The notes under the pieces: model-generated
Told to the model about the DNA's origin: nothing
The model's database searches: none
The model's input: the letters and a program-made list of their open reading frames with translations, nothing else
Assembly (NCBI RefSeq): GCF_002575655.3
Contig: NC_053039.3
Span: 48,051,290 to 48,115,289, forward strand
From: Aegilops tauschii subsp. strangulata
Lineage: Eukaryota > Streptophyta > Magnoliopsida > Poales > Poaceae
Length of the DNA stretch: 64,000 nt
Direction: 5' to 3'
Translations under genes and position numbers: made by a program
Part shown: piece after piece, positions 1 to 64,000 of the stretch
How the letters are laid out: each line of letters opens with the position of its first letter
Position numbering within the stretch: position 1 is the stretch's first letter

Positions 1-407
1 GACACAACAATTGATCCTTGAGATCTCTTAGCCGTGTGCGGTGCCCCCCTCCACCATATTACACCTCGATAATACCGTTGCGGAGCTTAGGCGAAGCCCG
101 GCGTCGGTGGAACATCATCATCGTCACCACGCCGTCGTGCTGACGAAACTCTCCCTCAACACTGGGCTGGATCGGAGTTCGAGGGACGTCATCGAGCTGA
201 ACGTGTGTAGAACTCGGAGGTGCCGTACGTTCGGTACTTGATCGGTCGGATCGTGAAGACGTACGACTACATCAACCGCGTTGTGATAACGCTTCCGCTG
301 TCGGTCTACGAGGGTACGTGGACAACACTCTCCCCTCTCGTTGCTATGCATCACCATGATCTTGCGTGTGCGTAGGAAATTTTTTGAAATTACTACGTTC
401 CCCAGCA
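1..407 (+). mobile_element. 3' end of a Copia LTR (Angela/WIS/BARE1-like), truncated by the window edge
   Basis: The closing part matches the general design of the Angela LTR further right in this window: a GCGTAGGAAA stretch, AAATTACTACG and a terminus CCCCAGCA (usual form CCCCAACA). No primer-binding site follows 407, so this is more likely the end of a 3' LTR, or a truncated one, whose element lies to the left of the window. Family assignment is from memory of Triticeae LTRs. It has no coding role; short open frames across it are chance. Confidence 0.6.
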
Positions 408-527
408 GTGCGGGTAGCAGCGAATTAGCGCCGCCTCTTCCATCCTCAGCCGCCAGCTCGCCGACCGCCCTCTCCATCCCCGGCCTCGATCTTGCCAGCA
501 CCCGCCCACTCCATCCCCGTCCACGAT
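408..527. other. GC-rich flank left of the solo LTR
   Basis: C-rich sequence ending in ACGAT, the left target duplication of the solo LTR at 528. It was continuous with the DNA resuming at 4383 before that insertion. No gene is recognised. Confidence 0.4.
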
Positions 528-2676
528 TGTGACGCCCCCGATTTGACCGTACACTAATCATGCACGCAAATGTGTACGATCAAGATCAGGGACTCACGGG
601 AAGATATCACAACACAACTCTACAACATAAATAAGTCATACAAGCATCATAATACAAGCCAAGGGCCTCGAGGGCTCGAATACAAGTGCTCGATCATAGA
701 CGAGTCAGCGGAAGCAACAATATCTGAGTACAGACATAAGTTAAACAAGTTTGCCTTAAGAAGGCTAGCACAAAAGTAGCAACGATCGAAAAGGCAAGGC
801 CTCCTGCCTGGGACCTCCTAACTACTCCTCGAAGCCGAACTCCATGTAGAATCATCCTCGGGATCTCTAGCTCCTGGACTCCAGCATCTGGTTGCGACAA
901 CCAGGTATAGAAAGGGGAAAAGAGGGAGAAAAGCAACCGTGAGTACTCATCCAAAGTACTCGCAAGCAAGGAGCTACACTACATATGCATGGGTATATGT
1001 GTAAAGGACCATATCGGTGGACTGAACTGCAGAATGCCAGAATAAGAGGGGGATAGCTAATCCTGTCGAAGACTACGCTTCTGGCCACCTCCATCTTGCA
1101 GCATGTAGGAGAGAGTAGATTGTAAGTTCACCAAGTAGCATCGCATAGCATAATCCTACCCGGCGATCCCCTCCTCGTCGCCCTGTTAGAGAGCGATCAC
1201 CGGGTTGTATCTGGCACTTGGAAGGGTGTATTTTATTCAGTATCCGGTTCTAGTTGTCATAAGGTCAAGGTACAACTCCGGGTCGTCCTTTTACCGAGGG
1301 ACACGGCTATTCGAATAGATAAACTTCCCTGCAGGGGTGCACCACATAACCCAACACGCTCGATCCCATTTGGCCGGACACACTTTTCTGGGTCATGCCC
1401 GGCCGCGGAAGATCAACACGTCGCAGCCCCACCTAGGCTCAACAGAGTGGTCAACACGCCAGTCTAAATCCTATGCGCGCAGGGGTCTGGGCCCATCGCC
1501 CATTGCACACCTGCATGTTGCGTGCGCGGCCGGAAGCAGACCTAGCCTAGTAGGCGTTCCAGTCCAATCCGGCGCGCGTCGCTCCGTCGCTGACGTCAAG
1601 AAGAGCTTCGGCTGATACCACGACGTCGGGATACCCATAACTACTCCCGAGTAGATGGTTAGTGCGTATAGACCAAATGGCCAGACTCAGATCAAATACC
1701 CAGAACTCGTTAAGCGTGTTATTTATCCGCGAACGCCGACCAGGGCCAGGCCCACCTCTCTCCTAGGTGGTCTCAACCTGCCCTGTCGCTCCGCCATAAA
1801 GTAACAGTCGGGGGCCGTCAGGAACCCAGGCCCACCTCTACCGGGATGAAGCCACCTGTCCTTTCAGCCCCCTTATCAGAATCACTTGCGGGTACTCCTC
1901 GAGCCGACCCGACTTTAGTCACCACATGTGTCATGTATATAATGTATATAGTGTATACCCATGATCACCTCCCGAAGTGATCACGGCCCAATAGTATAGC
2001 ATGGCAGACGGAGAAGAGTGTAGGGCCACTGATGGAACACTAGCATCCTATACTAAGCAGTAGGATAGCAGGTAAGGGTAACAACTGTAGCAACAATGAC
2101 AGGCTATGCATCAGGATAGGATTAACGGAAAGCAGTAACATGCTACACTACTCTAATGCAAGCAGTATAGAGAAGACTAGGCGATATCTGGTGATCAACG
2201 GGGGGGCTTGCCTGGTTGCTCTGGCAAGTAGGAGGGGTCGTCAACTCCGTAGTCGAACTGGGCAGCAGCAGTGTCGGTCTCGTAGTCTACCGGAGAGAAG
2301 AGGGGGGAAGAAACAGTAAATACAATGCAAACATAAGCATGACGATGCATGACATGACAATGAACAGTGCCAGGTGTGTCCTAACGCGACAGTAGGTGGT
2401 ATCGGCGAAGGGGGCGAACATCCGGGAAAGTATTCCCGATGTTTTGCGTTTTCGGACAGATGGACCGGAGGGGGAAAGTTGCGAGTTCGATAGGTTTGGG
2501 AGGTGTGGTGGACGAACGGACTGCGTATCCGGATTCGTCTCGTCGTTCTGAGCAACTTTCATATACAAAGTTTTTCCATTCGAGCTACGGATTATTTTAT
2601 ATTAATTTTTAAAGATTTAAATCATTTTAGGATTTATTTAATTAATTTATTCAACATTATCCAGAACAGTAAAATA

Positions 2677-2706
2677 TGACGTCAGCATGATGTCATGCTG
2701 ACGTCA
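2677..2706. promoter_or_regulatory. Perfect 14-bp inverted repeat built on two TGACGTCA sites, inside the solo LTR
   Basis: Arm TGACGTCAGCATGA (2677-2690), a 2-bp centre TG, then the exact reverse complement (2693-2706). TGACGTCA is the core bound by plant bZIP factors of the TGA/as-1 type. A regulatory role within the LTR is inferred. Confidence 0.5.
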
Positions 2707-2809
2707 GCAGTCAACAGGGGTTGACTGGGTCAAACTGACGCGTGGGTCCAGTGGGACCCACCTGTCATACTCTGCTAGGTTAACTAGGGTTTAGGTTAAA
2801 CTAATTACT

Positions 2810-2935
2810 ATTTATTTAAACTAACAGGTTAATTAGATTAATTAAATATGATTAATTAACTTAATTAATTAATTAATTAATAAAATTATTATTATTTTTA
2901 TTATTAATATTATTATTATTATTTTTAAAAAAAAA
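2810..2935. repeat. Low-complexity AT-rich tract (TTAA and ATT repeats)
   Basis: Runs of TTAATTAA followed by ATT/ATTT repeats, directly before the GC-rich part of the solo LTR. Simple sequence, no gene. Confidence 0.7.
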
Positions 2936-4387
2936 CGTTCTGGGCGGGCCCCATGTGCCATAGGCACAAGGGCCATAGCGGATTCGGGCAGCGGTTAACG
3001 GGGCGGGCGCTGGTTACGGGCGCTCGTGCCCGAGGCCACCAGGGGCGGGGAGCAAGCCAGGAGGGCGCGCGCCGGTGGCCACGGCGCGGCTGGAGCCGGG
3101 GGGAACCGGTGGCCGGAGGCAGCGCAGAGGGGCGAAGGGAGCAGGGGGCGTGGGCGAGGCAGACGTCAGGGCGGCCGTGATGGCCAACGGTGCGGCGACG
3201 TCGGTGGCGCAGGGGACGAAGTGCGGGGCCGGCGACGAGTAGGCCCGCAGGCGACAGAGGAGCAACAGCAGGGGTGGACGCGGTCAGGGGCGGCGATGCG
3301 CGCCGCGGGCGGGCGTGGAGGCCAGGGAGCGCCAGGCGGGGCGCCCGTGGGATGCGCCGGGCGTGAGCGGGGGGGTGGTGTCCAACGGGGCAGGGGGAGG
3401 AGAAAGGAGAGGGAGCATGGGGAGGCGCTCACATCTGTGCCGTAGGGTACATGGCAACGGGGCGCGAGGTGGGGGACGGGGACGACGTGCGGCGCAGGGG
3501 AAGACGAGGAGGCAGTCCGGCGACGGCGTGGCGGTTCCAGGGCGAGGTCAGCTCCGGGTGGCGGCGATCCGGTGACGGGGCCACGGGTGGTGGCTCGGGC
3601 CGGGGTTGTCGAGGTCGACGCGGGGAGGCGAGGTGGCGGAGGAGGTGGTCGAGGTCCGGCGAAGGGCAGCACCAGCGTCGGGGCGCGGGGAAGGGGGGGT
3701 CGACGCGGGCGTCGAGGCGATGGGGGCGTCCGGCGACGGGGGCGAGGCGGCGGCGTCGCGGTCGTTGCCCCGATCCAGATGGGATTGGGGAGTGGGGGAG
3801 CGAGGGAGTGGGGAGGTGGGGGTTAGGGTTTTCTGTCGGGGTGGGGATAAGGGGAGTGGGGTGGCCGGTTGGTCCTGGTGGGCCGGTCGGGTGGCCGTGC
3901 GGCCTGGAGGCCTGCTGGGCCGGTTGGTCCAGCGTGGTGGGGGGGTTTGTTTCCTTTTTCTTTTTTTATTTATCTTTTCTCTTTTTTTGTTCTATTTAAT
4001 TTTGTTTTATAAATTATAAATATTGCACTATAATTAGTGGTTTAAAATATGTCACTACCACAAAAGTTTGGCAACTTTAATTAAATTAGTTAGAATAATT
4101 TTCTATTGAAAAGGTATTTAAATAATAGTTTAAGCCTCTGATTTAATTGCTTTAGTGTATTCAAATTCTTTATAAAAAAATGATTTCTCCAACAATATTA
4201 CTCATGAATTATTTGTGATAGTTTGTACTTTTTAGTTTTGATTTTTGAAAATTTTAAATTTTGACTTTGATTTAAATTTGAATATGAACCGGCTTTGACT
4301 CGAGTGAGATTAGCAACAGTAATGATGGTGACCTGGCATCATTAGCAGGGGATTACTGTAGCTTAATTATCCGGGCGTCACAACGAT

Positions 4388-4849
4388 CCCGCCGGCGCCA
4401 CCCTCCAATCCCCTGACTCGAGCCCGCTCGTCTCGAGCGCAACACGCCACGCCATGCCTCCCGCGAGGTCGCCGACGCGCAGATCGGCCCTCTCGAGCTC
4501 CTGGAGTCGGACGCCAGCGCCGCACCCTCCCATCCTCTGCCTCCCACGAGGTCGCAACCAGTAGGTGGAGGGGAGCGGTGAACGGCGAAGAAAGCCGCGA
4601 GATGGGATTGGGAGGCAGGAGAAGGCCGGCGGCGCGTGGTGAGGGGCGGAGCGGGGCAGGAGGCGGCCGGCGGCGCGAGGGGCGTAGCAGGAGGTGGGCG
4701 GGGCGGGGCGGAGCGGAGCGCCGCGAGGTAAAGCGCCGCGAGGACGGGGAGTCTGGATAAGATGAAACAGATGAATCGCGGGTTGAATACATAAAGATGT
4801 AGGTTTTTTTCTAAAACGAAACGTTTTTTTCAATATCACGGGCACCCGA
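4388..4849. other. GC-rich DNA right of the solo LTR, no gene recognised
   Basis: Continuation of the flank interrupted at 527. Long open frames exist on both strands because GC content is high; none has a recognisable domain. Possibly the 5' part of a degraded gene, but nothing supports a specific call. Confidence 0.3.
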
Positions 4850-4960
4850 ATTAGTACCACCTCGGGTATATGTTTTAAATTCGAACTGAAATCGTAAATT
4901 CACGGGAAGAAGCGTATTGTGACGGTGAACCCGACAAAGTCAATCCGTGCTTTATTATTA
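4850..4960 (+). repeat. Dispersed 110-bp repeat, copy 1 of 3
   Basis: Starts TTAGTACCACCTCG and ends CTTTATTATTA, with a conserved middle containing GTGACGGTGAACCC. Related copies lie at 6136-6240 and 10345-10456, all in the same orientation. Copy 1 is followed at once by a Helitron-like end. The parent element is not identified. Confidence 0.7.
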
Positions 4961-4989
4961 CTAGTAAAAGGGCCCGTGCGTTGCAACGG
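4961..4989 (-). mobile_element. Helitron-like 3' terminus
   Basis: Read on the minus strand, the sequence forms a GC-rich hairpin (GTTGCAACGCACGGGC) a few bases before CTAG followed by T, the CTRR-plus-hairpin signature of Helitron 3' ends. The 5' TC end was not located, so element length is unknown. Confidence 0.35.
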
Positions 4990-6135
4990 AAAAAAATATC
5001 ACACGTGGTTTAAGATCTTAGCAATCCAATCACCGACTTGCATATGTCTAGTTCATTCACTCCCGTGTCCAACCCGCTCAAGTGCCCATTGCATCTGGCT
5101 ACAACGATTCCACGAGCCCTCTCGCGGGGGCGACGAGTGTCGTCTGACCCCAGACGAACCGATGTATGTCCCTCCGATATCTTCTTAGCGTGTCCCTCAT
5201 CCTCGTCTCTCCCCCCCATTGCTCTTCCCACACTCTCGATTCCTTCTCCCTATCCAGCGGGGAACTACCACCATGAGCAGCACTCCCAGTCCCCCTCTCA
5301 ACGGTCCAGATCGGATCGGATCGAGGCCACCACCTTCTTCCTCTCTTCCTTCACCATGAGCAGTAGCAAAAGCAAGGAGGCCGCCGCCTTCCAGGTCACC
5401 AGTCGCCGTCGCCCATCCCGGGCCGTCCCTCTCCTTATTCCCTTGCTTCCTCTTCCCAATTGCGAGATTAATCTCTGTTTTACTAATTTTATGAAACGAA
5501 ACTGCAATTAGTAATAGGATCTTCAACGGGCATGTGTTCCTCCTTTGATTAATATATTATGCAATGCTGATCGGGAATTAAAGTGCTAAATTTTTTCTAT
5601 GTCCGATCAGGATTCCTTCAACAATTAGAGATTTCATTTTTTCCTCCTTTGGCTTTGATCAATTCCATCCCTTTCATTCCTTTTTTGGCTTTCCTTCCTT
5701 CATTATTCTGTCAGATTTGAACGGTCCCATGAGAGCCTGCCTTACTTAATTAGAGATTCGGCTTTCCTTCCATTGTTCTTCTCTCTCAGATTTGAATGGT
5801 CCCCCATGAGAGCCGCTTAGTTCTCACACCCTTCGCTCATTAATTCATGTGACGGCTGCTTGACAACAAGAAAAACTTAAAGGCGTATATAAATTGGGAG
5901 GATTTAATGTAAGGGGGCGAGGTGGGACTATATTATGCATAATAGTAATTTTTTGTCTCTCCTTATGTGGGTCGGCTTCATTGAGCCCAGCGCAGGCTGC
6001 CTCCGCCTTGCCTTACGTGGATATAAGTGGGCCGGCTTGGAAATATAACGTCAGCCCAAAAGCTCATCGCTCGAGGGAGCAGTTTAACCTGCGAAGCATG
6101 GACTGGAGCAGTTTAACAAGAAAAAAGGTCAGAGA
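4990..6135. other. Repeat-like DNA, no gene recognised
   Basis: Contains a pyrimidine-rich stretch and an ATG-led frame at 5038-5511 (plus strand) with no recognisable domain. Short motifs such as CTTTCCTTCCAT recur between 5640 and 5800. I see no supported gene. Confidence 0.3.
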
Positions 6136-6240
6136 ATAGTACCACCTCGGATGTAGGTAAAAAAAACAGAAAGCGTAAATTCCCGGGAAGAAGCGCATCG
6201 TGACGGTGAACCCACGGAGTCAATCCGTACTTTATTATTA
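6136..6240 (+). repeat. Dispersed 110-bp repeat, copy 2 of 3
   Basis: Starts TAGTACCACCTCGG and ends TTTATTATTA, more diverged in its first half than copies 1 and 3. About 22 bp further on is a second GCCCGTGCGTTGCA motif like that after copy 1, here without a clean CTRR end. Confidence 0.65.
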
Positions 6241-9200
6241 AAAAAAATAGCACATAGCACATATGCCCGTGCGTTGCACCGGGAGAGAAAATCTATGTGT
6301 ACTTAAATTAAATGTAATGGGAAGCGGAGTGGAGCTAGCAGCAACCGTATCTGAATTAAAAAGACTTACTCTTTGCCGCTGTACTAAAAACCTTCAGGAT
6401 TCATGTCGCGCCAGTCCAAAGGCTTCGGAGGCTTCCTGTCGCTCCCATCCTCTTTGCCACTGGGCGAAGGAACTTACAATTCTCCTCTCTGGAAGCATAT
6501 GTAGCTTCAAGTAGTTGAAGGTATGTGGATGCAGAGGAAGATGAGTATATGTTGAATGTTAATGTAATCGTAATCTAGAGATTATTATCAGCAAAATGGT
6601 ACATTTGCTATGCTAAAATTGGTTAAAAAAAATGGTTTAATGGTAGCCTGTTGTATCACAGATCATAATACTGCTATAAATTTGTGTAAGCAAAAAACAA
6701 AAAGAAACATGAACTGCCATATTCAAATTCTATCAAACCAAGATACTGTTATTCATAAATATCTAGTGTAGATAACAATGCCCAATCTGCACGAATAGAA
6801 TAGTGGTTAGGAGAACCAGTTAATTTTCTTGGAAAAACATACCGAAAAATAGAAGTGATGGAGTGTAGCAGATAATCAATAATGTGTTGGAACATTCATT
6901 CACATAGTAATAATCTATCAAATGCTAGCAGTAATGTTTCTCGCGGGATGGGCCAAAAACATCAAAGTAAACTATAGGCATCATCAACCTAAGATAGTAT
7001 CAATGTTACTAAACACATACCTTAAAGTGCAACATGACTGTTAGTGTTTGATAGGTTGGTATGTGCCTCCTTAAACGCTGACCGGACTTGGGTCCACCTT
7101 GGCGCCCTCAGCTCACCCACCTCCTCATCCTTATTTTCAGTTAGTACCACGTACTCCCTGCCCTATAAGCTTAGCAGCATGTGCACCCGCTCCTGCAACA
7201 CCAAGCCCACCGACCCAAAATTACACTATGAAGCATCACAAACTACAAGATGTTACAACAAGAACAACATTCAGGTCTACAGCAAAATTGAAGTCCACTC
7301 AATCATTTGTAATACATAACTTAGAAATATGTATTGACAATCAGAAGTGCTTCCTGTAAAAAAAATCTCAGAGGTTCTGCACCTGCAGGAACTTCCTTTT
7401 GAGTCAGAGACATGTAGACATGGCGGATTCCGCTGATTTTGGAGCGATTCCTACACGAAGCTCCTTGAACTGAAGAATGCGACAATAGCAAACCCATCAA
7501 CTTGGTGCTTCACTATTTTCATTCAAATCAGCCACCTATGCAGGAAGGAACTAAAAGGGGAGGAGGGCGGACGGGTGAAATTTAAGAAATAAAGCTTTCG
7601 TATGTGCAACATCTCCATATGTTCCGACGTTCAACTTTTTTATTTAAAAAATGGGTCACAGCTTTAAATAACAAAACTGAATCACCTACAATTCATGATG
7701 TCACACAATGCTAACAATATATGAAGTTTTACCCATATCAAATGTTAAATGAATAATCACTTTCTAATTTAAAAGAGATACAGAGTTCAGAATAGTATGA
7801 TGAATAAAAAAATGAAAATCAACTATGAGACACGAATGTCAGGTGGCTTGCTATGTTTTGTAGCACCGATCTCCATTACCAAAATTGAGATGCTGAGAAA
7901 TAGGATTAAGAACTAAAAAATCAACAAAGCTTATCAAAAGATATGAAAATGTTACCGTATAATTATCAGACCATCGAATTGATCCTTTTTCAGATGTAGA
8001 ATTCGTCATATTAGGCAATAGGATCAATGGACTCCTTGTGGGCTGACATTGAGAAGCATACAATGGTAATACAATTCACCAGATTAGCAACTCAAGTCCT
8101 TAACCCATGCCACTTCCTTTGTTAATTAGCAAAGCCAACTCCAATATGTCCGCTAAAGCATTGTCCATCTGCAATGTCCTGTTTAAGAAATTAAGACATC
8201 AAATTAAGCATAGGAGGCCACTCCAGTTCTGTTATCAAACTGCGGTGATGTTTCAGGTCCTTAATCAAATTACATTTGAAAAATTGTCAGAACAAATTAG
8301 ATAAAATTAAACTATTAATTACTCATGTCTATATGATGACCCAAGCAAGGTGGCAACCAGAGTATGTCGGAATAGCTTTATTGAGTGCTTATATATCATG
8401 GCCCAGAATTGAAGGATATATGAAAAAAAAGTGTAGGAAGATAGAAGTAGATCAATAACAAAGTATCTAAAATTACCATACGTGCGAGATGTCAATGAGC
8501 CTCAAATGCAAGCAGTGCCCTGTCGAGCACATAGGCTGGAGCTAGGAGGCAAACCATGATATATGTGTAGATGTTTCATCTGCACAACGGATCTATATTT
8601 GGCTCACTGTTTTGTGATTTTCCTAAAGTAGCTAATTTGTCATCGACTTTATCCATTAAATCTCCATCACGTATGTCAAATTCCTGAACATGGAGACCGT
8701 CTGCCTGTAGCTAGCCTCTACAAAATAACCGGAGAAAAATGCATCTATCAGTGAGAAATAAACTTTTAGCAGTGTAAGTTTCCAGCCATATCAATCCTCG
8801 CTTTGAGACTTTCGACAGAGATCGGTTGAGGAGCTACAACTGTCTGTCAGGCTCGAGAGCCAGCAGCACAAACGACATGTACGTACCGCCAATAGCAAGA
8901 CCAATGATGCCACGCTGGACGCTAATGGTTTTAGGCCTAGCACAGACGGACGGCGACGTCGACCTGGGAGACTCACGGCGGTCGTTGGGACCGTGCTGGC
9001 GGCGGCGGCGGCGCACCGCGTAACTCTAGAGAGGGACGGGGGATCGAGCGAGACGGGATTTTGGAATTAGGCATCGACGGATTAATAGATGGCTTCTGAA
9101 TATCATGACAGAGACGGACATAGAGATAATTGAGAGAGAGGCGTCCCCAGCAGCTAGCTCAACCGACGTCGCTGCTTGTCGATACCTCAAACACCTGCAA

Positions 9201-9585
9201 CTTGTAGCAGAAAAATCAGAGAAGGAAGCGCAGCAGCAGCTCCTCCGATGCAAGCGTTGGCTGCCATCACCGGAGGGGAGGGTGGGATGCAACAGAGCAC
9301 GGATCAATTAACACATAAACCATACCAAAAAATTGAGCTCAAACAGTAGCAAGTTGATGAGCACGGGAGGCACATGGACCTCAAACAGTACCAATTTTTT
9401 TCATCTTTCAGTAGCAGCTCCCAAAATTCAAGATTGAACAATTGAACTAACAACTGCAGTTCAGTCAGGCATCAATTCAACTAACAAATTCATGGTTAAC
9501 CTTGCTGTTCAATTCAAGGAACAATCAACACCTCAATGCCTCAATGGCCATGAACAAGAGTAGAGAGAGGAGGGGGTGAACTCAC
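6241..9585. other. AT-rich intergenic DNA, no gene recognised
   Basis: I see no conserved domain, RNA gene or complete mobile element. A plus-strand frame at 9105-9311 has protein-like composition (acidic start, then a Lys/Glu/Gln-rich stretch), and a GC-rich patch lies at 8940-9060, but neither can be assigned. Confidence 0.35.
9105..9311 (+). CDS. Unassigned short frame with protein-like composition
   Basis: A 68-codon ATG frame whose middle is Lys/Glu/Gln-rich and helix-prone. It could be an exon fragment of an unrecognised or degraded gene. The minus strand is also open here, and there is no homology evidence, so it may be chance. Confidence 0.15.
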   Translation: MTETDIEIIEREASPAASSTDVAACRYLKHLQLVAEKSEKEAQQQLLRCKRWLPSPEGRVGCNRARIN

Positions 9586-9885
9586 CTGACAGAAAGGAGG
9601 AAGCTCCATGGGTGGTGCGTCCTAAGCTGCAGCAAGGCAAGGTCGACGCCTCCTCCCTCAAGCATCCAATCCTTGCCCTGCACATCTAACATGGAGGATC
9701 AAACCAAATATTAGAGAGAGAAAGTGGGGAGAGATAGGAGAGGGGATGAACTCACCCCACGGCCACCGGACGGAGAAGCAGCATCCTGGAGACAGAGCTG
9801 CGCGTGGCAGCGTGGTGGGTGTCGGAGAGGAGGCGCCGGAGGCGCCGGAGCCCACCAGTGTGGAGGCGCATGAAACCCTAGCCAT
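9586..9885 (-). CDS. Candidate two-exon gene fragment, function unknown
   Basis: On the minus strand an ATG at 9885 opens a 130-nt exon (9756-9885) rich in Ser, Gly, Ala and Thr, resembling an organelle-targeting start. It ends at a GTGAG donor. A second putative exon (9586-9685) follows an AG acceptor and ends at another GTGAG donor. Splice signals and codon-like composition are the only support; no domain is visible, and the two donor regions resemble each other, so a local duplication is possible. It is either the 5' end of a degraded gene or fortuitous. Confidence 0.2.
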
Positions 9886-10344
9886 GGTGAGGGATTAAAG
9901 TCATCGCTGGTGGCCGGGAGAGGCGAATCCCGCTGGGGTAAAAGACCCAGCAGAGCAATGCGAGCTCGGCCCGGTGCTGCGCGGTGGCGGAATTCACCAG
10001 AGAACGCCGGAATTGGCTGTCATCTGTGGCGGAGGAGATGTGTCCAGGGAGAGAGAGAGGGTCGTGGGAGAGAGAGTTGGATGGGTGGGGGATCGCATTG
10101 ATGTGGGAGGGGCAAAGGCCGCCGGAGGTGAGGTTTGGGAGGGACGATGCGATGGGTGGCAGCGGTAGCGGCGATCCAGCGACATGCTTGGCCTATGACG
10201 ATGATTACTACGAAGAAAGAAAAGCACGACGGACGATATAGTTGGGCTTGATTCGCTGTGTCAGCTCATGGGCTGGTTCGTTCGCTAGGCCTATCTGGGT
10301 ACCGAAGGAAACTGAACTGCGAAAACGAAACCGGGCGGATGAAA
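9886..10344. other. GC-rich DNA without recognised gene
   Basis: Overlapping short frames on both strands without domains. It leads into the third copy of the 110-bp repeat. Confidence 0.3.
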
Positions 10345-10456
10345 TTTAGTACCACCTCGCTTATACGTTTTAAATTCAAATTAAAAGCGTAAATTCACAG
10401 GAAGAAAACGTATTGTGACGGTGAACCCGACAAAGTCGATCCGTGCTTTATTATTA
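10345..10456 (+). repeat. Dispersed 110-bp repeat, copy 3 of 3
   Basis: Starts TTTAGTACCACCTCG and ends TTATTATTA. It is close to copy 1 in its second half (GTGACGGTGAACCC, GATCCGTGC). Unlike copies 1 and 2 it is not followed by a Helitron-like end. Confidence 0.7.
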
Positions 10457-11131
10457 GGGAAAGATTAGGGAAAGATTTGTCAAATTTGCCTCCCGAGCGG
10501 CCGGAAAAAAAGGAAAATTTTGGTCCCCCCGTTACCAAAAAGGAAACCGCCGGTCCCCCACACCCAAACGCGCACCAGGCGGGCGCCCTGGAGCGGCCAG
10601 CTCCGCCAATCGATCACGCCTCCACTCCAGCGCTAGAAAAGCTATCTCTCCTCCTCTCCTGTCCTTTCCTCCTTCCCCAAAAATCTTATTCTTCCCCACC
10701 AAAACTGGTTGTCTGCTAAGGAAAAACCCTAAATCGCCATGGCAAGGAGAATAAGCTGAGATCCAAACTGAGGAAATCAAGGGAAAAAGCTGCAACAAAA
10801 ACCTGTGAGTTCCCCCTTCTCATATCCCTCCCCTTCCCCTCTAGGCATGTTGATCCTCCCTGCCTGTTGTTCTCTCAACCTCCTTGTGGAGATCTTGCTA
10901 CCAGAAAAAAAAATCCCCAGGCACTGAAGCCAACAGACCCCCCTTTACTATGTGTTATGTATGAACTCCTGTACCATCTTTTGCATAGTATGTGCAATTC
11001 TGGGGGGTGAAAAAGAAAGAAGATTGATGGACCATAAAACCAGCAAAAACATGTGGAACTAGGTGAAAACCTTCATGTGCCAACTTTTGCATACTATGTG
11101 CAACTAGAGAAGCCTTGATGTACCAACTATA
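10457..11131. other. Left part of the TGTGCAACT-rich element complex
   Basis: Holds CCCGAGCGGCCGG followed by ATTTTGGTCCC (about 10492-10530); the same pair recurs in the same orientation at about 17091-17132, suggesting related element borders. A leader-like pyrimidine-rich stretch and an ATG with an immediate stop follow (about 10740). From about 10980 the words TGTGCAACT and GCCAACT recur. Confidence 0.35.
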
Positions 11132-12539
11132 CTAGCAAACATGTGCAACTGTGACGGCTGTGGTTTCTGAAGTTTCTGGTTTGTAGCACTGCACTAGGTA
11201 CTTGGTCAGCTCCGTAGGCACCATCTCAGCTATGTTCAGAAGACCCCCGAATAGCCTCTCACACAAATTTGCTCCTTGCATTGGAGTCAGTTCTTTATTC
11301 AACTTGACAAATCTCCCTGGGGACGCCCTTATCCTACCAGCCTGTGACGGGCAGTCTGGATTCTCTCCTTCATTCATCTCAACTTCTGCGTTGACATCTT
11401 GGATATAAAAGAAAGAACAGTTGAGTGAAAACTTGTGCAAGTATATAACTAACCATGCCAACTAAAAAACGCCGGTGATTCCCCTTCATTTGATATTTTT
11501 AAAAATACAACTATGTAGAAGAATAGTTGAACCAAATGTTTTCAGTAAGAACTAAGAACTGCCAAAAACTTCACTGTCCCTTGTGCAACTAGATGACTAA
11601 GCACTGCCAACCTATGCTATAATCTTGTGCAACTGTGATAAAAGGGAGTTCCTACAATGACTATCCCAAAAATTTGAGTTTGCCTTGTGCAAGTAAATGA
11701 GTAAGCACTGCCAAACTATGTTATAATCTTGTGCAACTATGAGGAAAAAACACAAAGATATAATGCTCAGTTTGTTGGTTGCCAACTTTGATACATCCAC
11801 TGTGCAACTGCAAAACACTTATGTGCAACTCATTGAACTATGATGTGCAAAAAAAAAGACAGAAACGGGATACTCCCCATGAAAAAATTGTGCAACTAAA
11901 TGAGTAGAACACTGCCGTACTATTAAATCGTGCTATTAAACACATAATTTTTTGCTGTACACTAAAAATAAAACTACACGAATATGTATATTGTCTGACT
12001 TTGTAGACAAATCCTAAAAGTAACATGTGCTATGAGAAAAAGGAACTAGATATACACACATATCAAGCGAAAATGTGAAATGACAAAAAAAATACAACTA
12101 AAAACTACCTCATTAGCTGCTGCAGAAGATGAAGCGTCTGCCCCTCAAACTACAACATGTGTGGACGCCTTCCGTTTCTGACGTTTTACTACACGGAATT
12201 GTTCGACGCCCTACATTGAAAAACGTAGAAGAAATTACTACATTGGACAAACAAAAACCAATTTAAAAACCCCACATTGATCAAACACTAGTGCCAACTT
12301 GATACTCACCTGGTCATCATGTTCCTCCGTGTCATTGTCCCCAGTGCGTGGTTGGCGTTCAGCAGACCTTTTAGAATTTCGCTGAGCGGCACGGTTTGCA
12401 GAACCCTACATTGAACAAACATGAGAAAAAGAAATTAAGTAAAAAGTCAGATGGACTACACGCAAAAACAAATGGTTGGAGGGATTAAAAAAAGACAATG
12501 ATATAAACATGAAGATACCTCCGCCTCACTGCCATCCAT
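11132..12539 (-). pseudogene. Decayed multi-exon gene carried by an unidentified mobile element
   Basis: Four minus-strand blocks bounded by consensus splice sites can be read. Exon A (12519-12539) encodes MDGSEAE and ends at GT. Exon B (12310-12405, exactly 32 codons, Arg/Asp-rich) lies between AG and GTGAG. Exon C (12109-12210, 34 codons) has one in-frame TGA. The last block (about 11132-11408) encodes a stretch with LCERLFGGLLNIAEM and LTKYLV. That last part resembles, from memory, a conserved segment upstream of Ulp1-type domains in plant transposon proteins; this is inference. Exons A to C keep phase, but the join to the last block needs a frame change, and exon C has a stop, so the gene looks dead. 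A similar first exon occurs at about 15106-15150. Confidence 0.35.
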
Positions 12540-12949
12540 TTTGGTTGATCTGCATAAGACACAAAAACAAAAAGGGTTAGCTGTTGTACACAAACTCAAA
12601 AAGTTGCACAGTAGAGCACCCCCAGTTGCACAGAAAGACTGACACCCCAGAACTATTGTACAGAAAAAAACAAATTATTGCCTATTTCCAATAAAAAATG
12701 GCTAATAGAACGGATATATTGCATATTTAAAAGGCACCCCCTAGTTTGCAAACAAAAACAGGCACCATCAGTTGCACATTATAGCATCTCCCGGGGGTGC
12801 GCAAAAAACAAAAAAATCGCTATATTATATCTGAAAATGCCTAGTAGTGCTGCTAATTTGCACACAAAAGGAATCTTCTGGTTGGCTAGGTTTTATCGGT
12901 AAAATGACACCCAAAAAGCACACATATAGAAAACCCAAAAAAAGTTGGC

Positions 12950-13770
12950 TAGATTGCTGCTAATTTGCACACAAGAGGCACCCCAGTTGGCTAGATTATA
13001 TTGGAAATTGACACCCAAAGCACGCATACAGAAAAAACAAATCTAAAATGCCTCGATTATAACTGATATTGGCTAGTGGTGTTGCTAATTTGCAGAAAAA
13101 AAGGGCAAACACCTGATTGCTAGATTAAACACCCAAATGACACATATAGAAAACCACAAAAACAGATTTGATAGAGTATATTGGAAAATTGGCAAGCGTT
13201 GGTACTAATTTGCACAAGTAAGGGTCCTAGTTGCACACAGCAGGGGAAAAACACATGAACCATCAGATCCACCACAAGGCTGGCAGATTTAGTGGAGTAT
13301 ATTGGACACTTGGCAAGGATTGGTACTAATTTGCACATGTAATGGTCCCTAGTTGCACGCAATAGGGAAAAACACGCATGAACCACCAGATTCACCACAA
13401 GGCTAGCAGATTTGGTAGAGTATATTGGAAAATTGGCAAGTATTGGTACTAATTTGCAAAAGTAAGGGTCCTTTGTTGCACACAGCAGGGAAGAACACAT
13501 GAACCACCAGATCCACCACAAAGGCTGATAGATTTGGTAGAGTAAATTGGAAAATTGGCAAGCATTGATTCTAATTTGCACAAGTAAGGGTCCCTAGTTG
13601 CACACAGCAGGGAAAAACACGTGAAACACCAGATCCACCACAAAAAGGCTGGTAGAGTGGCTATATTATCTCAAAAATTGGCTACTGCTGCTCCTAATTT
13701 GCACACAAGGGGCAACCTAGTTGCACACGGAGGGGTAAAAACACACATCAATAACACCAGATCCGCCGCC
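12950..13770. repeat. Tandem array, unit about 122 bp, five main copies
   Basis: The landmark CACCAGATCCACCACAA recurs at about 13262, 13384, 13504, 13627 and 13759, with AATTTGCACAAGTAAGGGTCC and TTGCACACAGCAGGG between. More diverged copies extend left to about 12950. On the minus strand the unit is close to 41 codons, so a frame (13120-13581) runs through several copies as a repeated peptide. Confidence 0.8.
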
Positions 13771-14520
13771 ACGCACGAGATCCATCACCGCGAACCACTC
13801 CTCCTCCCTGAACCACTCATCCTGTACATACATATAGGAGCTCTCCCCTACTGCAACGCAAAAATCGACGGGAATAAGTACGACCCTAGCCCACCCCTGC
13901 CAATCCCGCTGAGAACCAAACGGAATAATCCGCGAAAACGACCTCGACCTCGCCAGAAAATAAGCACAAGAGAAACGACCTCGACCTCGCTGACCTCAAC
14001 CTCGCCGTAAAACATGCAACGTCACCGAAAAAAGGGGGGCGGGCCATTGGAGAAACAGAGCACAAAGAGAAGGCGCGTGTGGGGAGCCGTACCTATGCCG
14101 CCGCGAACGACGATCCTCGCGGCGCGCCCCGGCTTTGACCGCACCCTCGCTTCCGCCTTCGACCGCACCCTTGCTTCCGCCTCTGCAACACCCAACGACG
14201 AAATGGAGACTGCCGCGAGAAGTGGGGGATAAGGGCATGAAATTCGAAACCGCCACCCACTGTGCATGACGACTCTCACGAAAGGAATTGCCTCCCCGCT
14301 CTATGACATGTGGGCCCTAGGGGTGGGTCGTCTCGCGTGGCGCATCGCGACCAGACCAGGCGACCGGTTCACGTGCGGTCCAGACAGAGGGCCGCGACCC
14401 CCGACCAGGTACCACCTGAAGTCCCGGGCCGTCCGATACAACAAGATCGCTCGGCTCTCGTTCGGCCGCTCATTCTGTCGAACGAGCGCGCGCACGATTA
14501 AGATTTCAGGGATATTTTTT
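13771..14520. other. GC-rich end of the first TGTGCAACT-rich element
   Basis: Short frames on both strands without domains. The closing part (about 14440-14515, GCGCGCGCAC then TTAAGATTTCAGGG) resembles the block ending at about 27130 (GTGCGCGTGCAC then TTAAGATTTTAGG), as if both were right ends of related elements, perhaps Mutator-like. Confidence 0.35.
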
Positions 14521-14609
14521 TAGGGGAGAATTGCTTACAGCAAAATTTACTAGGTACGTAGATGTTAGTTCCCCTCAAAATTGACTTAATTACTAAATGA
14601 TAATTAATA

Positions 14610-14640
14610 CTCCCTCCATTCCTAAATATAATACGTTTGG
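14610..14640 (+). mobile_element. Truncated Stowaway MITE end
   Basis: CTCCCTCCATTCCTAAATATAA is the typical Stowaway terminus, preceded by TA. The other end is missing because another sequence begins at about 14641. Confidence 0.5.
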
Positions 14641-14648
14641 TAGTTCAA

Positions 14649-14678
14649 CTAGGAAATGTGCCCGTGCGTTGCAACAGG
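14649..14678 (-). mobile_element. Helitron-like 3' terminus
   Basis: On the minus strand GTTGCAACGCACGGGC is followed after 8 bp by CTAG and then T, as at 4961-4989. The element would extend to the right; its 5' end was not found. Confidence 0.35.
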
Positions 14679-16632
14679 ATAAACAAATATTTTCACGTCC
14701 CTAGTGGTGACACATTCGTATTGTCGCGTCTCCTCTTCACCGTCGTCGTCAATGATAGTCATGTTATTCACTTATTCACAATAAAAGTGGTGAATCCTAA
14801 GGCTATGAGCTTGCTTACTCTAGAATGCCACTTCGTGAGCTCCTCTACAACGACTTGTAATTCTACGGACTTACGATGATGGTGGACGCCATCCTTATCG
14901 CATCTTTACTTGATTCATGCACCATTCCTATATTTGTATGCAATTGCCAACTCCCAAATGGTTTTGATGCAACTATGAAAGTTGAGAATGCCAACTCATA
15001 TGATACTGTTGTCAACTATTTGAAAAGTTGAGAATACCAGCTCCTAATTAATTGTTGTGCAACTATTAAAGTTCAGGATGCATCTATAGAAGTTGAGGAT
15101 ACCTCACCTTCACTAGGAGCCACATCTCCTTCTACAACCATTTTTGGTCTGTGAAAAAACAGAAAAAACAAATTAGTCGAAGCAACCAAATGTATAAAAG
15201 AGAAAAGATGAGCAAAAACAATTGATATAAAAAAATGCCATGAGGTAAGCAACTCATGCTAATTTTTCAAACACAACTATAAAACAAAAAAATATGTGCA
15301 ACTTGATGCACTATATGGCCAACTGGGCACACATGAGTGTGCAACCAAAAAAATAAGCATACACATTGCCTGAACATGATTTAGGCACTGGATTCAAAAC
15401 TAAACTAGTTGTCAACCGTGCAACTAGATAGCCCTTCCCCGTGCAACTGCATAAGTGTGGCTAAGCCAACTAGGATATGTACGACTTTGACTTGCAAACT
15501 CCTGTACGAACACATACCCTTGACAACAGGGCACATATAAGTGTGCAACCAAAAAAACCACACACACTGCTTGAACATGGTTTACACAGTGTATCCATCT
15601 GAATACCATCGATTGTGCAACTGGTTAGCCCTCATTGTGCAACTTCATAAGTTGGCTAGCCAACTGAGATATGTTTATGCATCATCCAACTATGTTTGCA
15701 TTCTTGTGCAACTATTACAACACACTAGCCAACTGGTTACTTATATGCATGCAACTTACGAGAAAGCATAGAAACCAAATAGATGCATTTACAAGAAAAA
15801 AAGAGGTACAAAATGTAACGAACGTATGAATCTCTACAGAGAGTATCATGTTTAACGAGAAAATTGCAGTCTAAACAAGAATAGATGGATCGAAATAGGT
15901 TCCTGAACGATAGCAATAGTGACTTTATTAGAACAGGTCACCGTGAAAATCCAACTCAAACCCACCACTAAAAATCCTAATCACCGTACAAACCCACCGC
16001 TAATCCTAATCGCCGCAGCTCCTTAAGCAAGATGCCGAAACTCCTGTACAGATCAACACTCCAATCATCAAAATTCCAAGCATCATACCGGAGATTGACT
16101 AGCAGGATCACAAAAAAGTGATGCATCTGTACAATGAATTGGCTGCATTTCCTGAAAAATATACATATAAGGGGTTGAGTTAACAATCTGTGAGAATGAA
16201 AATGTTGTTAATATTTCTGTACTAGTACTATTTGGGTAAGGTAGCAGACTAGACACGCATAAGTGGAGGTGGATTAGATGACTAAATGAAAATTGATAAC
16301 ATGTAGATGAACTGCACAAACACCAAAAGTCTGGTTGCTCCCATCAATATCTGGTACTAGATCAGATTACAATAGTTAAGCTACAAAATTTGTATTTTTG
16401 TACTTCAGTTGCCATAGAAAACCAAGTTGAATCAACATTGCAAGTAAATTTCCCGAGTCCAGATTAAATATATGAACTTTTCAGAGTAAACTTATGAAGT
16501 AGGAAAATGACAGCAAAGGCAGATTACTAGTATTAACAAGATTTAGGTCCAACAACGTTCATTCCTGTAAATCAGGGAGGGTGTTTGGGGGGGGGGGGGA
16601 TAGATCAGTGGAGGGAAGGAAGGGGAATACTA
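14679..16632. other. TGTGCAACT-rich DNA with a second, related exon-like piece
   Basis: TGTGCAACT and GCCAACT words recur to about 15770. On the minus strand about 15106-15150 reads as an AG-bounded exon starting M-V-V-E-G-D and ending at a GTATCC donor, a counterpart of exon A at 12519-12539. A small AG/GT-bounded block (about 16100-16162, minus) is open but not in phase with its neighbours. No intact gene is seen. Confidence 0.3.
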
Positions 16633-16898
16633 CCTGCATGTGATGGGCACTTGCGTCGGCGACAGAGCCCTCTCGGCCCAGTGCGAGGATTCGCAGCCGT
16701 GCGGAGCCGCCATGAGCTCGTACAAGCCTCATTGCACGGTTTGTGCGCCGGAGGCAAGGCGCCAGGCCGCGCTGGCGAATCAGCGGGGAGAGGGGGGTTG
16801 AGGGGAGCGGCGCTCAACGGCGGAGAGGCGTGTGCCCGTGATAGAAGATGAGTCGCGGCAGTGCCGGAGGTTGGGGACTGCTTCCTGTGGCGGCTCAT
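16633..16898 (-). CDS. Candidate first exon of a gene fragment, function unknown
   Basis: An ATG at 16898 in the favourable context ACCATGAGC opens an 88-codon Ala/Pro/Arg/Ser-rich stretch ending at CATGCAG followed by GTAGTATT, a plausible donor. The downstream exon-like block near 16162 does not continue the frame. GC-rich composition makes chance opening easy. It may be a captured gene fragment inside the element complex. Confidence 0.18.
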
Positions 16899-17214
16899 GG
16901 TGGCAGGAAAGACGCGAGGCCTGCTTGGTGGCGATGGGCAACCGCGATGGGAGGTCGGCGACGGCGATCTGGCATCGTCAGGAGGCAGCGCGAGGGAGGA
17001 GACGAGGAACGCAGCGGCGATGGTTAGTGGAGGACTGGATAAGATTTGTTTTTGGACCGATCTAGCGAGCGGCCGGCTGCTCGCTAGTCGTCCCGAGCGG
17101 CCGGTCTAAAACAGACAATTTTGGTCCCTAATCATAAAAGGTAATTTGTCCCTTCCAATTGATAAAACAATTCTAATTAGAAAAAGTATCACGTACTAAA
17201 AAAGTACTACAAAG

Positions 17215-17364
17215 AACAGATGTAAACGCATTTATTTTGGGTTTTCAAATTTTTAAAAAGTCATAACTTTTAGATCGCGCTTCGGAATTAAGATCCGTTT
17301 TCACCGTTGAAACCCTCGCGACGTGCTCTTCAAAAGTAGATCCCATATGGGGATGTTTCGACGA
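17215..17364 (+). repeat. Left arm of a diverged long inverted repeat
   Basis: Pairs with the reverse complement of about 26740-26895. Shared landmarks in order are ACAGAT, CATTTATT, AGATCCGTTTTCAC, TAGATCCC and TTTCGACGAA. Together the arms enclose the TGTGCAACT tandem array and, nested in it, the Angela element. Confidence 0.6.
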
Positions 17365-17375
17365 ACTAGTCTTCC

Positions 17376-17499
17376 TGCCAACTAAATACCAATATATGTG
17401 CAACTAGAATACATGCCGCGCCAACTAAGCATATGCGTGTGCCAATAATCCTTCTGCCAACTAAACATCAATGTGTGTGTAACTAGACTACATTGCCGC
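17376..17499 (+). repeat. Tandem TGTGCAACTAGACTACATT array, left part
   Basis: Units of roughly 75-80 bp built from GCCAACTAAACATCAATG, TGTGTGCAACTAGACTACATT and GCCAACTAAGCATATG. The array is cut at 17499 by the Angela element and resumes at 26264. Confidence 0.7.
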
Positions 17500-19223
17500 T
17501 GTTGGAAATATGCCCTAGAGGCAATAATAAATGGTTATTATTATATTTCTTTGTTCATGGTAATTTTCTATTATTCATGCTATAATTGTATTGTCCGGAA
17601 ATCGTAATACATGTGTGAATACATAGACCACAACGTGTCCCTAGTAAGCCTCTAGTTGACTAGCTCGTTGATCAACAGATAGTCATGGTTTCCTGACTAT
17701 GGACATTGGATGTCATTGATAACGCGATCACATCATTAGGAGAATGATGTGATGGACAAGACCCAATCCTAAGTAGAGCATAAAAGATCGTGTAGTTTCG
17801 TTTGTTAGAGCTTTTCCAATGTCAAGTATCTTTTCCTTAGACCATGAGATCGTGCAACTCCCGGATACCGTAGGAGTGCTTTGGTGTGCCAAACGTCACA
17901 ACGTAACTGGGTGACTATAAAGGTGCACTACGGGTATCTCCGAAAGTGTCTGTTGGGTTGGCACGGATCGAGACTGGGATTTGTCACTCCGTGTGACGGA
18001 GAGGTATCTCTGGGCCCACTCGGTAATGCATCATCATAATGAGCTCAATGTGACTAAGGCGTTAGTCACGGGATCATGCATTGCGGTACGAGTAAAGAGA
18101 CTTGCCGGTAACGAGATTGAACAAGGTATTGGGATACCGACGATCGAATCTCGGGCAAGTAACATACCGATTGGCAAAGGGAATTGCATACGGATTGATT
18201 GAATCCTCGACACCGTAGTTCATCCGATGAGATCATCGTGGAACATGTGGGAGCCAACATGGGTATCCAGATCCCGCTGTTGGTTATTGACCGGAGAGGC
18301 GTCTCGGTCATGTCTGCATGTCTCCCGAACCCGTAGGGTCTACACACTTAAGGTCCGGTGACGCTAGGGTTGTAGAGATATATGTATGCGGAAACCCGAA
18401 AGTTGTTCGGAGTCCCGGATGAGATCCCGGACGTCACGAGAGGTTCCGGAATGGTCCGGAGGTGAAGAATTATATATAGGAAGTCAAGTTTCGGCCACCG
18501 GGAAAGTTTCGGGGGTTACCGGTATTGTACCGGGACCACCGGAAGGGTCCCGGGGGTCCATCGGGTGGGGCCACCTGTCCCGGAGGGCCCCGTGGGCTGA
18601 AAGTGGAAGGGAACCAGCCCTTAGTGGGCTGGTGCGCCCCCCTTGGGCCTCCCCCCATGCGCCTAGGGTTGGGAACCCTAGGGGGGGAGCTTCCCCCTTG
18701 CCTTGGGGGGCAAGGCACCCCTTTCCACCCCTTGGCCGCCGCCCCCCCAACCCTAGATGGGTTTTGGCCGCCCCCCCCCCTCCCAAGGGGGCCTATATAA
18801 AGGGGGGAGGGAGGGCAGCAACCGACAGCCTTGGGCGCCTCCCTCTCCCCCTGCAACACCTCTCTCTCTCTCTCTCTCGCAGAAGCTCGGCGAAGCCCTG
18901 CCGGAGACCCGCTACATCCACCACCACGCCGTCGTGCTGCTGGATCTCCATCAACCTCTCCTCCCCCCTTGCTGGATCAAGAAGGAGGAGACGTCGCTGC
19001 ATCGTACGTGTGTTGAACGCGGAGGTGCCGTCCGTTCGGCACTTGGTCATCGGTGATTTGGATCACGGCGAGTACGACTCCGTCATCCACGTTCATTGGA
19101 ACGCTTCCGCTCGCGATCTACAAGGGTATGTAGATGCACTCCTTTCCCCTCGTTGCTAGTAGACTCCATAGATGCATCTTGGTGAGCGTAGGAAAATTTT
19201 AAATTATGCTACGATACCCAACA
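17500..19223 (+). repeat. 5' LTR of the Angela-type element
   Basis: Starts TGTTGGAAAT and ends CCCAACA. TATATAA lies at 18794-18800, followed by a CT repeat. Open frames in the GC-rich part (for example 18386-19159) are also present in the other LTR and are not genes. Confidence 0.95.
18793..18800 (+). promoter_or_regulatory. LTR TATA box (CTATATAA)
   Basis: The only good TATA box in the GC-rich half of the LTR, expected to start genomic RNA a few tens of bases downstream. The same box is in the 3' LTR at 25831-25838. Confidence 0.65.
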
Positions 19224-19224
19224 G

Positions 19225-19241
19225 TGGCATCATGAGCCAGG
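19225..19241 (+). promoter_or_regulatory. Primer-binding site for initiator tRNA-Met
   Basis: TGGCATCATGAGCC begins two bases after the 5' LTR, close to the plant Copia consensus TGGTATCAGAGCC. Confidence 0.8.
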
Positions 19242-20520
19242 TCTATGCGTAGTTACTATGCACGAGTAGAACACAAAGAAGTTGTGGGCGTTGAGTTTGC
19301 CAATTCTTCTTGCCGCTACTAGTCTTTTCTTGTTTCGGCGGCATTGTGGGATGAAGCGGCCCGGACCGACCTTACACGTACTCTTACGTGAGACAGGTTC
19401 CACCGACTGACATGCACTAGATGCATAAGGTGGCTAGCGGGTGTCTGTCTCTCCTACTTTAGTCGGAACGGATTCGATGAAAAGGGTCCTTATGAAGGGT
19501 AAATAGAAATTGGCAAATCACGTTGTGGTCATACGTAGGTAAGAAACGTTCTTGCTAGAAACCTACAAACCACGTAAAAACTTGCAACAACAATTAGAGG
19601 ACGTCTAACTTGTTTTTGCAGCAAGTGCTATGTGATGTGATATGGCCAGAAGATGTGATGAATGATATATGTGATGTATGAGATTGATCATATTCTTGTA
19701 ATAGGAATCACGACTTGCATGTCGATGAGTATGACAACCGGCAGGAGCCATAGGAGTTGTCTTTATTATTTTGCATGACCTGCGTGTCATTGAATAACGC
19801 CATGTAAATTACTTTACTTTGTTGCTAAACGGGTTAGCCATAGAAGTAGAAGTAATCATTGGCGTGACGACTTCATGAAGACACAATGATGGAGATCATG
19901 GTGTCATGCCGGTGACAAAGATGATCATGGTGCCCCGAAGATGGAGATCAAAGGAGCATGATGATATTGGCCATATCATGTCACTATTTGATTGCATGTG
20001 ATGTTTATCATGTTTTTGCATCTTATTTGCTTAGAACGACGGTAGCAAGTAGGATGATCCCTTATAATAATTTCAAGAAAGTGTTCACCCTAACTGTGCA
20101 CCGTTGCGAAGGTTCGTTGTTTCGAAGCACCACGTGATGATCGGGTGTGATAGATTCTAACGTTCGAATACAACGGGTGTTGACGAGCCTAGCATGTACA
20201 GACATGGCCTCGGAACACACGCAATACACTTAGGTTGACTTGACGAGCCTAGCATGTACAGACATGGCCTCGGAACACGGAGGACCGAAAGGTCGAGCAT
20301 GAGTCGTATAGAAGATACGATCAACATGGAGATGTTCACCGATCTTGACTAGTCCGTCTCACGTGATGATCGGACACGGCCTAGTTAAACTCGGATCATG
20401 TTTCACTTAGATGACTAGAGGGATGTCTATCTGAGTGGGAGTTCATTAAATAATTTGATTAGATGAACTCAATTATCATGAACTTAGTCTAAAATCTTTA
20501 CACTATGTCTTGTAGATCAA
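19242..20520 (+). other. Untranslated leader of the Angela-type element
   Basis: No coding frame. A direct duplication of about 58 bp is present: CGAGCCTAGCATGTACAGAC at about 20183 and again at about 20242. Packaging and dimerisation signals are expected here but cannot be pinpointed. Confidence 0.6.
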
Positions 20521-23500
20521 ATGGCCAACGTTGTCCTCAATTTCAACGCGTTCCTAGAGAAAACCAAGCTGAAAGATGATGGCAGCAATTATACGGACTG
20601 GGTCCGGAACCTGAGGCTCATCCTCATAGTAGCCAAGAAAGATTATGTCTTAGAAGCACCGCTAGGTGATGCACCAATCCCACAGAACCAAGACGTTATG
20701 AACGCTTGGCAATCACGTGCTGATGATTACTCCCTCGTTCAGTGTGGCATCCTTTATAGCCTAGAACCGGGTCTCCAAAAGCGTTTTGAGAAACATGGAG
20801 CATATGAGATGTTCGAGGAGCTGAAACTGGTTTTTCAAGCTCATGCCCGGGTCGAGAGATATGATGTCTCCGACAAGTTCTTCAGCTGTAAAATGGAGGA
20901 GAACAGTTCTGTTAGTGAGCACATACTCAGAATGTCTGGGTTGCACAACCGCTTGTCTCAGCTGGGAGTTAATCTCCCGGATGACGCGGTCATTGACAGA
21001 ATCCTCCAGTCGCTTCCACCAAGCTACAAGAGCTTTGTGATGAACTACAATATGCAGGGGATGGAAAAGACCATTCCCGAGGTATATTCAATGCTGAAAT
21101 CAGCGGAAGGGGAGATCAGAAAAGAACATCAAGTGTTGATGGTGAATAAAACCACTAAGTTCAAGAAGGGCAAGGGTAAGAAGAACTTCAAGAAGGACGG
21201 CAAGGGAGTTGCCGCGCCCGGTAAGCCAGTTACTGGGAAGAAGTCAAAGAATGGACCCAAGCCCGGGACTGAGTGCTTTTATTGCAAGGGAAGTGGTCAC
21301 TGGAAGCGGAACTGCCCCAAATATTTAGCGGACAAGAAGAAGGCCGGCAACACCCAAGGTATATGTGATATACAAGTAATTGATGTGTACCTTACAAGTA
21401 CTCGTAGTAGCTCCTGGGTATTTGATACCGGTGCGGTTGCTCATATTTGTAACTCAAAGCAGGAACTACGGAATAAACGGAGACTGGCAAAGGACGAGGT
21501 GACGATGCGCGTCAGGAATGGTTCCAAGGTCGATGTGATCGCCGTCGGCACGCTACCTCTGCATCTACCCACGGGATTAGTTTTAAACCTCAATAATTGT
21601 TATTTAGTGCCAGCTTTGAGCATGAACATTGTATCTGGATCTCGTTTAATTCGAGATGGCTACTCATTTAAATCCGAGAATAATGGTTGTTCTATTTATT
21701 TGAGAGATATGTTTTATGGTCATGCCCCGCTGGTCAATGGTTTATTTTTGATGAATCTCGAACGTGATGTTACACATGTTCATAGTGTGAATACCAAAAG
21801 ATGTAAAGTTGATAACGATAGTCCCACATACTTGCGGCACTGCCGCCTTGGTCACATTGGTGTCAAGCGCATGAAGAAGCTCCATGCAGATGGACTTTTG
21901 GAGTCTCTTGATTATGAATCATTTGACACGTGCGAACCATGCCTCATGGGTAAGATGACCAAGACTCCGTTCTCCGGAACAATGGAGCGAGCAACCAACT
22001 TATTGGAAATCATACATACCGATGTGTGTGGTCCAATGAGTATTGAGGCTCGCGGAGGATATCGTTATGTTCTCACTCTCACTGATGATTTAAGTAGATA
22101 TGGATATGTCTACCTGATGAAACACAAGTCTGAAACCTTTGAAAAGTTCAAAGAATTTCAGAGTGAGGTTGAGAATCAACGTGACAGGAGAATAAAATTC
22201 CTACGATCAGATCGTGGTGGAGAATATTTAAGTCACGAGTTTGGTGCACACTTAAGGAAATGTGGAATAGCTTCACAACTCACGCCGCCTGGAACACCTC
22301 AGAGAAATGGTGTGTCCGAACGTCGTAATCGCACTCTATTGGATATGGTGCGATCTATGATGTCTCTTACCGATTTACCGCTTTCATTTTGGGGCTATGC
22401 TTTAGAGACTGCCACATTCACTTTAAATAGGGCTCCGTCTAAATCCGTTGAGACGACACCGTATGAATTATGGTTTGGGAAGAAACCTAAGCTGTCGTTT
22501 CTAAAAGTTTGGGGATGCGATGCTTATGTCAAGAAACTTCAACCTGAAAAGCTCGAACCCAAGTCGGAAAAATGCGTCTTCATAGGATACCCTAAGGAAA
22601 CTATTGGGTATACCTTCTACCTCAGATCCGAAGGCAAGATCTTCGTTGCCAAGAACGGGTCCTTTCTGGAGAAGGAGTTTCTCTCGAAAGAATTGAGTGG
22701 GAGGAAAGTGGAACTTGATGAGGTGATAGTCACCCCTTCCGAACCGGAAAGTAGCGCAGCGCGGGAAAATGTTCCTGTGGTGCCTACACCGACTGGGGAG
22801 GAAGTTAATGATGATGATCATGAAGCTTCGGATCAAGTTACTGAACTCCGTAGGTCCACAAGGACACGTTCCGCACCAGAGTGGTATGGCAACCCTGTCC
22901 TAGAAATCATGTTGTTAGACAACGGTGAATCTTCGAACTATGAAGAAGCGATGGTGGGCCCGGATTCCGACAAATGGCTAGAAGCCATGAAATCCGAGAT
23001 ACAATCCATGTATGAAAACAAAGTATGGACTTTGACTGACTTGCCCGATGAGCGGCGAGCCATAGAAAACAAATGGATCTTTAAGAAGAAGACGGACGCA
23101 GATGGTAATGTGACCATCTACAAAGCTCGACTTGTCGCTAAGGGTTATCGACAAGTTCAAGGGGTTGACTACGATGAGACTTTCTCACCCGTAGCGAAGC
23201 TGAAGTCCGTCCGAATCATGTTAGCAATTGCCGCATACTATGATTATGAGATATGGCAGATGGACGTCAAAACGGCATTCCTTAACGGCTTCCTTAAGGA
23301 AGAGTTGTATATGATGCAGCCGGAAGGTTTTGTCGATCCTAAGAATGCTAACAAAGTATGCAAGCTCCAGCGCTCAATCTATGGGCTGGTGCAAGCATCT
23401 CGGAGTTGGAACATTCGCTTTGATGAGATGATCAAAGCGTTTGGGTTTACACAGACTTATGGAGAAGCCTGTGTTTACAAGAAAGTGAGTGGGAGCTCTG

Positions 23501-24498
23501 TAGCATTTCTCATATTATATGTGGATGACATACTATTGATGGGAAATGATATAGAATTCTTGGAAAGTATAAAGGCCTATTTGAATAAGTGTTTTTCAAT
23601 GAAGGACCTTGGAGAAGCTGCTTATATATTAGGCATCAAGATCTATAGAGATAGATCAAGACGCCTCATTGGTCTTTCACAGAGTACATACCTTGAGATA
23701 TTGAAGAAGTTCAGTATGGATCAGTCCAAGAAGGGGTTCTTGCCTGTATTGCAAGGTGTGCAATTGAGCACGGCTCAATGCCCGACCACGGCAGAAGATA
23801 TAGAAGAGATGAGTGTCATCCCCTATGCCTCGGCCATAGGGTATATTATGTATGCCATGCTGTGTACCAGACCTGATGTAAAGCTTGCCGTAAGTTTGGT
23901 AGGAAGGTACCAAAGTAATCCCGGCAAGGAACACTGGACAGCGGTCAAGAATATCCTGAAGTACCTGAAGAGGACTAAGGATATGTTTCTCGTTTATGGA
24001 GGTGACGAAGAGCTCGTCGTAAAGGGTTACGTCGACGCTAGCTTCGACACAGATCTGGATGACTCGAAGTCACAGATTGGATACGTGTATATTTTGAATG
24101 GAGGAGCAGTAAGCTGGTGCAGTTGCAAGCAAAGCGTCGTGGCGGGATCTACATGTGAAGCGGAGTACATGGCAGCCTCGGAGGCAGCACAGGAAGCAGT
24201 CTGGATGAAGGAGTTCATTACCGACCTAGGGGTGATTCCCAATGCGTCGGGCCCAATGACTCTTTTCTGTGACAACACTGGAGCTATTGCCCTTGCGAAG
24301 GAGCCCAGGTTTCACAGGAAGACCAGGCATATCAAGCGTCGCTTCAACTCCATTCGTGAAAGTGTTCAAAATGGAGACATAGATATTTGTAAAGTACACA
24401 CGGACCTGAATGTAGCAGATCCGTTGACTAAACCTCTCCCTAGGGCAAAACATGATCAACACCAGGACGCAATGGGTGTTCGATTCATCACAATGTAA
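20521..24498 (+). CDS. Copia gag-pol polyprotein, intact
   Basis: One 1,325-residue frame with every catalytic landmark of an active Copia element. Gag comes first, with a CX2CX4HX4C zinc knuckle at residues 252-265 (CFYCKGSGHWKRNC). The aspartic protease has D-T-G at 302-304. Integrase has D501, D564 and E600, with the expected 35 residues between the last two. Reverse transcriptase has YVDD at 1000-1003. RNase H has D1172 and E1213 (STCEAEY). The order protease-integrase-RT-RNase H is diagnostic of Copia. The start is the first ATG after the leader, giving M-A-N-V-V-L-N. Length is normal and there is no stop or frameshift. Expression would come from the 5' LTR; plant elements of this kind are normally silenced. 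Confidence 0.96.
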   Translation: MANVVLNFNAFLEKTKLKDDGSNYTDWVRNLRLILIVAKKDYVLEAPLGDAPIPQNQDVMNAWQSRADDYSLVQCGILYSLEPGLQKRFEKHGAYEMFEELKLVFQAHARVERYDVSDKFFSCKMEENSSVSEHILRMSGLHNRLSQLGVNLPDDAVIDRILQSLPPSYKSFVMNYNMQGMEKTIPEVYSMLKSAEGEIRKEHQVLMVNKTTKFKKGKGKKNFKKDGKGVAAPGKPVTGKKSKNGPKPGTECFYCKGSGHWKRNCPKYLADKKKAGNTQGICDIQVIDVYLTSTRSSSWVFDTGAVAHICNSKQELRNKRRLAKDEVTMRVRNGSKVDVIAVGTLPLHLPTGLVLNLNNCYLVPALSMNIVSGSRLIRDGYSFKSENNGCSIYLRDMFYGHAPLVNGLFLMNLERDVTHVHSVNTKRCKVDNDSPTYLRHCRLGHIGVKRMKKLHADGLLESLDYESFDTCEPCLMGKMTKTPFSGTMERATNLLEIIHTDVCGPMSIEARGGYRYVLTLTDDLSRYGYVYLMKHKSETFEKFKEFQSEVENQRDRRIKFLRSDRGGEYLSHEFGAHLRKCGIASQLTPPGTPQRNGVSERRNRTLLDMVRSMMSLTDLPLSFWGYALETATFTLNRAPSKSVETTPYELWFGKKPKLSFLKVWGCDAYVKKLQPEKLEPKSEKCVFIGYPKETIGYTFYLRSEGKIFVAKNGSFLEKEFLSKELSGRKVELDEVIVTPSEPESSAARENVPVVPTPTGEEVNDDDHEASDQVTELRRSTRTRSAPEWYGNPVLEIMLLDNGESSNYEEAMVGPDSDKWLEAMKSEIQSMYENKVWTLTDLPDERRAIENKWIFKKKTDADGNVTIYKARLVAKGYRQVQGVDYDETFSPVAKLKSVRIMLAIAAYYDYEIWQMDVKTAFLNGFLKEELYMMQPEGFVDPKNANKVCKLQRSIYGLVQASRSWNIRFDEMIKAFGFTQTYGEACVYKKVSGSSVAFLILYVDDILLMGNDIEFLESIKAYLNKCFSMKDLGEAAYILGIKIYRDRSRRLIGLSQSTYLEILKKFSMDQSKKGFLPVLQGVQLSTAQCPTTAEDIEEMSVIPYASAIGYIMYAMLCTRPDVKLAVSLVGRYQSNPGKEHWTAVKNILKYLKRTKDMFLVYGGDEELVVKGYVDASFDTDLDDSKSQIGYVYILNGGAVSWCSCKQSVVAGSTCEAEYMAASEAAQEAVWMKEFITDLGVIPNASGPMTLFCDNTGAIALAKEPRFHRKTRHIKRRFNSIRESVQNGDIDICKVHTDLNVADPLTKPLPRAKHDQHQDAMGVRFITM

Positions 24499-24520
24499 CT
24501 AGATTATTGACTCTAGTGCA

Positions 24521-24529
24521 AGTGGGAGA
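24521..24529 (+). promoter_or_regulatory. Polypurine tract
   Basis: AGTGGGAGA just before the 3' LTR, the primer site for plus-strand DNA synthesis. Confidence 0.8.
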
Positions 24530-24530
24530 T

Positions 24531-26263
24531 TGTTGGAAATATGCCCTAGAGGCAATAATAAATGGTTATTATTATATTTCTTTGTTCATGGTAATTGTCT
24601 ATTGTTCATGCTATAATTGTATTGTCCGGAAATCATAATACATGTGTGAATACATAGACCACAACGTGTCCCTAGTAAGCCTCTAGTTGACTAGCTCGTT
24701 GATCAACAGATAGTCATGGTTTCCTGACTATGGACATTGGATGTCATTGATAACGGGATCACATCATTAGGAGAATGATGTGATGGACAAGACCCAATCC
24801 TAAGCATAGCATAAAAGATCGTGTAGTTTTGTTTGCTAGAGCTCTTCCAATGTCAAGTATCTTTTCCTTAGACCATGAGATCGTGCAACTCCCAGATACC
24901 GTAGGAGTGCTTTGGGTGTGCCAAACGTCACAACGTAACTGGGTGACTATAAAGGTGCACTACGGGTATCTCCGAAAGTGTCTGTTGGGTTGGCACGGAT
25001 CGAGACTAGGATTTGTCACTCCGTGTGACGGAGAGGTATCTCTGGGCCCACTCGGTAATGCATCATCATAATGAGCTCAATGTGACTAAGGCGTTAGTCA
25101 CGGGATCATGCATTGCGGTACGAGTAAAGAGACTTGCCGGTAACGAGATTGAACAAGGTATTGGGATACCGACGATCGAATCTCGGGCAAGTAACATACC
25201 GATTGGCAAAGGGAATTGCATACGGATTGATTGAATCCTCGACACCGTGGTTCATCCGATGAGATCATCGTGGAACATGTGGGAGCCAACATGGGTATCC
25301 AGATCCCGCTGTTGGTTATTGACCGGAGAGGCGTCTCGGTCATGTCTGCATGTCTCCCGAACCCGTAGGGTCTACACACTTAAGGTCCGGTGACGCTAGG
25401 GTTGTAGAGATATATGTATGCGGAAACCCGAAAGTTGTTCGGAGTCTCGGATGAGATCCCGGACGTCACGAGAGGTTCCGGAATGGTCCGGAGGTGAAGA
25501 ATTATATATAGGAAGTCAAGTTTCGGCCACCGGGAAAGTTTCGGGGGTTACCGGTATTGTACCGGGACCACCGGAAGGGTCCCGGGGGTCCACCGGGTGG
25601 GGCCACCTGTCCGGGAGGGCCCCGTGGGCTGAAAGTGGAAGGGAACCAGCCCTTAGTGGGCTGGGGCGCCCCCCTTGGGCCTCCCCCCATGCGCCTAGGG
25701 TTGGGAACCCTAGGGGGGAGCTTCCCCCTTGCCTTGGGGGGCAAGGCACCCCTTTCCACCCCTTGGCCGCCGCCCCCCCCCCAACCCTAGATGGGTTTTG
25801 GCCGTCCCCCCCCCCCTCTCCCAAGGGGGCCTATATAAAGGGGGGAGGGAGGGCAGCAACCGACAGCCTTGGGCGCCTCTCTCTCCCCCTGCAACACCTC
25901 TCTCTCTCTCTCTCTCTCGCAGAAGCTCGGCGAAGCCCTGCCGGAGACCCGCTACATCCACCACCACGCCGTCGTGCTGCTGGATCTCCATCAACCTCTC
26001 CTCCCCCCTTGCTGGATCAAGAAGGAGGAGACGTCGCTGCACCGTACGTGTGTTGAACGCGGAGGTGCCGTCTGTTCGGCACTTGGTCATCGGTGATTTG
26101 GATCACGGCGAGTACGACTCCGTCATCCACGTTCATTGGAACGCTTCCGCTCGCGATCTACAAGGGTATGTAGATGCACTCCTTTCCCCTCGTTGCTAGT
26201 AGACTCCATAGATGCATCTTGGTGAGCGTAGGAAAATTTTAAATTATGCTACGATACCCAACA
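24531..26263 (+). repeat. 3' LTR of the Angela-type element
   Basis: Nearly identical to 17500-19223. Differences are mostly transitions and length changes in homopolymer runs. Confidence 0.95.
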
Positions 26264-26560
26264 GCCGCGCCAACTAAGTATATGTGTGTGCTAATAGTCC
26301 TGCCAACTAAACATCAATGCGTGTGCAACTAGACTACATTGCCACACCAACTGAGCATATGTGTGTGCAACTAGTGTCCTGCCAACTAAACATCAATATG
26401 TGTGCAACTAGACTACATTACAAGCCAACTGAGCATATGTGTGTGCCAATAGTCCTGCCAACTAAACATTAATGTGTGTGCAACTAGACTACATTACAAG
26501 CCAACTGAGCATATGTGTGTGCAACTAGACTACATTACAAGTCAACGAACGAGGGTTGCA
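26264..26560 (+). repeat. Tandem TGTGCAACTAGACTACATT array, right part
   Basis: Continues the array broken at 17499. Three to four units of about 75-80 bp carry CCAACTGAGCATATGTGTGTG and AACTAGACTACATTACAAG. Confidence 0.75.
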
Positions 26561-26739
26561 CATCGACTACTAGGTAGTTGGTCGGGACAGTAGACTAGTT
26601 GCGCAACAAAGTTGCGTGGTTGCTAGATTGCAATCTCATAGGAAGTTGAATCATGCAGATCCAAAAATTAGTTTTGGAAAAAGTTGCACGATGTAATACT
26701 AAAGTTGCACCATATAGCACAAAAGTTGGCATCGAAAAA

Positions 26740-26895
26740 ATTTCGTCGAAATATACCCATGCGGGATCTAGTTTCAAAAATCTCGTCGCAAGAGTTCCAG
26801 CAGTGAAAACGGATCTGAATTCCGACGAGCGGTTTGAAAGATATGCCTTTTTAAAATTTAGAACTTCATAATAAATGTGTGTGGATCTGTTTTTT
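26740..26895 (-). repeat. Right arm of the diverged long inverted repeat
   Basis: Reverse-complement partner of 17215-17364, roughly three quarters identical by eye. The DNA to about 27130 (GC-rich, then TTAAGATTTTAGG) resembles the end of the first element at about 14515. Confidence 0.6.
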
Positions 26896-27136
26896 CGGAA
26901 TGTGATAATCAGTGTATTCGCATTTAATACTAACAGCCACATGCACTAGAAGACAAAAAAATTAACACATAGATGCATGCAAGACCGGCCGCCCGTTTTG
27001 CCCAGATGATGCACGTGCACCGGAAAGAATTTGGGTTTGTTTTTTTCAGTGGAGAGATGGGCCGAGCGTGTGCGGCTGTCGTGCGGCCACTCGGTCTGGT
27101 CAAATAGTGCGCGTGCACTTTTAAGATTTTAGGCCA

Positions 27137-28465
27137 ATTAAATTAAGCACTAGTGTATATATTCCACACACTGCTTAGACAAATGCTACATATCAGTGTA
27201 CAAAAAAGTTTTCTTGCTTCCAAATCATATATAGCGAGTGGTGATTTAAACCGTTTTATATTAATTTACAGAAAGAGTACATATAGCTACCTTGGTCGTT
27301 ACAGTGTGCCCTTACTAAACACTAATGCATCCACGAGTGTCTATTATTGTACATTCTACCAGTCTTTTCATCAATATAGTAATGCGGCAATGCAGGTGTG
27401 CGCATTTCGGATTGGTCGTTCTGTATTATACAAATGGAAAACTTAAATTACATCCGAGTATATAGTTTGTTCTGGGCACTTTGTGCGACCCATGTGAGCA
27501 TGTCAATGGCTTGCCATGCAAGGCTACTTAAACTGGCAAAAGGAGAAGAGAATAGCAAGGCAATTAAGAATTTAATGCTCCTTGGAGATTATAGAGAATA
27601 ATTAGTTGCAGACAGAAGCGATGCTGTGCTTAATAACTGATGTAGGGTTCTTAGGTGATAAACCAACGCCTCCATGTCCCCTCACCAACTGATTCGGCGC
27701 GAATATTGGCGCCCTGTCCCGTTGCTGCAATTTCGTCTCTCAAGTCTCTCCAGGTTCCTTGGGATTAGTTGTAGTAATCAACTTGAGATCTTGGTCTCTG
27801 ACTAATGACTACATATGTATGCACGCCGTCGCTTCTAGATGCATGCATGTGTCAGTGGCAACGTGGCCGGCATGTGAGCTGCATGCATGCATGCATGATA
27901 CCTGTTCCGTTATATTGCGAATATGCACTTCATGCATGTATGCTTCTTGTATATTTCTAAGTTATTACAGCAATTCAGCGTTGTCATATACACATCCAAA
28001 ACGTAGATTCAGAGGTTCTCTGACTGTTTTGTGTTGTTCTAGCTGGATCTTGGCCATCAATCTTGTTCATAAACATTCGTCGTGTTTTCCTCTAACATTT
28101 CTAATCATATAGTACTAAGATTTTGCAGTGTTAACGAGTTGAAGGACACTGCGATAAACCCATGATTGCAAGATAATACGAGTGGTGCATTAGATTTTTC
28201 TTCGGCTGGAGGCATCCAGTTGAAGACTAAAAGGTGCGGAGGGAGATCCACATAGGGATTATGCACCACAATTGAAAACTAGAACTCTAATCTGATCTCT
28301 TTAGCAAAGGGAACCCCTAAGTACGTGGTTAGAGTGCTGAATTAAAGAATTAATGTACGCCACACTAGCTAGTTAGATCGTATCTTCATCTGAGCATCTT
28401 TAGTCGATCAATATTGGGCACAGAAATCAGGTGATCTAGTTTTGTCGTTGGCTGGTTGCCCTTTT
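27137..28465 (+). repeat. Segmental duplication copy A, part 1
   Basis: Starts ATTAAATTAAGCACTA and matches about 55379-56960 of copy B, interrupted by small indels and an extra 400 bp in B near 56120-56540. No intact gene is visible; a Gly/Leu/Asp-containing frame seen in B (56609-56812) is broken here. Confidence 0.8.
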
Positions 28466-28679
28466 ATTTTTTTTCAAAAAGGGAAGTTCGCTCCAGCCTC
28501 TGCATCATAACGATGCATACGGCCAATATTATTAAAAAGCAAAAGGTTCAACATAAGTCTTCAAGTCTCGAACAAAGAACCAAAAAAAGGCTCACAAAGA
28601 GCTAAACAGTAATAGGAAAGCCACAACCGGCTGGCATAAACAGATAGAAGCATTACATGCCTATCCTATTACATGACTG

Positions 28680-31600
28680 TCATCCAAACCGGATGAAAAT
28701 ATCCCGAGCTACCATCTCCCATCGGGTAGACCCAGTAACCAAACGCTCCCTGGCCTCCGTCGGAGTGAGTAGCGACCACATACGGATCATGGCAGTGGCT
28801 CTGAAGATAACCCGCAAAAAGTGAATATTTGTTGTTCTGTTAAAGACCAAATCATTTCTGCAGTTCCAGACTGCCTATAATAAAGCACATACTCCTACAC
28901 GAATGTGTCTCGCTGCATCGGAAACTATCCCATCAAGCCACGTCCCAAATAACGTGTTGACAGAGTTCGGTGGAGTGATGTTAAAAGCTATGTGAACCGA
29001 CCGCCACATAATTTTTGCCAGCGGACAATCAAGAAAGAGGTGTTTGATTGATTCATGTTGGTCGCAAAAGCTACATCTTGTAGATCCTGTCCAATTGCGT
29101 TTTGCCAAATTATCCTTAGTTAAAATAACTTGTTTATGCACAAACCATATAAACACTTTGATTTTCAAAGGTACTTTAACTTTCCAAACATGTTTCGATC
29201 TAGGAATCACACTAGAGTTAATAATATCCAAATACATGGATTTCACCGAGAACTCTCCATTCTTAGTTAGTTTCCAGCACAACTGATCCGGCGTCTCCCC
29301 TAGCCATGTATCCTCCCAGAACCTCGTAGCGGTACCGTCTCCAACTATGAACTTTGTCCTATTGAAAAAGAGTGGTTTAACTATCATCAATCCTTTCCAA
29401 AAAGGCGAAACAGTCGGCCTCACTGTCACCTGGGACAATGTTCTAGAGTGAAGGTACTTGTTACGCAAGATCTGAGCCCATGTGGCCTCCGTCTCGACAG
29501 AAAGCTTAAACAGACACTTGCTAAGGAGACATCTGTTCTTCACTTCCAGATTCTCAATACCTAGACCCCCTTGGTCTTTCGGCCTATAAATGATATCCCA
29601 TTTAGCAAGTAGGTATTTTCGCTTAAGTTCATCACTCTGCCAGAAGAAGCGTGATCGATAGAAGTCGAGCCTCTTCCGGACTCCAACCGGTACCTCCAAA
29701 GGGAGAGAAGAAACATGGGCATACTCGTGAGGACTGAATTAATAAGAATTAATCGTCCTCCGTATGACATCAGCTTGCCTTTCCAGCAGCTCAATTTCTT
29801 CTCAAATCGGTCCTCAATGCACTTCCATTCTCTGTTGGTCAGCTTACAATGGTGAATTGGTATACCTAAATACGTGAAAGGTAAAGCCCCCAATTCACAC
29901 CCGAACAATTGTTTGTACGCATATTGGTCATCATTAGCCCTTCCGAAACAGAACAATTCGCTCTTGTGGAAGTTAATCTTTAACCCGGTCAATTGTTCGA
30001 ATAAGCATAACACGAGCTTCATGTTTCGCGCTTTTGCCAAGTCGTGCTCCATGAAGATGATAGTGTCATCAGTGTACTGTAGAATGGATACACCTCCGTC
30101 AACTAAGTGCGGGACGAGGCCACCTACCTGACCCGCATCCTTAGCCCTACCTATCAGATATCGACCACTATGTTGAACAGAATAGGTGACATACTTTGTG
30201 TGTTTGGAAGTAGTGACCTATGTCATCATTAACTTTAATCCCAACACTCCCTTTTTGCGTGAAAGAGTCTACCTGGTGTCTCCCGGCCTGATCAAAACCT
30301 TTCATACGCAATGCCTATTGAAGGAAGGGCCATTTGACCTTATCGTACGCGTTCTCAAAGTCCACTTTGAAAACAACTCCGTCCAGCTTTTTCGTGTGGA
30401 TTTCATGGAGCGTTTCATGCAGGACGACAACCCCTTCTAGGATGTTTCTGTCCGGCATGAAAGCGGTTTGGGACGGTTGCACCATAGGGTGCGCAATTTG
30501 CGTAAGCCTATTAGTCCCGACCTTGGTGAAAATTTTGAAACTTACATTAAGAAGACAGATAGGCCTGAACTGCTCAATACGAACAGCCTCTGTTTTCTTA
30601 GGAAGTAGAGTTATCGTTCCAAAATTAAGTTGAAACAACTGAAGCTGTCCAGATAATAGATCATGGAACATCGGAAGCAAATCCTCTTTGATAATATGCC
30701 AACATTTTCTGTAAAACTCCGCCGGAAAACCATCCGGCCCTGGAGCCTTATTGTTCTTCATTTGTGAAATGGCCTCAAACACCTCTTTCTCCGTAAATGG
30801 GGTGGTCAAAATCTCATTCTCGTCTGACGCAAGTTGAGGGACATCCTCAACCCTGGACTCATCTAAGGACACGAAGTTATCCTCCGGAGGCCCAAACAGC
30901 TGCTTATAGTAATTGGTTATATAAACTTTCAGATTTTCTTGTCCTAAAATCGTCCTCGTCCTGCTAGAGCTGAAATATCCTCTTCTTGCGGTGCTTGCCA
31001 TTTGCAATCATATGAAACAACTGAGTGTTATCATCCCCTTGGACAATTTTGTGAACCTTAGCTCGCAATGCCCACTTCAATTCCTCCTCTCGAAGAAGTT
31101 CTTTCAGTCGCAACTCTGCCTCCACCTTGGTTTCCAGCTCTCTGGTATCTAAAATAGTGGACTCGGCTTTTAAGTCTAGGGATTGAATAAGTAGAAGGAG
31201 CCTTTCCTTCTTGGCCTTATAAATCCCATGCGTATGTTTAGCCCATCCACGAAGGAATCTTCGCAGATGCCTAATCTTATTCTGCCATCTTTCAACAGGA
31301 GACCTTCCTCCTGAATCTTTAGCCCATTCTCTAGCTATCAGATCGAGGAACCCTTCTCTATCAAACCACGATAATTGAAAGAAAAGGTGTTTTTATTTCC
31401 CACATGGGTAGGATTACCAGAGTCAACAAGCAACGAGGTGTGATCTGAAATTGCGCGTGATAACGCCTGGACTGTTACTAGGGGGAACTTCTGTTCCCAT
31501 TCGACGCTAGCGAGGACACGGTCCAGCTTCGCAAAAGTCGGGTTTGGTAACGAGTTAGCCCAAGTGAATTTCCTACCAGAAAGCTCTATCTCTCTAAGAT

Positions 31601-32110
31601 CCAAGCTTTCGACTATGGTATTGAACATAAACGACCATCTGCCATCAAAATTCTCATTATTCTTTTCCTCCCTCCTTCGAATAATGTTGAAATCGCCCCC
31701 AGCGAGGATTGGGAGCTGCTTGCTACCGCAAATACGGACAAGATCAACCAAAAAATCTGGTTTGAGTTCTGGCTGCACGGCACCATATACCGTCACCAAT
31801 GCCCAATTAAACCCACGGCCTTTGATCTGACCCGAAACTTTACCGCAAAATCTCCCATGACCACACTCCGAACTTCCAACGAGTCACACTTAACCCCGAG
31901 TAGGACCCCACCAGACCTTCCTCTTGGAGGTAAGCAGTGCTAGTCGAAGTCAACGCCCCCCCCCCCCCCCCGATAAAGTGCTAAGGAATTGGGGGGTGAA
32001 ATTGTCACTTCCAGTTTCGGACAGGGCAATAAAATCCAACTGGTGTTCAATAGATGCTTCCGCTAGAAACCTTCTTTTAGCCAAGTCTTTAAGACCTCAG
32101 CTATTCCAAA
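28680..32110 (-). pseudogene. LINE ORF2: endonuclease, reverse transcriptase, zf-RVT (broken)
   Basis: Read right to left: an AP-type endonuclease remnant at 31338-31850 (GGDFN early, SDHT near its end), then reverse transcriptase in two frames (30315-31007 with PICLLN and FENAYDKV, and 29561-30085 with the catalytic Y-T-D-D at 30065-30076), then a Trp-rich region and the zf-RVT domain (28875-29300, CSFCDQHE...LFLDC). The catalytic aspartates survive, but there are several frameshifts. The join GETPDQ-LCWKL at about 29290 looks like an in-frame loss of about 60 residues compared with typical plant L1 proteins; that is from memory of the family. Not functional. Confidence 0.88.
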
Positions 32111-32119
32111 AAATTCCTC

Positions 32120-35100
32120 TCATATTTCATCATGAATTTTTTTAGAGGTACGGATCCTAGCACTTCTATGCACAGCCGAAACTGGATAAACCTTCCGTTT
32201 CCACTTCCGCTTAGGCTTATTTTGATCCTCCCGCCGGTCCTCAAGACCGGGCTCTGAGGAATTAACCTCCGAAATATCTACATGGATCGAGGCCTTAGGG
32301 GAACCGAATCCCTCATCCTCCTCTGTCTCAGGAAGTGAAGGGGCAAGATCCGCACAAAAACTATCAAGAGCCCTGACTCCCAACGCATCTATGTCGGAAT
32401 CATTCATGGGTTTAACAGCTGCTATGTTACGTATCATTTCCAAAGCGCGCTCCGCTTCGAGATCGAGAATATCATTAACTGATTTAGTGATTTCACTACC
32501 ATTACTACCTAGTGAAACCCCTAATTGATTTGCATTGTGAACAATCTCATCATTGGAAAAATGTAAAATCGAATTTGACGTGTTGACTGACATACCAGTA
32601 GAGACCTCAATGTCATGAAGCTTGGTCGCCTGCATAGCGCACCTTAGCTGCATGTCATCCACATCCGGCTGCTCCTGGAGATGACTGCTCATCCGCCGCC
32701 CCTCAGAAACAGGATCCGGGATCCCTCCAAAAGCAATGACCTCCTCCCGCGTGGCCCTATTTGGGGTGAGGCCTCCTGCCCAACCCCCAACAGAGCTCGA
32801 CTGAACTGGAGCAGCCGAAAAATCACCAAGAGTCCTCGAAGCCTCCCGCGGCATCGGCCGGTGCCCGGATCCCAGAGACGCCACGGGATCCCCTCCAACC
32901 ACGGATGCAGCAACCCGACCCGTGAACGTAACAACTGAAACAGGCGATGCCGCTGGAGCGGGGCCGCGCGGCGAAGCGATGAATGGTGAGCGGGGCTCAT
33001 GGCCGCCAGCTCCACCCGACCCTCCAACCAGGGAAGCCGTCGCCGGTGACGGCGCCATAGGAGGCGTCGGAGGATGCATCGCTAGGGGGTAGAGAGGGAT
33101 GCGCAGGCCTCCTGCCCGCATGCCCCTCCGAGGTCCACCAGTGCAAGTGAAGAAATCGAGTAGGAGGGCCGGGCCACCTGCCCGCCACCTCCCGCCGAGG
33201 CGTCCAATGCGGCCGCCACCTCTAGCCTATGCAACGAAGATGAAGAGGGAGCAATGGAGGCCTCCTACCCACCGGCTCCTCCCTGTCCATCAAGCACTAT
33301 CAAAGAGTCACACCCTGCTACCACCAGCATAAGATGTTCCGACAGATCATCCAAGTCAACTCGATCACTCCACAGACGAGGAGGTGCGGAGAAAGCCCCC
33401 AAGGATCCAAGCTGCAGCATGTTTGTCGGAGCAGAAACCGGTGACTTCTCATTAGCAGGCTCTCCTGCTTTAGACGAAGTCGAAGGCCCACTAGCCTTAT
33501 CACCATTATTCTGTGCACTATCATCCTGGTTCCCGGAGGCACCTCCCCCCTCAGAAGTATCCATATGATGTACCTCCTCAAAATCCTGAAATAGATTAGG
33601 ATCCTCATACTCGCCATCCAAAATATACACGATGCCCTCATGAGAACATCTTACCACATCCGGCAAGAACTCAATGTTAGCAACACTGACAAGCAAACGC
33701 GCCACCCCATGAGCGCGTGTGAAGGGCATATCCACCTATTCCGTCTTGCCAATCAGGGATTCGAGGCTCCATGTGACCAAGAAATTATCCAGTGGTTCAG
33801 TTGGCGCCCCCGAGAAACGTACCCAAATCTGAGTCAACGGTGTACCCTGAGGCTCCTTCTTTTTTCACTCATCAAACTGCAGCACAAAATTTGTTCCAGT
33901 GACTCTACTCATGCCAAATTTGAGGATTCTCAACTGATCCTCTTTAGAAGGAAACTCCACTTTGTATGTCTGATCTGTTAACTTCAGCAAAGACCACTGA
34001 AAATTACCCGGCGCCAGCTCCCGTAGCTGTTGAATAATTTGAGCTTCAGTCAGAGGTCCATGAACCACATTCACCACACCTGGGAAGGAAGTTTCAATCA
34101 CGGGTGTCAAAGGTGCCATATTTGGTGACTCGAAGAACATCAACTCTGAGCAACAGACCCCATAAATGTTAACAGTAGGCTTGGGCCCCAAAAGAAGAGG
34201 ACACTCTGCCGCCGTATGCTTCGGTTTCCGGCACAAATCACATAACTCAGCAGTGCATTCAGCCATAAAGTGTCCCAGTTCACCGCAACGAAAACATGTC
34301 AACTTTTTCTTCTTAATCACCCACTTGGACGGTTTGTCATCCTCGGACCTTTCCGTACCTTTGTCAGACGCAGTATCACCAGGCTGAATGGGCTACGGCA
34401 GCGTCACTGCGGCCAAAGCCTGAACTGTCTCCACTGCCACCGGAGGCAAAACCAATCCAGCGGCAGGCACCTCCGCTAGGCTCGTCTCCGAAACTGTAGC
34501 AGCGGGCGGACAGCGCGGAGGAGGAGGGCGCCGGTTCCCGCCTCGACCTCCGCGGTAGCGGCCCCGGAAGGAACGGTTATTAGGGCCAACCGCACCCTCC
34601 ACGAAGTTTCCGGGCGGCCCTTGAAAACCTCGACCGGTAGCTCCGTGATCTGTCCAAGCATATCCGCGCCCACCTCTGGTAGACGACGAACCACGATGAA
34701 GACCTTCTCCGTAAGCGTTAAAACCATCATCACCCCACTGACCACGAGGGGGATTGCGGCTATCACCCGCAAAAGCACCCGTGCCACGGCCATCCGCGCC
34801 ATGGGCAGAACCACCCCGCCCGCCAGCCATCTGCCTCGGCCAAGGGAGTTGCGGCGGAGGGGGCGCAGCCCTGGGCGGCGGCGGCGCTGCCCTGGCAGTA
34901 GGCATCGCGGCCCGCGCGGGCACCGGTGCGGCCGATCCCGCTGCATGTGTCGGAGTAGCACCAGCAGGCCCCGTAGCCGTCCTCGCCGCAGGCACGGCCT
35001 TCGCTGCGGCGGAGCCTTAGGCGGCATCTTGTTCCCGCGGTCCCCAGCGCCACGTACACGCCGGTCGGGCTGGGAACCTTCTTAGCGCGTCCAGAAGAAG

Positions 35101-35818
35101 CAGCAGGGAACCCTAGTCTCCCGTGGCATCGAACCCTAAGTCCAGCGCCGCTGCAACAGGACGAAAGCGAACGTGCATGCGGTGGCTCCCGATCCGATGC
35201 CTCCTCATGCACGTCGGCCCCCTTAGGCAGATCGCAAGCCTGGCCAGCCCCCTGTGCCTCATACCCACTACTAACCAGGCCCACCTCGGAGACACTCAGC
35301 TGCGCCTCATCTCGACCCAACAGCGAGTTCAAACGATCATGCCTCGCCGCCTGAATGTCACGAACCTCACCGGCCGCCGCCGATTGCCGGACCAACGTCC
35401 GGCCCCCTTTCTTCTTTCTCCTGGTAACCTTCGTGCAGTACTCGGGTAGGAAGAAATCGGACAGCGTGACAACAGGCGGACTGACCTTTGGCAAAGGTCC
35501 GATCCAAGGCTTGACTTTTGGCGTCTGCGAAAGCACCCTGGGACCGAAACTAACAGATTGCTTGCGTCCCTCGCCATGATTGAGGGGCAAAGATTCGGGT
35601 ATTACCAAATCAAGCCGAGTGGACGGCAGAGCCGATGAGACCGGCGGATCATCGGCATCCTCCTCCTCGTCGGCAAGAACCCAAAAACATCCCCCAAACC
35701 GCGGCCTGGGCTTCGATCCTTCCGTCTCCGTCGTAAGATCCACGACTTCTATCGGATCTTCCTCGTCCGAAGGCGCCTGCAGACAGCCAAGAACGTGAAT
35801 CTGGTAAAAGTCAATCAA
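32120..35818 (-). pseudogene. LINE ORF1: zinc-knuckle RNA-binding protein (broken)
   Basis: Pieces in three frames: 34763-35818 (acidic start with a D-L-T-T-E motif), 34393-34995 (Ala/Pro then Gly/Arg-rich, RGG-like), 33865-34320 (zinc knuckles CFRCGELGHFMAEC and CDLCRKPKHTAAEC, then a DUF4283-like stretch), 33265-33735 and 32120-33121 (acidic linker and tail). In plant L1 elements this protein coats the RNA. A stop at 34393-34395 and several frameshifts show decay. The Gly/Arg-rich part lies before the knuckles, which is worth comparing with relatives. Confidence 0.78.
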
Positions 35819-36203
35819 GAGACGCGTACCTACTGTAATCTTCTCGTCGACCTCCAGATGCTGACCGCCGAAGATCTCCCCTTTGATCTCTAATCGTCAT
35901 CCATCTAGACGGAGAATGCGAGTAGATAGATCCACCATTCCAAATTCCGGCCTCCCGAACGTCTTCGTACCGAATTCGCCACTTTGATGGATGCAAGAAC
36001 CCCCGATCCCGATCCGCCGTCGAGGAAGGTCCTCGATGAACCAGGCTACGCGCCGGCTCCTGCGCCGCCGCAGGCGTCTCCGTCGCCGCCGACCGCTGCT
36101 CTTCCCAGGACGGAGGTGGCGTGGGCGGTGGTTCCGGAAGGGGCGGCAGAGTCGCTTCCCCATCGCCCTCGGTGTCCATCGCCCCTCCAAACGTGTTCGG
36201 CGT
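35819..36203 (-). other. LINE 5' leader with a short upstream frame
   Basis: GC-rich presumed internal promoter and leader of the LINE. A 122-codon ATG frame (35811-36179, minus) starts 25 bp inside the element and slightly overlaps the ORF1 start; it may be an upstream ORF or chance. Confidence 0.4.
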
Positions 36204-36590
36204 CCCTTTTCTATGGCGGGGATACTTTTGGTTGGCGTTTAGCCAGACAAATTTGCAGCTATGATGCTAACTGATGTCGTTAATCACGCCAAGTCAAAAT
36301 TAGTTGCAAGGCCAATTAACTAAGTACACCTCTAGCTGCCGGTTTGTTTGACACTTGGAGTACTCTATAGGGAGACATTTTCTTGTCATAGCGCACGACG
36401 GATGCTGCCAAATTGTGCTACTTCTGGTGAATACAGAAGGACATATAACATGTTTCCTCAAAAAATATACTCTTCTTTTGCCTCGCTTACACAATTCAAG
36501 AGGAGAATAATTAATCAATGTTCTAGTAATCTTCTTAATTGCATTCTACAGTAGTAGCAATTTATATCAAACTTGTGTATTGTTGTTTAA

Positions 36591-37012
36591 GGCTGGCCAT
36601 AATGAGGTAACATGACCAGTATCATGCACTTGGCACTCGCAAACATGCTTATGTGGCAAACAATTAAAAAAGAAAGAGGGTTAACATAGATAGATACTGT
36701 ATCATAATAAATGTTATGCTACTATGTGTAATGCATGGCAATAAATGAGATCACCTATGATACTAATCTACTCCCTCTGTTCCCAGTCTTACTAAAGATT
36801 CCAATAAATGACTACATACGGAGCAAAATGAGTGAACCTACACTCTAAAATATGTCTATATATATCCATATGTTGTTGTCTATTTGAAATGTCTAAAAAG
36901 ACTTATATTTAAGAACAGAGGAAGTATAATATTATGTACTACGAATGTAGTGTCATACACTAATATCATATACATGCATACTAGTATAAGATACTCCCCA
37001 CTGTGGTCAGCC
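36591..37012 (+). mobile_element. Tourist-like MITE with 3-bp TAA duplication, 422 bp
   Basis: Ends GGCTGGCCATAATG and CACTGTGGTCAGCC are imperfect inverted repeats. TAA is present on both sides (36588-36590 and 37013-37015). Copy B reads GTTTAACTCTCTG without the insertion, so it is a clean empty site. TAA duplication points to the Harbinger/Tourist group. It carries a nested Stowaway. Confidence 0.75.
36771..36924 (+). mobile_element. Stowaway MITE nested in the Tourist-like MITE, 154 bp
   Basis: Starts CTCCCTCTGTTCC and ends GAACAGAGGAAG, with TA on both sides (36769-36770 and 36925-36926). Confidence 0.85.
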
Positions 37013-37453
37013 TAACTCTCTGTGCCTTCTGCACAGTCCATCGGAGACAAATTTGTAAAGAGTATGCTGCAGGTGTTTAACTTCTGTGTATGAAATCCAG
37101 CAGACGATTAAAGACCAGGTTGATTAACTTTTTTTGCTGGGTTGATTAACATGATCACTCTAATTTTGGGCAGTGCCTAAACTGTATAGTTAAGCCTAAC
37201 CTGCACGGACAAATTAAGTACAGTAATTAACGCAGTGCAGGTATTTATAATGGTTTGTTTCACACTAGGGTCTCCGTTGGGTAGTTTGAACGTCCTATTT
37301 CTGGTTACAAAACTAGCGCACATACAAAACTAGATCTAGGCCGTTTGTAGGCGACGATGATTTAATACTACAAGTCTACAACGTTGATTGATCACGCCGA
37401 GCGCGGCCGAAACTAGCGTACACCATCCAGTATGCATGCCTGTATAATTACTA

Positions 37454-37531
37454 CTCTCCATTTCATAATATAAGAGCATTTTTAACACTGATGTACTGTA
37501 AAAACATTTTTATATTATGAAATGGAGGAAG
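37454..37531 (+). mobile_element. Short Stowaway MITE, 78 bp
   Basis: CTCTCCATTTCATAATATAAG and its reverse complement TATTATGAAATGGAGGAAG form a hairpin. It is absent from copy B at about 57870. TA is visible only on the left. Confidence 0.75.
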
Positions 37532-38168
37532 TCCACTGATTATGGGACGGAGAAAGTAGTTCATTATATACTCCACTGATTATGGGCTGAACGTGCGCTC
37601 GGGCCTACTGCCGCGGCACGTAAATGTAACGAGTTTAATGGTCGTCTTTGTTTGGCACGCACCGGCACGCATGCGTGCCTGGCTTTGCTAGCTCGCTGGG
37701 CCGCTGAATTTGTTCCTGGTGCTGTTTAGTAATTAGTTAAATTTCCTGACACAGCCAAAAGACCCGTGCTGGAAAATGATGGGAATTGGGAAGCAGAGAG
37801 ACCAGTTTTGATTCCAATCATCATCAAGACCTATTTGCACTGGCTTAATCAGGCTACATGTGTGATTCTGTTGCCTTATCTCGCCCATGTGTGATTCTGA
37901 TAAGAAAAAGATAACAGTACAGTACACCAGTCACACCGCACCCAGTCAACTCCACTCCCAAGATTTCGTCTGTCAACGGTAGAATCGACACTTATCTCGT
38001 CACCCGGCGCACCCGGCGTTAGCCTAAAGCCATGTGAAGAAAATCTCATGCTTAAGCTTGACCTTGCTGGCAATTGAGTGTACTACACTGCCTTGCAGCT
38101 CAGGTAACTCGGCCTTATTAATTAATGCATGCCGATCGTTCATGCGTTAAAATTACGTATACGTATTC

Positions 38169-38403
38169 CTCCCTCCATTCCAATAAATAAAACACACGCA
38201 TCCAAAAAACAAATTTGATACTAACAAACTACACCAAGAAAATATTAATAATCTGTGATAAAATATGGAGTGCCATTGAATTCATATTGAAAATAATTTT
38301 TTTGTGGTATGATTTCTAAGACACACATATATAATTTTTAAACTAATTAACGGTTAAAATTGAATTTTGGGAAACATGCATCGCCTTATTCGTTGAAATG
38401 GGA
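38169..38403 (+). mobile_element. Stowaway-like MITE, about 235 bp, diverged
   Basis: The left end CTCCCTCCATTCCAATAAATAA is matched by an inverted, mutated right end (CCTTATTCGTTGAAATGG). It is not in copy B. Confidence 0.6.
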
Positions 38404-38454
38404 TCCGGCTTGCCTCCTACGCCTGTTTTTTTTCTTTTCTCTTTCTAATCTAAT

Positions 38455-38478
38455 CCCCCCCCCCCCCCCCCCCCCCCC
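38455..38478. repeat. Poly-C run
   Basis: More than 20 consecutive C just after the Stowaway-like MITE. Its length in the assembly may be unreliable. Confidence 0.9.
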
Positions 38479-39089
38479 GATTTTAAGGGAGTGAGGCCGG
38501 GCCTTATTAAATCAAGCCACGTATGCGATAGCACGGATGGGCGCACGCACGGGAAGCAGGCAAGTCTCATCCCTTGAAATGGAGAGTATTGCTTTGTCCT
38601 GACATAAGTACCAAACTCTTGACAAAATAATCACCATCTTAGGACAGCAGCTAGTTTGCTTACGTTGCAAGCGTTCCTAGATCGTCAACTACCGGTCGAT
38701 AATTGGTGGTCGTTCAACTGCACACTGTGCTTCTACACATGTCGAGGCACCTGCTAAACGAAATTAGCTAGAGCTCCATCGACCCACAATCCCACATGGT
38801 CTACATTTAAAAAAGAAACGGTCTTGTAGACTTCAAGGGTTGAGTAGATAATAGTCAAGGCCCGTGGGTTAGATATTTGAGGTCTTGTGTACTATGCCCA
38901 ATATTTTGTACCTCCAGGATGTCTACAACGACTGCACTAGAATATATTTTTCTATCATTTTGTATTATTGTCATCTACATCTTGTTAGCCACACCTTGTT
39001 GTGAGACAACATACCACTAGTAGAAAACTGGGCTTTGGTCACAGGGCAATATTCACATTAGTGAGCATTGGTCCGGTTCGTGCGGCCAG

Positions 39090-39245
39090 GGGCCTGCCGG
39101 GCCTCGTGGGGGCATTGGTCCCGGTTCGTCTGGACCCTTTGGTCCCGGTTGGTGGGACAAATCGGGACCAATGGGCCACGCTCCTGGCCCACCACCCTTT
39201 AGTCCCGGTTCATACCATAAACCGGGACTAAAGGGCTGGTCCTAG
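39090..39245. repeat. CACTA 5' subterminal palindrome block
   Basis: Repeated GGTCCCGGTT / AACCGGGAC(C/T)AAA words in both orientations, the likely binding sites of the element's own DNA-binding protein, as known for En/Spm. Related blocks lie at 39950, 44930, 46070 and 52020. Confidence 0.8.
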
Positions 39246-39261
39246 TTGCGGCCGGTGTTTA

Positions 39262-39304
39262 GTCCCACCTCGCCAACCGAAGGGCGCTCACACCAGTTTA
39301 TAAG
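39262..39304 (+). promoter_or_regulatory. U6-type Pol III promoter P1 (USE + TATA)
   Basis: GTCCCACCTCG (39262-39272), exactly 24 bp, then TTTATAAG (39297-39304). The upstream element matches the plant snRNA consensus RTCCCACATCG at 10 of 11 positions. A 24-bp gap is the Pol III (U6) spacing; Pol II snRNA genes have about 10 bp more. Confidence 0.7.
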
Positions 39305-39325
39305 CCCGTCCCTCTCTGCCTTGTT

Positions 39326-39466
39326 GAGCTCCTCTCAAAGTGAAAATAGATGCCCTTATACAGGGAATTTGACCTAAATTCACAGTAAATTTCTTTGAAT
39401 TTCATAGAAATTTATTATGAATTTAGGTTGAATTTTCTCTATAGGCGCATCTATGTTCATTTTTTT
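39326..39466 (+). ncRNA. Predicted Pol III hairpin RNA R1, about 140 nt
   Basis: Predicted start GAGCTCCTCTC lies 22 nt after the P1 TATA box. The RNA then folds as a long imperfect hairpin: arm 39341-39394, loop of about 11 nt, arm 39406-39459. Seven T (39460-39466) follow the hairpin directly, an ideal Pol III stop. It has no coding capacity. The fold resembles a microRNA precursor. Expression is not shown. Confidence 0.55.
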
Positions 39467-39708
39467 ATAGTAAATAAAAATAGATAAACCTTAATAAAAG
39501 AAACTATAGTAACTAAAATAAATAAACCTTAATAAATTAAATAAAAATAGCAGCAGTAAAATAAATAAAAATAGCAGCAGTAAAATAAATAAAAATAAAA
39601 TAATTAAAGTAAAATACATAAGTAATTAGAAATAAAATAAATAAGTTCTTTGTTGTAAGTAGAAACAAAACAAAACAAATAAAGCAAAAGAGAAAACAAA
39701 AAACAGAG
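39467..39708. repeat. AT-rich spacer with AAATAAATA-type repeats
   Basis: Low-complexity A-rich DNA separating the convergent units R1 and R3. Its right part has a counterpart in 45292-45840. Confidence 0.6.
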
Positions 39709-39857
39709 AAAAAAATTATGCCACCTACTGGGTCACCCCGGCATGAATACGACTTGAAACCCATCCGTGGGCCAGGATTCAGGCCCGCAGAAGGCCCAGT
39801 AGGCCCCACAGGCAAAGAGAACGGTTAGGCCCGAAAGCCTGCAGTTGAGAGGAGCTC
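39709..39857 (-). ncRNA. Predicted Pol III RNA R3, about 149 nt
   Basis: Transcribed leftward from P3. The conserved start GAGCTCCTCTC is 22 nt after TATA, followed by GCAGGCTTTCGGGCCTAAC. The 3' half can pair CCTACTGGG with CCCAGTAGG. It ends at seven T on the minus strand (39709-39715). Clear homologue of R4 (44685-44839). Confidence 0.5.
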
Positions 39858-39878
39858 GAGAGGGTGGGCGCAGCAGCG

Positions 39879-39921
39879 CTTATAAACCACTCTCCAGCCC
39901 TCTCAACTAGCGAGGTGGGAC
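39879..39921 (-). promoter_or_regulatory. U6-type Pol III promoter P3
   Basis: On the minus strand GTCCCACCTCG (39911-39921), 24 bp, TTTATAAG (39879-39886). Same geometry as P1. Confidence 0.7.
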
Positions 39922-39949
39922 TAAACTTTTGACGCGGGGCAGCAGAAGG

Positions 39950-40070
39950 CCTTTGGTCCCGGTTGGTGCCACCCACCGGGACTAAAGGGGGCATTGGTCC
40001 CGGTTCGTGGCACCAACCGGGACCAAAGGCCTTTAGTCCCAGTTGGTGCTACGAACCGGGACCAAAGAGT
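39950..40070. repeat. CACTA palindrome block upstream of the TNP2 gene
   Basis: Several GGTCCCGGTTGGTGCCACC / ACCGGGACTAAAG words in both orientations, ending just before the TATA box at 40075. Confidence 0.8.
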
Positions 40071-40074
40071 TCCC

Positions 40075-40082
40075 TATATATA
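40075..40082 (+). promoter_or_regulatory. Pol II TATA box of the first CACTA gene unit
   Basis: TATATATA directly after the palindrome block. A leader follows with a plausible donor at about 40351 and an acceptor at about 40453. Confidence 0.55.
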
Positions 40083-40457
40083 CCCCATCGCCACAGCAGA
40101 GCACTCCACAGTGCTCTGTTTTTTCTGGCCGGCGAGGGGAGGGCATTTGGGTGCTCTAGCTCACCTCCTATGCACATGAGGTGTTCGACGAAATGTCTGA
40201 GCCACACGAGTTAATCTTTCTCCTCTCGAAACTCGACCTCCGAGCTCCATTTTTCCCGAGATTTGTCTAGGTTTAGCGGTCCGTCACATCCCGTCCCCGT
40301 CTTCACCGCCGTCGATCGCCCGCGCCGATCTCGTCGCCAGCACCACCGTGGTGAGCCTCTGGTTCTTATCTTCTTTCTGAAAGGAAAAAATTCTCACTTT
40401 AGATAGTTACTTGTCTAATTTTGTTACTTTTATTATTCCTTCTTATTACATAGTGCG

Positions 40458-40904
40458 ATGCTTTTGGTATCCGCCCCCGTCGGCCCTCGTCCTGTCTATG
40501 ATTCGGATGTGGTATATATTATTTTTTATAACTATTTGGTTCATTTATTGTTTATGACAAATATACCGACCAACGTGACATAGATTTTATTTATCTAGGA
40601 GGTGGTTGAACCGGAAATTCTAACCGACCCTATTGTCGAGAGGTTAAATTCAGTTGAAGAAGAAAACAATTACTTGAAGGAAAAAATAAAAAAAATTGAG
40701 GAGGAGAAGATGATATTGGAGTTGCATGTTGCGGATGTTGTCGATGATCACAAGATCAAGATGGATGCAATGTGCTTGAAGATTAGAAAGATTAGAAAAT
40801 ATGCCATTCATACCGAGGCTTGGTATCATTATGCCGTTGGATCAATTGTTACCTTGGTTGCGATTATGATCGCATTTGTTTTCGCATTGAAATGTTTTAC
40901 ATAG
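40458..40904 (+). CDS. Small CACTA protein: coiled coil plus C-terminal membrane segment
   Basis: Two exons: 40458-40511 (ATG GCTT context, ending at GT) and 40599-40904 (after TATCTAG), joined in phase to give about 119 residues. The N-terminus is short and Pro-rich, the middle (about residues 27-65) is Glu/Lys-rich with heptad-like Leu/Ile spacing (EEENNYLKEKIKKIEEEK), and the end has a 20-residue hydrophobic segment followed by KCFT, as in tail-anchored membrane proteins. It sits between the promoter and the transposase start, so it may be the first frame of a shared transcript or removed by alternative splicing. Unlike the neighbouring genes it is intact. Function unknown; a role as an upstream ORF is an alternative. 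Confidence 0.6.
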
Positions 40905-41088
40905 TTTCAATGTATGGTTTAATTAATTAGATGCTCTGGAGAGCTATATATATGTTGTTAGATGAGAACTATGTATGTACTTTGGTTTTAATGTGATGAT
41001 GAACTTCTATTAATTTGGTCACTTAATTATCTATTCATGATGCTCTGTAATGGTTTTGGACACACTTAATTATATATAATGCACGCAG

Positions 41089-44000
41089 ATGAACCGACAA
41101 TGGATGTACGGTGACAGACACACCTCCGAGTACATTAAGGGCATGCATGATTTTCTCGAAGTGGCTGAGGCAAACAAGCAGAATGGTTTTATGTGTTGTC
41201 CATGCCCTATATGTGGGAATACGAAGTCTTACTCTGACCGGAAAATCCTTCACACCCACCTGCTTTACAAGGGTTTCATGCCACACTATAATGTTTGGAC
41301 GAGGCACGGAGAAATAGGGGTTATGATGGAAGACGGCGAAGAAGAAGAGGACGATGACAACTATGTGCCCCTAAATACGGTGATGCTGCAACGGGGGAAG
41401 CTGCTGAAGATCAAGAGGAACCAGACGATGTGCCCAATGATGCTGCAAGAGGGGAAGCTGCTGAAGATCAAGTGGAACCAGTGCCCGATGATGATGATCT
41501 CCGCCGGGTCATTGTCGATGCAAGGACGCAATGCGAAAGTCAAAAGGAGAAGCTGAAGTTCGATCGCATGTTAGAGGATCACAAAAAAGGGTTGTACCCC
41601 AATTGCGAAGATGGCAACACAAAGCTCGGTACCGTACTGGAATTGCTGCAGTGGAAGGCAGAGAATGTTGTGCCTGACAAAGGATTTGAGAAGCTATTGA
41701 AAATATTGAAGAAGAAGCTTCCAAAGGATAACGAATTGCCCGACAGTACATACGCAGCAAAGAAGGTCGTATGCCCTCTAGGATTGGAGGTGCAGAAGAT
41801 ACATGCATGCCCTAATGACTGCATCCTCTACCGCGGTGCATACAAGGATCTGAACGCATGCTCGGTATGCGGTGCATTGCGGTATAAGATCAGACGAGAT
41901 GACCCTGGTGATGTTGACGGCGAGCCCCCAGGAAGAGGGTTCCTGCGAAGGTGATGTGGTATGCTCCTATAATACCACGGTTGAAACGTCTGTTCAGAAA
42001 CGAAGAGCATGCCAAGTTGATGCGATGGCACAGTGAGGACCGTAAGAAAGACGGGAAGTTGAGAGCACCCGCTGACGGGTCGCAGTGGAGAAAAATCGAG
42101 AGAAAGTACTGGGCTGAGTTTGCAGCTGACCCAAGGAACATATGGTTTGGTTTAAGCGCGGATGGCATTAATCCTTTCGGGGAGCAGAGCAGCAATCACA
42201 GCACCTGGCCCGTGACTCTATGTATGTATAACCTTCCTCCTTGGATGTGCATGAAGCGGAAGTTCATTACGATGCCAGTTCTCATCCAAGGCCCTAAGCA
42301 ACCCGGCAACGACATTGATGTGTACCTAAGGCCATTAGTTGAAGAACTTTTACAGCTGTGGAATGGAAACGGTGTACGTACGTGGGATGAGCAAAAACAG
42401 GAGGAATTTAACCTGCACGCGTTGCTGTTTGTAACCATCAACGATTGGCCCGCTCTCAGTAACCTTTCAGGACAGACAAACAAGGGATACCACGCATGCA
42501 CGCACTGTTTAGATGACACTGAAAGTATATACCTGGACAAATGCAGGAAGAATGTGTACCTGGGCCATCGTCGATTTCTTCCGACCAACCATCAATGTCG
42601 AAAGAAAGGCAAGCATTTCAAAGGCGAGGCAGATCACCGGAAGAAGCCCGCCATGCGTACCGGTGATCACGTACTTGCTATGGTCAATGATTTACATGTA
42701 ATCTTTGGAAAGGGTCCCGGCGGACTAGCTGTTCCGAATGACGCTGAGGGACACGCACCCATGTGGAAGAAGAAATTTATATTTTGGGACCTACCCTACT
42801 GGAAAGAGCTAGAGGTCCGCTCTTCAATCGACGTGATGCACGTGACGAAGAACCTTTGCGTGAACCTGCTAGGCTTCTTGGGCGTGTATGGGAAGAGAAA
42901 AGATACACCTGAGGCACGGGAGGACCTGCAACGTTTGCACGAAAAAGACGGCATGCCTCCAAAGTAGTATGAAGGTTCTGCCAGCTACGCTCTTACGAAA
43001 GAAGAGAAAGAAATCTTCTTTGAATGCCTGCTCAGTATGAAGGTCCCGACTGGCTTCTCGTCGAATATAAAGGGAATAATAAATATGCCAGAGAAAAAGT
43101 TCCAGAACCTAAAGTCTCATGACTGCCACGTGATTATGACGCAACTGCTTCCGGTTGCATTGAGGGGGCTTCTACCGGAAAACGTCCGATTAGCCATTGT
43201 GAAGCTATGTGCATTCCTCAATGCAGTCTCTCAGAAGGTGATCGGTCCAGAAATCATACCAAGGCTAAGGAGTGATGTGGCGCAATATCTTTTCAGTTTC
43301 GAGCTGGTGTTCCCACCATCCTTCTTCAATATCATGACGCACGTCCTAGTTCATCTAGTCGACGAGATTGTCATTCTGGGGCCCGTATTTCTACACAATA
43401 TGTTCCCCTTTGAGAGGTTCATGGGAGTCCTAAAGAAATATGTCTGTAACCGCGCTAGGCCATAAGGAAGCATCTCCATGGGCCATCAAACAGAGGATGT
43501 CATTGGGTTTTGTGTTGACTTCATTCCTGGCCTTAAGAAGATAGGTCTCCCTAAATCGCGGTATGAGGGCAGACTGACTGGAAAAGGCACGCTTGGAGGG
43601 GACTCAATAATATGCAGGGACGGATATTCTTGGTCTCAAGCACACTACACAGTTCTACATAACTCTACCTTGGTGACCCCGTATGTCGATGAACACAAGA
43701 ACAGTCTGCGCTCCAAACACCCGGAGCAGTGTGACGACTGGATTACAGGTGAACACATCAGGACTTTCAGCAGTTGGTTGGAAACACCACTGTTTGTGAT
43801 GAGTTATACTCGTTGTCCAGGGGACCATCTTCGACTGTATTGACTTACAAAGGATACGAGATAAATGGGAATACATTTTACACGATCGCCCAAGATCAAA
43901 AGAGCACCAACCAAAACAGCGGTGTCCGCTTTGATGCAGCAACCGAGAGGGGAAAGGACACATATTATGGTTACATAATGGACATATGGGAACTTGACTA

Positions 44001-44430
44001 CGGACATGATTTTAAGGTCCCTTTGTTTAAGTGCAAATGGGTCAATCTGTCAGGAGGCGGGGTACAGGTAGACCCACAGTACGGAATGGCAACAGTGGAT
44101 CTGAACAATCTTGGGTACACTGACGAACCGTTCGTCCTAACCAATGATGTGGCACAGGCTATCTATGTGAAGGACATGTCTACCAGACCGAGAAAAAGAA
44201 AAGATAAGGAAGCGAATACATCATACGATGAGCCAAAGCGCCACATAGTTCTTTCAGGAAAAAGGGACATTGTGGGAGTGGAGGGCAAGACAGACATGTC
44301 TGAAGATTATGAAAAGTTCCATGAAATTCCTCCCTTCAAAGTCAAGGCTGACCCAAGCATCCTGATAAACGATGAAGATTATCCATGGTTACGGCGCAAT
44401 AAGCAAATGACACAAGCGAAGAAAAAGTGA
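41089..44430 (+). pseudogene. TNP2-type CACTA transposase, broken
   Basis: The start ATG follows a GCACGCAG acceptor. N-terminal Transpos_assoc-like domain (MYGDRH...; CCPCPICGN zinc-like motif), acidic linker, Transposase_21 domain, DUF4218 and DUF4216-like C-terminus ending QAKKK. The three catalytic acidic residues of the CACTA DDE fold are present: D in SADGINPF (42161-42163), D in IDVMHVTKN (42830-42832) and E in FPFERFMGVLKKY (43412-43414). Damage: one-base frameshifts near 41372 and 41928 (both in short C runs), a small deletion near 43785, and stops at 42965-42967 and 43463-43465. The intact enzyme would excise and insert the element in the nucleus. Few lesions mean recent decay. Confidence 0.92.
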
Positions 44431-44684
44431 AGACTTTCTCCCGCAACTATTATGATGATACGATGCCAACTTTATAACAGACGAGTATGATACCATTGTC
44501 CGTTTTGTACACGAAGTGCATCTAGTTTTTGTCGTAACCCTCTCAACTTTCTTGCACATGCTATGTGGATGAAATGATGATACCATGCCATCTTTCAACC
44601 TTTTCAGAGTTCATTTGAAATGCTTTTCAATTTTAGGGTCTTATAGCTCAAAATAATTAGTAAATGCATGAAAAATAACAGGCC

Positions 44685-44839
44685 AAAAATTAAAAATTAT
44701 GCCACCTACTGGGCCACCACGGCCTGAATACGATTAGAAACCCATCCATGGGCCAGGATTCAGGCCCCCAGAAGGCCCAGTAGGCCCACATGCATGTACA
44801 GAGAGGTTAGGCCCGTAAGCCTGCTTTAGAGAGGAGCTC
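44685..44839 (-). ncRNA. Predicted Pol III RNA R4, about 150 nt
   Basis: Leftward from P4. Starts GAGCTCCTCTC 22 nt after TATA, then GCAGGCTTACGGGCCTAAC. Two nested perfect stems are possible: CCTACTGGGCC with GGCCCAGTAGG (44774-44784 and 44705-44715) and GGCCTGAAT with ATTCAGGCC (44758-44766 and 44721-44729). Ends at T runs of five (44692-44696 and 44685-44689). Homologous to R3 over most of its length. Confidence 0.5.
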
Positions 44840-44860
44840 GACAGCTCAGGCGCACCGCAC

Positions 44861-44903
44861 CTTATAAACAGGTGCGGCTCTCTCTCAGCTAGCGAGGTGG
44901 GAC
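44861..44903 (-). promoter_or_regulatory. U6-type Pol III promoter P4
   Basis: Minus strand GTCCCACCTCG (44893-44903), 24 bp, TTTATAAG (44861-44868). Divergent from P2 across a palindrome block. Confidence 0.7.
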
Positions 44904-44929
44904 TAAACTCAGCACCACGCCGCTGTGCA

Positions 44930-45075
44930 AGGCCATTGGTCCCGGTTGGTGGCACGAACCGGGACCAATTCCACCCTTTGGTCCCGGTTGGTGCCACGAA
45001 CCGGTACTAATGAGGTTGTGGCCCCACGAGCACCTTTAGTACCGGTTCGTGGCACGAACCGGTACTAGAGTTTCT
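44930..45075. repeat. Internal palindrome block between P4 and P2
   Basis: GGTCCCGGTTGGTG and inverted partners; some copies read GGTACCGGTT or AACCGGTACTA instead, a variant not seen in the terminal blocks. Confidence 0.8.
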
Positions 45076-45092
45076 TACTAAGCAGTTTTTTA

Positions 45093-45135
45093 GTCCCACC
45101 TCGCTAGCTGAGAGGCACTAGGAGCGGTTTATAAG
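45093..45135 (+). promoter_or_regulatory. U6-type Pol III promoter P2
   Basis: GTCCCACCTCG (45093-45103), 24 bp, TTTATAAG (45128-45135). The sequence around the box (GGTTTATAAG) is the same as in P3 and P5. Confidence 0.72.
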
Positions 45136-45157
45136 CCCTGAGTGCATAGACGATGAA

Positions 45158-45291
45158 GAAGAGGCGCAATGCTCACGTTGCTTAGCTTCAAGCCTTGAGG
45201 AATAAGGTAGACTGCATGGAGCTATGTGCAGTGCAGTCTACACTATTCCGAAAGGCTTGAAGCAAATCAACGAGCATTGCGCCTTTTTTTT
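45158..45291 (+). ncRNA. Predicted Pol III hairpin RNA R2, about 130 nt, microRNA-precursor-like
   Basis: Predicted start is 22-23 nt after the P2 TATA box. Almost the whole RNA is one hairpin: arm 45162-45216, loop about 15 nt, arm 45232-45284, with matching blocks such as AGGCGCAATGCTC and GAGCATTGCGCCT, GCTTCAAGCC and GGCTTGAAGC, TAGACTGCA and TGCAGTCTA. Eight T (45284-45291) follow at once. No open frame. Dicer substrates look like this; expression is not shown. Confidence 0.6.
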
Positions 45292-45840
45292 ATTTTTAAT
45301 AACTTATTACAACTCCGGACTTCTTGTGTTCCGACAAAATAAAATAAACTTTAATAAAATTTATGAAACTAAAATTAACAAAGTATTTTCTGTTCAAAAC
45401 ATTATAAGAAACCTCTAGTATTATTGAAACTAAAATCATATAAATTTGATGCAACTAAAATTATCAAAGTATTTTCTGTTCAAAATCATTAAAAGCAAAA
45501 AGAACTTTCATAGAGAACTTTTTTTGATAGAAACTTTAATAGCAAAAAGAATTATCATAAAGTAAAATAAATAAGTAATTAGAAATAAAATAAAATAAAA
45601 TAAATAAGTTTTTTGTTGTAACTAGAAACAAAACAAAATAAATAAAGCAAAAAAGAAAACAAAAAAACGGAATACAGCAAAAAGAATTTGATAGAAACTT
45701 TAATAGCAAAAAGAATTATCATAAAGTAAAATAAATAAGTAATTAGAAACAGAATAAAATAAATAAATAAGTGTTTTGTTGTAAGTAGAAACAAAATAAA
45801 ATAAATAAAGCAAAAAAGAAAACAAAAAACTAAATACAGC
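45292..45840. repeat. AT-rich spacer with an internal duplication of about 175 bp
   Basis: AGTAAAATAAATAAGTAATTAG and the sequence after it occur twice (from about 45555 and about 45725) and once more in 39590-39708. No gene. Confidence 0.65.
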
Positions 45841-45973
45841 AAAAAAAATGTTGGGGCGCTGTCCGCTGGGCCCTCCAACCCTCGGGTTTGCAAATACAGG
45901 CCCAGAAGGGCTAGAGGGCTCAACGGGCAGCGCGCCAAAGTTAGGCCCAGAAGCCTGCTATAGAGAGGAGTTC
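45841..45973 (-). ncRNA. Predicted Pol III RNA R5, about 130 nt
   Basis: Leftward from P5. Starts GAACTCCTCTC (one change from the shared start box) 22 nt after TATA, then GCAGGCTTCTGGGCCTAAC. A strong stem of about 23 bp joins 45914-45936 to 45853-45875. Ends at eight T on the minus strand (45841-45848). Shares its 5' third with R3 and R4 but has a different hairpin. Confidence 0.52.
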
Positions 45974-45994
45974 GAGACAGCAGCCGCAGCGGGG

Positions 45995-46037
45995 CTTATA
46001 AACCACTCCGAGCCCTTCTCAACTAGCGAGGTGGGAC
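45995..46037 (-). promoter_or_regulatory. U6-type Pol III promoter P5
   Basis: Minus strand GTCCCACCTCG (46027-46037), 24 bp, TTTATAAG (45995-46002). Confidence 0.7.
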
Positions 46038-46069
46038 TAAACTTTTCGCTGCGACGCGGGCAGCAATCG

Positions 46070-46312
46070 GCCTTTGGTCCCGGTTGGTGCCACCAACCGG
46101 GACTAAAGGGGTGCATTGGTACCGGTTCGTGGCACCAACCGGGACCAATGCCCCCCTTTAGTCCCGGTTGGTGCCACCAACCGGGACCAAAGGCCGTCGC
46201 TTCCCGCCCTTTGCGCTGCTGAAAAGAGGGCTTTGGTCCCGGTTGGTGGCACCAACCGGGACTAATGCCTACCTTTAGTCCCGGTTGGTGCCACGAACCG
46301 GGACTAAAGGCT
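46070..46312. repeat. CACTA palindrome block upstream of the TNP1/Ulp1 gene
   Basis: At least six GGTCCCGGTTGGTGCCACC-type words in alternating orientation, ending just before a TATA box. Confidence 0.8.
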
Positions 46313-46316
46313 TTGC

Positions 46317-46324
46317 TATATAAG
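46317..46324 (+). promoter_or_regulatory. Pol II TATA box of the second CACTA gene unit
   Basis: TATATAAG directly after the palindrome block, in the same relative position as 40075-40082. A C-rich leader (46360-46640) follows; its open frames are probably untranslated. Confidence 0.55.
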
Positions 46325-46959
46325 TTCACACTTAGGAAATTTTCAGAGTTACCTAGCAGTTGCCGCCCCGACGACGCCGACGCCGCCAGGCTGCCCCGAC
46401 GCCACCCGCCGCCCCCGCCGTCGCCCGCGCTCGTCATCGCCGTTGCTCGCGCCCTCGCCGTCAGCCGCGCCCCTGCCCCGACGCGCGCCGCCCCGGCCCG
46501 TCCCCGTCGTCACCGTGGCCCTGCCCCGCCCTTCGCCGCCGACGCCTCTGCCCCTGCCCCGACCACGCCGCCGTCGCCTCTGCCCCTGCCCCGACGCGCC
46601 GCTGTCGCCTTGGTCAGGGCCGGCACTGCCCCCTAATTCCTCCATGTTTTTTCTGCACATTTATATGTATATGTATGAGTATATGTATGTGTGTATATCT
46701 GTTTATATGTCCTTTTTTTAGATTTTTTTTTTTGCATTTTCTCTGTGTATATGTATGTATATATGTTCTCTGTGTCTATATATGTTCATGTATATATGCA
46801 AAAGATAGATTTTTAGAAAAGTTAGAATTTTTTCTGTTCATAGATTTTTTTGGTGATATTAATTATTGTAGAATATGCAAATGTTTGTATATTCATATGA
46901 ACAATGCATTAGGCAAAACCTTTACTTTTTTTCGAAATTTTCTATTTGAACATTTTTTT

Positions 46960-47235
46960 ATGAATGAGAGGAAAAAGGAAAATAAGAAGAGGAAGAAAGG
47001 AGAAGAAGAGGAGAGGAAGAAGAGGAGAAATAAATAAGAAGAGGAAAAAAAGAAAAAGAAGAGGAGAAGAAGAAAGGAATAAAAGAGAAGAAGAAAAAAT
47101 AGAATTTTTTTCTATTTTTTCTTCTTCTCTCCTCTATTCCTTTCTTCTTATCCTCTTTTTTTTCTTCTTTTTTTTCTTCGATCTTCTCCTCTATTTCTTT
47201 TCTTCTTCTCCTCTTTTTGTTTCTTCTTCGTTTTC
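46960..47235. repeat. Purine tract facing a pyrimidine tract (large imperfect inverted repeat)
   Basis: GAAGAGGA-type repeats (46964-47098) are followed by their mirror on the other strand (47105-47235). The inner arms match almost perfectly (AAGGAATAAAAGAGAAGAAG against CTTCTTCTCTCCTCTATTCC). It lies in a presumed intron of the second gene. Confidence 0.7.
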
Positions 47236-47249
47236 TTATGTTTTATCGG

Positions 47250-47560
47250 GTCTGTCGTCTTCGATATACCCCTCTCCCGATAACTTCGACACGAGGGGGG
47301 GTCGATATACCCCCTCCCCGATAATATTATTTTCCCATGTACGTTCATTGTCGTTGTTGATATAACCCCCTCCCGATAACTTCAACACGTGGGGGGGGGT
47401 CGATATACCCCCTCCCCGATAACATTATTTTCCCATGTATGTATGTCGTCGTTGTCGATATATATAACTCCCTCCCAGATAACTTCGACATGATGGACGG
47501 TCGATATTTATACCCCCTCTCGACCGTGATAACTTATACCACGGGAGCACCCCCCCGGCC
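47250..47560. repeat. Degenerate tandem repeat containing GTCGATATACCCCCTCCC
   Basis: GATATACCCCCTCCCCGATAA plus a spacer with ATTATTTTCCCATGTA recurs two to three times at about 120-bp spacing. Non-coding, in the presumed intron of the second CACTA gene. Confidence 0.65.
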
Positions 47561-47762
47561 CTCTCGCTCGACCAAAACTCTCGATCACACCCAAACCATA
47601 GAGAAAAACGATGTCGGTCTCCTACCCCCTCCCGCCGCGCCCCTACCCTTGAAGCGTTGCTGAGGCCACCCCAAACCCGGAATAAGCTAGGTCTACGTTT
47701 GCACTAACCACCTGCTGTCATGTTTGTGTAATAATTGTCGTGTTGTAATATTTGCAGAAACA

Positions 47763-50700
47763 ATGGAGCACGGACGAGACGAGCAAGCAGAAGAGGTGTT
47801 GAGGGACATAATCTTAGCCGGAGGTGATATCTTGTCGTATCTTAACGACAATGATGGTCTGGAAGAACAGCGTGAAGAAGCAGGCTACGGTGATCGAAGA
47901 GTGGAGGAGGAAAGACATGATTATGATGGCTCCGGTGACCCAATGCTGGTGCAAGAAGGAGCCTGTGGTGACGGCTCCGGTGACCGAATAGAGTCCGGCC
48001 AGGTAAATATATTAGTTAAGCCTGTGTTGACTAGCTAATTGATGCATTCATTGTTTTGGTATGTACACATATTAATTAATACTCGTCTTTCTTCTTTTTT
48101 CTAGCCCTCCGGATCGAGCACAACTGCGGTAAAGAGACGAGGCCCGAAGAGAAAGTTGCGCTCGGATGAAAGGTTTGAGATCACAGCAATCGCGCGCGAC
48201 GGCCAACTGATTGAACCCATCCGGATAAAGGATGCATTTGCTGCTCAGTGCGGGGTTCTAGTTAGGGACAAGATCCCGATCAGCATCCACCAATGGTATA
48301 AGCCTAAAAAGGAAGACCCTGAGGTGTCTTATGTCAATGATATGCAGAAAGATGATCTTTGGACTGAGCTGAAGGCAAATTTCACCCTACCGCCAGAGGA
48401 GGATCCGGAGAAGCCAGTTAAAGAGCAATTAATCAAGTCTCATGCTCTTAAGAAGATGGCAGACATATTCAGGAGGTGGAAGAATGAGCTGAAAACGTTT
48501 GTCGACAAAGAAGAGACACCAGAATTCATCGGCCGGTATGAGAAGATCAGAGATCACTGGCCCGCATTTGTGGCCCACAAGACATCGGAAAAGAGTAAGA
48601 AGATGCCAGCGACAAACAAGAAGAATGCTGCGAAGAAGAAGCTTCACCATCGCACGGGGTCAGGTGGCTACCTCAAAGCCCGGCCTAAGTGGGCCAAGGC
48701 TGAGAATGATCTGCTTGAAAAAGGGATCGAACCATAGATAATGAACTGGACAGACCGTTGCCGGGCTTGGTTCTTCGGGGCTGGCGGAACCTTGGACCCT
48801 GTATCAGGGAGGTGCGTTTGGACGAACGAGCTTTTGAGAATACCAGTCAAGAAGATTCAGCAATATATCGATGCAGCGCAGGAAGGGACGTTCGTTCCAG
48901 ACAGAGAGAACGACGAGCTCACAATGGCCCTCAGGAATCCTGTGCACCCTGGACGGACACGAGGCACGCCAGGCTCCGTTCCGTGGAAGGCTGGTTTTCC
49001 GGACGCAGGCGGTTACAAAATCCAGGAGAGGAGGAAAAAAATGGAGCAGACCCAAATTCAGAAGCTGCACGAAAGGGTTCAAGCACTAGAGGAACGAGAC
49101 AGCAATCGACATGCCGAAACTACCCCCGAAGCTACCCCGCCATCTCAGCGGAGAAGCAGCGTGGCTTCCACCGAGCTGCTTCAGCTGGAGCATGTCTTGA
49201 CGGCTCCTGCTAGCTACTCCGTGGATGCTATCACGGAGTCTCAACATTGCCACCTTATGGCGCAATGGCACAACTTCAAAGTCAAGGCGGCTGTTGGCTC
49301 TGTTTTACCTCCTGAACCCGGCGCAACCTACCATTGTCGGCCGATTCCAGAAGGATATGCTAGGGTGATGGTGGATGAAATAACGGAGGGATTTGAGGAC
49401 CTCCAGCTTGACCACCCTACCGGTGAAGGGGTGACTTGGCTGTGTTTAGCTCTGAAGACTCCGTGCCTATGGCGGAAGGAGCTCATCAACCTTCCGAACT
49501 GGACGGCTCCGGCGAGTAAGGGCAGTCCACCACCTCCTCCGCCTCCTCCTCCGGCGAGTGATCAGGGCACTCAGCCTCCTTCTCCGGCGCGTGGCGGCAC
49601 TCCGCCTCCTCCTCCGGCGAGTGATCAGGGCACTCAGCCTCCTTCTCCGGCGCGTGGTGGCACTCCGCCTCCTTCTCCGCCTGCGCCGGCGCGCCAGAGC
49701 AGCCAGCCTCCTCCTTCTCCGCCTCGTCAGTAAGGGCGGAAGAGACCCGCCGCCGCTGCGGCTGCTCCGGCGCGTCGTAGTCCTTCTCCTCCACCTCGTA
49801 AGCAAGGAAAGAAGACAGTCGCAGCCGCTCCGTCTGCTCTGCCGGCGTCTAGCAGTACAGCTGCCAGAGGCGGGAGGCAATACAGATTCGGTCCTTCTCT
49901 GAAGACTCCAGAGAAGTTACCATACGAGAGGACCGAGGAGGAAACCAGGAAGATCGTGCGAGCCGAAGTGACAAACTTCTTTGAAGGGGTGAAAGCAAAG
50001 AAACATCCACCTCCGGAAGAGAAGGTAGATCCGGTGAAAGCAAAGCGCACTCTGGCTGCCCTGACAAAACCACCAAAGTCTCCGCCGAGAGGCAACTATG
50101 AGCGCATTCTTGCAAAGACATATGCCGAAGCGGAGCGGTCGGGAAGTACTGTCAGTGATCAAAGGTTAAAAGAACGACGAGCTGGGAAAAAATTGCCCAG
50201 CTCGGCGAACAAGCGAACCAATCGTGCCCCCCACTCAAGGTGTCAAAAGACATCGTCGCTAATGATCCGAGGATGGTGCCCGGTTATAGCAATCTTGGAG
50301 ATTACCTGCCCGACGATGTACATTATGAAATCATGGAGGTGGACGAACACAAATACCATTACGGGAAGCCTCTCGTCAAAGATGAACGATCTCTAACAAC
50401 GATGATGCGAAGATTACATGATTGGTACATGAAAACCTGCAGAGAGTCTGATGGGACGAGTACTTTGACGCTGAGAGTTAAACCGGAGCATGACCTCGTT
50501 GGAATTGAACTGCTGAATGTTCCATTTCAGGATTTCTTCCAGTTTTACAATCAAAAGGCCCTCGATAAAACAACGATCACTTTCTACTGTCTGTAAGTAG
50601 TACTACTTCTGTCATTAAGTCTCTCTATATAGGTCAGCTCTTTCATTGCATGTATTTATAATTATCCTCACTATATTATGCAGATTGAAGATCGCCGAAT

Positions 50701-51662
50701 TGAAGAAAAGACAAATCGGTGATATTGGGTTCATTAACACTAATCTCATAGATGCATATACGGTTGAAAAACATCCCAAAGAAGCCGAGGCCAACTTGCT
50801 ACAATCGTTGATATTAAATCAAAACAAAGATATAATACTCTTTCCTTACAACTTCAAGTGAGTGTTACTGTCTTGTGCATATTCGGTTTCCCTTATTAGT
50901 CCAGGTTATGGTAATGTAATTGATGACTTATGCATGCATGCGCAGCTTCCACTATATTCTCCTAGAGATTAAGCTTGAGCAGGGAGTAGTAACCATCTTT
51001 GACTCGAGACGAAAAGATCCCCAGGACTATGCGAACATGACTCAAATGCTCGAGAAGTAAGTTAAATCGATCATTATCCACCATATCAGCAACTTTGTTC
51101 ATTTCCTGATATCAAGTAATTGTTTTCTTTGTCTGGCAGGGTTTGGAGAAAATTCACCACAAAAGCTCCGGGACTGCCGAAAAAGCTGCAATTTAAACAC
51201 CCGAAAGTAAGTACTATAGTAGCATGCCGCGCATCTCCTAGTGATTCAAGCGCTAGTTTCATCAATACCATTTAGCATGCTTGCTTATCAATTTGATTGA
51301 CCTCTATTTCTTGTAAAGTGGTTGTGGCAGGAACCCGGGAATAATTACTGTGGATACTACGTTTGCGAGTCCATCCGCTACACGACCTGTGAGCAGGGCT
51401 ACTCTGAAGAACAATATGAAGTGCGTAAGCAATAATATTCACAATTTTATTTTATTACCATCATTTGTGTTGAGTTTCATTTATTCATATATATATGTAT
51501 TGACCCCCTTCTTCAAATTAGATGTTTCGGAAGCGGGATGAACTCCTAGCACCAGATCGTATGCGAGGAATTCAAGATGAATTGGCGGCATTCTTCCTTG
51601 ACCACGTGATCGCTGAAAACGGAGAATACTATGTGGACCCTGTGTTCTTACAATTTAATTAG
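47763..51662 (+). pseudogene. TNP1-type (Transposase_24) CACTA gene fused to an Ulp1-like C48 protease domain, broken
   Basis: Exons with good splice sites: 47763-48002, 48105-50592, 50684-50857, 50946-51056, 51140-51206, one from 51331, and a last one ending at TAG 51660-51662. The N-terminal part is acidic, then a Transposase_24-like DNA-binding region (48156-48900), a Pro/Ser-rich repeat linker (49510-49800), and a C-terminal Ulp1/C48 fold with the triad in order: His in NFHYILLEI (from 50946), Asp in TIFDSRRKD, Cys in NYCGYYVCESIR (from 51343). Lesions: in-frame TAG at 48735-48737, TAA at 49731-49733, and a one-base loss in an A run near 50188. The intact protein would probably bind the GGTCCCGGTT repeats; the protease-like domain may cleave SUMO-type conjugates, which is inference. 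Confidence 0.85.
49510..49735 (+). repeat. Pro/Ser-rich coding repeat in the second CACTA gene
   Basis: Units such as CCTCCTTCTCCGGCG and GCGAGTGATCAGGGCACTCAG recur, giving PPSPARGGTPPPP-type peptide repeats, a flexible linker between the DNA-binding and protease-like parts. Confidence 0.7.
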
Positions 51663-52019
51663 GAGATTGTATTGTAAGAGATAATTATTGTATATATGTA
51701 GCCGGTAGTGTCGGATAGATATACGAGAACTTGTTGTTCGACCAATCTCTCGGAGAAGGAGAGGTGGTCGATATCACTTATCTCTGTATGCATATGTTCA
51801 TGACGATCTTCTGTTTCCTACATTTGATTACTAGCTAGCGTGTCTAGTCCTCTCCATACGTATATAGTACGTAGCGTCGACCAAGCACGGAGATAAGAGA
51901 GGACACTTCTCTCTATTAATTAGCTAGCTAACACAATATATGAAACACCTAAATTAACCCCCAACCCCCCCCCCCCCCTTCAAAAAAACAAAAACCCCAG
52001 CCCCTGAAATGCTGACGCG

Positions 52020-52245
52020 TGGATGCCTATTGGTCCCGGTTGGTGACACCAACCGGGACAAAAGGCCCTGCCTATTGGTCCCGGTTGGTGGCACCAACCG
52101 GGACCAAAGGGCCCCCTGCCTGGGCTGGCAGCAGCGGCCACGTGGAGGACCTTCTGTCCCGGTTCGTGTAAGAACCGGGACTGAAGGGTTAGGGCTTTAG
52201 TAACGACCCTTTAGTCCCGGTTCGAAAACCGAGACAAAAGGTCCT
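52020..52245. repeat. CACTA 3' subterminal palindrome block
   Basis: GGTCCCGGTTGGTG and partners, with diverged forms (GTCCCGGTTCG) near the end. No U6-type promoter is seen here. Confidence 0.8.
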
Positions 52246-52283
52246 TACAAACCGTGGTAAAAGCCCTTTTCCTACTAGTGTAC

Positions 52284-52720
52284 TGCCTTATTCACCCACC
52301 AGCAATGCTACACATATGAAAAATAATGGAGTGGGGGAGGGGGAGGGATTCACAAGAAAGAAGACTCAACAACATGTCGATCTATTCCTAACCATTGTGA
52401 TTATCTGACGGGAGGCTCGTCGAAGCCAATCTCCACCTGCACATGTGTCGACGGAATTGTGCTTGTGTGATGGACCTGACCATTCTAGAGAAGATGTTGC
52501 CTTTTGAAAATGAAACATGTGATCTGATTCATGTCCAGTGCCACTGCAGGTGGAGATGAGTGAAGGGTCAAAACCATGTTTTGGTTTTGGTCCCCCGCCA
52601 TATTAACACTTTTCATTGTACATAATAAGGATCGAGATGTGTGCAACAATCTAATCGCACATGGAGACCCAGGTCGACACATGTGCAAAGTGGCATGTTG
52701 AGAATAACCTTGTGCACGGA
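52284..52720 (+). repeat. Segmental duplication copy A, part 3
   Basis: From about 52350 (AGAAGACTCAACAACATGTCG) this matches 59206-59620 in copy B and the first half of the 355-bp tandem units. Confidence 0.75.
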
Positions 52721-53947
52721 CTAGACTTTTGCGATCGGGCATATGTAAAAATTATGAAAATCATCTCCTTTTTGTTATGATCAAGCGCTATGAACACAGC
52801 ACTTTAATTTTCCTATATTGGTATGCATTTAATTAAAATGAAATTAGCCGAACCCGGATGCTTAGAGGATGTGATTGGATGGCCGGCTCTTGTATCCATG
52901 TTCACAAACAAGTCTGAACCGGTCGGCGACATATGTTGTGTCCCTTTTGTGAGTCTCCGTTCGAGATGTCCTAGGCCGTTTATCAAAAAGGCTTTCTCCC
53001 CACTTTATATATAAAGCAACACGCCCGAATCGGAATCAAAATGATGGGGGAAACCCCTTACAAACCAAATCAAAGATAAAACATGGTTACATGAGTGCCC
53101 ACACTCCATCACGACACACCCAAGACTACTGACTAGAAGAAAGAGCAGCCTCCATGCTAAACCATCGGACGTCGATGCAACACACAGACCAAGTTGTCGC
53201 CGGAGGACCCTCTGCCCTCTTGCTCCGGGACGTGAAGCGTCGATCCTACCTGCAGACAACGAGGACCAATAATTATGCCCTCAATGCCGCATGTAAAAGA
53301 TAGGGAGTCGTCAGGACCACTCCAAGCCAGAGATGAAGGAGCTTCGAGATGGGATCCAAGCTCAACCGCCGATGTCGAAGAAACGCAACCAGAGAGCACC
53401 TAAGCACCATGATGACACCCTCAAGAGGGTGACGACAGAACAATTTTCATGCGATACATTATAGACATAGTTCTGACGATGAAAACGTTTTTTTTAGTGA
53501 ATTTCACTTTTTACCCTGTAGTTGTGCATTTGGAACACATATTTTCCCATTGAGTGGAACTTCTATCGAAATATCATATTTTAGAGACTTTTAACATGGT
53601 TTTACCCCTGTTTTGCATTTTGCTTGTTTATGTTACATAGGGTCGGCATTTTGTGCCAATGATCCGTCAAAAAATGTGTAAAGAACGGAGGGCAACATTG
53701 ACAATCATGTCCATCTATTCCATTCCTCGTTCTCGTCTAGATATTTTTGGACCCTGGGCGTCACCTCACACCTTGCATAATGGACACGAATCAGAAAACG
53801 AGGGTTCGAAGCTTCTAAGAGGGGTATTCTAGATAAATTTCCACTCGATTGGGTAATTAGTGTCACAAATGCATATCTAGAGGTTAAATCGTGAATTCAC
53901 TCTCTTCTTGTTTTTTCATTGAATGAAAGCATGTCCGTCCAAATTCC
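52721..53947. other. Spacer between duplication copies, no gene recognised
   Basis: Short frames on both strands (for example 53005-53399 minus) lack recognisable domains. A host gene fragment cannot be excluded. Confidence 0.3.
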
Positions 53948-53950
53948 TAA

Positions 53951-54089
53951 GGGCTTGTTCGGTTAATCCTCCTCCCAAGAGGATTGGAGGGGATTGGCAA
54001 GGATTGTGATATATTTTGACTTATGAGAGGTTTAAATCCCTCTCAAACCCCTTCATTCCCCTCGGATCCACACGCAACCGAACAAGGCC
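53951..54089 (+). mobile_element. MITE with TAA duplication, 139 bp
   Basis: Ends GGGCTTGTTCGGTT and AACCGAACAAGGCC are inverted repeats with one mismatch. TAA is on both sides (53948-53950 and 54090-54092). Tourist-like by duplication. Confidence 0.75.
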
Positions 54090-54092
54090 TAA

Positions 54093-55378
54093 AGCTAGAA
54101 TCGTATCACTACAACGGACGTATAAAATCAACCTCCGTTCCGAGATCTGCATGCATGTACTGGGAGACAAGGTCACCATCCTAGATCCCACGGACGGCCG
54201 CGCGACACCAAAAAAAACCCCATGCACACATCGACTCCCCTGCCCCCCCCCCCCACCCCCCAATGCACGGCACTGGGTCGCAGCAACCACGATCGGTACA
54301 TGCATATGTACATCCATAAACCCTAAGCAGAAAGCGCCAGCAAGAAATACCACTGCTGCACGGGATGACGGATTAGCACAGTAAACACGGACCGATTGGG
54401 CTCACCGTGTTGCGCTACGCCACTACTAGCACGGGCGCTAGGTCACCGTGTTGCACTACGCCTCTACTAGCACGGGCGCTAGTTATTCTATGAATGTAAG
54501 TCACAGTGCGACTAATTTGCTCTCCCTGTTTATAGGAATGAAATGTCTGTTTCTGAATCGAATGTGTGCTTCTGAATCGGGCGATAACCCAATGACAGGT
54601 AGGTCCTATTTTTTGCGAGGACCCAATGACCCAATGACAGGTAGGTCCTATTTTTTGCGAGGACCCAATGACCCAATGACAGGTAGGTCCTACTTCTAAA
54701 GAATTTGATGCATGTTGATTTTTGGCGATTCTGATTTTGCCAAAACCCGTTTCGATCGGCCTTCATTCTTTTTATGATCGTTTGCATACCACTCTTGGTG
54801 TTTCAAATTATGACAACTCTGTTGCTCTAATGCTATGTTGCTATTAGAGTTGCCCTATTAGCTTCAGCTTTTGGCTCAATGGGCGGCTGGAACGTGCAGC
54901 ATGGACCGAGACAACGTACGAATCACTAGCCCATCTTCTTCTACGCACCGCGTGCATGGAGAAGGCCCCCGTACCGTACGTACCAGTGGAATGTTTTACC
55001 GTGTTTTTTTTAGTTTGCAATAAAAAAATATGTGCACCGGTGTACTGTCACGTACCATGGAAGAAAGCATCCTGGCAGGAGGAGAAAAAGAGGAAAGAGA
55101 GAAGAAGTGACGTTTTGAGCACGACTATCGGGCTTTCTTCGATTCCCTTGGAAACCATAATATCAAAGCACATGTGTGCATGTACTGCTTGCTTTTCAAT
55201 AGTACAGAGAAAGAAACAAAAGAATTTGTGCGGACGTACGTTCGCCCGTGGAATGCTGAACCATTTTGGACGCAAAGGTCTTGGTAAAGACAAAGTGATT
55301 GTACGTTTACACCAACGGTCGTCGACTAGCTACAACACATGCATGCATGTCTATCAACAAAATGAATATACTATGCTT
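54093..55378. other. Spacer with two small tandem repeats, no gene recognised
   Basis: Includes a 41-bp duplication (about 54402-54482) and a 42-bp minisatellite (54588-54696). A plus-strand frame at 54956-55390 has no domain that I recognise. Confidence 0.35.
54588..54696 (+). repeat. Minisatellite, 42-bp unit, about 2.6 copies
   Basis: Unit ACCCAATGACCCAATGACAGG plus TAGGTCCTATTTTTTGCGAGG. Because 42 is 14 codons, an open frame (54448-54699) repeats PMTGRSYFLRGPND; coding is doubtful. Confidence 0.85.
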
Positions 55379-56608
55379 CGATTAAATTAAGCACTATATA
55401 TTCCACACACTGCTTAGACAAATGCTCCATCAGTGTAGTACAAGACAGTTTTCTTGCTTTCGAATCACATACAGCGAGTCATGATTTAAAACGTCTTATA
55501 TTAGTTTATAGAGGAAGTAGATAGTAGCCTTGGTCGTCACAGTGTGCCCCTACTAAACACTAATGCATCCATGAGTGTCTATTATTGTACATTCTACCAA
55601 TCATTTCATCAATAGTAATGCAGCAATGCAGGCGTGCGCATTTCGGATTGGTCCGTTCTTGGATTATACAATAAACTAGTGGACAGCTTACTTTGCGACC
55701 CATGTGAGCATGGCAATGGCTTGGCATGCAAGGCTACTTAAAACTGGCAAAAGGAGAAGACAGTTCCAAGATAATCAAGAATTTCAGATTCCTTGGAGAT
55801 TATAGAGAATAATTAGTTGCAGACAGAAGTGATTCTCTGCTTAACTGATGTAGGGTTCTTAGGTGATATGCCAACGCCTTCATGTCCCCCCTACCAACCA
55901 ACTGACGCAGCGCGAATATTGGCGCCCCTGTCCCGTTGCTGCAATTTCCTCTCTGAAGATCTCCAGGTTCCTTGGGATTAGTTGCAAGCAACTTGTGATC
56001 TTGGTCTCTGACTAATGATGCATATGTATGCACAGAGTGGCTTCTAGATGCATGCATGCGTCAGTGGCAACGTGGCAGGCTAGATTGATCTTTGCATGTG
56101 AGCTGCATGCATGCATGCATGCTACTTTTAGATTTCGAAGATATGATGTTATATATGCATGCAAAACGGTGTAGGATGCATATGCTCTCCAATGAACAGT
56201 AAATTCAAAATAAATAGTAAATAAAAATTAAAACATCTGATTATTTGTTATATTCTTGATAGTGTAACAAGCAGCTTACAATTTTCATGCAAAACGGGAT
56301 AGCAGTGCTTCATCGGTAAAAAAAAATTAAGTATAACATTTGACGTTTGACTTTTTTTCACATGTCAAAATGCTTAAACTTTCCCCTAAAAATTTGTAGG
56401 TAGCATTAGGGTGTGACAACAAACACATATGTTTATTTTTTTCAAGAAAATTTTGAAATTTGCAAAATACATTTTTGGCGTGCAGGGGCATATGATTCCA
56501 AGAGCCGAATTGGATTTTCCGTGCAAAACATAGATTCGGAGAATGTCTGAGTGTTTTGTGTTGTTTCTACAGGATCGGAGCCATCTGTCATGTTCATAAA
56601 CATTCACC

Positions 56609-56812
56609 GTGGTTTCTCACATACTAAGGTTTTTGCAGTGTTACGAGTTTAAGACCATTTTGATAAACATTCGCCGTGGGTTCAGTTTTTCTACGGATGG
56701 AGGCATCCAGTTGAACCAGAAAGTTGTGGAAGGTGATCTACCTGGGGATTATGCACTACAATTGAAAACTAAGAACTATAAGCTTGATCTCTTTAGCAAA
56801 AGGAGCCCCTAA
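56609..56812 (+). pseudogene. Possible gene fragment in copy B
   Basis: A 67-codon frame with protein-like composition (stretch DGGIQLNQKVVEGDLPGDYA). The related stretch in copy A (about 28110-28325) is frameshifted. No family is recognised; it may be the remnant of an old exon. Confidence 0.2.
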
Positions 56813-58590
56813 CTAGCTACCTAGAGTGCTCAATTAAAGAACTAATGTACGCCACACTAGATAGTTAGATCGTATCTTCATCTAAGCATCTTCAGTCGAT
56901 CAATATTGGGCACAGAAATCAGGTGATCCAGTTTTGTCGTTGGCGCCACTTGGTATGTACTTTTTGGTTGCCATTTTCTTTGGCAGTGACACTTTTGGTT
57001 GGCGTTTGGCCAGACAAATTTGCAGCTATGGTGCTAACTGATGTCGTCAATTATGCCAAGTCGAAATTAGTTGAAGGGCTAATTAATTAAGTACACCTCT
57101 AACTGCTGGTTTGTTTCACACTTGGAGTACTCTATAGGAAGACATTTTCTTGCCACAACGCACAACGGATGCTGCCAAATTGTGCTACTTCTGGTGAAAA
57201 CAGAAGGACATATAATATGTTTTCTCAAAAAGAATTATACTTGAATCTTGAAACTTTTGTAAAGGGTTGCGAATTTGGCTTCTTTTGCCTCGTTTACACA
57301 ATTCAAGAGGAGAATAATTAATCAATGTTCTAGTAATCTTCTTAATTGCATTGTACAGTAGTAGCAATTTAAATCAAACTTGTATCCTTGTTTAACTCTC
57401 TGTGCCTTTTGCACAGTCGATTGGAGACAAATTTGTAAAGATTATGCAGAAGGTGTTTATCAAGCTAGCTACTCCATACTGCTGTTTAATTTCTGTGTGA
57501 AATCCAGCAGACGATTGAAGACCACGTTGATTGACAATTTTTTTTGTGGGGTTGATTAACATGATCACTCTCATTTTGGGCAGTGCCTAAATTCTATGAT
57601 TAAGGCTACCTGCACGGCCACATAATAAATTAATTACGCAGTGCAGGTACTCATAATGGTTTGTTTGACACTAGGGTCTGCGTTCGGTAGTTTGAACGTC
57701 CTATTTCTGGTTAAAAAACAAGCGCACATACTACAAAATTAGATCTGGGCCGTACATGTATAGCATTTGTAGGCGATGATTTAATACTAGCTACAACGTT
57801 GATTGATCGCGCGGAGCACGGCCGAAAATCCGTACACCATCCAGTATGCATGCCAGTATAATTAGTTCATTATAGTTGATATATACTCCACTGATTATGG
57901 GCAGAACGTGCGCTCGGACCTACTGCCACGGCACGTAAATGTAACCGGTTTAATGACCGTCTTTGTTTGGCACGCATGTGCCCTGGCTGGCTTTGCTAGC
58001 TCGCTGGGCCACTGAATTTGTTTCTGGTGCTGTTTAGTAATTACTAGAACAATGCTTGTGTGTCGTAACTGGATATAAATATTTCTAATACGTTAACTTA
58101 TGATTTACGTGTCAATAATAAAACGATTGTGTAAATAAATGTTCATCAAATTCTGACCGTGAATCAACTTATACTTTGATTAGAAGTTTGGTAAGTAAAT
58201 TAAGATGATTAATTATTATATGAGATATCATATACATGAAAAATTGGACCAAGGAATGGTGGGAGAAAAGATAAAGCAGAAACCTTACGTTCTTTCTAAT
58301 TAAGTAGTTGAGATTTGTGCAGGATGGTGATTAGTTAAATTTCTTGGGCCAAAAGACCCGTGCTAGTTAATCGAGTACGTAGAGAAAATGATGGGAGTTG
58401 GGAAGCAGGAGATCGGTTTTGATTCGAATCATCATCAAAGACCTATTGCACTGGCTTAATCAGGATTTTCGTTTTTTGCTTGAAACACTGGCTTAATCAG
58501 GTTAAATGCATGCATTTCAGGCGCTATGGAAAATTCTCAACAGAATCACACATGGGCTAGATTAGGCAACCGACGAGTTACAAAAAACTA

Positions 58591-58639
58591 CTTCCCCGTC
58601 TCAAAATAAATGTCTCAATTTTAATATAAAATTAGTACT
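58591..58639 (+). mobile_element. Stowaway remnant in copy B
   Basis: CTTCCCCGTCTCAAAATAAATG after TA is a Stowaway-like end; only half of the element is visible. It is absent from copy A. Confidence 0.45.
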
Positions 58640-59200
58640 ACAAAAGATAACAGAGTACACGAGTCACACTGCACCAGTCAACTCCACTCCCAAGATTTCG
58701 TCTGTCAACGATGGAATCGACACTTATCTTGTCACCCGGGGCACCCGGCATTCGTCTAAAATAAAGCCTTGTGAAGAAAATCTCAGGCTTAAAGCTTGAC
58801 CTTGTTGTCAATTGAGTATACTACAAGTTTAGTCATGCGTGTTAAAATTACGTACTATAGTACTACTACTGATTTGTTCCGACATAAGTACCAACTTTTG
58901 CCTAAATAATCACCATCTTAGGACGAAGCGTTCCTCAATCGTCAACTACAGGTCGATAATTGGTGAGCGTTCAACTGCACACTGTGCTTCTACACTTGTC
59001 GATGCTACTGCTAAACGAAACTTGAGCTCCATGGCCCCACAATCCCACATGGTCTACATGTAAAAGAGAAACGGTCTTGTAGACTTCAAGGGTTGATGGT
59101 GGGAGTAGATAGTCAAGGCCCGTGGGCTAGATTTTTTAGCTCTTGTGTACCATGACGTCAACCGCATCCGTGACGATTGTGATTGTCTGACGGGGGGCAC

Positions 59201-60415
59201 AAGATAGAAGACTCGACAACATGTCGATCTATTCCTGACGATTGTGATTGTCTGACGGGGGGCTCGTCGAAGCCGATCTCCACCTACACATGTGTCGACA
59301 ACATTGTGATTGTGTGATGGATCAAACTCATAGTTATAATCTAGTCCCGGCCATTCTAGAGAAGATGTTGAGTTTTGAAAATGAAACATGTGATCCCATT
59401 CATGTCCAGGGCCACTACAGGTGGATATGATGAAGGGTCAAAACCCTATTTTGGTCGTGGTCTGAATCGGCTTCGACGAGCCCCACCATATTAACACTTT
59501 TCATCGCACATAGTTAGGATCGAAATGTGTGCAACAATCTAATCACACGTGGAGGCCCAGGTCAACGCATGTGCAAAGTGGCATGCCAAGAATAACCTTG
59601 TGGATAGTTGGCTAGCGAAGGTCATGTGTGATGCGTGAGTGGCCATATCCCCCTAGGCCACGGCTCGTGTTCATTGTGAAACAGCTCACAAAATTTTACC
59701 TTGTATCCTCGAAGAGGGTAGGGGGAGGGGGTTCCCTTTTAATTTCCTCACCTCTGGGGTAGCAACCTTTCTTCTAAGGGCATTCTCCAATGCGGACCCT
59801 CAAAATGCCTGCAACTGTCCGGACCGAGCTGTACGGGCACACTTTGCCATCCAATGTAGAGTCGTATTGGTCCGCGGACGCTTCCGCCTGTCAGTTTTCT
59901 CGCAAAACGAAAGCAAATCAGAGGGGCTTATAGGAGTCCGGACCTCCACCACGCACGCGGCCGACACCCCCAGCCCATCCAAATCTAGAAACTTAGAAGG
60001 GAGTTCCGGGGAAAGTATGAGGAGGAGGAGGAGGAGCGAGAAGAGACGGCAGCCAAGATAACGAGAGGTTCGAGGGCATCTTGGCAAAGAAGAAGGAGAC
60101 ACGTGTCAAGCGCTCTAGCGTGAAAGAGGAAAATAAGGCCGAGAGGTTTAACATCTTGAGGGCGTGGAACGGGGGAATGATAAGAAGATCAACCACAAAC
60201 ATAAGGGGCCAAGCTCGAAGAGAGGAGGATTGAGATCGCGACAACTTTTGAGGATATCAAAACGTTGAGCATGAGGATGGACGAGTTGAATCTCAATGCG
60301 GCGATGACCGTGTGCGCCGTCCGTGTTAAGATGTTGAAGCGTTTGGCGGCCAAGATGAAGGCGGACGAGAAGAAAGGCAGTTGGTGATGAGGAGCCAGCG
60401 GCAGAGTGACAAGGA
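59201..60415 (+). repeat. Founder unit (unit 0) of the 355-bp array, split by an 855-bp segment
   Basis: The first half (59206-59420) and second half (60276-60415) match the downstream tandem units. Between them 59421-60275 begins GT and ends AG and is missing from all three later units. The segment itself contains a GC-rich, gene-like part from about 59778 (GGGCATTCTCCAATGCGGACC) whose end reads in frame into the second half (IEIATTFEDIKTLSMR), similar in style to C-termini of NAM-associated/transposon-linked proteins; that likeness is weak. Confidence 0.7.
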
Positions 60416-61480
60416 AGAAGACTCGACAACATGTCGATCTATTCCTGACGATTGTGATTGTCTGACGGGGGGCTCGTCGAATCCGATCTCCACCTACACA
60501 TGTGTCGACAACATTGTGATTGTGTGATGGATCAAACTCATAGTTATAATCTAGTCCCGGCCATTCTAGAGAAGATGTTGAGTTTTGAAAATGAAACATG
60601 TGATCCCATTCATGTCCAGGGCCACTACAGGATGGACGAGTTGAATCTCAATGCGGCGATGACCGTGTGCGCCGTCCGTGTTAAGATGTTGAAGCGTTTG
60701 GCGGCCAAGATGAAGGCGGACGAGAAGAAAGGCAGTTGGTGATGAGGAGCCAGCGGCAGAGTGACAAGGAAGAAGACTCGACAACATGTCGATCTATTCC
60801 CGACGATTGTGATTGTCTGACGGGGGGCTCGTCGAAGCCGATCTCCACCTACACATGTGTCGACAACATTGTGATTGTGTGATGGATCAAACTCATAGTT
60901 ATAATCTAGTCCCGGCCATTCTAGAGAAGATGTTGAGTTTTGAAAATGAAACATATGATCCCATTCATGTCCAGGGCCACTACAGGATGGACGAGTTGAA
61001 TCTCAATGCGGCGATGACCGTGTGCGCCGTCCGTGTTAAGATGTTGAAGCGTTTGGCGGCCAAGATGAAGGCGGACGAGAAGAAAGGCAGTTGGTGATGA
61101 GGAGCCAGCGGCAGAGTGACAAGGAAGAAGACTCGACAACATGTCGATCTATTCCTGACGATTGTGATTGTCTGACGGGGGGCTCGTCGAATCCGATCTC
61201 CACCTACACATGTGTCGACAACATTGTGATTGTGTGATGGATCAAACTCATAGTTATAATCTAGTCCCGGCCATTCTAGAGAAGATGTTGAGTTTTGAAA
61301 ATGAAACATGTGATCCCATTCATGTCCAGGGCCACTACAGGATGGACGAGTTGAATCTCAATGCGGCGATGACCGTGTGCGCCGTCCGTGTTAAGATGTT
61401 GAAGCGTTTGGCGGCCAAGATGAAGGCGGACGAGAAGAAAGGCAGTTGGTGATGAGGAGCCAGCGGCAGAGTGACAAGGA
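60416..61480 (+). repeat. Tandem array, three units of exactly 355 bp, more than 99 percent identical
   Basis: Units 60416-60770, 60771-61125 and 61126-61480 differ at only a few bases. Each carries a 94-codon frame (60458-60742, 60813-61097, 61168-61452) starting MSDGGLVE and ending KADEKKGSW. The array is cut on the right by the LTR element at 61487. Recent amplification; whether the frame is translated is unknown. Confidence 0.92.
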
Positions 61481-61486
61481 GGCTCG

Positions 61487-61645
61487 TGTAGAAAATATGA
61501 AACCCTAGATTTGGTGTTGTATTGATCTGAGCCTCATGGGGTATATATAACAGTACAACGTGGGTAGAGACTTGGAGTACAAGACAAGACATGATATGTT
61601 TAAACTAATTCTATCTCTATCCTAATCACATTTATACTTCTAACA
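61487..61645 (-). repeat. 3' LTR of the short-LTR element
   Basis: On the minus strand begins TGTTAGAAG and ends TTTTCTACA. It contains a TATATATA stretch. Confidence 0.8.
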
Positions 61646-61978
61646 CCCCCCCCCCCCCGCCCCCGCCCCCTCAGTCGTAGCGGGAGTGAAGCGGACAAGT
61701 ACGACTGAATTTGAAGTCTTGTGCTTTCGTCGTCTTCTCCGTTGCGCCATCATCAACTGTGTCTCTAATGGGTCGGCACCTAGGGCGGTGACTGCGTCCC
61801 CTTCTGGTGCCTTCCTTGTCTCTCCTCTCTTCCCTCCCGCAGTCACAGCGGGAGTGGCGTGAACGCTGATGACGACGCGGATGCTGTTGACTGGAGTTGT
61901 TGCCGATATGTTGCTGTAGACGTAGCCATTAATGTCAATGTCGAGGTAGCCGATCATGGTGATGTAGCCGTGGTAGAG

Positions 61979-62815
61979 GTAGTCGTGGTCGACGGTGTGG
62001 TCATCGTCGATGATGAAGCGGCACAAAGCCTGGAAGCGCAAAAAAAATGCACTATGACGGAGCTGCAGAGGTGGACGATGCACCTTGTGGATGTCAGAGG
62101 GTGCCATCGGCGACGAGTCTGCCGGTTTTGCCAAGACCGGAGGAAGCCCATCGAGCACGCCAGAACCATGTGGCCGTGTAGGGTCGTCACTGTAGTGACG
62201 CCGTGTCCATGCAGTCGTGTTGTCGTGGATGACGCGGTCGATGCCGTCGTCGTGACGCGGTCATTGCTGTCGTCGTGGTCGCGTCTTGCAGAAAAGTCTG
62301 TCAGCGTATGCTAGGTGTCCATCTTGTGGACAAGGCAGCTGCGGTGTGTTGACGAAGATGTTGGTGAAGACCATGTTGATGAAGACCTTAGCGATGAAGT
62401 GTCGGTGATGGCGTCGCAGTGGCGTGTCGACAATAATGTGTCGCTTGAAGGCGTCCCTGTAGTCGAGGTAGTCATGGTCGATGGTGTAGTCGTCGTGGAT
62501 GATGAAGCCGCACAAAGCCGGAGGCGCAAAGAAAATGCGCTATGACGGAGCTGCAGACGTGGACGATGCACCTTGCGGATGTCAGAGGGTGCCGTCAACG
62601 ATGAGTCCATTGGTTTTGCCAAGACCGGAGGCAGCCCATCGAGCATACATCTGTTTTGTCAGAACCGTGTGGCTGTGTAGGGTCGTCACTGTAATAACGT
62701 CGTGTCGATGCAGTCGTACCGTCGTGGATGACGCGGTCGATGCCGTTTGTCGTGACGCGGTCATTGCCGTCGTCGAGGTCGCGTCTTGCAGAAAAGTCTG
62801 TCAAAGGACGCTTCG
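61979..62815. repeat. Imperfect direct duplication (unit spacing about 490 bp) inside the short-LTR element
   Basis: 61979-62313 and 62469-62805 share long blocks such as ATGACGGAGCTGCAGA, GTGGACGATGCACCTTG, GTCAGAGGGTGCC and CGTCTTGCAGAAAAGTCTGTC. It is rich in GTC/GAC words, so many chance frames are open on both strands. Confidence 0.75.
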
Positions 62816-62871
62816 ACGATGATGAGTCGCTTGAAGGCGTCCCTCGCAGCGACCAAGTGTCAGATGCCGTG

Positions 62872-63615
62872 TCACACCGTAGAAGTATGTTGGCTTGTGG
62901 CCTGGCGTAGTCGTACAGCTTGATGCCGTTCAGCTCGATGCAGAGGCGTCGGTGTAGCCATGCAGTACAGATCAGCGGCGGCGATCGATGCAGCCATGCA
63001 GAAGATGATGCAGCTCGGCTCGGGATGTAGCGGTCGGTGTAGACGATGGTGTCGCGGGCGTCGGTGTTGGTGCAGATGTGTTCGAGAGTTCGCCATCCTG
63101 TAATTCACGATGCGTGGTACTGAGGTGGCGTCGTGCATCGCCGCTGCTCGGTAGAGTCCGCTAGGATTTGCTTGGAGTAGCTCGCGGCTGGCTCGTCGAT
63201 GGCTTGGATCAGCAGCGCGTGTAGTCGAGGATGAGGTGCACGCAGACAGATCAAAGCTTGCTGGTGACGATGGAACGAAGCCAGCGTATGGTTCGAAGCC
63301 GGCGTACCTTCTGGTGCCTTCCTGTGAAGATGCATGGCATCTTGTGCATGCAGATGGAGGCGTGCGCTGGGACGCGCGTATGAGCACGCCCGTAGCCGCA
63401 TCAGCGTGTGCGGCCGCCTGCATCGCCGGACGCTCGCATCCGCCGTACCGAGCCATGGTGTGGCTGTGATGCATGACAAGTATTGGGTCCTCCCATGCGT
63501 TCAGAGGTTGATGCAAATCCGATCGAAGCAATCGGCCGTTTGCTGCCACATGTTGATGGAGTCCGATGGAGCGCCGGCTTGTTCGGCTCGTGAAGAAGCT
63601 AGCTGCATCTTGCAT
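62872..63615 (-). CDS. Long unassigned frame in the short-LTR element
   Basis: A 247-codon frame, rich in Ala, Arg, Ser and His, on the element's sense strand and starting about 280 nt after the primer-binding site. It shows no zinc knuckle, protease or other retroelement motif. It may be captured host sequence or chance opening in GC-rich DNA. Confidence 0.2.
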   Translation of the reverse strand: MQDAASFFTSRTSRRSIGLHQHVAANGRLLRSDLHQPLNAWEDPILVMHHSHTMARYGGCERPAMQAAAHADAATGVLIRASQRTPPSACTRCHASSQEGTRRYAGFEPYAGFVPSSPASFDLSACTSSSTTRAADPSHRRASRELLQANPSGLYRAAAMHDATSVPRIVNYRMANSRTHLHQHRRPRHHRLHRPLHPEPSCIIFCMAASIAAADLYCMATPTPLHRAERHQAVRLRQATSQHTSTV

Positions 63616-63880
63616 GTTCGGAAGTGATTTCTACGCGGGTTGCTGCACAATTTTCTTACCCAATTGGATCTGATCTTTGGATTTATTTGGCTAACTGAAA
63701 GAAAACAATCTAATACTATTTGATCTACTGGAAATTGGAATTTTTTTCTAATCTAATCTATGAACGGTATGATCTTTGATCAAATCGGATGCCGCGCCCC
63801 CGAGAAGAGAAGATTAATCTCCCCGGAGGCAGCATGCTGCAGAAGTGGTGGGAAGGCCTAGAATCGACGTCGTGAGACTA

Positions 63881-63895
63881 ACCGCTCTAATACTA
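63881..63895 (-). promoter_or_regulatory. Primer-binding site of the short-LTR element
   Basis: Minus strand TAGTATTAGAGCGGT directly after the 5' LTR. It differs from TGGTATCAGAGC by one G-to-A and one C-to-T change, as expected after methylation decay. Confidence 0.65.
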
Positions 63896-64000
63896 TGTAG
63901 AAAATACGAAACCCTAGAACTCGGTGTTGTATTGATCTGACCCTCATGGGGTATATATAACAGTACACCGGGGAAGAGGCTTGGAATACAAGACAAAACA
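63896..64000 (-). repeat. 5' LTR of the short-LTR element, truncated by the window
   Basis: Matches 61487-61590 with a few substitutions. About 54 bp should lie beyond the window edge. Confidence 0.75.

Follow-up and report, generated by a model that had tools for sequence, protein, structure and literature searches.

Engineered U6-shRNA vectors, which serve gene silencing, have their parts in the order promoter, hairpin and T run. Type-3 promoters, which serve for shRNA expression, follow in plants the rule of a USE (RTCCCACATCG) combined with a TATA box, the USE being closer by one helical turn in snRNA genes of Pol III than in those of Pol II, and the consensus of a further element, the MSP, is RGCCCR (PMC9845283). 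The precursors of plant miRNAs are described as being transcribed by Pol II (PMC8664484). The locus analysed here has its nearest precedents in miR820 of rice and in foamy viruses with their Pol III miRNAs. The former is a small-RNA stem-loop gene found within a CACTA transposon, for which no Pol III promoter is named in the parts of the source cited here, and its element is present in five copies in Nipponbare (PMC3459959). Bovine foamy virus, a cattle retrovirus, provides an example of a parasitic or mobile element with Pol III-directed hairpin-RNA genes (PMC7693620). CACTA-related sequences are also found among the wheat TE-“miRNAs”, such as tae-miR1117 (PMC3398953).

The window, which is the whole 64,000-nt stretch of Aegilops tauschii DNA that was analysed, contains a CACTA transposon with five promoter units, U1 to U5 (Table 1). 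These share with plant U6/U3 type-3 Pol III genes the 24-bp USE–TATA distance, the TATA box, the start distance (19/20 U6 genes) and the T-run end, and differ from them by their location in a DNA transposon, by their predicted hairpin RNA bodies and by an exact MSP at U1 only. The order of parts is the one used in the engineered vectors, but the units are natural, come as five per element and carry several hairpin types. In contrast to the five copies of the miR820 element, about 11,000 excess promoter-like sites are counted here, and unlike the foamy virus the carrier is a DNA transposon of a plant, with upstream promoters of the U6 type. The tae-miR1117 sequence is identical to window positions 45037-45060, but this matched sequence is a subterminal repeat and belongs to none of the five hairpins.

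The termini of the transposon, CACTAGTAG.. and ..CTACTAGTG, were located as CACTAGTAGAAAAC at 39015(+) and CACTAGTAGGAAAA at 52280(-), with the 3-bp target duplication TAC on each side. Its tnp2-type transposase, the frame of which is interrupted in this copy, could be recognized through domain matches to Transpos_assoc (3.3e-21), Transposase_21 (3.5e-87), DUF4218 (6.6e-20) and DUF4216 (5.2e-15). The Transposase_24 match of the second ORF region lies under the curated cut-off. Subterminal repeats are present as a 35-nt unit in 16 copies, and all five promoter sites fall within this single transposon. The CACTA identity proposed in an earlier sequence-only reading is thus supported by the termini, the TAC duplications and the transposase domains.

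Table 1. Features of the CACTA transposon and of its five units (window positions).
Feature	Position	Strand	Remarks
Whole CACTA (En/Spm) transposon	39015..52280		13,266 bp; TAC target-site duplications both sides
MSP-like GGCCCA, upstream of U1	39186..39191	+	consensus RGCCCR
U1 promoter	39262..39304	+	USE 39262-39272, 24-bp spacer, TATA box 39297-39304
U1 predicted RNA	39327..39466	+	140 nt, long near-perfect hairpin, T7 end; -60.4 kcal/mol, z -11.83
U2 predicted RNA	39709..39856	-	148 nt, GC-rich, T7 end; -54.5 kcal/mol, z -1.09
U2 promoter	39879..39921	-	USE 39911-39921, TATA 39879-39886
tnp2-type transposase region	41080..44430	+	several open frames, stops between, in this copy
U3 predicted RNA	44692..44838	-	147 nt, T5 end; -56.3 kcal/mol, z -1.35
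U3 promoter	44861..44903	-	USE 44893-44903, TATA 44861-44868
U4 promoter	45093..45135	+	USE 45093-45103, TATA 45128-45135
U4 predicted RNA	45158..45291	+	134 nt, hairpin spans +1 to T8 run; -83.1 kcal/mol, z -13.53
U5 predicted RNA	45841..45972	-	132 nt, 34-nt leader then long hairpin, T8 end; -66.9 kcal/mol, z -6.27
U5 promoter	45995..46037	-	USE 46027-46037, TATA 45995-46002
Second ORF region	48105..50596	+	weak likeness to Ptta/En/Spm transposase (Transposase_24), E 0.00036

The five sites with a 24-bp spacing that had been claimed are all present. Exact GTCCCACCTCG-N24-TTTATAAG matches number five in the window, compared with a mean of 0.00 in 100 dinucleotide shuffles. Tolerating up to three mismatches adds one site, 5886-5928(-), outside the transposon. 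The 24-bp distance between USE and TATA is the spacing of Pol III, not of Pol II. The predicted start also agrees with type-3 genes, both in its distance of about 22 nt past the TATA box and in its purine base: the box GAGCTCCTCTC is found in U1 (its G at 39326), U2 and U3, and GAACTCCTCTC in U5, the G being each time the 22nd nucleotide past TTTATAAG. In U4, purines occupy both the 22nd and the 23rd position past the TATA box, namely A and G (A-GAAGAGG), so that a start box in four units and a purine in the fifth, as had been read, is borne out.

The same layout is observed in the U6 genes of this genome, 20 of which were fetched out of at least 48 scored. USE-N24-TATA is found in 19 of the 20 (the exception is N19), the distance from TATA to start is 21 nt in 10 of them and 22 nt in the other 10, and one bears the exact GTCCCACCTCG of the transposon. 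The wheat U6 layout that the sequence-only reading had given fits these genes, which come from Ae. tauschii. The spacers of U1 (p 0.0014) and U3 (p 0.0022) resemble U6 spacers beyond shuffles, the values for U2, U4 and U5 being 0.14, 0.06 and 0.06; these p values are uncorrected for five tests and refer to 18 U6 genes (19 of the 20 were parsed, L057 being missed, and L063, the N19 case, was left out). Among the matches listed elsewhere in the genome (47 sites), 31 distinct spacers occur, 30 of which have a mean identity of 8.4 to 13.8 of 24 to 17 U6 spacers (5.7 for the outlier), with p under 0.05 for 23 of those 30.

Genome-wide, CCTCG-N24-TTTATA occurs 12,034 times, a count of promoter-like motifs alone, against 858 for N23 and 751 for N22. 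The exact U6 spacing is thus about 14-fold more frequent than N23, with an excess of about 11,000 sites. This spacing series was relied on because the reversed-pattern control was erratic, with 2,194 (N24), 11,488 (N23) and 2,121 (N22) matches. Together with the layout of the U6 genes, the N24 excess supports the earlier proposal that a U6-type promoter architecture has been multiplied.

Loss of the spacing in other family copies had been named as a finding that would speak against this proposal. With 18-31 bp allowed, the spacing is 24 bp in 132/132 motif-found units from 36 non-redundant copies; USE and TATA are both exact in 108 of these units, and 129 have the start where it would be expected. 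Entropy is 0.13 over USE and TATA and 0.91 elsewhere (permutation p 1e-5), a contrast that is favoured by the way units were found, through USE/TATA motifs with at most two mismatches each. At the U5 slot, aligned without motif-based picking (30 loci), pi amounts to 0.022 for TTTA+USE, 0.059 for TATA, 0.237 for the spacer and 0.170 for the leader. A motif-free alignment of the U3 slot reveals no USE/TATA contrast (USE 0.072, TATA 0.064, spacer 0.061, leader 0.069).

The hairpin bodies of U3 and U5 are no less diverse than their flanks. Differing hairpins occupy the U5 slot, mostly preceded by an exact USE and TATA. The two U1 arms are near-identical between copies (pi 0.007 and 0.030). For the U4 unit, 39 further copies of at least 98% identity were found among 40 scored; purifying selection was dropped as a reading of this low diversity, since the copies had been picked with U4 as bait. 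Covariation within the family was likewise dropped as support, pairing being kept in 23 transitions and broken in 20 (p 0.76, for 130/132 units, two of no type, L031 and L034, being left out). Among 21 elements, U1 is present in 13, U2 in 16, U3 in 19, U4 in 21 and U5 in 20, U4 by construction and some of the missing units lying beyond the fetched stretch. Damaged promoters are seen at U1 of L032, U3 of L042 and U5 of L041, and U3 is absent from L036.

GGCCCA has a fixed position in 13/13 U1 units, 76 bp ahead of the USE, and a near-MSP, GGCCCCAC, is found upstream in 34/36 U4 units. The exact MSP is absent upstream of the other four units of this copy and upstream of 82/83 U2/3/5-type units; in the stretch scanned, it is also lacking in 1/20 U6 genes. 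Since an exact MSP strengthens monocot snRNA promoters, the units that lack it may be weak.

A short structured RNA had been proposed for every unit. The sequence supports this for U1, U4 and U5, which have the hairpin expected of a plant miRNA precursor. The support is weak for this copy's U2 and U3, which fold no better than shuffles and are related to each other (93% identity over 95 nt). Across the family, with 60 shuffles for each distinct transcript, z is below -3 in 12/12 U1-type, 10/10 U4-type and 28/28 U5-type transcripts, as well as in 22/48 of U2/U3-type and 2/4 others. Closure by a T run was confirmed in all five units, the first run of at least five T starting at nt 134, 142, 143, 127 and 125 of the predicted RNAs (U1 to U5), with the refinement that U1 has an additional internal T4 at +107. 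Apart from the units themselves, the window matches the arms over 12-16-nt stretches only, at chance level (E 0.39-0.40), and the matches of the arms in the fetched loci are confined to unit copies. Self-targeting of the transposon was dropped on both accounts, although weak, mismatched target sites may exist. No Rfam family was found at gathering score in the whole window, and the translated U4 arm has no match in the PDB.

The units are probably natural U6-short-hairpin-RNA cassettes within a Triticeae CACTA transposon. Their promoter layout is identical to that of U6 genes of the same genome, with exact spacing in all motif-found copies; between units, USE and TATA are kept above spacer and leader, and the U1, U4 and U5 hairpins end at T runs. 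A host U6 gene would have been the source of the promoter, copies of which the transposon would have set before several unrelated inverted repeats, giving cassettes of U6-type promoter, +1, hairpin and T run. As judged from their sequence, the units are quite likely competent for transcription by Pol III rather than Pol II, which would yield 130-150-nt hairpins with a 3' oligo-U. Dicer-like enzymes would cut these hairpins, though the chances that small RNAs are indeed produced look about even. Because the arms have no above-chance match elsewhere in the window, such small RNAs would rather act in trans, on host transcripts and not on the transposon. The likeliest benefit to the transposon would be a blunted host silencing, as for rice miR820 with DRM2, but that they have anti-silencing targets is doubtful.

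A captured U6 promoter and nearby inverted repeats could also have spread with the transposon as a mere passenger relic, the cassettes being silent (methylated) and functionless. This is rather unlikely. The missing covariation support, hairpin bodies that drift like their flanks and the MSP missing from most units all fit with it, as does the observation that wheat CACTA-matching small RNAs are mostly 24-nt and concentrated in terminal repeats (PMC2996936). It accounts poorly for the persistence of USE, TATA and the 24-bp spacing next to a spacer and leader that diverge (both between units and at the U5 slot), and for the different hairpin types that follow the five promoters and replace one another at the U5 slot behind mostly exact USE/TATA.

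Several unrelated hairpins behind U6-type promoters, and the large number of promoter-like sites, would also suit decoys that saturate Dicer-like or Argonaute proteins through their structure and not through target base-pairing, in the manner of adenovirus VA RNA. The near-identity of the U1 arms between copies would be needless for a structure-only role, although recent shared descent also explains it, and decoys look improbable. A role in cis is very improbable: TTTAGTCCCACC would be a variant form of the subterminal repeat of CACTA elements (TTTAGTCCCGGTT) that is retained because transposase binds to it, and its U6 likeness would be secondary. The units do adjoin the subterminal arrays and TTTAGTCCC is common to both, but a binding site accounts neither for the exact spacings of 24 and 22 nor for the TATA box, start box, hairpins and T runs, and TTTA ahead of the USE is also present at 19/20 U6 genes.

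Extended from this copy to the family, the cassette interpretation would mean that Triticeae CACTA transposons hold natural U6-short-hairpin-RNA genes in the thousands. Their hairpins would be exchangeable, and their trans-acting small RNAs would be directed against host genes, most likely the silencing machinery. Such a transposon-run Pol III RNA-interference programme is put forward only tentatively, as the less probable outcome. A transposon bearing five U6-type hairpin cassettes would provide a Pol III route to plant small RNAs as well as a direct transposon counter-defence. In this single genome of 4.1 Gb, the roughly 11,000 extra promoter-like sites would outnumber the U6 genes (at least 48 scored), and such numbers might affect both the supply of Pol III factors and which U6 promoters are chosen when wheat genomes are edited.

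A permissive Rfam search of the transposon gave 69 matches, all under gathering scores, many of which lie on subterminal repeats and on a purine-rich palindrome; three overlap hairpins, with low scores. In the literature, three arm 15-mers (two from U4 and one from U1, in T and U spellings) were matched in a single paper on yeast among the matches listed. Promoter 11-14-mers are matched in nine papers listed, among them a wheat GWAS paper that contains the USE string twice (PMC9746167).

The five promoter sites pointed out in the sequence-only reading, each pairing the upstream element of plant snRNA genes (USE) with a TATA box 24 bp away, are all exact in the window, with none in 100 shuffled versions. 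They all belong to units (U1 to U5: USE, spacer, TATA box, start, predicted RNA and T run) located within a single transposon. Its assignment to the CACTA group is borne out by its ends (see table), its subterminal repeats and its tnp2-type transposase domains, encoded in a reading frame broken by stops. The five units are identical at 11/11 USE and 8/8 TATA positions, at 6/24 spacer positions and at 0/22 positions of the leader between TATA box and start. Between U3 and U4 lies a subterminal repeat whose sequence matches tae-miR1117 exactly, a published 24-nt wheat miRNA given as CACTA-related in the part consulted of PMC3398953; this repeat is none of the five hairpins, and the small RNA probably represents a transposon siRNA.

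Coordinates of the transposon and of accompanying features in the window
Feature	Position	Strand	Description
CACTA transposon	39015-52280		CACTA termini, TAC duplicated at either side
Subterminal repeat	45037-45060		matches tae-miR1117
Palindrome	47010-47200		inside the transposon; long, purine-rich then pyrimidine-rich; many sub-threshold Rfam miRNA matches
Tandem repeat	49537-49731		63 bp, four copies (two 98% identical), in second ORF region
Sixth USE-like site	5886-5928	-	outside the transposon; GTCCCACCTCG-N24-TTTATATA, GGCCCAC upstream

The sections consulted of PMC9845283 and PMC11961915 describe the plant rule as a USE (RTCCCACATCG) and a TATA box at about -30, the spacing of which decides for Pol III, with a monocot element (MSP, RGCCCR) that is required or helpful. 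The best control for the transposon promoters is provided by the U6 genes of the same genome, of which 48 were scored with the Rfam U6 model and 20 fetched with their upstream DNA. The USE-TATA gap is exactly 24 bp in 19 of these 20 (19 bp in the remaining one), TTTA precedes the USE in 19/20, one gene bears precisely GTCCCACCTCG, and the first U6 base follows the end of the TATA box by 21 nt in 10 genes and 22 nt in 10. Both distances are the same as in the transposon units, in agreement with the U6-type reading initially proposed. In five tests, one per unit and with p values uncorrected for their number, spacer similarity to U6 exceeds that of shuffles at U1 (p 0.0014) and U3 (p 0.0022) and is borderline or absent at U4, U5 and U2 (p 0.06, 0.06 and 0.14). 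Elsewhere in the genome, 47 sites yielded 31 distinct spacers. When these are compared with 17 U6 spacers, 30 agree on average at 8.4 to 13.8 of 24 positions, with p under 0.05 for 23 of them; the outlier (5.7 of 24, p 0.49) resembles a site arisen by chance. These sequence comparisons support acquisition of a U6 promoter by the transposon, rather than a chance arrangement or an altered subterminal repeat. The sixth USE-like site is followed by 150 nt of ordinary fold (-38.0 kcal/mol), and the 355 nt inspected downstream contain no run of T4 or longer; the site may belong to a further gene of Pol III type, intact or decayed.

Pattern counts at spacings N22, N23 and N24 covered the whole genome (4.10 Gb, 692 contigs). 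CCTCG-N24-TTTATA occurs 12,034 times (6,015 + 6,019), versus 858 for N23 and 751 for N22, and there are therefore about 11,000 excess sites at exactly the U6 spacing. Of the first 47 N24 sites, 46 resemble the units in their spacer sequences. The backward-pattern control is erratic (2,194 for N24, 11,488 for N23 and 2,121 for N22); an abundant repeat must carry ATATTT-N23-GCTCC, which far exceeds its neighbouring spacings. Four identical promoter spacers on one strand of contig C1 of the same genome (2460263, 2504044, 2547841 and 2591758, +), about 43.8-43.9 kb apart, suggest tandem duplication of a 44-kb block.

When the U4 unit was used as a genome query, 40 of 1,388 candidate places were scored, each of the 40 (the window among them) at 98% identity or more. 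For 20 other U4 copies, the surrounding 9.8-9.9 kb were examined: the complete set is present in 10, in the order U1+, U2-, U3-, U4+, U5-, and two to four units in each of the other 10, partly because the stretch ends earlier or other DNA intervenes; none of the 20 shows a different order. Together with the window and 15 loci of 3.2 kb, they form 36 non-redundant copies. The anatomy of the units is constant: the spacer measures 24 bp in all 132 units detected by motif, with 18-31 bp permitted. USE and TATA are both exact in 108/132 units, a detection tolerating up to two mismatches in each motif and thus favouring conserved motifs; hairpins also lie behind damaged promoters (L032 U1, L042 U3 and L041 U5, among the fetched loci). 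The start is at its expected position in 129/132 units (exceptions: L041 U2, L049 U1, L013 U5). An exact MSP lies upstream of U1 in 13/13 units, and in 34/36 units U4 is preceded by a version with one extra base (GGCCCCAC); the MSP is missing from 82 of the 83 remaining units (U2, U3 and U5 types), which speaks against the Pol III reading. Over 66 promoter haplotypes, mean entropy is 0.13 for USE and TATA versus 0.91 for spacer and leader (permutation p 1e-5), or 0.13 versus 0.87 without U4. A motif-free alignment of the U5 slot at 30 loci gives pi values of 0.022 for TTTA and USE, 0.059 for TATA, 0.237 for the spacer and 0.170 for the leader. The U3 slot of that alignment shows no such contrast (0.072, 0.064, 0.061 and 0.069, respectively), and the conservation signal thus comes from the U5 slot and from comparing the units with one another.

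Five structured RNAs had been proposed. Taken from +1 through the first T5 run, the predicted RNAs of U4 (134 nt, -83.1 kcal/mol, z -13.5 relative to shuffled sequence), U1 (140 nt, -60.4 kcal/mol, z -11.8) and U5 (132 nt, -66.9 kcal/mol, z -6.3) are long hairpins; the window copies of U2 (z -1.1) and U3 (z -1.35) cannot be told apart from shuffles. Across the family, distinct transcripts reach z values under -3 in 12/12 cases of U1 type, 10/10 of U4 type, 28/28 of U5 type, 22/48 of U2/U3 type and 2/4 unclassified. Four further sequences were folded, with z -3.3 for a U3 row, -3.6 for a majority form of U2, -8.4 for a U5 row and -1.2 for a U2/U3-type row taken from the U5 slot. Apart from the U2-U3 pair, the hairpin types are unrelated in sequence; U2, U3 and U5 have a 31-35-nt leader in common, and U1 and U2 a 12-nt start box. 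At the gathering score, Rfam finds no family in the whole window. The hairpins look modular, since a U2/U3-like hairpin replaces that of U5 in the U5 slot of L022, L038, L039, L040 and L050 (L018-L020 being the same elements as L038-L040), an apparent cassette exchange within the family. In L038 the USE ahead of this hairpin has two changes; in the other four copies both USE and TATA are exact.

Some tests went against this reading. Selection on the hairpins would predict an excess of transitions keeping the pairing over those breaking it; the numbers are 23 and 20 (p 0.76, 130/132 units), in a test weakened by the many differences between transposon copies that arise after insertion, without selection. 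Four double changes keep pairing and none breaks it. Diversity in the hairpins of U3 and U5 is roughly that of the neighbouring sequence; U4 varies very little, as expected when copies are chosen by a U4 bait.

Transposon-borne hairpin RNAs and Pol III-made hairpin RNAs are each already known. The new aspect would be the combination, in predicted units, of a Pol III-type promoter and a hairpin within a DNA transposon. We know of no case of this union, five-fold and with thousands of promoter-like sites. Among the papers listed in literature searches, none pointed to a U6-type promoter in a CACTA element as judged by titles, abstract openings and term counts, a survey with subscription papers mostly, and bioRxiv preprints wholly, outside its range. 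In the likeliest mechanism, Pol III would transcribe the units into short hairpins with a 3' oligo-U, which would then be diced into trans-acting products. Apart from the units themselves, the window matches the arms only at chance level (12-16 nt, E 0.39-0.40), and matches in the fetched loci are confined to unit copies; the arms thus do not look directed against genes of the transposon itself, which leaves a host target or no target. The worked precedent for small RNAs borne by CACTA elements comes from rice: miR820 targets OsDRM2, a DNA methyltransferase gene, according to the part consulted of PMC3459959, and is also named in that of PMC5943564.
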